Shown here piece after piece: positions 1-33,325 of a DNA stretch of 33,325 nt (position 1 is the stretch's first letter; each line of letters opens with the position of its first letter). The notes under the pieces were generated by a model. That model made no database searches and had not been told where the DNA came from. It saw nothing but the letters and a program-made list of their open reading frames with translations. The stretch is taken from contig SXSS01000065.1 in NCBI GenBank assembly GCA_005792145.1, positions 1 to 33,325 of the forward strand, given 5' to 3'. This DNA comes from Planctomycetia bacterium. GTDB lineage: Bacteria > Planctomycetota > Phycisphaerae > Phycisphaerales > SM1A02. Position numbers and translations under genes: made by a program.

Positions 1-196
1 CTATGCATTCATAGAAATTCCAAAGCGCATGGGAATCACAGGAGCCCAATTTGCCGAGCGTGCAGTCGCGGAGAAATTGATCGTTGTTCCAGGAGGGGTG
101 TTCAGTTCTCACGACACCCACATTCGCATCAGTTTCGCTGCGCCAGAACAAAAACTCGCCGAAGGACTGAGCGTCATTCGGCGAATGATGAGTTGA
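1..196 (+). CDS. PLP-dependent class I/II aminotransferase, C-terminal fragment
   Basis: The frame is open from the window edge, with its first full codon at position 2, and ends in TGA at 194-196. This gives 64 residues of a longer gene. The fragment contains V-P-G-G-V-F followed about 10 residues later by H-I-R-I-S-F-A, then L-A-E-G-L near the end. This is the closing pattern of fold-type I aspartate/aromatic aminotransferases, in which the Arg of the R-I-S-F motif binds the substrate carboxylate. Substrate specificity cannot be read from the tail alone. The gene converges on the minus-strand lipoprotein gene that ends at 260, and no obvious terminator lies between them. Confidence 0.75.
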   Translation, partial: YAFIEIPKRMGITGAQFAERAVAEKLIVVPGGVFSSHDTHIRISFAAPEQKLAEGLSVIRRMMS

Positions 197-259
197 TTCG
201 CGGGAGTCGAAAGTTAAATATCAATTACAAATATTTAGCATTCGAAAAGGCTAACAATA

Positions 260-457
260 TCATTGCGTCTTTTTCTTGGGCGCAGCAGAAGGATCATTCG
301 AACTGGACAATCCAATATTTGATTTTGGACTTGCGGGGATCAGTTCTTTGAGTGGCGGCTTTGCAACCGACCCCTGAGGATCGCTGCCTGAATCCGAACC
401 ACAGCTCACTAAAATTGCGCATGCTGAACAGACCAGGATTGGAAGAAGTTTTTTCAT
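260..457 (-). CDS. small predicted lipoprotein, unknown function
   Basis: This 65-residue product begins M-K-K-L-L-P, followed by a hydrophobic stretch and the lipobox L-V-S-C at about residues 16-19. That is a typical type II signal peptide, so the mature protein would be a lipid-anchored peptide of only about 47 residues. The mature part is rich in Ser, Pro, Gly and Lys and ends in P-K-K-K-T-Q. I recognise no domain. I chose the start at 457 because M-K-K immediately precedes the hydrophobic core. In-frame ATGs at 463 and 493 would add residues that do not look like a signal peptide. No strong ribosome binding site is visible. It is probably a monocistronic gene downstream of the terminator at 534-572. 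Confidence 0.6.
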   Translation of the reverse strand: MKKLLPILVCSACAILVSCGSDSGSDPQGSVAKPPLKELIPASPKSNIGLSSSNDPSAAPKKKTQ

Positions 458-533
458 ATACATAATTTTAGATGAAATGGACTTCCAAGTCAAGATTCAT
501 GACAAATTAAAATATCCATACAATTAGATACGA

Positions 534-572
534 CATAAAACCCCGCCGACATATGAAACTAGGTCGGCGGGG
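534..572 (-). terminator. Rho-independent terminator (minus strand)
   Basis: CCCCGCCGAC (541-550) pairs perfectly with GTCGGCGGGG (563-572) across a 12-nt loop. On the minus strand the stem is followed by TTTTATG, so it stops leftward transcription. It lies 195 nt beyond a second hairpin at 715-739, so it may end a separate short transcript rather than the thioesterase operon. Confidence 0.8.
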
Positions 573-767
573 CGGAGGGGAGAAAGATGCTTGTTTGTCA
601 CGATGACTCGTTCGTCGACATGACCCACACTATTTCGGACATGGCGGCATCCTTTCGATACAAAAAAACGTATAAATTGTTGAGCCGTTCGGCTTGGTGA
701 TTTACTTGGAAAATGGTTGCAAGGTTTGCCTTTGCAACCTTGAAATCGCCACCAGATTATCTTCAGT
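573..767. other. interval between two minus-strand hairpins, no confident gene
   Basis: I see no convincing protein gene here. On the minus strand a good ribosome binding site (AAAGGA) precedes an ATG at about 640 that opens a frame of only 14 codons (M-S-E-I-V-W-V-M-S-T-N-E-S-S) before TGA. The strong terminator at 534-572 follows shortly after. A small inverted repeat, AGCCG/CGGCT, is at about 692-703. The interval could hold a short RNA or a mini-gene, or it could simply be a trailer. Confidence 0.4.
715..739 (-). terminator. hairpin downstream of the thioesterase operon, probable terminator
   Basis: GGTTGCAAGG (715-724) pairs with CCTTTGCAACC (729-739), with a single bulged base and a 4-nt loop. 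It lies 28 nt past the thioesterase stop. On the minus strand it is followed by ATTTTCC, a weak U-tract, so this is a probable but not strong intrinsic terminator. Confidence 0.55.
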
Positions 768-1277
768 TTATGACTGGGTAGATCGAAGCGCAAGTAGTTG
801 AAATGACTTGACTTGCGTTTCGTCGATTCGAGTCGGTTTGCGTGACTTGAGGTCCATGAAAACCCAGCGGCTGGAGGCTCGACAGACTGCGACGACTCGA
901 TCACGATTCCAGATGAGGGTTTCGCGTTGAAGTGTTGTGCGCCCAAATCTCGAAATCCATGTCGCACATCCAAGACGATCGCCCACGAACGCCTCAGCGA
1001 GATAGTCGATTTCGTGGCGGGAGACAAACCACATTCGCTCTTGAGCAAGGAGCTGCTGGCGTGATTGTCCGCAAGAAATCCCATGCAAATCCGAGATGCA
1101 GTCAATCCAGCGGAGATATTCAACATTGCTGACATGTGCAATTGTCGAACCCAAGTTTGTTTGCGAAACAGTCAGCGAGAGGGTGAATGGGTTTAGAATT
1201 TCTCTCTCGATCGAGAGTGGTATTGACAACTTTTCGACCATAAATTCGCTGTCGCTTATGAGAGTGTTGGCGGCCAT
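768..1277 (-). CDS. hotdog-fold acyl-CoA thioesterase (YbgC/FadM/4-HBT-like)
   Basis: This 169-residue protein fits the single-domain hotdog thioesterases that hydrolyse acyl-CoA thioesters in the cytoplasm. Around residue 48 is H-V-S-N-V-E-Y-L-R-W-I-D, matching the family's H-(V/L)-N-N-x-x-Y-L helix start. Further on, R-H-E-I-D-Y-L-A-E-A is the usual strand after the central helix, and the C-terminal half (R-T-T-L-Q-R-E, A-V-C-R-A-S-S-R-W-V-F-M-D) gives the remaining strands. I use the ATG at 1277, which follows the DUF971 stop by 6 nt and suggests coupled translation. The ATG at 1241 (residue 13) is an alternative. It is the last gene of the pyrF operon. The acyl substrate is unknown. Confidence 0.75.
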   Translation of the reverse strand: MAANTLISDSEFMVEKLSIPLSIEREILNPFTLSLTVSQTNLGSTIAHVSNVEYLRWIDCISDLHGISCGQSRQQLLAQERMWFVSRHEIDYLAEAFVGDRLGCATWISRFGRTTLQRETLIWNRDRVVAVCRASSRWVFMDLKSRKPTRIDETQVKSFQLLALRSTQS

Positions 1278-1283
1278 TGATAA

Positions 1284-1610
1284 TTATGAATTCGAGGTCG
1301 GATCAATCTCGTGCAGATATTTCCACGAAAATAATCCCGTGTCGTGTCCGTCGTTAAATCGAATTCGCACGGCATAATTCCCGACGAGTTCCGCGGTCAA
1401 TGCTTCAAGAGGAAGTTGACTGGGAGAACTTGTCAGAACGGTCAAAGGGTTGACCGCTAAAGATTCGCGAATTGCGCGGGCGTCAGCCGATGGCGACATT
1501 CGCCTCAAGAAAGCAATAGGGAAAAACGAGACTTTCCCGCCACGCCAGCGGACTTCCAATCCTTCACTGCGGCGAAGTTCCAAATGTTCAGGGGATTCGT
1601 TGTTCTGCAC
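1284..1610 (-). CDS. DUF971 / GBBH-like N-terminal domain protein
   Basis: The 108-residue protein is a single DUF971 domain, the fold shared with the N-terminus of gamma-butyrobetaine hydroxylase. Diagnostic stretches are L-E-V-R-W-R-G-G-K near residue 18, F-L-R-R-M-S-P-S-A-D-A-R at about 34-45, and A-V-R-I-R-F-N-D-G-H-D-T-G near residue 80, with F-S-W-K-Y-L-H just after. As usual for bacterial stand-alone members, 'S-P-S-A' replaces the zinc-binding cysteines of the eukaryotic domain. Bacterial DUF971 genes often sit near Fe-S cluster carrier genes, but none is visible here. It lies between the solute-binding protein (45-nt gap) and the thioesterase (6-nt gap), so co-transcription is likely. 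Its biochemical role is not known. Confidence 0.8.
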   Translation of the reverse strand: MQNNESPEHLELRRSEGLEVRWRGGKVSFFPIAFLRRMSPSADARAIRESLAVNPLTVLTSSPSQLPLEALTAELVGNYAVRIRFNDGHDTGLFSWKYLHEIDPTSNS

Positions 1611-1655
1611 GATGGAAGTGTATAGCCGCCACGCGCCAATCTTGACGAGTGGTGT

Positions 1656-3242
1656 CTACATGCCGCGGGAAGACGATTGGGATTGCGAAGAATCGATGAT
1701 CTTTTGATATTGATTCTGAAAGAATGCGTTGAATTCGCGGCGCATGATTGTGGGCGACTGTTCTCGTTCATCCCACAAACCACTTTGTGCAAACCCTCCC
1801 TTGATCCAGCCTTTTCGTACCGCCGACAAAGATTTCGGGTCGTTCAAGTCGAATGCGACTCCTTGGGGACCTGCAATTGTTGGCAGTGCATCAAACGCTT
1901 CAAGCCAACTCTTCAGAGTCGGATCACTTACATCCTCTGCGCTGACAATTTCTTTGCCGTGTGGATAAGCAGGATGCGTGAAGATCGCATGCCACGCAAG
2001 GCGCAGCGAATCTGTACTGCTGATCGCCATGGGAACGAAGATTGGAGAAACGAAATCGCGAAAATTTGGATCGCTCTCCAAAACAGATTGGTCATCAAAT
2101 GGATTGATCTGATCGATAAAGCATTTTTCGCAGCATTCATACGCAGCACGGAGAATCGGCATTCTGCGAAGGGAATAATTTTCAGGCCGCGAATAGCCGC
2201 ACATTTCCCCCTCGCCGCTTGGCAACTGCCAAAGCATTTGCGCATCAATCGAGAGACAGAATTCGATAAAGTGCTGGGCAAGAATTGCATTCGGCGCTCC
2301 TCGCAGAATTGCAACAGGATCGGCATCGACAACGCTTTGACCCTTTGGCGTGCAAAATTCCAGGCGGTTGATCGAAGCAATTCCAGTCTCACTCGCGGAA
2401 TCTGCCAGTGATTGAGCCTGATAGCGACCATAAAAATCTATTGAGATTCCCGTCCAAGATTCGCCATTGCCCACTGTTGTTGGAATGGTCGAGCCTGCGG
2501 CAACAATCTGATTTGTATTGGCAGCCGCACGGCGCATAATTTGCCATCCGCGTCTCCAACCCAAACGCTGAAGGATGGTCTCGAAAGCAGTTGCCACCGA
2601 GCCACTTTGAGCAGGATTGACCAGAGCGACACTTTCGAAGAGTCGTGGATCGGCAAGATCAGCCCAGACCTTTGGAACTTCGATCCCATGCGCCTGAAAC
2701 TGCTGTGTATTCGACAAGATTCCAAATGTGCTCAGCGCGACACCGAACCAATGTAACCCTTTGTCATAGAGCGGATGGCCATCGATTTCATTCGCACCGT
2801 AAATCTCATTCAGTTTTTCGGGTGTCATCCAATCGCAAGGTTGCAGAATGGTTGTCTCGCGTCGTGTCTCTCCAGCTCCGACTGAAATCGGGCGACTCAT
2901 CGTTTCATATTCATACGATCCTCCGCCGAAGACGATATCGGCATCGCCACCAACGGGTTCATTTGCACGCAGCGCTGATTCATACTGCGCCACCAACATT
3001 CGTCGAATCTCCGTGGCTCCTCCAGGTGTATTCCACACGACAGCAACTTCTTCGCCATATTTTTTCTTATGCCACCTTATAAATCCGGTTGAGAATTCCT
3101 GACGCATCTGTTCACTATTCGGCGTGATGATGATCAGCGTTCGCACTGATGAGTGCGTTGGATTCCCGTCATAAAGCAATACGGGTGTGACGGTCAGCAC
3201 CGCGACGGCGGCGAGGGCGATGGAGAGTTGGATTCGACTCAT
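1656..3242 (-). CDS. extracellular solute-binding protein, orphan (iron/spermidine-type fold)
   Basis: This 528-residue protein starts with a hydrophobic segment at residues 4-25 that acts as a signal peptide or membrane anchor. It continues as a type II periplasmic-binding fold: L-I-I-I-T-P-N-S-E, then W-N-T-P-G-G-A-T-E, D-A-D-I-V-F-G-G-G, G-V-A-L-S-T-F-G-I and L-V-N-P-A-Q-S-G-S. These are the spacings of ABC transporter family 1 binding proteins such as ferric-iron binders. It is longer than usual (about 340), with roughly 150 additional C-terminal residues of no recognised family. There is no permease or ATPase gene next to it. Its ATG overlaps the pyrF stop by 4 nt (ATGA at 3239-3242), so the two are translationally coupled. 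The ligand is unknown. Confidence 0.75.
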   Translation of the reverse strand: MSRIQLSIALAAVAVLTVTPVLLYDGNPTHSSVRTLIIITPNSEQMRQEFSTGFIRWHKKKYGEEVAVVWNTPGGATEIRRMLVAQYESALRANEPVGGDADIVFGGGSYEYETMSRPISVGAGETRRETTILQPCDWMTPEKLNEIYGANEIDGHPLYDKGLHWFGVALSTFGILSNTQQFQAHGIEVPKVWADLADPRLFESVALVNPAQSGSVATAFETILQRLGWRRGWQIMRRAAANTNQIVAAGSTIPTTVGNGESWTGISIDFYGRYQAQSLADSASETGIASINRLEFCTPKGQSVVDADPVAILRGAPNAILAQHFIEFCLSIDAQMLWQLPSGEGEMCGYSRPENYSLRRMPILRAAYECCEKCFIDQINPFDDQSVLESDPNFRDFVSPIFVPMAISSTDSLRLAWHAIFTHPAYPHGKEIVSAEDVSDPTLKSWLEAFDALPTIAGPQGVAFDLNDPKSLSAVRKGWIKGGFAQSGLWDEREQSPTIMRREFNAFFQNQYQKIIDSSQSQSSSRGM

Positions 3243-4138
3243 CGAAGGTCAGTTGAAGAGGATGCAGTACGAGAGATTCCTCCGCGAAGAATGCCGATGC
3301 GAATTTCCTCTGCAAACGATTCTGCCGCGCGTTGAATGGGCGAAATCCAATCCACAGGATTGTCGCTTGTGGCGAAGATGACACTGCGACTCGCAGTCAC
3401 GATTGCTCCGCGGCCATCTTCATGGAAGCAGGGTCGTACATCTTCGACCGTTCCACCTTGCGCCCCAAATCCAGGCACGAGAAAAATTTGCTGAGGCATC
3501 AGTGCGCGCAGCGATGCGGCCTCGCGTGCCTTCGTCGCGCCGACAACTGCGCCAAGCGAACTGAATCCTCGAATGCCAACAGAGGATTGCCCAGTTTCTG
3601 CGACCAATTTCGCCACAGTCTCCGCGATGGAACTTCCGTGAACCGTCTGAATGGATTGCAATGCGTCGGACCCTGGATTCGAAGTGCGGACGAGCGCGAA
3701 CGCACCGCCACGAGATAAGAAAGGTGTGATGCCGTCCATTCCAAGATATGCGTTGACGGTCGACCAATCCGCGCCATATTGACCATACATCGCAGAGGAA
3801 TAATGTTCTGCTGAAATTCCGATATCTCCGCGCTTTGCATCCAAGATGGTCACAAGTCCGGTTTCGCGTGCGGCGGACATTGTTTCTGCAAGAACACGCA
3901 TTCCATCTGGTCCAAATCTTTCATAACACGCTGATTGCAATTTGACGCAGGGGACGATTCCTTTGAGCGCCCTCACAACTCCAAGACTGAACGCAGAAAT
4001 TGCGGCAATTGGAGAAAGTGAACGAATTGAACTTGGAAGTTTGTCAACGACAGGGTCGAGGCCAACACAAACTGGTGATCCAATCAAATCGATGGCATCA
4101 AGAAGGCGGTCCGCGGGATGTGCTGTTTTCATTGTCAC
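3239..4138 (-). CDS. pyrF: orotidine-5'-phosphate decarboxylase
   Basis: This enzyme decarboxylates OMP to UMP, the last step of de novo pyrimidine synthesis. Its 299 residues match the longer 'type 2' PyrF subgroup. Visible motifs are V-G-L-D-P near residue 25, the catalytic D-A-K-R-G-D at 100-105 (Asp100, Lys102, Asp105), N-A-Y-L-G-M-D-G, and the phosphate-binding L-V-P-G-F-G-A-Q-G-G near residue 220. The start at 4138 is the first ATG; Met3 at 4132 is an equally possible start. It leads the operon running through the solute-binding protein and DUF971 to the thioesterase. The cinA gene starts only 37 nt away on the other strand, so the two promoters must be compact or overlapping. Confidence 0.93.
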   Translation of the reverse strand: MTMKTAHPADRLLDAIDLIGSPVCVGLDPVVDKLPSSIRSLSPIAAISAFSLGVVRALKGIVPCVKLQSACYERFGPDGMRVLAETMSAARETGLVTILDAKRGDIGISAEHYSSAMYGQYGADWSTVNAYLGMDGITPFLSRGGAFALVRTSNPGSDALQSIQTVHGSSIAETVAKLVAETGQSSVGIRGFSSLGAVVGATKAREAASLRALMPQQIFLVPGFGAQGGTVEDVRPCFHEDGRGAIVTASRSVIFATSDNPVDWISPIQRAAESFAEEIRIGILRGGISRTASSSTDLR

Positions 4139-4175
4139 GTGTGAGATAGTAACGCTTCGACGATACGCTCATGTG

Positions 4176-5495
4176 ATGTCCTTCCGTGCCGCTGTTCTTT
4201 CAATTGGTGATGAGTTGACGCTCGGCCAGATTTCCGAGCGAAATGCTGGCTGGATTGCCCAAGAATTCCTTCGCCGTGGAATCTTGGTGATGGAACACCG
4301 GACAGTCAGCGATGATCGAGTTGCGATTTCCTCTGCGATTTCGCAACTTGCCACGGAAGTAGCGATCATCGTGATCACTGGAGGACTTGGACCGACTGAT
4401 GATGATCTGACTCGTGAGGCTTTGGCTGATGCTCTTGGTGGAGTCGCATTGGTTGAAGACGCGGATGCTCGCGAGTCTTTGCGAAAACGATTTGAGGCTC
4501 GAGGCCGGCAGATGCCTTCGATGAATGCGAAGCAAGCACTTTGTCCAGTTGGTGCCAAGTGCATCGCGAATTCAAATGGAACTGCACCAGGATTGAGCGC
4601 GAGAATTGGGCAGGCGATCGTTTTCTGTTTGCCGGGTCCACCCAACGAAATGCAACCAATGGTGCGTGATGCAATTCTCCCAGTTGTTGATTCGATGGTT
4701 GCGCTTGCGGGTGGAGTCTCCGCCAGTGTTTGCGCCATCCATAGTTGTGGACTTCCAGAAAGCGTCGCAGCTGAACGCATTCGACCAATGATGGATCGAA
4801 GTGCGAATCCATTGGCGGGAACAACTGCAAGCGGAGCAATCGTGACCGCAAGAATTCGCGCATTCGGTTCTACAGCGCGCGATGCTTCGCTCGAACGCGC
4901 GGCACAAGAAGTTGAAAAGGCTTGGGCTCCATATGTTTTTGGCCGCGATGAGACCACGCTTGCGCAAGCACTTGGCGAAATCTTGTTGCGAACGAAAGAT
5001 CAAGTCGCTGTTGCTGAAAGTTGCACAGGTGGTGGAATTGGCTCATTTCTGACCAGCGCTGCAGGTTCCAGTTCTTGGTTTGGCGGGGGATGGATCACCT
5101 ATTCCAATGAGATGAAAAGCCGTTTGCTTGGAGTTCCTCCAGAGTTGTTTGAACTTCATGGAGCCGTCAGTGAATCAGTCGCATGTGCGATGGCGATCGG
5201 CGCTGCGCAGCGTGCGAATGTTCGTTTCGCCGTCAGTGTCACAGGTATCGCCGGCCCAAGTGGTGGAACAGAAAGCAAACCCGTCGGCACAGTTTGGATC
5301 GCCGTTGCAGATCGAAGCGAAAAAAAACCATCTCAAAGTGTGAACGCAAGATGCTTTCTTTTTACCGGCGATCGCGCGACGATTCGCGACCGCACCGTCC
5401 GAGTTGCCGTGCAACTTGTCAGACTCGCAGCACTTGGGAAATCGGATGTTCCAGTACTGTGGGAAGTTCCCAAGAATCCAGAGCGCACGAAATGA
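4176..5495 (+). CDS. cinA: CinA family protein (MoCF domain plus nicotinamide-nucleotide amidase domain)
   Basis: The 439-residue product has the full CinA architecture. The N-terminal MoaB/MogA-like domain carries A-V-L-S-I-G-D-E-L-T-L-G-Q near residue 6 and the G-G-L-G-P-T-D-D-D signature at 69-77. The C-terminal CinA domain has A-E-S-C-T-G-G at 280-286, with the Ser/Thr pair used by NMN amidases, then W-I-T-Y-S-N-E-M-K, and V-T-G-I-A-G-P-S-G-G-T. Family members recycle NMN or hydrolyse ADP-ribose. The frame is open further upstream, but that part lies antisense to pyrF. I therefore place the start at the ATG at 4176, where similarity begins; a GTG at 4173 is adjacent. Its stop overlaps the folK start (ATGA). 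Confidence 0.9.
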   Translation: MSFRAAVLSIGDELTLGQISERNAGWIAQEFLRRGILVMEHRTVSDDRVAISSAISQLATEVAIIVITGGLGPTDDDLTREALADALGGVALVEDADARESLRKRFEARGRQMPSMNAKQALCPVGAKCIANSNGTAPGLSARIGQAIVFCLPGPPNEMQPMVRDAILPVVDSMVALAGGVSASVCAIHSCGLPESVAAERIRPMMDRSANPLAGTTASGAIVTARIRAFGSTARDASLERAAQEVEKAWAPYVFGRDETTLAQALGEILLRTKDQVAVAESCTGGGIGSFLTSAAGSSSWFGGGWITYSNEMKSRLLGVPPELFELHGAVSESVACAMAIGAAQRANVRFAVSVTGIAGPSGGTESKPVGTVWIAVADRSEKKPSQSVNARCFLFTGDRATIRDRTVRVAVQLVRLAALGKSDVPVLWEVPKNPERTK

Positions 5496-6007
5496 GTGAT
5501 CGAGTTTTTGTTGGCATCGGATCAAATATTGGTGATCGTGCCGAAACAATTGATCGAGCACTTGTACTTCTTGGACTTGTTCCAAATTGCAGAGTGATCC
5601 AGTGCAGTTCACTCTGGGAGACTGAACCAGTTGGTCCGCCCCAACCAAAATATCTCAACGCTGTCGCCGAAATCAGGACCGATTTGGAGCCCTTTATTTT
5701 TCTCAACGCACTTCTTGAAATCGAAAGGTCGCTTGGTCGAGTACGCAGCCCACAAGAACGAAACGCTCCGCGAACAATTGATCTGGACTTGCTACTTTTT
5801 GGAGATAATATTGTGATGGAATCGAATCTAGAAATCCCGCATCCAAGGCTTGGAAATCGCCCATTTGTGCTCATCCCACTTCTTGAATTGGATGACACTC
5901 TGCGACATCCCGGCACGGGTGATCTGCTAGTATCTTTTCTCCCTGCAGAACGAGGAAACGATGGTGTTGTCATGTGGCGCACCCGTACAAATCCCACCGT
6001 TGCATAG
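5492..6007 (+). CDS. folK: 2-amino-4-hydroxy-6-hydroxymethyldihydropteridine pyrophosphokinase
   Basis: HPPK transfers pyrophosphate from ATP to the pterin in folate synthesis. The 171-residue product begins V-F-V-G-I-G-S-N-I-G-D-R and has S-S-L-W-E-T-E-P-V-G, followed by F-L-N-A-L-L-E-I-E. The hallmark R-x-x-E-R-x-A-P-R-T-I-D-L-D-L-L motif follows, with the metal-binding Asp pair, and then I-P-H-P-R-L. All expected catalytic elements are present. The ATG at 5492 overlaps the cinA TGA by 4 nt, so the pair is translationally coupled. The last 20 residues extend past the usual family end and lie just before the following gene at 6024. Confidence 0.95.
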   Translation: MSDRVFVGIGSNIGDRAETIDRALVLLGLVPNCRVIQCSSLWETEPVGPPQPKYLNAVAEIRTDLEPFIFLNALLEIERSLGRVRSPQERNAPRTIDLDLLLFGDNIVMESNLEIPHPRLGNRPFVLIPLLELDDTLRHPGTGDLLVSFLPAERGNDGVVMWRTRTNPTVA

Positions 6008-6023
6008 GAATATTGGAACCGAC

Positions 6024-7388
6024 ATGAAAACTCTTCACCGAATCGTGACTGCCTCAACCCTCGCAGTTGGATCATCTCTGTTTGCTCAAGATGTAAAGCC
6101 TGCGACTGCGCCACCAACTCCGCCAACCCCTGCGGGACAGGCGGCTCCTGCGCCACCAACTGAAGCCGACATTGCAAATGCACCAATTGATGAAGATCAG
6201 ATGGCTGCAATGTTCCCCAAGTCGCCAATGAACGCTGAATCCTTCGATGCAGCGGCGAAATCCCCTGAAGCAATTGCCAAAGGTGTTGCGATGCTTGATC
6301 AAGTTGCTGCTGCGTACAAGGCCGCACCCGCAATGACGGATACGGTTGTTTATACGGTCAAGATTCCTGGTGGTGAACAAAAAGAATCAATCTCCATTTC
6401 GATGGGTGCTGGTCAAGATATGCAAGTCAAAGTTGCGACAATGAACCTGACTTGTGTCAACGGCTCTGTCTACTTTGCCGACGAGTCTATGGCGGACAAG
6501 TTCGTTCAAGTTCCCCTTGATGGAACTCTTCTTAACACTCTTGAGCAAAAGTTTCAAGGGATGGAATTTCCAGTGCCACATCTTGCACTTCGCAGCGCTG
6601 CACCTGGGAAGGCTGTTGATTCCTTCGGCTTCGGCGGTACAGAATTTGAGAAGGTTTCTGGATACCAAGAGAAAGACGGCTCTGCGCAAATCCTTCTTGA
6701 CGGCGGCGAAAGTGACATGATGCTTACGGTCAATTCAAAGACCAAACTTCTATCGGCCATGTCGCTTGTCATGAGCCCTCCAGGAGCTCCAGCGGGAATT
6801 CGATTCACAATCAACTTCACGCTCGACCCCAAGACAATGGATGTGCTTACACCAGCAATTTCATTTGATGCTGCCGGACGCAAGGCTGTTGCATCGCAAG
6901 AAGAAATGGTTCCAACTCGTCCAGAAGCAATCGCAGTCGGCGCAGTTGCCCCAGGATTCTCTTTGCAGGATCTCGGTGGAAAGACTGTCACGCTTGAGGA
7001 CTTGCGTGGAAAAATTGTTGTCATTGATTTCTGGGCAACGTGGTGTGGACCTTGCCGAAAGGGTCTGCCATCGATCAATGCGCTCGCTCAATGGGTTGCC
7101 GAAACCAAGCAGCCTGTTGTCGTGCTTGGAATCAATGTCTGGGAACGAGGAGATAACACCGTTGAGAAGTCCAAGGACTTCTGGACCAAGCAAGCTTTCG
7201 TCTTCCCAACACTGCTCGATCATCCGGGCGATGTTGTGAAGCAATATGGTTTTGACGGCATACCTGCAACCGTCATCATTGGCATGGATGGAAAAGTTGT
7301 GAATGTCCACACAGGATTTGATCCAAAGAGCGATTTGGTAGGCGACTTGAAAGCCGAGATTCTCAAGGCAATCGGTACAAAAGGCTGA
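6024..7388 (+). CDS. secreted TlpA-like thioredoxin with N-terminal LolA/DUF2092-like domain
   Basis: This 454-residue protein has a Sec signal peptide (M-K-T-L-H-R-I, hydrophobic core, then S-L-F-A-Q near residue 22). A Pro/Ala-rich linker follows (about 25-46). A middle region of roughly 200 residues, with alternating strands such as D-T-V-V-Y-T-V-K and M-M-L-T-V-N-S-K-T, resembles the LolA-like beta sheet of DUF2092 proteins. The C-terminal 130 residues are a TlpA/ResA thioredoxin: P-G-F-S-L-Q-D-L, V-V-I-D-F-W-A-T-W-C-G-P-C with the redox pair Cys341/Cys344, and the cis-Pro site G-I-P-A-T. It probably acts in disulfide reduction outside the cytoplasm. The start at 6024 is fixed by the signal peptide. 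This fusion is common among planctomycetes. Confidence 0.85.
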   Translation: MKTLHRIVTASTLAVGSSLFAQDVKPATAPPTPPTPAGQAAPAPPTEADIANAPIDEDQMAAMFPKSPMNAESFDAAAKSPEAIAKGVAMLDQVAAAYKAAPAMTDTVVYTVKIPGGEQKESISISMGAGQDMQVKVATMNLTCVNGSVYFADESMADKFVQVPLDGTLLNTLEQKFQGMEFPVPHLALRSAAPGKAVDSFGFGGTEFEKVSGYQEKDGSAQILLDGGESDMMLTVNSKTKLLSAMSLVMSPPGAPAGIRFTINFTLDPKTMDVLTPAISFDAAGRKAVASQEEMVPTRPEAIAVGAVAPGFSLQDLGGKTVTLEDLRGKIVVIDFWATWCGPCRKGLPSINALAQWVAETKQPVVVLGINVWERGDNTVEKSKDFWTKQAFVFPTLLDHPGDVVKQYGFDGIPATVIIGMDGKVVNVHTGFDPKSDLVGDLKAEILKAIGTKG

Positions 7389-7426
7389 TCCAGTTTCTGA
7401 TTTATTTTCATTGAAAAGTTCTGCGC

Positions 7427-10360
7427 GTGTCCGACAACAATGACATTTTCTATGTTGTTGACGGGCACGCGCAGTTTTTTCGTGCCTATTACGCAATCCG
7501 CGGAGGAATGACCAGCCCGACAACGAACGAGCCCACACATATGGTCTATGGCTTCGTCGGGATGATGATGCGTCTTCTTCGTGAACAGCGACCGACATCG
7601 CTTGCGTTGGTGATCGACGCAGCGGGGGATCAACGGACTTTTCGTTCGCAGATTTATGCGCAGTACAAGGCAAATCGAACGCCGCCGCCGCTCGATTTTC
7701 ATGGACAAGTGCAACGATGCCTTGAATTCACCAAGTTGCTTGGTGTTCCAGTCTTTGCAATCGAACAAGTCGAAGCAGATGATGTCATCGCCACAATCGC
7801 TCGACGAGTTCAACGCGAGAAGTCCTCGATGCGAATGCGAATTGTTTCTCGCGACAAAGACCTTTCGCAATTGGTCGATGCGCGGACAACGCTCTTTGAT
7901 CCTCAGACTGGAATTGATCTTGGACCAGAGCAACTCTTCGAAACGAAAGGCGTTCGCGCAGATCAAGTCGCAGACATGCTTGCCCTTATGGGAGATACTT
8001 CGGACAATATTCCAGGAGTCGCTGGCATCGGCCCCAAGACAGCCGCCCAGTTGATCACGACATATGGTTCGATAGATGGTCTGTTGGCCAATCTTGATGC
8101 GCTGACTCCCAAGCGTCGTGATTCGATTGTTGCCGCACAAAGCACGCTGGCACTTGCAAGGCAACTTGTCGCTCTCAAGGATGATTGCCAGATAGATTTT
8201 TCTTATGACGCCGCTCGACTGGACTTGAATCGAGCAAATGTTCCTGCAATCTTGGCACTTCTTGGAGTTCTTGGATTTGGTCGATTGCGGAGCGAAGTTG
8301 AAGCTCTGCTCTCTGGAAAGTCCGTCATTCCTGCCGTGGATAGTCGCACTCCAGCGCCAACAACTCCGCGTGCAATCACACCTGCGCCAAAAGTTTCTCG
8401 TCGCACACCTGCTGATGATGCCGCAGATGCTCCGCTCTTTGCGGCACTTATTGATACTGAACAATCAACAGCGATTGATGGAGCAGCGATTGCGCTCTCG
8501 CATCCAGTTCACAGTGCGGAGTACGCAATCGCACGAACGACTGCTGAAATTCAAGCAGTGATCGCGGATGCGCGTATGGCATCTACCCAAGGCGCAAAGA
8601 TTTCATTCGACACCGAGACTGATTCTCTCAACAGAGTTGTCGCGAGACTCTGTGGAGTGAGTCTTTCTTGGCGCAAAGGCCAGGGGGTGTACATCCCAAC
8701 TCGCTCGCCAGATCCTTCGACACATTGTTCGACGACCGAAGCTCTCGATCTTCTTCGACCTCTCTTCGAAGACGCGACCGTTGGCAAAGTTGCGCACAAC
8801 GCTAAATTCGATATTCAAGTTCTTCGGCGTCATGGCGTCATTGTTCGTGGACTTGTTGGTGATTCCATGGTTGCCTCGTATGTTGTCGACGCAACTCGCA
8901 TAAGTCACTCGCTCGATGCTCTGGCGCAATCCCAACTGGAATACACATGCGTTCCAATCAAGGACCTGATTGGAAGTGGTGATTTTCAGCGAACATTCGA
9001 TCAAGTTCCCATCGCTCTTGCTGCGCCATATGCGGCGGAGGATGCGGATATCGCATTGCGCCTCGATCGAATCTTGACTGATCGAATTGATGCGGATGGA
9101 CTTGGTGCTTTGTACAGAAACATCGAAGTGCCTTTGATCGATGTTCTTGCAGAATTGGAATTCAACGGCATCCTTGTCGATGCACCCGAGCTGGAAAGGC
9201 AATGTTTGCGTCTTTCCGCTACGACCGAGGATTTTCGAAATTCGATCATCGCGCTTGCTCCTCATGCGTTCAATCCAGATAGTCCCAAACAATTGGCTAC
9301 GGTTCTTTTCAATTCGCCGACTGCGCAGCCTCCAGGACTTGGACTGAAGTCATCAAAGAAAGTTCAAGGTGGACCGAGTACGGGAATTGAAGTTCTCGAG
9401 AGACTGGCAGGGGATCCAACGGTCGAAAGTGAATTGCCAACTCAAATGATCGAATATCGCCGATTGAAAAAGTTGGTGGGAACATATCTCGAAGCATTGC
9501 GCCATTCCATCCAACCAACAACTGGACGCATTCATGCATCATTTCATCAAACGGGAACTGCAACTGGACGATTGTCTTCAAGCGATCCCAATATGCAGAA
9601 CATCCCCATCCGCACGCAGGTTGGTCGCGATATTCGGCGTGCCTTTGTTGCTCCGCCCAAATACGAACTTCTTGCCTGTGATTATTCACAGATTGAACTT
9701 CGCGTTCTGGCGCATTTGGCGAATGACCCTGCGATGATCGCGGCTTTCCAAGCAGGCATCGACATCCACACTGCAGTTGCCGCAGAAGTCAACGGTATCG
9801 ATCCTTCACAAGTGACCGATCAACAGCGGAGCGGTGCGAAGATGGTCAACTTTGGAATCATCTATGGCATCACGCCATGGGGGCTGGCGCGTCGCCTTGG
9901 TGCTGGAACAACTCCTTCGCGAGCACGAGAGATCATCGATGGATATCGACATCGCTTTTCGCGCATCGACGCATTTCTCATTCAGTGCGTGGAAGAAGCC
10001 AAGAGTCATGGCTTCGTGACAACACTCTATGGTCGTCGCCGAGCTGTACCGCAAGTGCATTCGCCAAATGCTGGCGAGCGATCTCTTGGCGAGCGGATGG
10101 CGATCAACACCGTTGTCCAAGGGACCGCCGCCGATCTGATCAAGATCGCAATGGTCAATATCCACAAAGAGTTGTCATCTGCATTTCCAAATGTGCGAAT
10201 GCTGCTGCAAATTCACGATGAACTGCTCTTCGAAGTTCCAGCATCGGACTTGAGTGCAGCGCAGCCTTGGATCGTAAAGCACATGGAATCTGCCGCGAAT
10301 TTGCGGGTTCCTCTGCGTGTTGAATCATCGCACGGCGTCAATTGGTTCGATGCGAGTTAA
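7427..10360 (+). CDS. polA: DNA polymerase I
   Basis: This is a full-length 977-residue Pol I. The N-terminal 5'-nuclease domain (about 1-295) has V-D-G-H-A-Q-F-F, E-A-D-D-V-I-A-T and the helix-hairpin segment G-D-T-S-D-N-I-P-G-V-A-G-I-G-P. The 3'-5' exonuclease is intact: D-T-E at 395-397, N-A-K-F-D (Exo II) and Y-A-A-E-D-A-D (Exo III), so proofreading is expected. The polymerase has motif A D-Y-S-Q-I-E-L-R (Asp752), motif B with R-S-G-A-K-M-V-N-F-G-I-I-Y-G, and motif C H-D-E (Asp931, Glu932). Translation appears to start at GTG 7427. No good ATG lies upstream, and the protein begins directly at the nuclease domain. It follows the TlpA gene by 38 nt. Confidence 0.97.
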   Translation: MSDNNDIFYVVDGHAQFFRAYYAIRGGMTSPTTNEPTHMVYGFVGMMMRLLREQRPTSLALVIDAAGDQRTFRSQIYAQYKANRTPPPLDFHGQVQRCLEFTKLLGVPVFAIEQVEADDVIATIARRVQREKSSMRMRIVSRDKDLSQLVDARTTLFDPQTGIDLGPEQLFETKGVRADQVADMLALMGDTSDNIPGVAGIGPKTAAQLITTYGSIDGLLANLDALTPKRRDSIVAAQSTLALARQLVALKDDCQIDFSYDAARLDLNRANVPAILALLGVLGFGRLRSEVEALLSGKSVIPAVDSRTPAPTTPRAITPAPKVSRRTPADDAADAPLFAALIDTEQSTAIDGAAIALSHPVHSAEYAIARTTAEIQAVIADARMASTQGAKISFDTETDSLNRVVARLCGVSLSWRKGQGVYIPTRSPDPSTHCSTTEALDLLRPLFEDATVGKVAHNAKFDIQVLRRHGVIVRGLVGDSMVASYVVDATRISHSLDALAQSQLEYTCVPIKDLIGSGDFQRTFDQVPIALAAPYAAEDADIALRLDRILTDRIDADGLGALYRNIEVPLIDVLAELEFNGILVDAPELERQCLRLSATTEDFRNSIIALAPHAFNPDSPKQLATVLFNSPTAQPPGLGLKSSKKVQGGPSTGIEVLERLAGDPTVESELPTQMIEYRRLKKLVGTYLEALRHSIQPTTGRIHASFHQTGTATGRLSSSDPNMQNIPIRTQVGRDIRRAFVAPPKYELLACDYSQIELRVLAHLANDPAMIAAFQAGIDIHTAVAAEVNGIDPSQVTDQQRSGAKMVNFGIIYGITPWGLARRLGAGTTPSRAREIIDGYRHRFSRIDAFLIQCVEEAKSHGFVTTLYGRRRAVPQVHSPNAGERSLGERMAINTVVQGTAADLIKIAMVNIHKELSSAFPNVRMLLQIHDELLFEVPASDLSAAQPWIVKHMESAANLRVPLRVESSHGVNWFDAS

Positions 10361-10400
10361 TCAAAGGGCTTTCAGATCGAACAGGGATTTACCGCTGCGG

Positions 10401-10428
10401 TTGACGAACATCGGCGCTGCGATAACAT
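10401..10428 (+). promoter_or_regulatory. sigma-70-like promoter of tRNA-Asp
   Basis: TTGACG (10401-10406) and TAACAT (10423-10428) are separated by 16 nt. The pair lies about 40 nt before the mature tRNA 5' end, an ordinary distance for a tRNA promoter with a short leader. Confidence 0.5.
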
Positions 10429-10466
10429 CACCAATTCGGAATCGTTCATCGGTTTCGGAGTTACTT

Positions 10467-10540
10467 GGGGCGGTAGCTCAATTGGTTAGAGTACCGGCTT
10501 GTCACGCCGGTGGTTGCGGGTTCGATTCCCGTCCGCCTCG
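10467..10540 (+). tRNA. tRNA-Asp (anticodon GTC)
   Basis: The 74-nt cloverleaf has a 7-bp acceptor stem (GGGGCGG with CCGCCTC, one G-U pair) and a discriminator G. It has a normal D arm, anticodon loop CTGTCAC read as GTC, and a T arm with GGTTCGATTCC. The 3' CCA is not encoded. A promoter and a terminator flank it, so it is a single-gene transcription unit. Confidence 0.95.
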
Positions 10541-10549
10541 TTTCGTAAA

Positions 10550-10583
10550 CCTCCGCACGCGGATTCGCATGCGGAGGTTTTTT
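10550..10583 (+). terminator. Rho-independent terminator after tRNA-Asp
   Basis: CCTCCGCA (10550-10557) pairs with TGCGGAGG (10570-10577), followed by TTTTTTATTT. It starts 10 nt after the tRNA end and also separates it from the convergent redoxin gene. Confidence 0.9.
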
Positions 10584-10623
10584 ATTTCATTTTCGCTCGC
10601 GCCTGTCACGATTCTGAATGAAT

Positions 10624-11178
10624 TTACACACGCCATTTGATATTGCATCCAATCGAAGGTCGCTGAAAAGCAGAGGGAGCGCGTCCGTCAAGTATTGCAT
10701 CAAGTGCCGCTCGCAAATCTGCTCCGGTGACGGGTGTATCACTTTTTGGTCGGCTGTCGTCGAGTTGACCGCGATAGACCAACTGATGTCCCGCATCGAA
10801 GAGGAAAAAATCTGGTGTGCATGCCGCGTCGAATGCTCGCGCAACTTCTTGTGTCGGATCGTGCAAATATGGAAAAGTCCATCCTTGTTTTTTCGCCATT
10901 TCGGCCATGTTTTTTGGTGAATCGCTCGGATATGCCACCTCATCATTCGAACAAATTCCAATGACTTCGATACCTCGCAAAGGATATTCACATCCAAGTC
11001 GTGCCAATTCGCTTTGCATATGCACGACATATGGGCAGTGATTGCAGATGAACATCACCAATATCGGCTTGCCGGTGAAGTCGGTGTTTCGAAAAGTTTT
11101 TCCGGATAACGCGTCCTTCAGTGCAAAGGATGGGCAGGAAGTTCCAAGTGGAATCATGGTGGACGGGGTGACTGCCAT
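10624..11178 (-). CDS. thioredoxin-fold redoxin (AhpC/TSA-like, C-x-x-C)
   Basis: This 184-residue cytoplasmic protein belongs to the redoxin superfamily: P-S-F-A-L-K-D, then P-I-L-V-M-F-I-C-N-H-C-P-Y-V with Cys45/Cys48. Further on are V-I-G-I-C-S-N-D and a T-P-D-F-F-L-F-D segment containing the cis-Pro position. The C-N-H-C-P-Y signature is typical of a widespread group of 'thioredoxin family' proteins of about 185-200 residues whose physiological partner is unknown. I chose the ATG at 11178 over the upstream one at 11214 because AGGAG lies 7 nt before it and similarity begins there. It converges with tRNA-Asp, and its 5' end faces the divergent zinc-ribbon gene 67 nt away. Confidence 0.85.
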   Translation of the reverse strand: MAVTPSTMIPLGTSCPSFALKDALSGKTFRNTDFTGKPILVMFICNHCPYVVHMQSELARLGCEYPLRGIEVIGICSNDEVAYPSDSPKNMAEMAKKQGWTFPYLHDPTQEVARAFDAACTPDFFLFDAGHQLVYRGQLDDSRPKSDTPVTGADLRAALDAILDGRAPSAFQRPSIGCNIKWRV

Positions 11179-11185
11179 TGCGATA

Positions 11186-11190
11186 CTCCT
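11186..11190 (-). promoter_or_regulatory. strong ribosome binding site deciding the redoxin start
   Basis: AGGAG on the minus strand, 7 nt upstream of the ATG at 11178. It is one of the few clear Shine-Dalgarno sequences in the window and argues against the longer frame starting at 11214. Confidence 0.75.
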
Positions 11191-11245
11191 AAAGAATTCA
11201 GAAAAGCGAAGCACACAAAGAACGACGATGATGACATACTAATCA

Positions 11246-11521
11246 ATGATGCCGCATCGGCCAGAAGATGATGATCGGGATGAAGACCCAACAGACGAAG
11301 ATGTCGAAAGGTTTTCATATCCCGCGCTTGGCCGTTGTCCAGAGTGCGGTCAACAGGTGATTGAGGACGCTGAGATCTGCCCAAAGTGCCATTCATTTTT
11401 ATGGGATGTCCCTCAGACGAAGAAGAATTCGAAAATGTCAAGCATGCGCGGAATCTTCATCTTGCTGACGATTGTTCTGATTCTCACGCTGAGTGGCCTG
11501 ATGGCCGTGCTTCTTCGCTAA
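11246..11521 (+). CDS. small zinc-ribbon membrane protein
   Basis: The 91-residue protein has an acidic N-terminus (D/E-rich, residues 6-21). A zinc-ribbon follows at about 30-50 with R-C-P-E-C-G and I-C-P-K-C-H (two C-x-x-C knuckles). A single membrane helix at about 69-89 (G-I-F-I-L-L-T-I-V-L-I-L-T) leads to a short tail. The ribbon would sit on the cytoplasmic side of a C-tail-anchored protein. No enzymatic domain is present. The stop codon overlaps by 3 nt the stop of the convergent gene at 11518. Confidence 0.7.
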   Translation: MMPHRPEDDDRDEDPTDEDVERFSYPALGRCPECGQQVIEDAEICPKCHSFLWDVPQTKKNSKMSSMRGIFILLTIVLILTLSGLMAVLLR

Positions 11522-12405
11522 TCCGAAGCCTGCGAAAGACTTGGCTGTATGGAAGGCGCTTGAGAAACTGGAAATTCAACAAGCACAGCAACAGGTGGCA
11601 CTTTCCCCGCCGAAAGTTGCAGAAGGCTGTTCGCAACTGAATGCACGAGATTTTCTATATGACCTCGAGCCATTCGTTCAGCGGCAAGCATGCATTCTGG
11701 TCGTTTGGCGATTTCTATCGCGCGTGGTTTCAGTTGGCCTTTCGCTTTCGCAGTGAGAGCGTCTTTTCCCGACCACGGATTGATCGTCTGAATTCCGCTG
11801 CCGAGTGAAAGTGTTTCAATACCAGCTTCGTCGATTGCGATGAACTCTTCGTCGACTTGTGGCAATGGCATTTGGCAATACACAGCAATTCCGCGTTCGC
11901 CAGTTCCTTGATCCACCGTGAAACTCCAGCGAAAATTTTCAATGGTGAGTTGTTCGAGCGGGATGAAATACTGAACTCCAACCTCACGCGCAGATGCTTG
12001 GCCGAGCACTGTTCCCACTGCGGATGTTTCGACGATCTGCGCCAAGACATCGACTCGAAGCGAGCCCACAACAAGTTTCCCGTGATCGTCAAAGCGGCGG
12101 ATTCCAGCCAAGATCGCTGTTCGAATCTCGACCTTGGGTTTGAGAATTCCACCAAGCCAATCAAAAACTCCGCGAACAGCGTCGCTTCCAGCTTGAAGCA
12201 GAGTTGCTGGCAGGCGAAAAATTTCGCGGACAATATGTGCAAGCCCCAAGACCGCCGCGCTCAACACAACGACTGCGGCTATCACCAACAGAGAGAGCGT
12301 CGATTGCCCTTGTTGAAATAAAAGGACCGCGACGACCAAGAGAAGTAGAAATGCGATGGCTCCAATAAGCGCGGGCGCACCAAATTTTCTCGGCAAATTC
12401 GTCAA
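11518..12405 (-). CDS. two-helix membrane protein of unknown function
   Basis: The 295-residue protein opens with two hydrophobic helices at about 10-30 and 36-56, joined by a very short loop (Q-Q-G-Q-S). A soluble part of about 230 residues follows, with alternating beta strands such as V-E-I-R-T-A-I-L-A-G-I and Y-F-I-P-L-E-Q-L-T-I. A Gln/Pro/Ser-rich tail ends it. Segments such as I-E-N-F-R-W-S-F-T and A-K-G-Q-L-K-P-R-A-I-E-I-A-K-R recall the DUF4230 layout, but the match is too weak to assign. The only start consistent with the first helix is TTG at 12405, just 29 nt downstream of tRNA-Lys on the same strand, so it may be read through from the secA-tRNA transcript. Confidence 0.65.
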   Translation of the reverse strand: MTNLPRKFGAPALIGAIAFLLLLVVAVLLFQQGQSTLSLLVIAAVVVLSAAVLGLAHIVREIFRLPATLLQAGSDAVRGVFDWLGGILKPKVEIRTAILAGIRRFDDHGKLVVGSLRVDVLAQIVETSAVGTVLGQASAREVGVQYFIPLEQLTIENFRWSFTVDQGTGERGIAVYCQMPLPQVDEEFIAIDEAGIETLSLGSGIQTINPWSGKDALTAKAKGQLKPRAIEIAKRPECMLAAERMARGHIENLVHSVANSLLQLSAGKVPPVAVLVEFPVSQAPSIQPSLSQASD

Positions 12406-12433
12406 AATCTCAACGCCCCCCGGAAGAAAAAAA

Positions 12434-12506
12434 TGCCCCCTGAAGGATTCGAACCTTCGACCCGCGGATTAAGAGTCAGCTGCTCTACCAACTGAGCTAA
12501 GGAGGC
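12434..12506 (-). tRNA. tRNA-Lys (anticodon CTT)
   Basis: The 73-nt cloverleaf has acceptor GCCTCCT paired with AGGGGGC (one G-U) and discriminator A. The D arm is GCTC/GAGC, the anticodon loop CTCTTAA reads CTT, and the T arm carries GGTTCGAATCC. CCA is not encoded. It lies 41 nt after the secA stop on the same strand with no terminator between, so it may be processed from the secA message. A run of seven T follows it on the transcribed strand. Confidence 0.95.
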
Positions 12507-12547
12507 GCGATGCGGGCAGGAAGTATAGCGGTCTTGCGAATCTTTGG

Positions 12548-15500
12548 TCATTTCTTCCCGCAGCACTGTTTGTATTTTTTACCAGATCCACAGGGACAGA
12601 TCTCATTTCTCCCGACCGCCATCGGGCCACCGATCGGTACAACGACTTTCGGCGCGCGATTCATTGAAGTTCCAGATGCAGCCACTGCCGCCGCTGTCCG
12701 ACCTGTCGGTGCGCCGGCTTGCTCGGCGATTGCGATATCTCGCTCTTGCGCTTGCGTTGGGACCACCGATGCAATGGGAGCGGCGGCGGTTGATTCTGCG
12801 CTCTTTTCTGCAGTTTGATCGATTTCCGTTTCGGTTGTGACGACAGGTGGCGTAGCAGGGCGCATCGCTTGTGGCGACAACTTCCCCTTGAAAACTAAAT
12901 CAGTGACTCGCTCGCGCACATTGGAAAGCATCTCGCCGAACAATCTGGAAGATTCCTTCTTGAATTCAATCCGCGGATCCTTTTGGCTGAACGAACGGAA
13001 TGAAATCGAATCGCGCATCTGATCCATACTGTGCAAGTGATCTTTCCACGCTTGGTCGAGAATCTGGAGCAGCACAAAGCGCTCGAATTGTTCCAGTTCT
13101 TCGCGAAGCAAGCGCAGGAGTCTTTGTCGCAGGAAACTCTCTGGGTCGATCTTGACTTCAGTTCGTTCTGATTCGGTCAAGCGGATGAAAACGTTCTGAA
13201 CCAACCATCCGTCAACTGCATCGGTCATGACATCTGCGCTTTCAGCCGCACCAGGTGTTGCTGCGCGAAGTGCGGCAAGAATCCGAGTGACGCGATCATT
13301 GATGCGATTGGAATCCCATGTTTGCGCTTCAGTCAACAAGATTCGCCGAAGTTCGGCAGGCTCTGCGGATGGCAGTGCCTGTGGAGTCCAATTCAATTCG
13401 AAGCGACCCCGCGCCCAACCACAAAACTGAGTCAACGCCGCTTCAGGAAAAGCTTGGATATTGATATTCACGAATTCGATGGCGAAGTCGATTGGATACT
13501 CCAACTCTCGTTTGCGATATGCGGCACGAACGGCCTCTTGCAATCGGCGGGTTGCTTCAATTGGCTCGCGCATATCGCCCATCTTCTGCGCATCAAGCGG
13601 TGAACCAAGCATCCGTTCGGCCCAGTGCAGTAAATCCTTGGCACCGTATCCCGGCAGGAGATATGGTTCGAGCGGACTGAGATCGATCGTTTCAAACTTT
13701 GCATTTGATGCGGCCTCAAGGCGTTCAACAATTCCAAGTCGTCCTTCTTTCTCGATGATGTCATCTGTGATCACTACGCTGTATGTATTGAGCGCCCATT
13801 CAATCACTCCAGCACGATCCCATTCGGAAGGGTCAGAATCCTCGGGTATATATTCGCCGATGGTGACATTGATCTGTGAAGATGCCTCCTCAGGCGCATC
13901 GGTCAAAATTGTTTTCATCACTTGATCGCGGTCTTTTCCCTTGAATCGTTCGGCGTCGATCATGACTCCAAATGCCTCCCAGACCCACTGCGAGATCGCT
14001 CCAGGAATATGCATCGGCGAGAGATATGTTGCGACTGCGTCTGCAACAGCTTCGTCTAGAAACTTCAAGACAACATCTTTGATTGCTCGACCTTCGAGAA
14101 TCGGCTGACGACGACCATAAAAGTTTCGACGCTGAACTTCCATCGGTTCGTCATAATCCAGGATGCTCTTGCGTATCTGAAAGTTCCGCTCTTCAACTTT
14201 GCGTTGAGCTTTCTCGACCGCACGGGAGAGCATCGGCGCTTCGATCGCATCGCCTTCTTTCATTCCCATACGGCTGAGCACGTTGAGTGTGGTTCGTCCA
14301 GCGAACATCTTCATCAAATCGTCATCCAACGCGAGATAGAACCGCGTTTGACCTTCGTCTCCTTGCCGACCAGAACGGCCTCGAAGTTGATTGTCAATTC
14401 GGCGACTCTCGTGTCGTTCCGTTCCGACGATATGAAGTCCGCCGAGTTCGTCAACGGTTGGGAAGAATTTCAAGCGGTGAATGCTCCATCCAGCTTGATC
14501 AAGTTCAGATTCCAATGCTGCATTGGACATCGTTTGGATCTTCTTCGCAGGCAGATCACGCGCTTCAGTGACCCAGTGTTGCAACAATTTTCGTCGCACC
14601 TCGTCAGCACTCATCGCTTCGATTTCCTTGGCGGACAATCCCATGGATCGACTGGCGATGTGGCGATGAATGAGAACCAAACACGCTTCTTCGCCGGCAG
14701 CAGCATCCGCTTCGCGTGGCGCAATATCTCTGCGCTTCCAATGTTCAATCAATGCCGCGGGTTGCAGCGGAGTCAACTTGATGTCCGTACCACGGCCCGC
14801 CATGTTGGTGGCGATCATCACCGCTCCAAGTTGACCCGCACCGATGATGATTTCTGCTTCGCGTTCGTGCTGCTTTGCATTGAGAACTTCGTGGCGAATC
14901 CCATGTCTTTCCGTCAGCATTCGACTGAGCATCTCGCTTTTTTCCACACTCGTCGTTCCAACAAGCACGGGCGCTCCAGTGTCATGGATACGCTTGATTT
15001 CATCGACGATTCGTTCCCATTTATCTTTCTGCGACAAGAAGACAAGGTCTTGTCGATCAATCCGAACAATCGGAACATTGGTTGGAATCGACACAACCGA
15101 CAATCCATAGATTTCATGGAATTCAGTCGCTTCCGTATCCGCTGTTCCTGTCATTCCAGAGAGTCGCTTATAGAGTTTGAAATAATTTTGAATCGTGATG
15201 GTCGCCATCGTCTGCGTTTCTTCCTTGATACGCACGCCTTCCTTGGCTTCGACAGCTTGATGCAAACCGTCTGACCATTGTCGTCCGACCATCTTTCGAC
15301 CCGTATTCTGGTCAACGATCACGACTCCCAATTGTCCATCCTCGTCGGCTGCGACGACATAGTCACGGTCGAGTTGATAGACCGTATGCGCGCGCACAGA
15401 CTGTTCGAGAAGATGGGGCATATCCATATTTTCGCCGACATAAAACGAACCAATTTTCGCTTCTTTCTGTGCTTCTTCCACACCTTCATGAGTCAATGTC

Positions 15501-16711
15501 GCACGCTTCTTGTCCATTTCGAGTTCGTAATACTGGATGAATCGATCTCGTTCGCGTTCTAGAACTGGCAACTGCTTGCGCGTATCTTCGAAGCGTTTCT
15601 TCATCGCAGGGACTAAAGATTTGTCGCGAGCATTGCGAATGTCACCTTCCGCGCCAGCCATCGCCGCACGGCAATGTTGCACTTTGTCCTCGGCAGCCTG
15701 CCACTCTTTCTGCTTGCCAACAAGGTAAATCGCCAAGCGATTTGACAATTCATATCGCGGCTGAGCGTTGTACGCAGGCCCCGAAATAATCAACGGCGTT
15801 CGCGCTTCGTCGATCAGGGTCGAATCGACTTCGTCAACGATTGCAAAGTGGCGGGAACGCTGCACTTGATCGATTGCACGCACTTTCATGTTGTCGCGCA
15901 AATAGTCAAAGCCAAATTCGCTGGTGGTTCCATAGACCACATCGCAGGAGTATGCAGTTGCTTTTTCGCTTGGTCTCTGCATATGCATCGGATGAATCGC
16001 ACCGACAGTCAGGCCGACTGCATAAAAGAATGGAAATGTCCAATCGCGATCGCGCTGAACCAAATAGTCATTCACGGTGACGACATGAACCTGCTTCTCT
16101 TCGGAAGCCGCCAAATAGCACGCCAGAGGTCCAACGATTGTTTTTCCTTCGCCGGTTTTCATTTCGGCGATGCGGCCTTCGCTGAGGACAATTCCGCCAA
16201 TAATCTGCACATCGAATGGTCGAGCGCGAAAGGGTGGACGGCTTTCTGGCAGGAGTTCGCGGACTGCTTGATAGACCACGATTGGAATATCGATCAATTG
16301 CCACGCGGAAATATCACCGTGGCAACCTTGAAGGTCGCCTGAAGGTTCGCGCGGAGATGTTGCAGCCATTATCGCTTGAGTTTCGAAAAATGCCTTGCGA
16401 GCTGGTTCTGGAAGTCGCTGAGGATCGAATCCAAGTGCTGGGTTGAAGATATTTCGGATTCCAACGGAGCGGTCCATTGCTTCTCGTCCACACGCGAAGA
16501 TTTCAGGAATCATGTCGTATGGTTTTTCACCTTTGCGAACACGCTCGCGGAAAATATGAATCATCCCTCGAATCTCTGAATCGCTCATTGCGGCAAACTT
16601 GGCTTCGAGGCCGCTGACTTTATCGACGATGCGCAGATAGCGGCGCACCATGCGCTGGTTTTGAGTTCCGAATGTCTTGCGAATAAAAAAGTCAATAACT
16701 GGAATTGGCAT
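12548..16711 (-). CDS. secA: protein translocase ATPase SecA, enlarged form
   Basis: SecA drives preproteins through SecYEG. Core motifs are intact: M-K-T-G-E-G-K-T (184-191, Walker A), D-E-V-D (293-296, Walker B), M-A-G-R-G-T-D (637-643), then G-G-L-H-I-V-G-T-E-R-H from 757 with R-G-R-S-G-R-Q-G-D. W-K-D-H-L-H-S-M-D lies in the helical scaffold (Trp1222). The C-terminal zinc/SecB-binding tail has C-P-C-G-S-G-K-K-Y-K-Q-C-C. At 1387 residues it is about 500 longer than typical SecA. Extra material lies at about 87-164, a coiled-coil-like segment at about 315-405, 644-756, and roughly 200 residues between 865 and 1222. Enlarged SecA is known in planctomycetes. A structured leader and a small exported ORF lie directly upstream. 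Confidence 0.97.
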   Translation of the reverse strand: MPIPVIDFFIRKTFGTQNQRMVRRYLRIVDKVSGLEAKFAAMSDSEIRGMIHIFRERVRKGEKPYDMIPEIFACGREAMDRSVGIRNIFNPALGFDPQRLPEPARKAFFETQAIMAATSPREPSGDLQGCHGDISAWQLIDIPIVVYQAVRELLPESRPPFRARPFDVQIIGGIVLSEGRIAEMKTGEGKTIVGPLACYLAASEEKQVHVVTVNDYLVQRDRDWTFPFFYAVGLTVGAIHPMHMQRPSEKATAYSCDVVYGTTSEFGFDYLRDNMKVRAIDQVQRSRHFAIVDEVDSTLIDEARTPLIISGPAYNAQPRYELSNRLAIYLVGKQKEWQAAEDKVQHCRAAMAGAEGDIRNARDKSLVPAMKKRFEDTRKQLPVLERERDRFIQYYELEMDKKRATLTHEGVEEAQKEAKIGSFYVGENMDMPHLLEQSVRAHTVYQLDRDYVVAADEDGQLGVVIVDQNTGRKMVGRQWSDGLHQAVEAKEGVRIKEETQTMATITIQNYFKLYKRLSGMTGTADTEATEFHEIYGLSVVSIPTNVPIVRIDRQDLVFLSQKDKWERIVDEIKRIHDTGAPVLVGTTSVEKSEMLSRMLTERHGIRHEVLNAKQHEREAEIIIGAGQLGAVMIATNMAGRGTDIKLTPLQPAALIEHWKRRDIAPREADAAAGEEACLVLIHRHIASRSMGLSAKEIEAMSADEVRRKLLQHWVTEARDLPAKKIQTMSNAALESELDQAGWSIHRLKFFPTVDELGGLHIVGTERHESRRIDNQLRGRSGRQGDEGQTRFYLALDDDLMKMFAGRTTLNVLSRMGMKEGDAIEAPMLSRAVEKAQRKVEERNFQIRKSILDYDEPMEVQRRNFYGRRQPILEGRAIKDVVLKFLDEAVADAVATYLSPMHIPGAISQWVWEAFGVMIDAERFKGKDRDQVMKTILTDAPEEASSQINVTIGEYIPEDSDPSEWDRAGVIEWALNTYSVVITDDIIEKEGRLGIVERLEAASNAKFETIDLSPLEPYLLPGYGAKDLLHWAERMLGSPLDAQKMGDMREPIEATRRLQEAVRAAYRKRELEYPIDFAIEFVNINIQAFPEAALTQFCGWARGRFELNWTPQALPSAEPAELRRILLTEAQTWDSNRINDRVTRILAALRAATPGAAESADVMTDAVDGWLVQNVFIRLTESERTEVKIDPESFLRQRLLRLLREELEQFERFVLLQILDQAWKDHLHSMDQMRDSISFRSFSQKDPRIEFKKESSRLFGEMLSNVRERVTDLVFKGKLSPQAMRPATPPVVTTETEIDQTAEKSAESTAAAPIASVVPTQAQERDIAIAEQAGAPTGRTAAAVAASGTSMNRAPKVVVPIGGPMAVGRNEICPCGSGKKYKQCCGKK

Positions 16712-16732
16712 TTGAGAAAACTTTCAAGAAGA

Positions 16733-16872
16733 GGCGGAAGATTCCGCCGAGGTTTCATAAATAAGAAGTTGTACGCAGGGGACGCTTACATCAAGCGTCT
16801 TGGGAGTCCTAGGCCCTTCAGCGGGCGAGGAACTCATCAAGCCCGAACGGACGGAGGAGGAACTGCTCCCAA
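16733..16872 (-). promoter_or_regulatory. structured leader RNA upstream of secA
   Basis: In the transcribed (minus) sense four stems occur in order. The first is an outer stem TTGGGAG/CTCCCAA (16866-16872 with 16800-16806), extendable by AGGA/TCCT across a small internal loop. Inside it is CGGGC/GCCCG (16841-16845 with 16822-16826), whose loop holds the stop codon of the small upstream ORF. Next is a perfect hairpin GACGCTT/AAGCGTC (16781-16799). Last is a perfect hairpin GGCGGAA/TTCCGCC (16733-16748) ending 21 nt before the secA ATG. None is followed by a U-tract, so these are not terminators. They are candidates for translational control of secA. Confidence 0.45.
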
Positions 16873-17139
16873 ACATGCGTCAATCGAAACCATTGACCAA
16901 AGATTTGTCAAAAATCCAGAGTTGCTGCTGTTCTTTGCTTTGCGAAAGCAAAGAGAGCCAGCTTGAATCGATCTTGCCGTAGCGGTGATGTCACTTTCCC
17001 CAAGCATGAAATCCGAATCGACAGCAACAATCTTGGAACCACCGAAAACGATGGAAGTTCCAGGGCAGACGAATGGCGCACCAAGTGCGGCAAGGGTCAG
17101 CAGCAGAGCAAAGAGAGTTGGGTGCAGAAGAGGAATCAC
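16837..17139 (-). CDS. possible exported leader peptide upstream of secA (SecM-like arrangement)
   Basis: This 100-codon frame starts at GTG 17139, with an in-frame stop just upstream, and ends 125 nt before secA on the same strand. The N-terminus looks like a signal peptide: hydrophobic residues 8-20 (T-L-F-A-L-L-L-T-L-A-A-L-G), then A-P-F and C25, although the n-region carries only His. The remainder has no recognised domain. The C-terminus contains F-L-T-N-L-W (76-81), Pro94-Pro95-Pro96 and finally V-R-A before TGA. Pro clusters and R-A motifs occur in known arrest peptides. A perfect 9-bp palindromic hairpin (16933-16953) lies within the coding part. It is not homologous to SecM in any way I can show. 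No good ribosome binding site is visible. Confidence 0.4.
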   Translation of the reverse strand: MIPLLHPTLFALLLTLAALGAPFVCPGTSIVFGGSKIVAVDSDFMLGESDITATARSIQAGSLCFRKAKNSSNSGFLTNLWSMVSIDACLGAVPPPSVRA

Positions 17140-17248
17140 GGTTCGTGCTATTGTGGCACCAATTCATCGTCTCGGCAAGTAAACTTGTATGCTTTTTGAT
17201 TGCTCTTCGTTTCATCTTTCGTTTTGTCTCAAGAATGGTCTTTTCATT

Positions 17249-17322
17249 GGGGTGGTAGCTCAGCGGTCCAGAGCCCCTGACTCATAATCGGTGAGACCTG
17301 GGTTCGAATCCCAGCCGCCCCA
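17249..17322 (+). tRNA. tRNA with CAT anticodon (elongator Met, possibly Ile2)
   Basis: The 74-nt cloverleaf has acceptor GGGGTGG paired with CCGCCCC and discriminator A. The D arm is GCTC/GAGC, the anticodon loop is CTCATAA, and the T arm has GGTTCGAATCC. It has a normal G1-C72 pair and lacks the G-C run of initiator anticodon stems, so it is not the initiator. A lysidine-modified tRNA-Ile2 cannot be excluded. CCA is not encoded. One anticodon-stem position (27-43) is mismatched. Confidence 0.9.
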
Positions 17323-17354
17323 TTTCACAGCGCGTGGGCGCTACTCTTCGCTTC

Positions 17355-18167
17355 GTGTCGACGCAGATAACTCGCATCTTCGATTCTCTTCGTGCCGAAA
17401 AGAAAACTGCGTTGATGCCTTTCGTGACTGGAGGTTATCCATCTTTGGATGTGACCACTGCCGCAATCGAGGCGATTGCTCACGCCGGCGCATCGATCAT
17501 CGAAGTCGGTATTCCATTCAGTGATCCGATCGCAGACGGACCAGTCATCGCTGCAAGTATGCACGATGCATTGCAAGCCGGCGCTGATCCGCGCAGTGTC
17601 TTCAGAGCCGTGCAAACTGCGCGCGCAAAGACTTCAGTTGGATTGATCGCGATGGTGAGTGTTTCGATTGTCACAAGAATCGGCGCAAAAACTTTTGTTT
17701 CACAAGCAGCCGATTCGGGCTTCAATGGATTGATCGTGCCTGATATGGATCTTTCGCAAGCTCAAGAACTTTCTCTACTTTGTCAAAGTCGCGATATTGC
17801 CCTGGCATTGCTTGTCGCGCCAACAACTTCACCAACTCGTATGGCGCAGATCACCGAAGCTTGCAGAGGTTTCATATATCTCTTGGCTCGAGCAGGTTTG
17901 ACAGGCGAACAAAAAGCCAGTCCGGAGATTTCCGCATCGGTCAATGCAATTCGATCGGTCAGTTCACTTCCAATTGCAGCAGGATTTGGAATTTCAACTC
18001 CAGAACATGTCGCGGCGGTGACGAAATATGCGGACGCGGCCATTGTCGGCAGCGCAATCGTAGGGCGTATGGGCAAAGGCGATCCTGTGAAAGCTGCCGC
18101 TGATTTCACTCGACTGCTTGCGACTGGTCTGCGAACGGGATTGCCCGTGTCATCAGATTCAAATTGA
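17355..18167 (+). CDS. trpA: tryptophan synthase alpha subunit
   Basis: TrpA cleaves indole-3-glycerol phosphate and passes indole to TrpB. The 270-residue TIM barrel has P-F-V-T-G-G-Y-P near residue 22 and the catalytic pair in I-I-E-V-G-I-P-F-S-D-P-I-A-D-G-P (Glu50, Asp61). It also has G-L-I-V-P-D-M-D and the phosphate-binding G-F-G-I-S-T-P-E and V-G-S-A-I-V segments. I use GTG at 17355, which gives the usual family length and N-terminus (M-S-T-Q-I-T-R-I-F-D). The GTG at 17334 lies only 12 nt after the tRNA. No trpB or other trp gene is adjacent in this window. Confidence 0.93.
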   Translation: MSTQITRIFDSLRAEKKTALMPFVTGGYPSLDVTTAAIEAIAHAGASIIEVGIPFSDPIADGPVIAASMHDALQAGADPRSVFRAVQTARAKTSVGLIAMVSVSIVTRIGAKTFVSQAADSGFNGLIVPDMDLSQAQELSLLCQSRDIALALLVAPTTSPTRMAQITEACRGFIYLLARAGLTGEQKASPEISASVNAIRSVSSLPIAAGFGISTPEHVAAVTKYADAAIVGSAIVGRMGKGDPVKAAADFTRLLATGLRTGLPVSSDSN

Positions 18168-18253
18168 GTTTCGACCCTATCCTTCCTCCTTCGATGGTGG
18201 CAAGATCGAATCCAATATCTCCTTCGGTGCCGGAGCCCAAAGGGCACGAAGAT

Positions 18254-19834
18254 ATGAACCGTGAAATTCTTGTCGTGAACTCTGTCACAGTCGACTATCC
18301 GGGAGTTCGTGCGCTTGATTCCGTCTCGCTTGCATTTCGTACTGGCGAAATTCACGCGATTGTCGGCGAGAATGGTGCTGGAAAGAGCACGATGATGAAA
18401 GTTCTCTCGGGAGTGATACGGCCGACATCTGGATCAATGATGCTGAAGGGGACTCAACGGCAATTCACTCGACCTTCCGATGCGATTCGCGCAGGAATTT
18501 CGATGGTCCACCAAGAACTGCATCTCGTTGGAACACTCAATGTCGCGGAAAATGTTCTTCTCGGTCGAGAACCAACTCGATTCTTTGGCGTTGCCGTTGA
18601 CCAACAACAGCAACGCATCAGAGCTGGCGAACTTCTTCAACAACTTGGAGGTGACTTCGATCTTTCCACGCCCGCATCGGATTTGTCGATTGCGCAACAG
18701 CAATTTGTTGAAATCGCAAAGTGTCTCGCAAGCGATGCTCGTGTTCTGATCTTCGACGAACCAACGGCTGTCTTGGGTGAAGTCGAAGCCAATCGACTCT
18801 TTGCTGTTATGCGTCGCTTACGCGACGAAGGTCGCTGTGTCATATTTATCTCGCATCATCTGGACGAAGTGATTTCCGTTGCGGACCGAATCTCTGTTCT
18901 GCGTGACGGGAAACTGGTGCAAGCATTTGCCCGCAATACAAGCGGAATTGTTCAAAGTAAAGATGGTTCCGTCGCTGATGAAGGGCGACTTGCGCATGCG
19001 ATGGTTGGTCACGAACTTTCGTCGATCTACCCAGAAAAGTTTTATTCGACATCTCATTATCCCAATTCCAAGAGTGCGGCAATCGAACTGCGCAATTTTG
19101 GCGCCAAGAAGAAATCGCACAGCATCTCATTTTCTGTTGCACCTGGCGAGATACTTGGCATTGCTGGCCTCGTTGGAAGCGGTCGAACCGAAACTGCAGA
19201 AGCGATTGTTGGGATTCGACCTTGCGAGGGAGTTCTGCTCGTCGAAGGTCGTGAGATTCGATTTGGCAATCCACGCGCAGCCATTCGTGCGGGAGTCGCA
19301 TATGTCAGCGAAGACCGTAAGAATCGAGGTCTCCATCTCACACTTTCGTCGATCGCCAACATGATGCTCCCGTCGCTGGACAAAGTCTCTCGGATTGGCG
19401 GAATCATGATTGATTCTCAAACCGAGCAGCGGATTTCTCAGGACTGGATTGATACTTTTCAAATTCGTTGCGCTCGACCAAGGCACGCCATTTCTTCGCT
19501 CTCTGGTGGGAATCAACAAAAATTCTCACTCGCACGCTGGTTGGAAGCCAGACCCAAAGTCTTGATCATCGACGAACCCACCCGCGGTGTGGATGTCGGC
19601 GCCCGTGGCGAGATTTATCGAATCATCGCCAAACTCGCACGCGAAGGTCTTGCGTGTATTGTGATCAGTTCGGAACTTCCCGAAGTCATCGGTCTTTCTC
19701 ACCGAGTCATCGTGATGCGCGAAGGAACAATCGCCGGCGAAATACCCTGCGAACGATTGGCAAGAAAAGACTGCCAAGAACGGATTGTTCGCATCGCATC
19801 GGGACTCTCTGAAGAAAGCAGTCCCCGCATATGA
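18254..19834 (+). CDS. sugar ABC transporter ATPase, RbsA/MglA type (two NBDs)
   Basis: The 526-residue protein has two fused ATPase domains, as in CUT2 monosaccharide importers. The first has Walker A V-G-E-N-G-A-G-K-S-T (38-47), Q-loop M-V-H-Q-E-L, the family's degenerate signature L-S-I-A-Q-Q-Q, and D-E-P-T-A. The second has the expected modified Walker A (G-L-V-G-S-G-R-T-E), signature L-S-G-G-N-Q-Q-K and D-E-P-T-R-G-V-D-V-G. I start at ATG 18254 (M-N-R-E-I-L), where similarity begins. The frame is open from TTG 18164, which overlaps the trpA stop, and an in-frame ATG at 18194 is possible. Its stop overlaps the permease start by 4 nt. Confidence 0.92.
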   Translation: MNREILVVNSVTVDYPGVRALDSVSLAFRTGEIHAIVGENGAGKSTMMKVLSGVIRPTSGSMMLKGTQRQFTRPSDAIRAGISMVHQELHLVGTLNVAENVLLGREPTRFFGVAVDQQQQRIRAGELLQQLGGDFDLSTPASDLSIAQQQFVEIAKCLASDARVLIFDEPTAVLGEVEANRLFAVMRRLRDEGRCVIFISHHLDEVISVADRISVLRDGKLVQAFARNTSGIVQSKDGSVADEGRLAHAMVGHELSSIYPEKFYSTSHYPNSKSAAIELRNFGAKKKSHSISFSVAPGEILGIAGLVGSGRTETAEAIVGIRPCEGVLLVEGREIRFGNPRAAIRAGVAYVSEDRKNRGLHLTLSSIANMMLPSLDKVSRIGGIMIDSQTEQRISQDWIDTFQIRCARPRHAISSLSGGNQQKFSLARWLEARPKVLIIDEPTRGVDVGARGEIYRIIAKLAREGLACIVISSELPEVIGLSHRVIVMREGTIAGEIPCERLARKDCQERIVRIASGLSEESSPRI

Positions 19835-20853
19835 ACCCACGCACCGCAAAAATACTTCGCGCTTCGCAGCGAGCGCTTGAGATGTGGGGAGTCCTCGTTG
19901 CGTTTGTCATTCTCTTTGCAGTGAGCACATTCAACCAGGGATTTGACTTTCTCAACCCTGAAAATTTCCGTGCGATGCTGAATTCCAATGCGCCGGTTGG
20001 CATTCTTGCCGTCGGTATGACACTCGTCATAATTTCCGCAGGCATTGATCTTTCCGTTGGAAGCATGGTGGTTCTTGCCGCCGCCATCGGGATGACCATA
20101 ATGAATTCGCTGATTGCGAGTGGGACATCCGAATTGAACGCAGTCTTGCTCGGCGGAGCGGTCACAATCTTGGCGGGAACACTCGCAGGAACATTCAACG
20201 GCGTTCTTGTCGTGTTTGGTCGCATCGCGCCTTTCATCGCGACTCTCGGTGGGCTCGCCGCATTCAGATCAATGTCGCTTGCCATCGCGGACGCCGGAGA
20301 GATTCGATCTCAAAGCGCCACAATGTTCAGCGCGCTCGGCCGTGGTGGAGTTGCAATTCCTGGACTTGTAAACGCAGCGGGAAAACCACTGACAATTTCA
20401 TACAGCACCGTGATTTTTTTCGCCGTTGCAATCGTCGCACAGTGGTTTCTTTCGCGTTCACGATTCGGTCGACAACTTGTTGCAGTTGGCGCGAATGAGA
20501 CTGCGGCGCGCTATGCCGGCATTTCTGTTTCATGGGTTCGATTACGCGTGTATGCGATCATGGGGATGCTGGCCGGAATTGCGGCACTTGTTCAAAGTTC
20601 ACGAATGAATTCTGTCTCGACTGCGCAACTTGGACTTGGCAGCGAACTTGACGCGATTGCCGCCGTTGTGATTGGGGGCACGACTCTTCGTGGCGGATTT
20701 GGTCGTGTTTGGGGAACTGTGGTCGGAGTTCTGATCTTGGGGATGATCACCAATATTCTGACGATTTCTGGGGTCAGCCCATACTGGCAGGGAGCAGTCA
20801 AGGGCGCGGTTATTGTTCTGGCAGTTCTCGTTCAGCGCAGTTCTCGAGAGTGA
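19831..20853 (+). CDS. sugar ABC transporter permease, RbsC type
   Basis: The 340-residue integral membrane protein belongs to the branched-chain/CUT2 permease family. Hallmarks are G-I-L-A-V-G-M-T-L-V-I-I-S-A-G-I-D-L-S-V-G-S near residue 57 and F-I-A-T-L-G-G-L-A-A-F-R. Also present are S-R-F-G-R-Q-L-V-A-V-G-A-N-E-T-A-A-R-Y-A-G-I, and G-L-G-S-E-L-D-A-I-A-A-V-V-I-G-G-T. About nine to ten membrane helices are predicted by eye. It forms the channel with the upstream ATPase, whose stop codon it overlaps (ATGA), and is followed 44 nt later by the binding protein, completing a three-gene importer. Confidence 0.93.
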   Translation: MNPRTAKILRASQRALEMWGVLVAFVILFAVSTFNQGFDFLNPENFRAMLNSNAPVGILAVGMTLVIISAGIDLSVGSMVVLAAAIGMTIMNSLIASGTSELNAVLLGGAVTILAGTLAGTFNGVLVVFGRIAPFIATLGGLAAFRSMSLAIADAGEIRSQSATMFSALGRGGVAIPGLVNAAGKPLTISYSTVIFFAVAIVAQWFLSRSRFGRQLVAVGANETAARYAGISVSWVRLRVYAIMGMLAGIAALVQSSRMNSVSTAQLGLGSELDAIAAVVIGGTTLRGGFGRVWGTVVGVLILGMITNILTISGVSPYWQGAVKGAVIVLAVLVQRSSRE

Positions 20854-20897
20854 TTCTGCCCGCCGCAGTTTCTGCGCAAATCGTGTATCTTCTGAAA

Positions 20898-21926
20898 ATG
20901 AATTCAAGTAAAACTATTGGGTTTTCTTCTCTATTCGCATCATCCATTTTGGGATTATCACTTTTTGGATTTTCCGCGGAGCTGCCGATTGTTTCGCCAT
21001 CTGCGTCCAAATCTCCCATCATGCAAGTTGCGAGCGCCAAGATAAAGGTCGGCGTTTCAATTCCTGCAGCAGATCACGGATGGACTGCTGGAGTTGTGTG
21101 GTGGGCGAAGGAATGTTCCAAGCTTCATCCAGAAATTGACTGGACAATTGCGACCGCCGAAACTCCTGAAAAACAAATCGCTGACATCGAAGCATTTATG
21201 GCAAAGAAGGTCGACGCCCTGGTGATTCTCGCCACGGAATCCGCGCCGATCACTCCAGTCGCCGAAGAAGCACATAGCCGTGGAATCCTGATCGTGAATG
21301 TTGACCGCGGATTTCTCAAGCCTGTCGCCGATATTTTTATCGAAGGTGATAACACCGCATTCGGTCGCAAGAGCGCAGAATTCATGGTGGAAAAACTCGG
21401 TGGCAAAGGCAAAGCAAAGGGCGAGATCATCATCCTCGAAGGCATTCCTTGCACTGTGAACACTGCTCGAGTCAATGCCGCGATGGAGATTTTCAAAGCA
21501 GAGCCTGGCATCAAGATTGTTGGACAGCAAGCAGCGAATTGGAATCGTCAGAAGGCTCTTGAAGTGACGGAAACTTTGCTGACAAAATCTCCCAAAGTCA
21601 CTGCGATCTGGGCATCCGACGATGACATGGCCCTCGGCGCGGAAAACGCACTCGCGGAAAAGGGAATCACGGGCGTGTGGATTCTTGGCGGGGCAGGGAT
21701 GAAAGACATCGTCAAGCGTGTGATGGACAAGGATCCGATGTTCCCAGCCGACATCACATATCCACCGTCGATGATCGCAACTGGAATGGAATTGGCATCG
21801 ACTGTGCTTGTTGGTGGGCAACGTGCGAAGAAAATGCAGTTCATGCCTCGCCACTTAGTGATCGATGTCGATTTGATTCTGCCAGAAAACGCGAAGGATT
21901 ATTATTTTCCAAACAGCGTTTACTGA
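20898..21926 (+). CDS. sugar-binding protein of the ABC importer (RbsB-like)
   Basis: The 342-residue product has a signal peptide (M-N-S-S-K-T-I, hydrophobic core to about residue 28). A type I periplasmic-binding domain of the Peripla_BP_4 group follows. It has K-I-K-V-G-V-S-I-P-A-A-D-H-G-W, then D-A-L-V-I-L-A-T-E, I-V-N-V-D-R-G, I-I-I-L-E-G-I-P and W-A-S-D-D-D-M-A-L-G-A. The first Trp after D-H-G and the D-R-G segment lie where ribose/allose-type ligands bind, but the actual sugar cannot be told. It closes the operon and converges tightly (6 nt) on lexA. The start at 20898 is set by the signal peptide; the open frame upstream overlaps the permease gene. Confidence 0.9.
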   Translation: MNSSKTIGFSSLFASSILGLSLFGFSAELPIVSPSASKSPIMQVASAKIKVGVSIPAADHGWTAGVVWWAKECSKLHPEIDWTIATAETPEKQIADIEAFMAKKVDALVILATESAPITPVAEEAHSRGILIVNVDRGFLKPVADIFIEGDNTAFGRKSAEFMVEKLGGKGKAKGEIIILEGIPCTVNTARVNAAMEIFKAEPGIKIVGQQAANWNRQKALEVTETLLTKSPKVTAIWASDDDMALGAENALAEKGITGVWILGGAGMKDIVKRVMDKDPMFPADITYPPSMIATGMELASTVLVGGQRAKKMQFMPRHLVIDVDLILPENAKDYYFPNSVY

Positions 21927-21932
21927 TCAAAA

Positions 21933-22550
21933 TTAATATCGACGCATCACGCCGATCACAACCCCTTGAATTGCGCATTCACGCACAATGATTGGTTCGA
22001 ATGCAGGATTTGAAGGTTGCAGTCGAATTGTTCCGTTTCGCTCTTTGAAATAGGACTTGAGCGTTGTCTCGCCGTCTTCGAGCAACGCAACAACACGCTC
22101 GCCGTTTCGAGCCGTCGACCTTCGTTCAACGATCACATAATCGCCGTCGAGAATTCCTTCGTCCCGCATCGATTCTCCTTCGACTTGGAGAGCGAACATT
22201 TCGCCGCGCCTTGCCGTGGTGCGACCGAAAATCTCCTCAAGCTGAAGTTTTTCATCTTGTGCACAGCGTTCGATGGGCATTCCTGCAGCAATCCGACCAA
22301 GCAGAGGAATAGAAAGTCCAGAGCCCTCATCAGGACGGACTGCATCTTCGACTTCAGATAAAGAGCGAGCCTTGTTCGGGTTGCGTTTCAGAGCGCCTTT
22401 CTCGACGAGAGACTCCACATGTTCGAACACGGTGACTTTGCTCACGGCGAGTTCGTCCGCAATTTCCTGCAGAGTCGGGGAGTAGCCGTTCATTACTCTG
22501 AATTGGCGAACGAAGTTGAAGATCCGCATTTGTTTGGGTGTCAGATTCAT
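21933..22550 (-). CDS. lexA: LexA SOS repressor
   Basis: LexA represses DNA-damage genes and self-cleaves on contact with RecA filaments. The 205-residue protein has an N-terminal winged helix-turn-helix (L-T-P-K-Q-M-R-I, then G-Y-S-P-T-L-Q-E-I-A and V-S-K-V-T-V-F-E-H). A linker follows, and then the S24 peptidase domain. The cleavage bond A89-G90 in R-I-A-A-G-M-P and the Ser127 (G-E-S-M)/Lys165 (T-T-L-K) catalytic dyad are all intact. AAAGGA lies upstream of the ATG at 22550. The 5' part of the gene lies inside another minus-strand frame (22354-23079), so the two may be co-transcribed. I could not identify a confident SOS box. Confidence 0.95.
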   Translation of the reverse strand: MNLTPKQMRIFNFVRQFRVMNGYSPTLQEIADELAVSKVTVFEHVESLVEKGALKRNPNKARSLSEVEDAVRPDEGSGLSIPLLGRIAAGMPIERCAQDEKLQLEEIFGRTTARRGEMFALQVEGESMRDEGILDGDYVIVERRSTARNGERVVALLEDGETTLKSYFKERNGTIRLQPSNPAFEPIIVRECAIQGVVIGVMRRY

Positions 22551-23079
22551 TTTGTAGATTCATCCTTTGGGTGTCGTTCGTTTGAATTGATACTTGCGAT
22601 TCTGAAAGCGTCTCGGCGACGCGGCGATACACATAGACAGTTGGTGGGGGAGCAGTGCGACTTCGGCCCTTTCGAAACATGCCAGCTCCAATCATGCCGA
22701 GCGCTCTTGATGGCGTTGTCACATTTTGCTTTGTTGAAATTGAATCGGTAAATCCTCTTGAATTGATATGAAGTGGATTCTCTTGAAGGGGAGACTCTTG
22801 CACCGTGTGCCCAACCAATCTGGCACCGATCCCGAAAAGTCTTTCGAGCCAGTCGATTGGTTGTTCTACGAAACTGAGATTCTGCCCCGTTGCGTCGCCA
22901 GAATTCTGAGAAACGAAGATCATTTCGCCCATTTCATCTGCGACTATTTGAGTGACAAAATCGCCGCCTGGACCAAGACAAATGATGGGTTCGCTGAGTG
23001 CTTGAAGCGCCCGATCTCCCCGAAGTTCCCGAAGTTCCCGATCTCCTAAAAGTGATTTGATTTGATTGATTCTTTTCAT
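22354..23079 (-). CDS. unrecognised ORF overlapping the start of lexA
   Basis: This is a 241-codon frame on the lexA strand, upstream of it and running about 197 nt into it in another frame. The first about 175 codons use codons like the neighbouring genes and read as a plausible soluble protein: M-K-R-I-N-Q-I-K-S-L-L, then E-P-I-I-C-L-G-P-G-G-D-F-V, and P-I-D-W-L-E-R-L-F-G-I-G-A-R. The last 65 codons are lexA read out of frame and are Arg-rich. A 9-bp direct repeat near the start encodes R-E-L-R-E-L-R. I recognise no family. It may be a real gene with an unusually long overlap, a gene broken by a frameshift, or a chance frame covering the lexA leader. Confidence 0.35.
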   Translation of the reverse strand: MKRINQIKSLLGDRELRELRGDRALQALSEPIICLGPGGDFVTQIVADEMGEMIFVSQNSGDATGQNLSFVEQPIDWLERLFGIGARLVGHTVQESPLQENPLHINSRGFTDSISTKQNVTTPSRALGMIGAGMFRKGRSRTAPPPTVYVYRRVAETLSESQVSIQTNDTQRMNLQNESDTQTNADLQLRSPIQSNERLLPDSAGNCGRTRREQSHRVRTCGVSRRERRSETQPEQGSLFI

Positions 23080-23199
23080 GATTCTGTTTTCATCGGTTGC
23101 TTTGCCTTGGCGCCTTTACATTTGTACGGTATATGTTAGCCTGACATCTGGTCGGGTTCAAGCCCCTTTTTCTTTGCATCAATTAGTATCGCCCATTCG

Positions 23200-24399
23200 A
23201 TGCCTGCGACGGACAAACCCGCCCACTCCCAACCCCCTCCAAGATGCTCTAAAGAGGTCTGCGAGGCTTTCCGCCTTGAAAAAGGGATCGTATTCCTCAA
23301 TCACGGATCCTTTGGCGCTGTACCTGAACCCATCCGACTTGCTGTTGAATCTTGGCGGGCGAAGATCGAGGCTCGACCGATCGAGATGATTGGCCGAAAG
23401 ATGAAGCAGCACCTTGGCGATGTCAAGGATGTTCTTGGCGAGTACATCGCAACAGAGCCGCATCGAATCGGCTTGATCACCAACGTAACGACTGGTGTTG
23501 GTGCAGTTCTTCGCAGCATCGCATGGAAAAAAGGCGACCGAATCGTGATCACCAACCAGGGTTACAACGCAGTTCGTCAAGCGATTCAATATTGTTGCGA
23601 ACGATTTGGATGTGAGGCGGTCATCCTCGATCTTCCGCTTCCACTTGAAGATCATCAAATTGTTCTTGATCGTTTTATGAAAGTGATCGACACGCACACC
23701 CGCTTGGTCATAGTCGATCACATCACCAGTCCAACCGCAGTCATCTTGCCTGTCGCAGAAATTGCCCGCGCGTGTCGCGAGAAGGGAGTTCTATGTTTGG
23801 TTGATGGCGCTCACGCTCCTGGAATGATTTCGCTGAACATCGATGAAATTGGCGCCGATTGGTACACCGGAAATTTGCACAAATGGGTGTGTGCTCCCAA
23901 AGGTTGTGCATTTCTTGTTGCCTCCGCGCAAACCGAGAATTGGACTCATCCTGAAACAACAAGCCATATGCACGGTCATGGATTTGCGGAAGAATTTGAT
24001 TGGCAAGGAACGCGCGACTTCGCACCTTGGTTGACAATTCCAGCAGCAATCGAATTTGTTCGCGGTGGATTTCTAGGTGGAATTCGCGAACATAATCATC
24101 AGCTCGCGAAATGGGCGCAGAAGAAACTCTGTCAAGACTTTGGAACTCGTTCAGTTTCTCCAATGGATGGTTCGATGATTGGATCGATGGCGACCATTCC
24201 ACTTCCACCTGCCATTGCACAGCGATTCGCATCAGCAGCGGAATTTCAGGCGACCCTATATGAAACGCACAAAATCGAAGTGCCGATTATTGATTGGGGT
24301 GGCGCGTGGTACGCGCGAATTTCAGCGCAGGCTTACAACTGCCAAGAGGACTATTTCGCACTCTCGTCTGCGGTCTCTTCAGAAGCGCTTATGCGCTGA
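23200..24399 (+). CDS. class V aminotransferase, isopenicillin-N epimerase-like
   Basis: The 399-residue PLP enzyme is of the CefD/NifS fold. It begins with F-L-N-H-G-S-F-G-A-V-P (near residue 32), the sequence characteristic of isopenicillin-N epimerase-like proteins. It then has N-V-T-T-G-V-G near residue 95 (cofactor phosphate) and V-D-G-A-H-A-P-G with Asp202 and His205. The Schiff-base lysine K228 lies in N-L-H-K-W-V-C-A-P-K-G. Relatives include epimerases, cysteine desulfurases and ergothioneine-type lyases, so the reaction is not settled. No beta-lactam genes are nearby. It is transcribed divergently from the lexA side, with a 120-nt shared upstream region. Confidence 0.88.
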   Translation: MPATDKPAHSQPPPRCSKEVCEAFRLEKGIVFLNHGSFGAVPEPIRLAVESWRAKIEARPIEMIGRKMKQHLGDVKDVLGEYIATEPHRIGLITNVTTGVGAVLRSIAWKKGDRIVITNQGYNAVRQAIQYCCERFGCEAVILDLPLPLEDHQIVLDRFMKVIDTHTRLVIVDHITSPTAVILPVAEIARACREKGVLCLVDGAHAPGMISLNIDEIGADWYTGNLHKWVCAPKGCAFLVASAQTENWTHPETTSHMHGHGFAEEFDWQGTRDFAPWLTIPAAIEFVRGGFLGGIREHNHQLAKWAQKKLCQDFGTRSVSPMDGSMIGSMATIPLPPAIAQRFASAAEFQATLYETHKIEVPIIDWGGAWYARISAQAYNCQEDYFALSSAVSSEALMR

Positions 24400-24401
24400 A
24401 A

Positions 24402-25406
24402 TCAACTTTTTTCCGCTGGCGGGGTGACTGCTGGAGGGACAGGCGGGATCGTCGGCGGAATCACCGGCGCAATTTGACTCGCAGCCTGAGCTTGCTTGAA
24501 AGGAACATATTCCGTGTTGAACCAAGTCCACCAACGCTTCATATCCCAACCATTGTCCGCTGTGGATTGTCCGAAATCTCTCGATGTCAAAGCGATCAGA
24601 GATTGATGAGCATCAGATCGATAGTTGTAAACCATCGCATCCTGAACGCGCATCAATACTCCAGTCTGCAGCGTGCCGATCACAGGAATAAATGCGCCGG
24701 CATTATCGCCAACAACAGCAGTCACATTTGCGATGTAGTGGGTATTCGTGCCAATTGCGATCCACGCCAAATCACCCTTTGTTTTCTTTTCATCTGCGGT
24801 GACTTGCGCGAAGATCAATGATGGAATAACCGCAAACGCGTCAACTTTTCCGGCAAGTAATCCAGAATGATTCACGACAAGGTGTCGTTCGTCTCGCAGT
24901 CCGAGTTCAATTATTGCAATGACTTCATCGCACGCTGGACGCACGATTCGCCTGGAAGCTTCGTGTCGTATCGCCGATTCTTCATTTCGAATCGCAATCT
25001 TTGCCAACATCCCTTGCCCAAGTCCGCCTTGACTTGCGAGATGATCTAAGAATCCCAAACGCACATCATCTTTTTCATCCTTCATCGCATCCCAAAGTGC
25101 CTGCCATGAAGATGGATCTTTCCATTGACTGAATTGAGCGATGTTCTGCGTTCGCGTGATTCCGCGTTGCGTTCCAAACTTCGCGCGCACGAAATCCTTC
25201 GCGCTTCGCTCATATGATTGAGGAGTCCCAGCGGATGCATCTGTTGGTTTGAGAATCGCAGGATCAACCGCTGGTGGAATGCCTCCGGTTGAAGGGATCG
25301 GTCGCAACAATGAAGGCGGAATTGTTGCCGGCGGATTTGCTTGGATCGGAGGCGCTGCGTATAAAACAGTGGTCACAATCAATGCGGCTGTGATAGCAAT
25401 TCGCAT
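24402..25406 (-). CDS. secreted HEAT-repeat-like protein
   Basis: The 334-residue protein has a signal peptide (M-R-I-A-I-T-A-A-L-I, cleavage likely near residues 18-24). A Pro-rich spacer follows to about residue 65. A helical region then contains paired helices such as W-Q-A-L-W-D-A-M-K-D-E-K-D-D-V-R-L-G-F and I-R-H-E-A-S-R-R-I-V, typical of HEAT/armadillo-like repeats. Near the C-terminus is W-D-M-K-R-W-W-T-W-F, then a second Pro-rich tail. Similar proteins are frequent in planctomycetes; they probably act as extracytoplasmic protein-binding scaffolds. It ends 2 nt from the convergent aminotransferase stop and starts only 19 nt from the divergent hemoglobin gene. Confidence 0.7.
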   Translation of the reverse strand: MRIAITAALIVTTVLYAAPPIQANPPATIPPSLLRPIPSTGGIPPAVDPAILKPTDASAGTPQSYERSAKDFVRAKFGTQRGITRTQNIAQFSQWKDPSSWQALWDAMKDEKDDVRLGFLDHLASQGGLGQGMLAKIAIRNEESAIRHEASRRIVRPACDEVIAIIELGLRDERHLVVNHSGLLAGKVDAFAVIPSLIFAQVTADEKKTKGDLAWIAIGTNTHYIANVTAVVGDNAGAFIPVIGTLQTGVLMRVQDAMVYNYRSDAHQSLIALTSRDFGQSTADNGWDMKRWWTWFNTEYVPFKQAQAASQIAPVIPPTIPPVPPAVTPPAEKS

Positions 25407-25425
25407 GCTTCATAGGATAGCACCG

Positions 25426-25839
25426 ATGACCAACAATCCAAATGAATCTCCAAGCATCAGCGAGCCAGATCCTCGGGAACTCTTTGCTCGACTCGGCGAA
25501 GAATCGTTTTGGCGCATTGCGCGCGCCTTTTATGCCCGAATTGCTGTCGATCAACTTCTGCGCCCGATTTTTCCAAATGAACTTGAAGAACCAATCCGAA
25601 ATCAAGCCGAATTTCTCATTCAGTATTTCGGCGGTCCCGAGGCATACAGCATTCGCAAAGGTCACCCACGATTGCGTATGAGACATCACCCATATTCCAT
25701 CGGTGTTGCAGAGAGAAATGCGTGGGTTGCGGCGATGACAGGCGCGCTTGAAGATGCGCAAATCCCACAACCTGATCGCACAGTTATGAATCGCTATTTC
25801 GCGAACACCGCAACTTTCTTGATGAACCGTGATGAGTGA
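25426..25839 (+). CDS. truncated hemoglobin, group II
   Basis: The 137-residue protein is a 2-over-2 globin. F-Y-A-R-I-A-V-D-Q-L-L-R-P-I-F-P (35-50) is the B/C helix region with the usual F-Y and D-x-x-L-R-P. F-G-G-P (68-71) precedes helix F. H-H-P-Y-S-I-G-V-A-E-R-N-A-W includes the likely proximal His87, and Trp100 occupies the group II G8 position. Such globins bind O2 or NO and act in detoxification or redox sensing. The ATG at 25426 is preceded by AGGAT at good spacing. The frame is open upstream, but that part is antisense to the HEAT gene. It is divergent from that gene with 19 nt between the starts. Confidence 0.9.
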   Translation: MTNNPNESPSISEPDPRELFARLGEESFWRIARAFYARIAVDQLLRPIFPNELEEPIRNQAEFLIQYFGGPEAYSIRKGHPRLRMRHHPYSIGVAERNAWVAAMTGALEDAQIPQPDRTVMNRYFANTATFLMNRDE

Positions 25840-25872
25840 TTGCGCTCGCCCGACACGACGAGCGTATTCAAT

Positions 25873-26757
25873 TCAATCTGGGTCGATCGCTCCAACCATC
25901 AAATCGCGGCGCGCTATCAAATTGAGCACTTTTTCCGCCGCTTCTCGTGTTGGCCAAGTTCCAATTCGCACCGCGAAAAGTTCTTCTCCCTTGGCGGTAT
26001 GAATCGTGTCAATGCGAGCAGCGGGAGCCTTTGATCGCTTCAAGTCCCTTGCAAGATCTTTTGAGCGCTGCTTCGCCGCAGCCTGAGTGCTGTAACTGCC
26101 AGCGCGAATGGTGAACTCGCGATCAGCAACAGACTTTCCCGCGGGATGACCCACTGTATTTTTCTTTGCATCAAGCTGAGGCGCGACACTTGTTGTCTTT
26201 TGCGCGAGCGTCCACGCAGGAGCAGGTGCGATTTCCGCATCATCCGATTTATCCCGTTCTTTGCCAATCACAACAGCGGTTGTGGTTGTTGGAATCTCCC
26301 CCATACCTCGCGCACGCTCTGCGCAATCACGGGCACGAATCGAGTCGGACCCAGAAAGCTTTGCAGCAGCTTGTGAATAGAAAACAGCGGCTTCCTGTGG
26401 ATGATGCTGGGTCAATTTGATGTCGCCAAGCAGAACCAATGCGCCGCCTGCGACGTTTCCATCCTGCGCACGACTTGCTTGCACTGCAAACTTCTGCGCT
26501 TGATCCATATCTCCAATTTTGTAAGAACTCATACCGGCGATCAATGCGCCTTGTGCTGAAGTCGCACGATCATCGCTACGAACAAGAGCTTGACTTTCAG
26601 AAAGTGCGGCCGCATATCGACCTTCTTCATATCTTGAAACAGCAGAAGACAAATTGCCAACTTTCGGTTGGCTCTCACAGGAGGCGCACGAAAATATCAG
26701 CGCGCTACAAATCGATAAGTTGATTGCGCGATACTCGCGCTGGTTGCATCCTTGCAC
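25873..26757 (-). CDS. lipoprotein with TPR-like and C-terminal SPOR domains
   Basis: The 294-residue protein starts at GTG 26757. A hydrophobic segment (I-C-S-A-L-I-F-S-C, about 16-24) looks like a lipoprotein signal, with the lipid-bearing Cys at 24 or 27. Residues about 38-150 contain TPR-like helix pairs (Y-E-E-G-R-Y-A-A-A-L-S-E-S and Y-K-I-G-D-M-D-Q-A). A Lys/Ala-rich linker follows. Residues about 213-290 form a SPOR domain: F-T-I-R-A-G-S-Y-S-T-Q-A-A-A and F-A-V-R-I-G-T-W-P-T-R-E-A-A. SPOR domains bind glycan strands stripped of peptides at division sites, so a cell-envelope or septal role is likely. It is divergent from the acyl-CoA ligase (41 nt). Confidence 0.8.
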   Translation of the reverse strand: MQGCNQREYRAINLSICSALIFSCASCESQPKVGNLSSAVSRYEEGRYAAALSESQALVRSDDRATSAQGALIAGMSSYKIGDMDQAQKFAVQASRAQDGNVAGGALVLLGDIKLTQHHPQEAAVFYSQAAAKLSGSDSIRARDCAERARGMGEIPTTTTAVVIGKERDKSDDAEIAPAPAWTLAQKTTSVAPQLDAKKNTVGHPAGKSVADREFTIRAGSYSTQAAAKQRSKDLARDLKRSKAPAARIDTIHTAKGEELFAVRIGTWPTREAAEKVLNLIARRDLMVGAIDPD

Positions 26758-26798
26758 GTGGAGTATCGTACGACCAAGTCGCCCTCTAGCGCAAGTCG

Positions 26799-28256
26799 AT
26801 GAAACTTCTTACCAACATTCAACGCAACATTTTGCTTCGCCCATGGCGTGTCGCGGTCATTGATGACCAGCGATCATGGCGAGCATTTGAACTGCTGTTT
26901 GTCGCTTGGCATCTTGCCAAAAAGATCAAGTCCCTCTCTGACAAACCACGCATTGGAATAATGCTTCCCACGTCGGGGCTCTTTCCTCCAGCGGTGATGG
27001 CTGGTTGGATGCTTGGGCGAACCATCGTCCCATTGAACTATCTGCTCTCCAAATCGGACTTGGAATATGTCTGCGCCGATGCTGGAATTGACGCCTGCAT
27101 CACGGTTGGGCCAATGGTTGACTTGGTCGGTGGTCTGCCAAGCGGAGTGGCACAAATCCGTATGGATCAGATGAAATTCGGCGGAATTCCGCCCATGCGC
27201 TTTTCGAAGCACTTGAAGCCGGACGATCTTGCGGTGCTTCTGTACACGTCTGGAACGAGTGGTCGACCAAAGGGAGTCATGCTGACTGCAGGCAATCTGA
27301 ATGCAAATATCGAACAGATCGTGGACCGTGCAAAATTCGATCGTCACGACACGATGCTGGGCGTACTGCCGCAATTCCATACATTTGGATTGACGGTTCT
27401 AACTTTGCTTCCTCTGGCAATCGGCTGTCTTGCGATTTATACCGCGCGCTTCATCCCTCGCAAACTTGTTGCATTGGCACGCACTCATCGACCGACTGTG
27501 CTCGTGGCAATCCCTTCGATGTATGGCGCATTGCGACTGGTCAAAGAAGCGACGAAAGAAGATCTTGCCAGCCTTCGTTATGTGGTCAGCGGGGGAGAAC
27601 CCTTGCCACAAGCAGTTTCCGAAACTTTCTTCGAACGCTTTGGCATCCGAATCAGCGAGGGTTATGGTCTGACCGAGACGGCGCCAGTCACCAACTGGTG
27701 CCTCCCTTCAGAGTGGAAGTGGCGCAGTGTCGGACGCGCGCTCAAGGATGTCACCGAGCGAATCGTTGACAACGATGGAAATGATGTTGCCGCCGGCGGT
27801 GAAGGCGAAATTCGCATTCATGGTCCAAATGTGATGGCGGGATATTGGAATCTGCCAGTAGAGACCAAAGCAGTCTTTGACGAGAAAGGTTTTTTTCGTA
27901 CAGGTGATATGGGACGCATCGACAGCGATGGACATCTCTTTATCACCGGGCGCATCAAAGAAATGATGATCATCTCTGGAGAAAATGTTTTCCCGCGTGA
28001 GATCGAAGAAGTCCTTGATCGTCATCCTTCGGTGAAGGCGAGCGCAGTCATTGGAATGCCGGATGATTCTCGCGGAGAACTTCCCGTTGCATTCGTCGAA
28101 TTAAAAGAGGGTGAGACCTTCGATGAGGTTGCCCTTCGAACTTGGTGTCGTGAGCATCTCGCGCAGTTCAAAGTTCCAAGAGAAATCCGGCTTCTCGATC
28201 CACTTCCTCGTAATCCAACTGGCAAGATTATGCGCAGATCGCTGAAGATCGCGTGA
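26799..28256 (+). CDS. AMP-dependent acyl-CoA synthetase / acid ligase
   Basis: The 485-residue member of the ANL superfamily activates a carboxylic acid as acyl-AMP and usually transfers it to CoA. Motifs run in order. The P-loop Y-T-S-G-T-S-G-R-P-K-G is at 149-159. A5 S-E-G-Y-G-L-T-E-T-A-P follows, then A7 F-F-R-T-G-D-M-G, the hinge/A8 G-R-I-K-E-M-M-I-I-S-G-E-N-V-F-P and the catalytic A10 lysine in N-P-T-G-K (Lys476). It is slightly shorter than average (about 500-550), with a compact N-terminus. The fatty or aromatic substrate cannot be inferred. It stands alone and ends 24 nt before the convergent secreted-protein gene. Confidence 0.92.
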   Translation: MKLLTNIQRNILLRPWRVAVIDDQRSWRAFELLFVAWHLAKKIKSLSDKPRIGIMLPTSGLFPPAVMAGWMLGRTIVPLNYLLSKSDLEYVCADAGIDACITVGPMVDLVGGLPSGVAQIRMDQMKFGGIPPMRFSKHLKPDDLAVLLYTSGTSGRPKGVMLTAGNLNANIEQIVDRAKFDRHDTMLGVLPQFHTFGLTVLTLLPLAIGCLAIYTARFIPRKLVALARTHRPTVLVAIPSMYGALRLVKEATKEDLASLRYVVSGGEPLPQAVSETFFERFGIRISEGYGLTETAPVTNWCLPSEWKWRSVGRALKDVTERIVDNDGNDVAAGGEGEIRIHGPNVMAGYWNLPVETKAVFDEKGFFRTGDMGRIDSDGHLFITGRIKEMMIISGENVFPREIEEVLDRHPSVKASAVIGMPDDSRGELPVAFVELKEGETFDEVALRTWCREHLAQFKVPREIRLLDPLPRNPTGKIMRRSLKIA

Positions 28257-28280
28257 AGAGCGAAAAGTTCACGAACAAAT

Positions 28281-30575
28281 TCAGGGCGGGCAAGCACCCC
28301 AACCGCTGAGCAGAAGAGTGAGATCTGCTCCATCGGTTATGCCGTCACCAGTCACATCCGATTCACTCGTATTCCAGCCAGAAAGTAGAAACGACAAATC
28401 TGTTCCATTTCGTTGCCCGTCATTGTTGTAATCAGCCAGACACGCGGCACAGGCGGTTTGAGTTGATGTCACGGTCAATGTTCCAGCTCCAACTGATCCT
28501 CCAACGCTTGCGACCCGCAGGAGATATTCACTGCCACATTCGGCAGTAAAAAGAACCGCGGCACTCTTGGGATTGATAGCGCAATTTGTATTGTCGTCAT
28601 TACAAACAATGGACGGCAAGGTCGGACTGCATGGGTACGGATATACAAGAAGGGCAGTATCAAACGGTTCCGCTCCACACGTGCTGACAGCGATCTGCCC
28701 CCGAGCATTGTTCAGCCGAAACCAGACATCCGATACGACAGGATTTAATCGGCTGCCAGTTATGACAATGTTGTCAATGCGATTTGCCGCGTTACTAAGA
28801 TTCGCTGCAACAGTCGACTTCATACGAAAAAGGACGCTTGATTGATTCGAAGCCGTTGGTACCTGAATTGTGCGCGTAAACGCTGATTGATAGGTGTTGA
28901 CATCCCACACAACAGTGCCCGTTCCAGTTGCTCCCGCGGCAATGACTGAGTAACCGGCCAATAGTGTTGTCCATGTTGAGCCGTTGTTTGTGCTCATGAC
29001 CAGATCAAATGTACCTGGGCCTGCGGAGTTCCGCGCTTGATCCCAGGAGAAAGTAATGCTTCCATAATTGAGAGTGTTCACCTTGACTTGGTAATAGTCT
29101 CCGACACTCCAATAATTCGTTCGTAAAGCATGGGCAGAACCATTTCCTTCTAGTGTCGAGTAGGCCGTTAACGGGTTTAAATGCCCGCTCGAGAGCATTG
29201 TCTGAGAGGCCAATTGCCCAGAACCTGCTGGGCCATATTCGAATGATGTTCCACTAGGAGGAGGGCTAGGAATTGCAGTTGAAATACTCCACGAAGCAAG
29301 GTTTACCGGTGAAAGAGTAATGCAATCAGCTGGAACCGGATTATTTCCTCCAGTTGCTGCAAGAAGTGTGAATGGAAAGACTCCTAGCGAAATCGGAGTT
29401 GCCTGCGAGCATTGATCATTGTCGGGAACGGGTGGATTGCAGTTGGCTGCGGCCAAGTCAACACAGATTTGATCCCAAGATTTTTGGCAACAAATTAGAT
29501 CAATTGCACAAACCGAGTTACAGCAGGTTGCAATCTGACAACCAGGCGTGGAATGCTTTGCAAAGCAATCACCAGGAGACCCGCATGGATTAGAGCAAAG
29601 GTCATCCCAAGTCACTTTCAAGTTGTAACTTTGTAGATCCGGACATACGTATGGAAACGATTGTGCGGTTGGAAAAGTGCCGCGCGCAACGACGACATAC
29701 CACGTTCCAACAGGAACACATTGAATGTGACTTTGTGCAAAACATCCATTAGTCTGAACAAAAAATTCTGCGCTTGAAAGGGGAGCACACGGCTGAGAAA
29801 GAAGCGCGACAAAGATTGGAACAGTATCTGTAGAAGTTGGATACAATGTTCCATATTCAGCCTGAATATCGAAACTGACTCTTGCGAGACCGTCGCCATT
29901 GGGATCTGTCAGAACAAGTTTGTATGCGTCCAAATCGGGCAAGCCAGCTGTTCCATCAGCGATAAACCGAATGCTTCCACAAATCGTCTTCGAATTCACA
30001 ACCGTCAAAAGTGTGGTGTTGGGGGCGCCGGTGACGCATGGAGAATTTCCTACACCTGTGGTTGCACAAGGCTCGTTCTCTGCCATTGACTGAGGTGGAC
30101 AAACAGGCACGCAATCAGTAGTGCAAGTTTGAATTGCAGATGTAGCACAAATTTGATCCCATGCAACTAAACAACAGTGTGGATAAAATTTACAAATCGC
30201 TTCGCAGCAAGCAGCATCAGAACAGGATGGAGTGGTATGAACAACCGTGCAAGATCCACCGGTTGGTGAACCACAGGGCGTCGGTGGAGGAGGAGTGCAG
30301 GAGATTTGAGCCTGCGACGCGCACTGATTGTCCCACTGGTTCAAGCAACAGAATGGGTCTATTGAACAAACTAATTCACAACAGGTTGGCGTATCACAAC
30401 CCGGCGTTGTATGCCAAGAAAAGCATGAACCCGTCGCACCGGGAGGGCATAGCTGAGCCGATGCGTATCCGCTCGCAAAGGCAATCAAAGCCATTAGCCC
30501 GCATAGGTAGTTGGATATGTGTGACAAGAATTTCAATATAGTCAACAATACGAGAAAAACTCTCATTTTAATCAT
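28281..30575 (-). CDS. secreted Cys-rich PPC-like protein with C-terminal dockerin-like repeats
   Basis: The 764-residue exported protein has a signal peptide ending near residue 40 (A-S-A-Q). Two nine-Cys modules follow at 51-93 and 109-151. A PPC-like beta domain spans about 160-330, and a third nine-Cys module is at 337-379. A second PPC-like domain starts at D385 and resumes at S-D-V-W-F (Trp618). Between them, about 420-613 looks like an inserted beta-sandwich rich in Ser, Thr and Gly. The C-terminus has two dockerin-like calcium loops (D-Y-N-N-D-G-Q-R-N-G and D-V-T-G-D-G-I-T-D-G), each followed by L-L-S-G-W. It is probably a cell-surface or secreted adhesive or structural protein. The upstream tandem neighbour shares its modules. 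Confidence 0.85.
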   Translation of the reverse strand: MIKMRVFLVLLTILKFLSHISNYLCGLMALIAFASGYASAQLCPPGATGSCFSWHTTPGCDTPTCCELVCSIDPFCCLNQWDNQCASQAQISCTPPPPTPCGSPTGGSCTVVHTTPSCSDAACCEAICKFYPHCCLVAWDQICATSAIQTCTTDCVPVCPPQSMAENEPCATTGVGNSPCVTGAPNTTLLTVVNSKTICGSIRFIADGTAGLPDLDAYKLVLTDPNGDGLARVSFDIQAEYGTLYPTSTDTVPIFVALLSQPCAPLSSAEFFVQTNGCFAQSHIQCVPVGTWYVVVARGTFPTAQSFPYVCPDLQSYNLKVTWDDLCSNPCGSPGDCFAKHSTPGCQIATCCNSVCAIDLICCQKSWDQICVDLAAANCNPPVPDNDQCSQATPISLGVFPFTLLAATGGNNPVPADCITLSPVNLASWSISTAIPSPPPSGTSFEYGPAGSGQLASQTMLSSGHLNPLTAYSTLEGNGSAHALRTNYWSVGDYYQVKVNTLNYGSITFSWDQARNSAGPGTFDLVMSTNNGSTWTTLLAGYSVIAAGATGTGTVVWDVNTYQSAFTRTIQVPTASNQSSVLFRMKSTVAANLSNAANRIDNIVITGSRLNPVVSDVWFRLNNARGQIAVSTCGAEPFDTALLVYPYPCSPTLPSIVCNDDNTNCAINPKSAAVLFTAECGSEYLLRVASVGGSVGAGTLTVTSTQTACAACLADYNNDGQRNGTDLSFLLSGWNTSESDVTGDGITDGADLTLLLSGWGACPP

Positions 30576-30606
30576 AAAAAAAATAATTTTACAAGAATCA
30601 TTTCCA

Positions 30607-30643
30607 CAAAGAAAACCCCCTCAGTCTTTCGACCGAGGGGGTT
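30607..30643 (-). terminator. Rho-independent terminator between the two secreted-protein genes
   Basis: AACCCCCTC (30614-30622) pairs with GAGGGGGTT (30635-30643), and an inner GTC/GAC closes a TTTC loop. On the minus strand the stem is followed by TTCTTT. It ends the transcript of the gene at 30686-33184 and separates it from the downstream relative, whose promoter must lie in the remaining 31 nt or within the hairpin region. Confidence 0.85.
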
Positions 30644-30685
30644 ATTTGAATCCATTTCACAGATTGAACAGAAGTTCAAACTGAG

Positions 30686-33184
30686 TTATTGCGGGCACTC
30701 TCCCCAACCGCTGAGCAGGAATGCAAGATCTGCACCATTGGTGAGTCCGTCACCATTCAAGTCACCGCCAGCGGTTCCCCAAGCGGACAACAAGGTCGCA
30801 AGATCAGCGCCGTTGCGAATCCCGTCGTTGTTGAAATCACCAAGGCATACTGGCGAACAATTGACGGGAGTTTCCACTGAAACCGTGAGCGTTCCAGTTC
30901 CAGTCGGAGTCGTGGCGCTATAACCACCGAGGGCAATGATGTACTCAATGTCACAGTCGAGTTGCGCTGTCATGATGGAAGTGAATCCAGCGCAACCCAC
31001 GCCGTCATCGTTGCAAGCGACAACACTGTTTGCTTCGCAAGTTGTTTGCACCGAAAGTCGGGTGTCATGATTTGCAGTGTTGCAGGTCGAGAATGTGTAA
31101 AGACCGGCTTGGGTCGGAGTGAACGTATAGAAAATACAGTTGAAATTGGTGTCGGTTCCAAACTGTCCCATATCGCAGAATCCGGCGTGATCTAAATCAA
31201 CAGTTGCACCAACGCGGTTGAATGCTGTCGCACCCATAGGGAGCACTACAGCCTCTGCACAGGACAAACCTTCGCCACCACCGCCACCACCGCCACCAGA
31301 GGAGATGACCATATCACCGTCGCCGAAGTTGGCAGCACCGTATCCACCGATTCGGATTCGATACGAAGTTCCTGCCGTTGCCGCAAGCGTAACTTCGGAA
31401 GTCAACGCGCAGAAGTCATCGTTGCATACGACCAAGGCGCCACCGCAACTGTCGTAGATATCAATGCGGGTGTCCCAAGTAGCCGCGGAACAGAGCGAAA
31501 CGGTGTAATTCTCAGCCGCAGGAGCAGTGAAGGAGAACCAGACATCGTTGAAGAAACCAGCCCCAAATGCTCCACAAGATGGATCAGTTGGATTTTGACC
31601 GTCGGTAGACGATCCAGTTGTATCAAATGGATTGTTTCCAACGATTGCGACAGTTGCATCAGCGCAGTTGTCATTGGGAGGACCAACAGGAGCACCCTGC
31701 GAAATCAGCAATTCTGTCGTTCCGACCTCTCCATTCCATCCACCAAGGCGGATGATGTAGGTTGATCCAGCTGTCAAATCAGCAGAAACTCGCGATGCGT
31801 AGACAGTTGATTCTGGGCAATCGTCGTTGCATGCAAGTTGATTTCCGCCAGCATCTGGGCAACCATCCCACACTTCGATTCCTGTATCAAACTCGGCGCT
31901 TGATCCACAAGTTGCAAAGGTGAAACCATCACTCGATGGAGCAACGAAAGAGAAGAAGACATCTTTCGTAAATGCCGCACCACCAAAACCACAGGTCACT
32001 TCGCCGAAGCTAGTTCCAGCGTTGACATTGGTGAAAGGATTATCTCCAACAACAGCAACCATTGGTGCGCTGCAGTTATCGCCAGGAGGTGGCTCAAATG
32101 AGCAACTCGTCGAGGAAATCTGGAGCGTGTAATCATTTCCCAGTGCACCACCGCAAGGGAGATCGATGAACTGACTTGGCAGCGCAACGATGTAGTAACT
32201 ACCAGGACCAAGGCAAGCGGTCATTGTGCTTGGGCAAGATCCCGTGCTGGGTGATCCGACAATCGTGCAAGCAGGATTTTCAACGATCGCACAGAAAGAT
32301 GGGAGATTGCTGTAGAGGTTCAGCGTGATCTGCGTTCCAGCAGTCACTGTGAATCCGTACCAGTCTGTGTCGCGAGTTTGAGTGCTCGAATAGAAAGTTC
32401 CGGCAATTGAAGTGTTGAGCGAAGACAAAGCTTGATTTGCTCCGCCACCATTGCAACCACCGTTCGAATCTCCGCCGCAAGCTTCTTCTTCTGGAGTCGC
32501 ACCAGGAGGAATCGTGCAACCTCCAGCTCCGCAAGCTGGGCAGAGAGTCGCTGCTTGGTTGGCGCAAATTTGATCCCATTCGGTTTGGCAGCAATATGGA
32601 TCGGCTGCACACACCGTGTCGCAGCAATCTTGGTCATTGCAGCAAGTCGTTCCAGGATTGGAAACGCAGCAATCTCCGCCGCCACCGCCGCCGCCGCCGC
32701 CGTCGCCGACAGTGATGGACATAGTTCCAGGTCCGCCCGTTGTGGTGGCGCTATAAACGCCAACAGCGATGTAATAGATAGTTCCAGATGTTGCTGACAA
32801 AGTCATGATGCTCGAAAAATTTGCACAACCAGCTCCATCGTCATTGCATACAACAACTGACGCCGCGTCGCAGCCAGTATGAGCAGAGAGGCGTGTATCA
32901 ACGCCGCTAGCGGTATTGCATGTTGAAAAAGTGTATGTGTCAGTTGTCGAGGCGGTCCACTTGAACCAGACTGTGTTATGATTGGTATCATCACCAAACT
33001 GTCCCATATCGCACAGATTTGAGTAGTTCATATCTACTGTAGCACCCGCATTGTTGTACGCAACGTTGCCATCCGAAACAGTGACAGCAGTAGCACAAGT
33101 TAGTCCGCCCTGTGCATACGCACCGACGGTGGTACATGTGGCGATCAAAGTTCCAGCCACAAACGTTAAGGTTTCATTACGCAT
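30686..33184 (-). CDS. secreted multi-domain PPC-like protein with C-terminal dockerin-like repeats
   Basis: The 832-residue protein has a signal peptide (cleavage near A-Y-A-Q, residue 25). Five PPC-like beta domains of about 120-130 residues follow, recognisable by D-T-R-(L/I) and C-N-D-D plus a Y-x-I-x-(L/V/I)-G-G/V-Y strand. The first and last are the most alike (both contain C-D-M-G-Q-F-G). After domain 1 comes a Gly9 linker and a nine-Cys module (173-215); before domain 5 is a Gly8 linker. The C-terminus has two dockerin-like loops (D-F-N-N-D-G-I-R-N-G and D-L-N-G-D-G-L-T-N-G), each with N-G-A-D-L and L-S-x-W-G. GGAGA lies 6 nt before the ATG. The function is probably extracellular binding or surface structure. 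Confidence 0.85.
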   Translation of the reverse strand: MRNETLTFVAGTLIATCTTVGAYAQGGLTCATAVTVSDGNVAYNNAGATVDMNYSNLCDMGQFGDDTNHNTVWFKWTASTTDTYTFSTCNTASGVDTRLSAHTGCDAASVVVCNDDGAGCANFSSIMTLSATSGTIYYIAVGVYSATTTGGPGTMSITVGDGGGGGGGGGDCCVSNPGTTCCNDQDCCDTVCAADPYCCQTEWDQICANQAATLCPACGAGGCTIPPGATPEEEACGGDSNGGCNGGGANQALSSLNTSIAGTFYSSTQTRDTDWYGFTVTAGTQITLNLYSNLPSFCAIVENPACTIVGSPSTGSCPSTMTACLGPGSYYIVALPSQFIDLPCGGALGNDYTLQISSTSCSFEPPPGDNCSAPMVAVVGDNPFTNVNAGTSFGEVTCGFGGAAFTKDVFFSFVAPSSDGFTFATCGSSAEFDTGIEVWDGCPDAGGNQLACNDDCPESTVYASRVSADLTAGSTYIIRLGGWNGEVGTTELLISQGAPVGPPNDNCADATVAIVGNNPFDTTGSSTDGQNPTDPSCGAFGAGFFNDVWFSFTAPAAENYTVSLCSAATWDTRIDIYDSCGGALVVCNDDFCALTSEVTLAATAGTSYRIRIGGYGAANFGDGDMVISSGGGGGGGGEGLSCAEAVVLPMGATAFNRVGATVDLDHAGFCDMGQFGTDTNFNCIFYTFTPTQAGLYTFSTCNTANHDTRLSVQTTCEANSVVACNDDGVGCAGFTSIMTAQLDCDIEYIIALGGYSATTPTGTGTLTVSVETPVNCSPVCLGDFNNDGIRNGADLATLLSAWGTAGGDLNGDGLTNGADLAFLLSGWGECPQ
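31274..31297 (-). repeat. trinucleotide repeat encoding Gly8 linker
   Basis: Eight consecutive glycine codons (GGT/GGC) lie just before the last PPC-like domain of the 832-residue protein. The tract is a flexible spacer and, because of its repetitiveness, a possible site of replication slippage. Confidence 0.85.
32675..32701 (-). repeat. trinucleotide repeat encoding Gly9 linker
   Basis: Nine consecutive glycine codons, mostly GGC, separate the first PPC-like domain from the nine-Cys module of the 832-residue protein. The tract is nearly pure (GGC)n, so its length could vary between isolates without changing frame. Confidence 0.85.
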
Positions 33185-33190
33185 CGAATT

Positions 33191-33195
33191 TCTCC
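33191..33195 (-). promoter_or_regulatory. ribosome binding site of the 832-residue secreted protein
   Basis: GGAGA on the minus strand, 6 nt before the ATG at 33184, supports this start together with the signal peptide that begins there. Confidence 0.65.
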
Positions 33196-33325
33196 ATGGA
33201 AGTTTCTAGTTCAAGTCGGATCCAAAGGCCTTAGGCAATGTTTCTTTCTGAGTTTGATCAGCGTCATGCTTCAGCAAACTGGAATAAAAAACACTACCTG
33301 TGGATATGCAAACAATACATCCCAC

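Follow-up and report, generated by a model that had tools for sequence, protein, structure and literature searches.

The 100-codon open reading frame (uORF) that precedes secA in the 33,325-nucleotide stretch of planctomycete DNA analyzed here (the window) belongs to the published uA_LPPP group (Fujiwara, Tsuji, Yoshida, Takada, and Chiba, 2024, Nat Commun 15:2711, PMC10987492), a family that was thus already known. We consider it likely, from comparative evidence, that its product is a secretion-monitoring translation-arrest peptide of this group, in a form specific to the genus of the window. Comparison of loci demonstrates a coding ORF before secA that is conserved as a signal-like N-terminus, a varying spacer, and a C-terminal Pro-Pro-Pro (PPP). 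The first-pass annotation of this locus had proposed a SecM-like arrest peptide. The arrest-peptide idea is very probably right, of a kind known since 2024, and gains from a conserved, coding ORF with a signal-like N-terminus and a C-terminal PPP, but the parallels with SecM and the stem mechanism did not hold. Its suggestion of an independent planctomycete version was correct as to the lineage, but this version had already been published as uA_LPPP.

In the reading that we prefer, the uORF would be translated from a leaderless or nearly leaderless mRNA, and the ribosome would stall with Pro95 in the P-site while the Sec machinery exerts no pull on the signal-bearing chain; active export would allow translation of the uORF to resume. 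Arrest would raise secA expression through a step that may be unlike the Shine-Dalgarno (SD) unmasking of SecM, as the genus has no SD-like 4-mer before secA and the start region in the window is predicted to fold open already.

Layout of the secA locus and occurrence of the PPP-ending frame

The uORF (100 codons plus stop; 16837..17139, minus strand) is classified as a secA-upstream arrest-peptide gene of the uA_LPPP group, leucine-less variant, based on its translation, conservation, and dN/dS. As the first-pass annotation had noted, it starts with a GTG (at 17139) and ends 125 nt before the secA ATG (16711). The presumed regulated gene, secA (12548..16711, minus strand), encodes a 1387 amino acid protein and was confirmed by the Pfam domains SecA_DEAD, P-loop_SecA, SecA_PP_bind, SecA_SW, and SEC-C. 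The uORF itself has no match in Pfam, and in Rfam only the tRNAs of the window reach the gathering score, the uORF region giving sub-threshold matches. Its predicted product begins with a signal-like hydrophobic N-terminus (residues 1-25; 17065..17139, minus strand), a feature described before that proved to be conserved by dN/dS and hydrophobicity, with no Lys or Arg ahead of the hydrophobic stretch. The C-terminus reads ...CLGAVPPPSVRA, with V-P-P-P at residues 93-96 of 100, and the previously listed F76-x4-W81, PPP at 94-96, and terminal V-R-A are all found in the translation. Trp81 (16897..16899, minus strand) precedes the first Pro of PPP by 13 residues, and Pro94-Pro95-Pro96 (16852..16860, minus strand), near the stop, is the presumed arrest site; Pro95 is placed in the P-site by comparison with the toeprint obtained for a uA_LPPP homologue (PMC10987492). 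The window has 266 open frames that are 60 codons or longer, and of these only the uORF has PPP in its last 15 codons.

A promoter-like element (TTGCCG - 17 nt - CACAAT; 17150..17178, minus strand) precedes the uORF, in a region bounded by a divergent tRNA-Met gene (CAT; 17248..17323, plus strand; ARAGORN, Rfam). It is kept in the genus, with TGCCACAAT in 17 of 18 loci and TGGCACAAT in the remaining one (L005), and a simple sigma-70 scan returned no site at 17150..17178. In the window, 10 nt separate the -10-like element from the GTG, and the first in-frame start lies 6-12 nt downstream of this element across the genus loci, suggesting that the uORF mRNA is probably leaderless or nearly so. 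This arrangement likely explains why no ribosome-binding site is visible before the uORF, as had been remarked earlier. Separately, the stretch CTGCGTRCAWCTT (16766-16779, minus strand; about 55-68 nt before secA) is kept in loci L003-L009 amid varying surroundings, and is perhaps a second promoter or a protein site.

To describe how widely such a frame precedes secA, we applied a fixed rule: a frame of at least 60 codons, with its stop at most 330 nt from secA and PPP in its last 15 residues. The rule was derived from the first 38 loci and then extended to the rest; cut-offs differed slightly between passes (last 15-16 residues; at least 40 or at least 60 codons), and the counts given here follow the 60-codon/15-residue version. 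The genus sample comprised the secA-upstream DNA of 18 of 19 genomes, the 19th (G018) having no secA match. The family set (101 loci) consisted of the genus, other genomes of the family (80 of 129 non-genus genomes with a secA match, taken roughly best scores first), and three named planctomycete contigs (L041-L043, from MAGs of Planctomycetota, Phycisphaerales, and Phycisphaeraceae); as L041, by its length and C-terminus, is apparently the same contig as L173 (from genome G030 of the window's family), the 101 loci amount to 100 distinct ones. The wider sample included 80 of 297 genomes, namely the complete 49 from four other families in the order and 31 from other orders of the class.

All 101 loci of the family set carry the frame, its stop 54-292 nt before secA, as do 48 of 49 loci in the four other families of the order and 10 of 11 in two further families of the class (f8 and f10). 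The sampled part of the order thus reaches 149 of 150, the sole miss (L212) being only 430 bases long and located where a contig ends. For the remainder of the class the count was 0 of 20 loci, and for secA of other phyla 1 of 72. Dinucleotide shuffles (20) of the family-set sequences satisfied the rule in a mean of 1.95 of 101 cases, and the reverse strand in 0/101 (family set), 2/49 (four other families), 1/11 (f8 and f10), and 0/20 (rest of class). Several individual loci are worth recording. The single hit outside the class, in an Acidobacteriaceae MAG (L082), may be chance or an independent case; f24 has a PPP frame at 386 nt from secA, beyond the 330-nt limit; f10, from another order, mostly shows R-L-P-P-P before the uORF stop (5/6); and f8, also from another order, shows Q-M-P-P-P in 2/5 and L-L-P-P-P in 1/5, while in its locus L240 PPP is followed by an 11-residue tail and could be due to chance. 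Upstream of secDF and yidC, inspected in four genus genomes each, no PPP-ending frame of at least 60 codons was found within 350 nt, with some gene starts uncertain; the monitor therefore seems limited to secA in those four genomes.

RNA structure and possible routes to secA

Two hairpins lie between the uORF and secA. The first (HP1; 16804..16835, minus strand) begins at the second base after the uORF stop, and its position is kept in most genus loci while its sequence varies: at this offset, z is below -1.5 in 12 of 18 loci, vs 0-8 of 18 at 24 other offsets. The second (HP2; 16733..16748, minus strand), of the type GCGGA....TCCGC, sits 22-37 nt before the secA ATG and has z below -1.5 in 14 of 18 genus loci at offset -48. 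Pairs changed on both sides give HP2 weak backing (2/6, one cell each, a value reached by 13 of 500 shuffles), as counted in 11 of 18 genus loci picked by eye for the GCGG form (L005 and L015-L020 left out). Outside the genus the hairpin signal after the stop is weak, with 41 of 141 loci at the best offset and 10-31 at others.

The front of a ribosome usually lies at +15/16 from the first base of the P-site codon. Measured in the same way from the presumed P-site codon, HP1 starts at 22 nt, 6-7 nt ahead of this front, so that a ribosome arrested at PPP should spare HP1, which would be opened by a ribosome at the stop codon. By this geometry, the HP1 spacing is consistent with message protection by arrest. 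It is conceivable, though we hold this only weakly, that arrested and queued ribosomes at the 5' end, together with the two hairpins, protect the secA mRNA.

Transcription attenuation would offer another route, with arrest setting termination vs read-through at HP2 or another hairpin before secA. HP2 scored terminator-like in the window, is kept in 14 of 18 genus loci, and is followed by T6 in L008; nevertheless, terminator-like sites are not in excess (2 found vs 1.4 expected) and most relatives show no T run after HP2 by eye, and we regard attenuation as unlikely.

The first-pass annotation had instead favored a switch of the SecM type, in which a ribosome paused at the C-terminus melts a stem hiding the secA start. 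Gene order and peptide layout are indeed as in SecM, and the stems can be drawn in the window: the letters of the 7-bp arms, TTGGGAG (16872-16866) and CTCCCAA (16806-16800), and of the inner CGGGC/GCCCG pair around the stop codon are present. In loci L004-L006, the arm TTGGGAG could also pair, with several G-U pairs, with TTCTTGA 13-19 nt before secA. Yet full pairing of both stems is confined to the window, and none of five relatives pairs fully at the corresponding place (4-6 of 7 pairs near it for the longer stem and 3-4 of 5 for the inner one), so that the alignment upstream of secA retains the ORF with its C-terminal PPP but not these stems, which we rejected.

Folding was applied to the same question. 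Ribosome stalling in E. coli melts a stem that covers the start of secA. Used as a positive control, the E. coli secM-secA region gave an opening cost of 10.9 kcal/mol and a relief of 2.4-3.7 kcal/mol for ribosomes placed at positions between 12 nt upstream and 24 nt downstream of the stall, whereas in the window opening the secA start costs 3.6 kcal/mol and a ribosome at PPP relieves 0.01 kcal/mol, leaving no support for the claim that a paused ribosome frees secA by melting stems. In this purely thermodynamic test, which covered 146 of 159 loci (the genus plus loci whose stop lies less than 200 nt from secA), mean relief by a ribosome at PPP was 0.14 kcal/mol (-0.14 in the 18 genus loci and 0.34 in 38 loci of the four other families of the order), and a relief of at least 2 kcal/mol occurred in 7 of 146 loci, with similar figures for other ribosome positions (4-14 of 140-146). 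The secA start is itself little structured in the genus; outside it the start is more folded, yet is not relieved by a ribosome at PPP (mean opening cost 10.6 and relief 0.07 kcal/mol in 81 other family-set loci). An SD-like 4-mer precedes secA in 0 of 18 genus loci, vs 61 of the 83 other family-set loci and 25 of the 58 loci of the wider set, leaving none to hide in the genus. Unmasking of the SecM type was accordingly rejected and has, in our judgment, little chance of operating here; folding of the 146 loci (of 159) revealed no RNA element coupling arrest to secA.

Coding status and peptide architecture

The conserved uORF frame is present in 18 of 18 genus loci, and in the window and four close relatives (L003-L007) it has equal length and no indels. 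Counted from the first in-frame start that follows the -10-like element, it measures 98 or 100 codons in 17 genus loci, and 100 codons from the corresponding GTG in L005. The dN/dS analysis proposed in the first-pass annotation returned low values at both ends, with 0.08-0.13 for residues 1-25 and 0.13-0.16 for residues 77-96, against 0.56-0.62 for the spacer (residues 26-76), in four pairs with L003; in six other pairs with fewer changes, the spacer was again the highest of the three parts (0.30-0.71). Between L003 and L004, the non-synonymous share of changes was 0.56, vs a mean of 0.72 under random placement, and none of 2000 nulls was as low. As estimated from these substitutions, the uORF is under purifying selection at its signal-like N-terminus and its C-terminus, with relaxation in between, and this combination, conserved at signal and C-terminus with a free spacer, is that of a secretion monitor.

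The same architecture extends beyond the genus. Over 159 loci, the 12-residue stretch of highest hydrophobicity averages 2.63 on the Kyte-Doolittle scale, vs 1.78 for shuffles, and sits 29-129 residues (median 77) ahead of PPP, while the stop follows PPP by 2-7 codons, with one exception of 11 codons; within the genus, PPP ends 2-5 codons before the stop. The signal-like segment in the genus is short before its hydrophobic core and, as counted by eye, contains His-Pro in 14 of 18 loci.

These features bear on a different view, that the uORF encodes a small exported protein with a function of its own which sits before secA by chance. Such a protein would be expected to have a signal-like N-terminus and could well show the near-constant length seen in the genus (98-100 codons), but its would-be mature part is the least conserved (dN/dS 0.56-0.62 in the pairs with L003) and lacks a Pfam match, and beyond the signal, conservation is confined to the final residues, which adjoin the stop and precede secA; we find this view highly improbable. 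Least credible of all is that the conserved element is RNA or DNA, such as a C-rich Rho loading site or an anti-SD-like sequence, that merely reads as PPP: CCNCCNCCN is C-rich and lies near the end of translation, and a Rho RNA-binding domain is present in the genome, but frame and nearby stop are kept, non-synonymous changes are depleted, and third positions are free, the three Pro codons using all four third letters in 48 different 9-mers among 159 loci, which indicates that the peptide is conserved, not the RNA.

Our preferred reading, an arrest peptide of the uA_LPPP group, can also be compared with what is published. In the literature searched, PMC10987492 alone treats uA_LPPP, or stalling linked to secA of Phycisphaerales. 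According to the parts of that paper on which we draw, the group was collected from annotated genes by the presence of LPPP or XPPP within the last 15 residues, giving 52 sequences (45 LPPP and 7 XPPP), of which 50 with a predicted signal were kept, from the orders Phycisphaerales, UBA1161, and WQYP01 in Planctomycetota (Fujiwara et al., 2024). For one homologue, arrest was shown on B. subtilis ribosomes (fAP 1; in vivo TAI of 22.4), with weak stalling of E. coli ribosomes (0.51; 1.59); Leu110 and the prolines contribute on B. subtilis ribosomes, L110A weakening the arrest, and the toeprint of this L110-PPP homologue places the second Pro, Pro112, in the P-site (PMC10987492). Arrest is thus documented there for one Leu-bearing homologue, vs the Leu-less form considered here, and the same parts of the paper report induction of the downstream gene for uDF_RQH_Enterobacterales (secDF) and contain no such report for uA_LPPP (PMC10987492). 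Also to be set against the arrest reading are the absence of positive charge ahead of the signal-like segment and of the Trp in four genus loci.

The window uORF resembles the described uA_LPPP members in being an ORF directly upstream of secA, on the same strand, in Planctomycetota, with a C-terminal PPP and N-terminal sequences that are diverse across the group (PMC10987492). V-P-P-P at residues 93-96 falls within the last 15 residues, while the name-giving Leu is replaced by Val93; since the paper itself accepts XPPP (PMC10987492), we regard the Leu-less uORF as a variant of the group and not as a non-member. The genus departs from the published form in having no Leu before PPP, in W-x12-PPP (14/18), in its near-fixed length, and in its near-leaderless start.

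The SecM arrest sequence is F-x4-W-I-x4-G-I-R-A-G-P. Like SecM of Escherichia coli, the window uORF lies upstream of secA and has a signal-like N-terminus, a presumed stall motif a few codons from the stop, and an upstream Trp, but it does not carry this arrest sequence, lacking G-I-R-A-G-P, and folding gave no unmasking of the secA start in the genus. The proposed sequence parallel was likewise discarded: a Phe at -18 from PPP occurs in 1 of 18 genus loci, so that F-x4-W is not a shared feature, the terminal V-R-A is found in the window only, and the Trp stands at a different distance (14 residues to the presumed P-site Pro here vs 10 from the SecM Trp to Gly165, counted from the translation). 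The RAPP-like peptides (ApdA, ApdP, ApcA, and the RQH family) show, as is presumed for the window uORF, proline-dependent arrest upstream of sec/yidC genes, with the P-site at the third residue of a four-residue motif (PMC10987492), but the window C-terminus, A-V-P-P-P, has no R/Q/H-A/G-P-P and does not match R/Q/H-A/G-P/G-P/G.

The leucine-less variant and EF-P

No genus locus (0/18) has Leu before PPP, a residue that 77 of the 83 other family-set loci and 50 of the 58 loci of the wider set do have there. The residue found in its place is Val (7 loci, as in the window), Ala (5), Asn (4), Thr (1), or Gly (1). Other positions are held: 14 of 18 loci have the Trp exactly at position -13 from PPP, position -4 from PPP is Leu, Phe, or Val in 18 of 18, and position -2 is Ala in 16 of 18. 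L017-L020, the four loci that lack the Trp, group as a single clade, with F-A-A/G-N-PPP, and the genus as a whole is one clade with support 100/99 in a tree of SecA N-termini (38 loci). From these conserved positions, the Trp at -13, the hydrophobic residue at -4, and the Ala at -2 may be read as a replacement tunnel contact for the lost Leu. As far as the literature searched reaches, a Leu-less, Trp-bearing, near-leaderless form seems undescribed as such.

EF-P relieves polyproline stalls. It was found in 16 of 19 genus genomes, so that PPP alone may not stall the ribosome there; it was not found in the window's own genome (a 90% complete assembly), which we attribute to an assembly gap given its presence in those 16. 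Two EF-P tip types occur in the family, KPGKGPAYV (K-type) and TPGNLRAFV (N-type), and all 16 EF-P genes of the genus are N-type. Both occur together in two genomes, G027 and G037. EF-P with Asn or another residue in place of Lys or Arg at the tip has been described (PMC11611912). Across 98 family loci, PPP is preceded by a residue other than Leu in 19 of 42 that have N-type only, 15 of these from the window's genus, vs 1 of 45 with K-type only; two loci have both tips (both Leu) and nine have no EF-P match (four not Leu). Counted by genus, non-Leu occurs in 5 of 12 with N-type only vs 1 of 21 with K-type only (Fisher p 0.016, a post hoc value uncorrected for the relatedness of the genera). 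In genera other than the window's, Leu is replaced by Val, Gln, Met, and Met (N-type) and by Ile (K-type), Met and Ile being mild changes. EF-P tip type thus seems associated with the residue before PPP in these sequences, which we take as a lead.

We tentatively propose, as a possibility more doubtful than the arrest reading itself, that the uA_LPPP arrest code has been rebuilt in this genus, with Leu giving way to a deep-tunnel Trp plus Phi-x-A-x-PPP, with an EF-P tip of PGNLRAF and not KPGKG, and with the secA output taken off SD unmasking. If true, arrest motif, polyproline factor, and regulatory output would have changed together, with non-Leu motifs mainly where EF-P has no Lys tip. The atypical signal could slow export of the peptide and so make a more sensitive sensor, and how arrest controls secA with no Shine-Dalgarno sequence to hide is now a testable point. 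The published arrest-peptide family is nearly universal in the sampled part of the order, and the natural series from LPPP to the Leu-less W-x12-PPP bears on which residues make polyproline stall despite EF-P.
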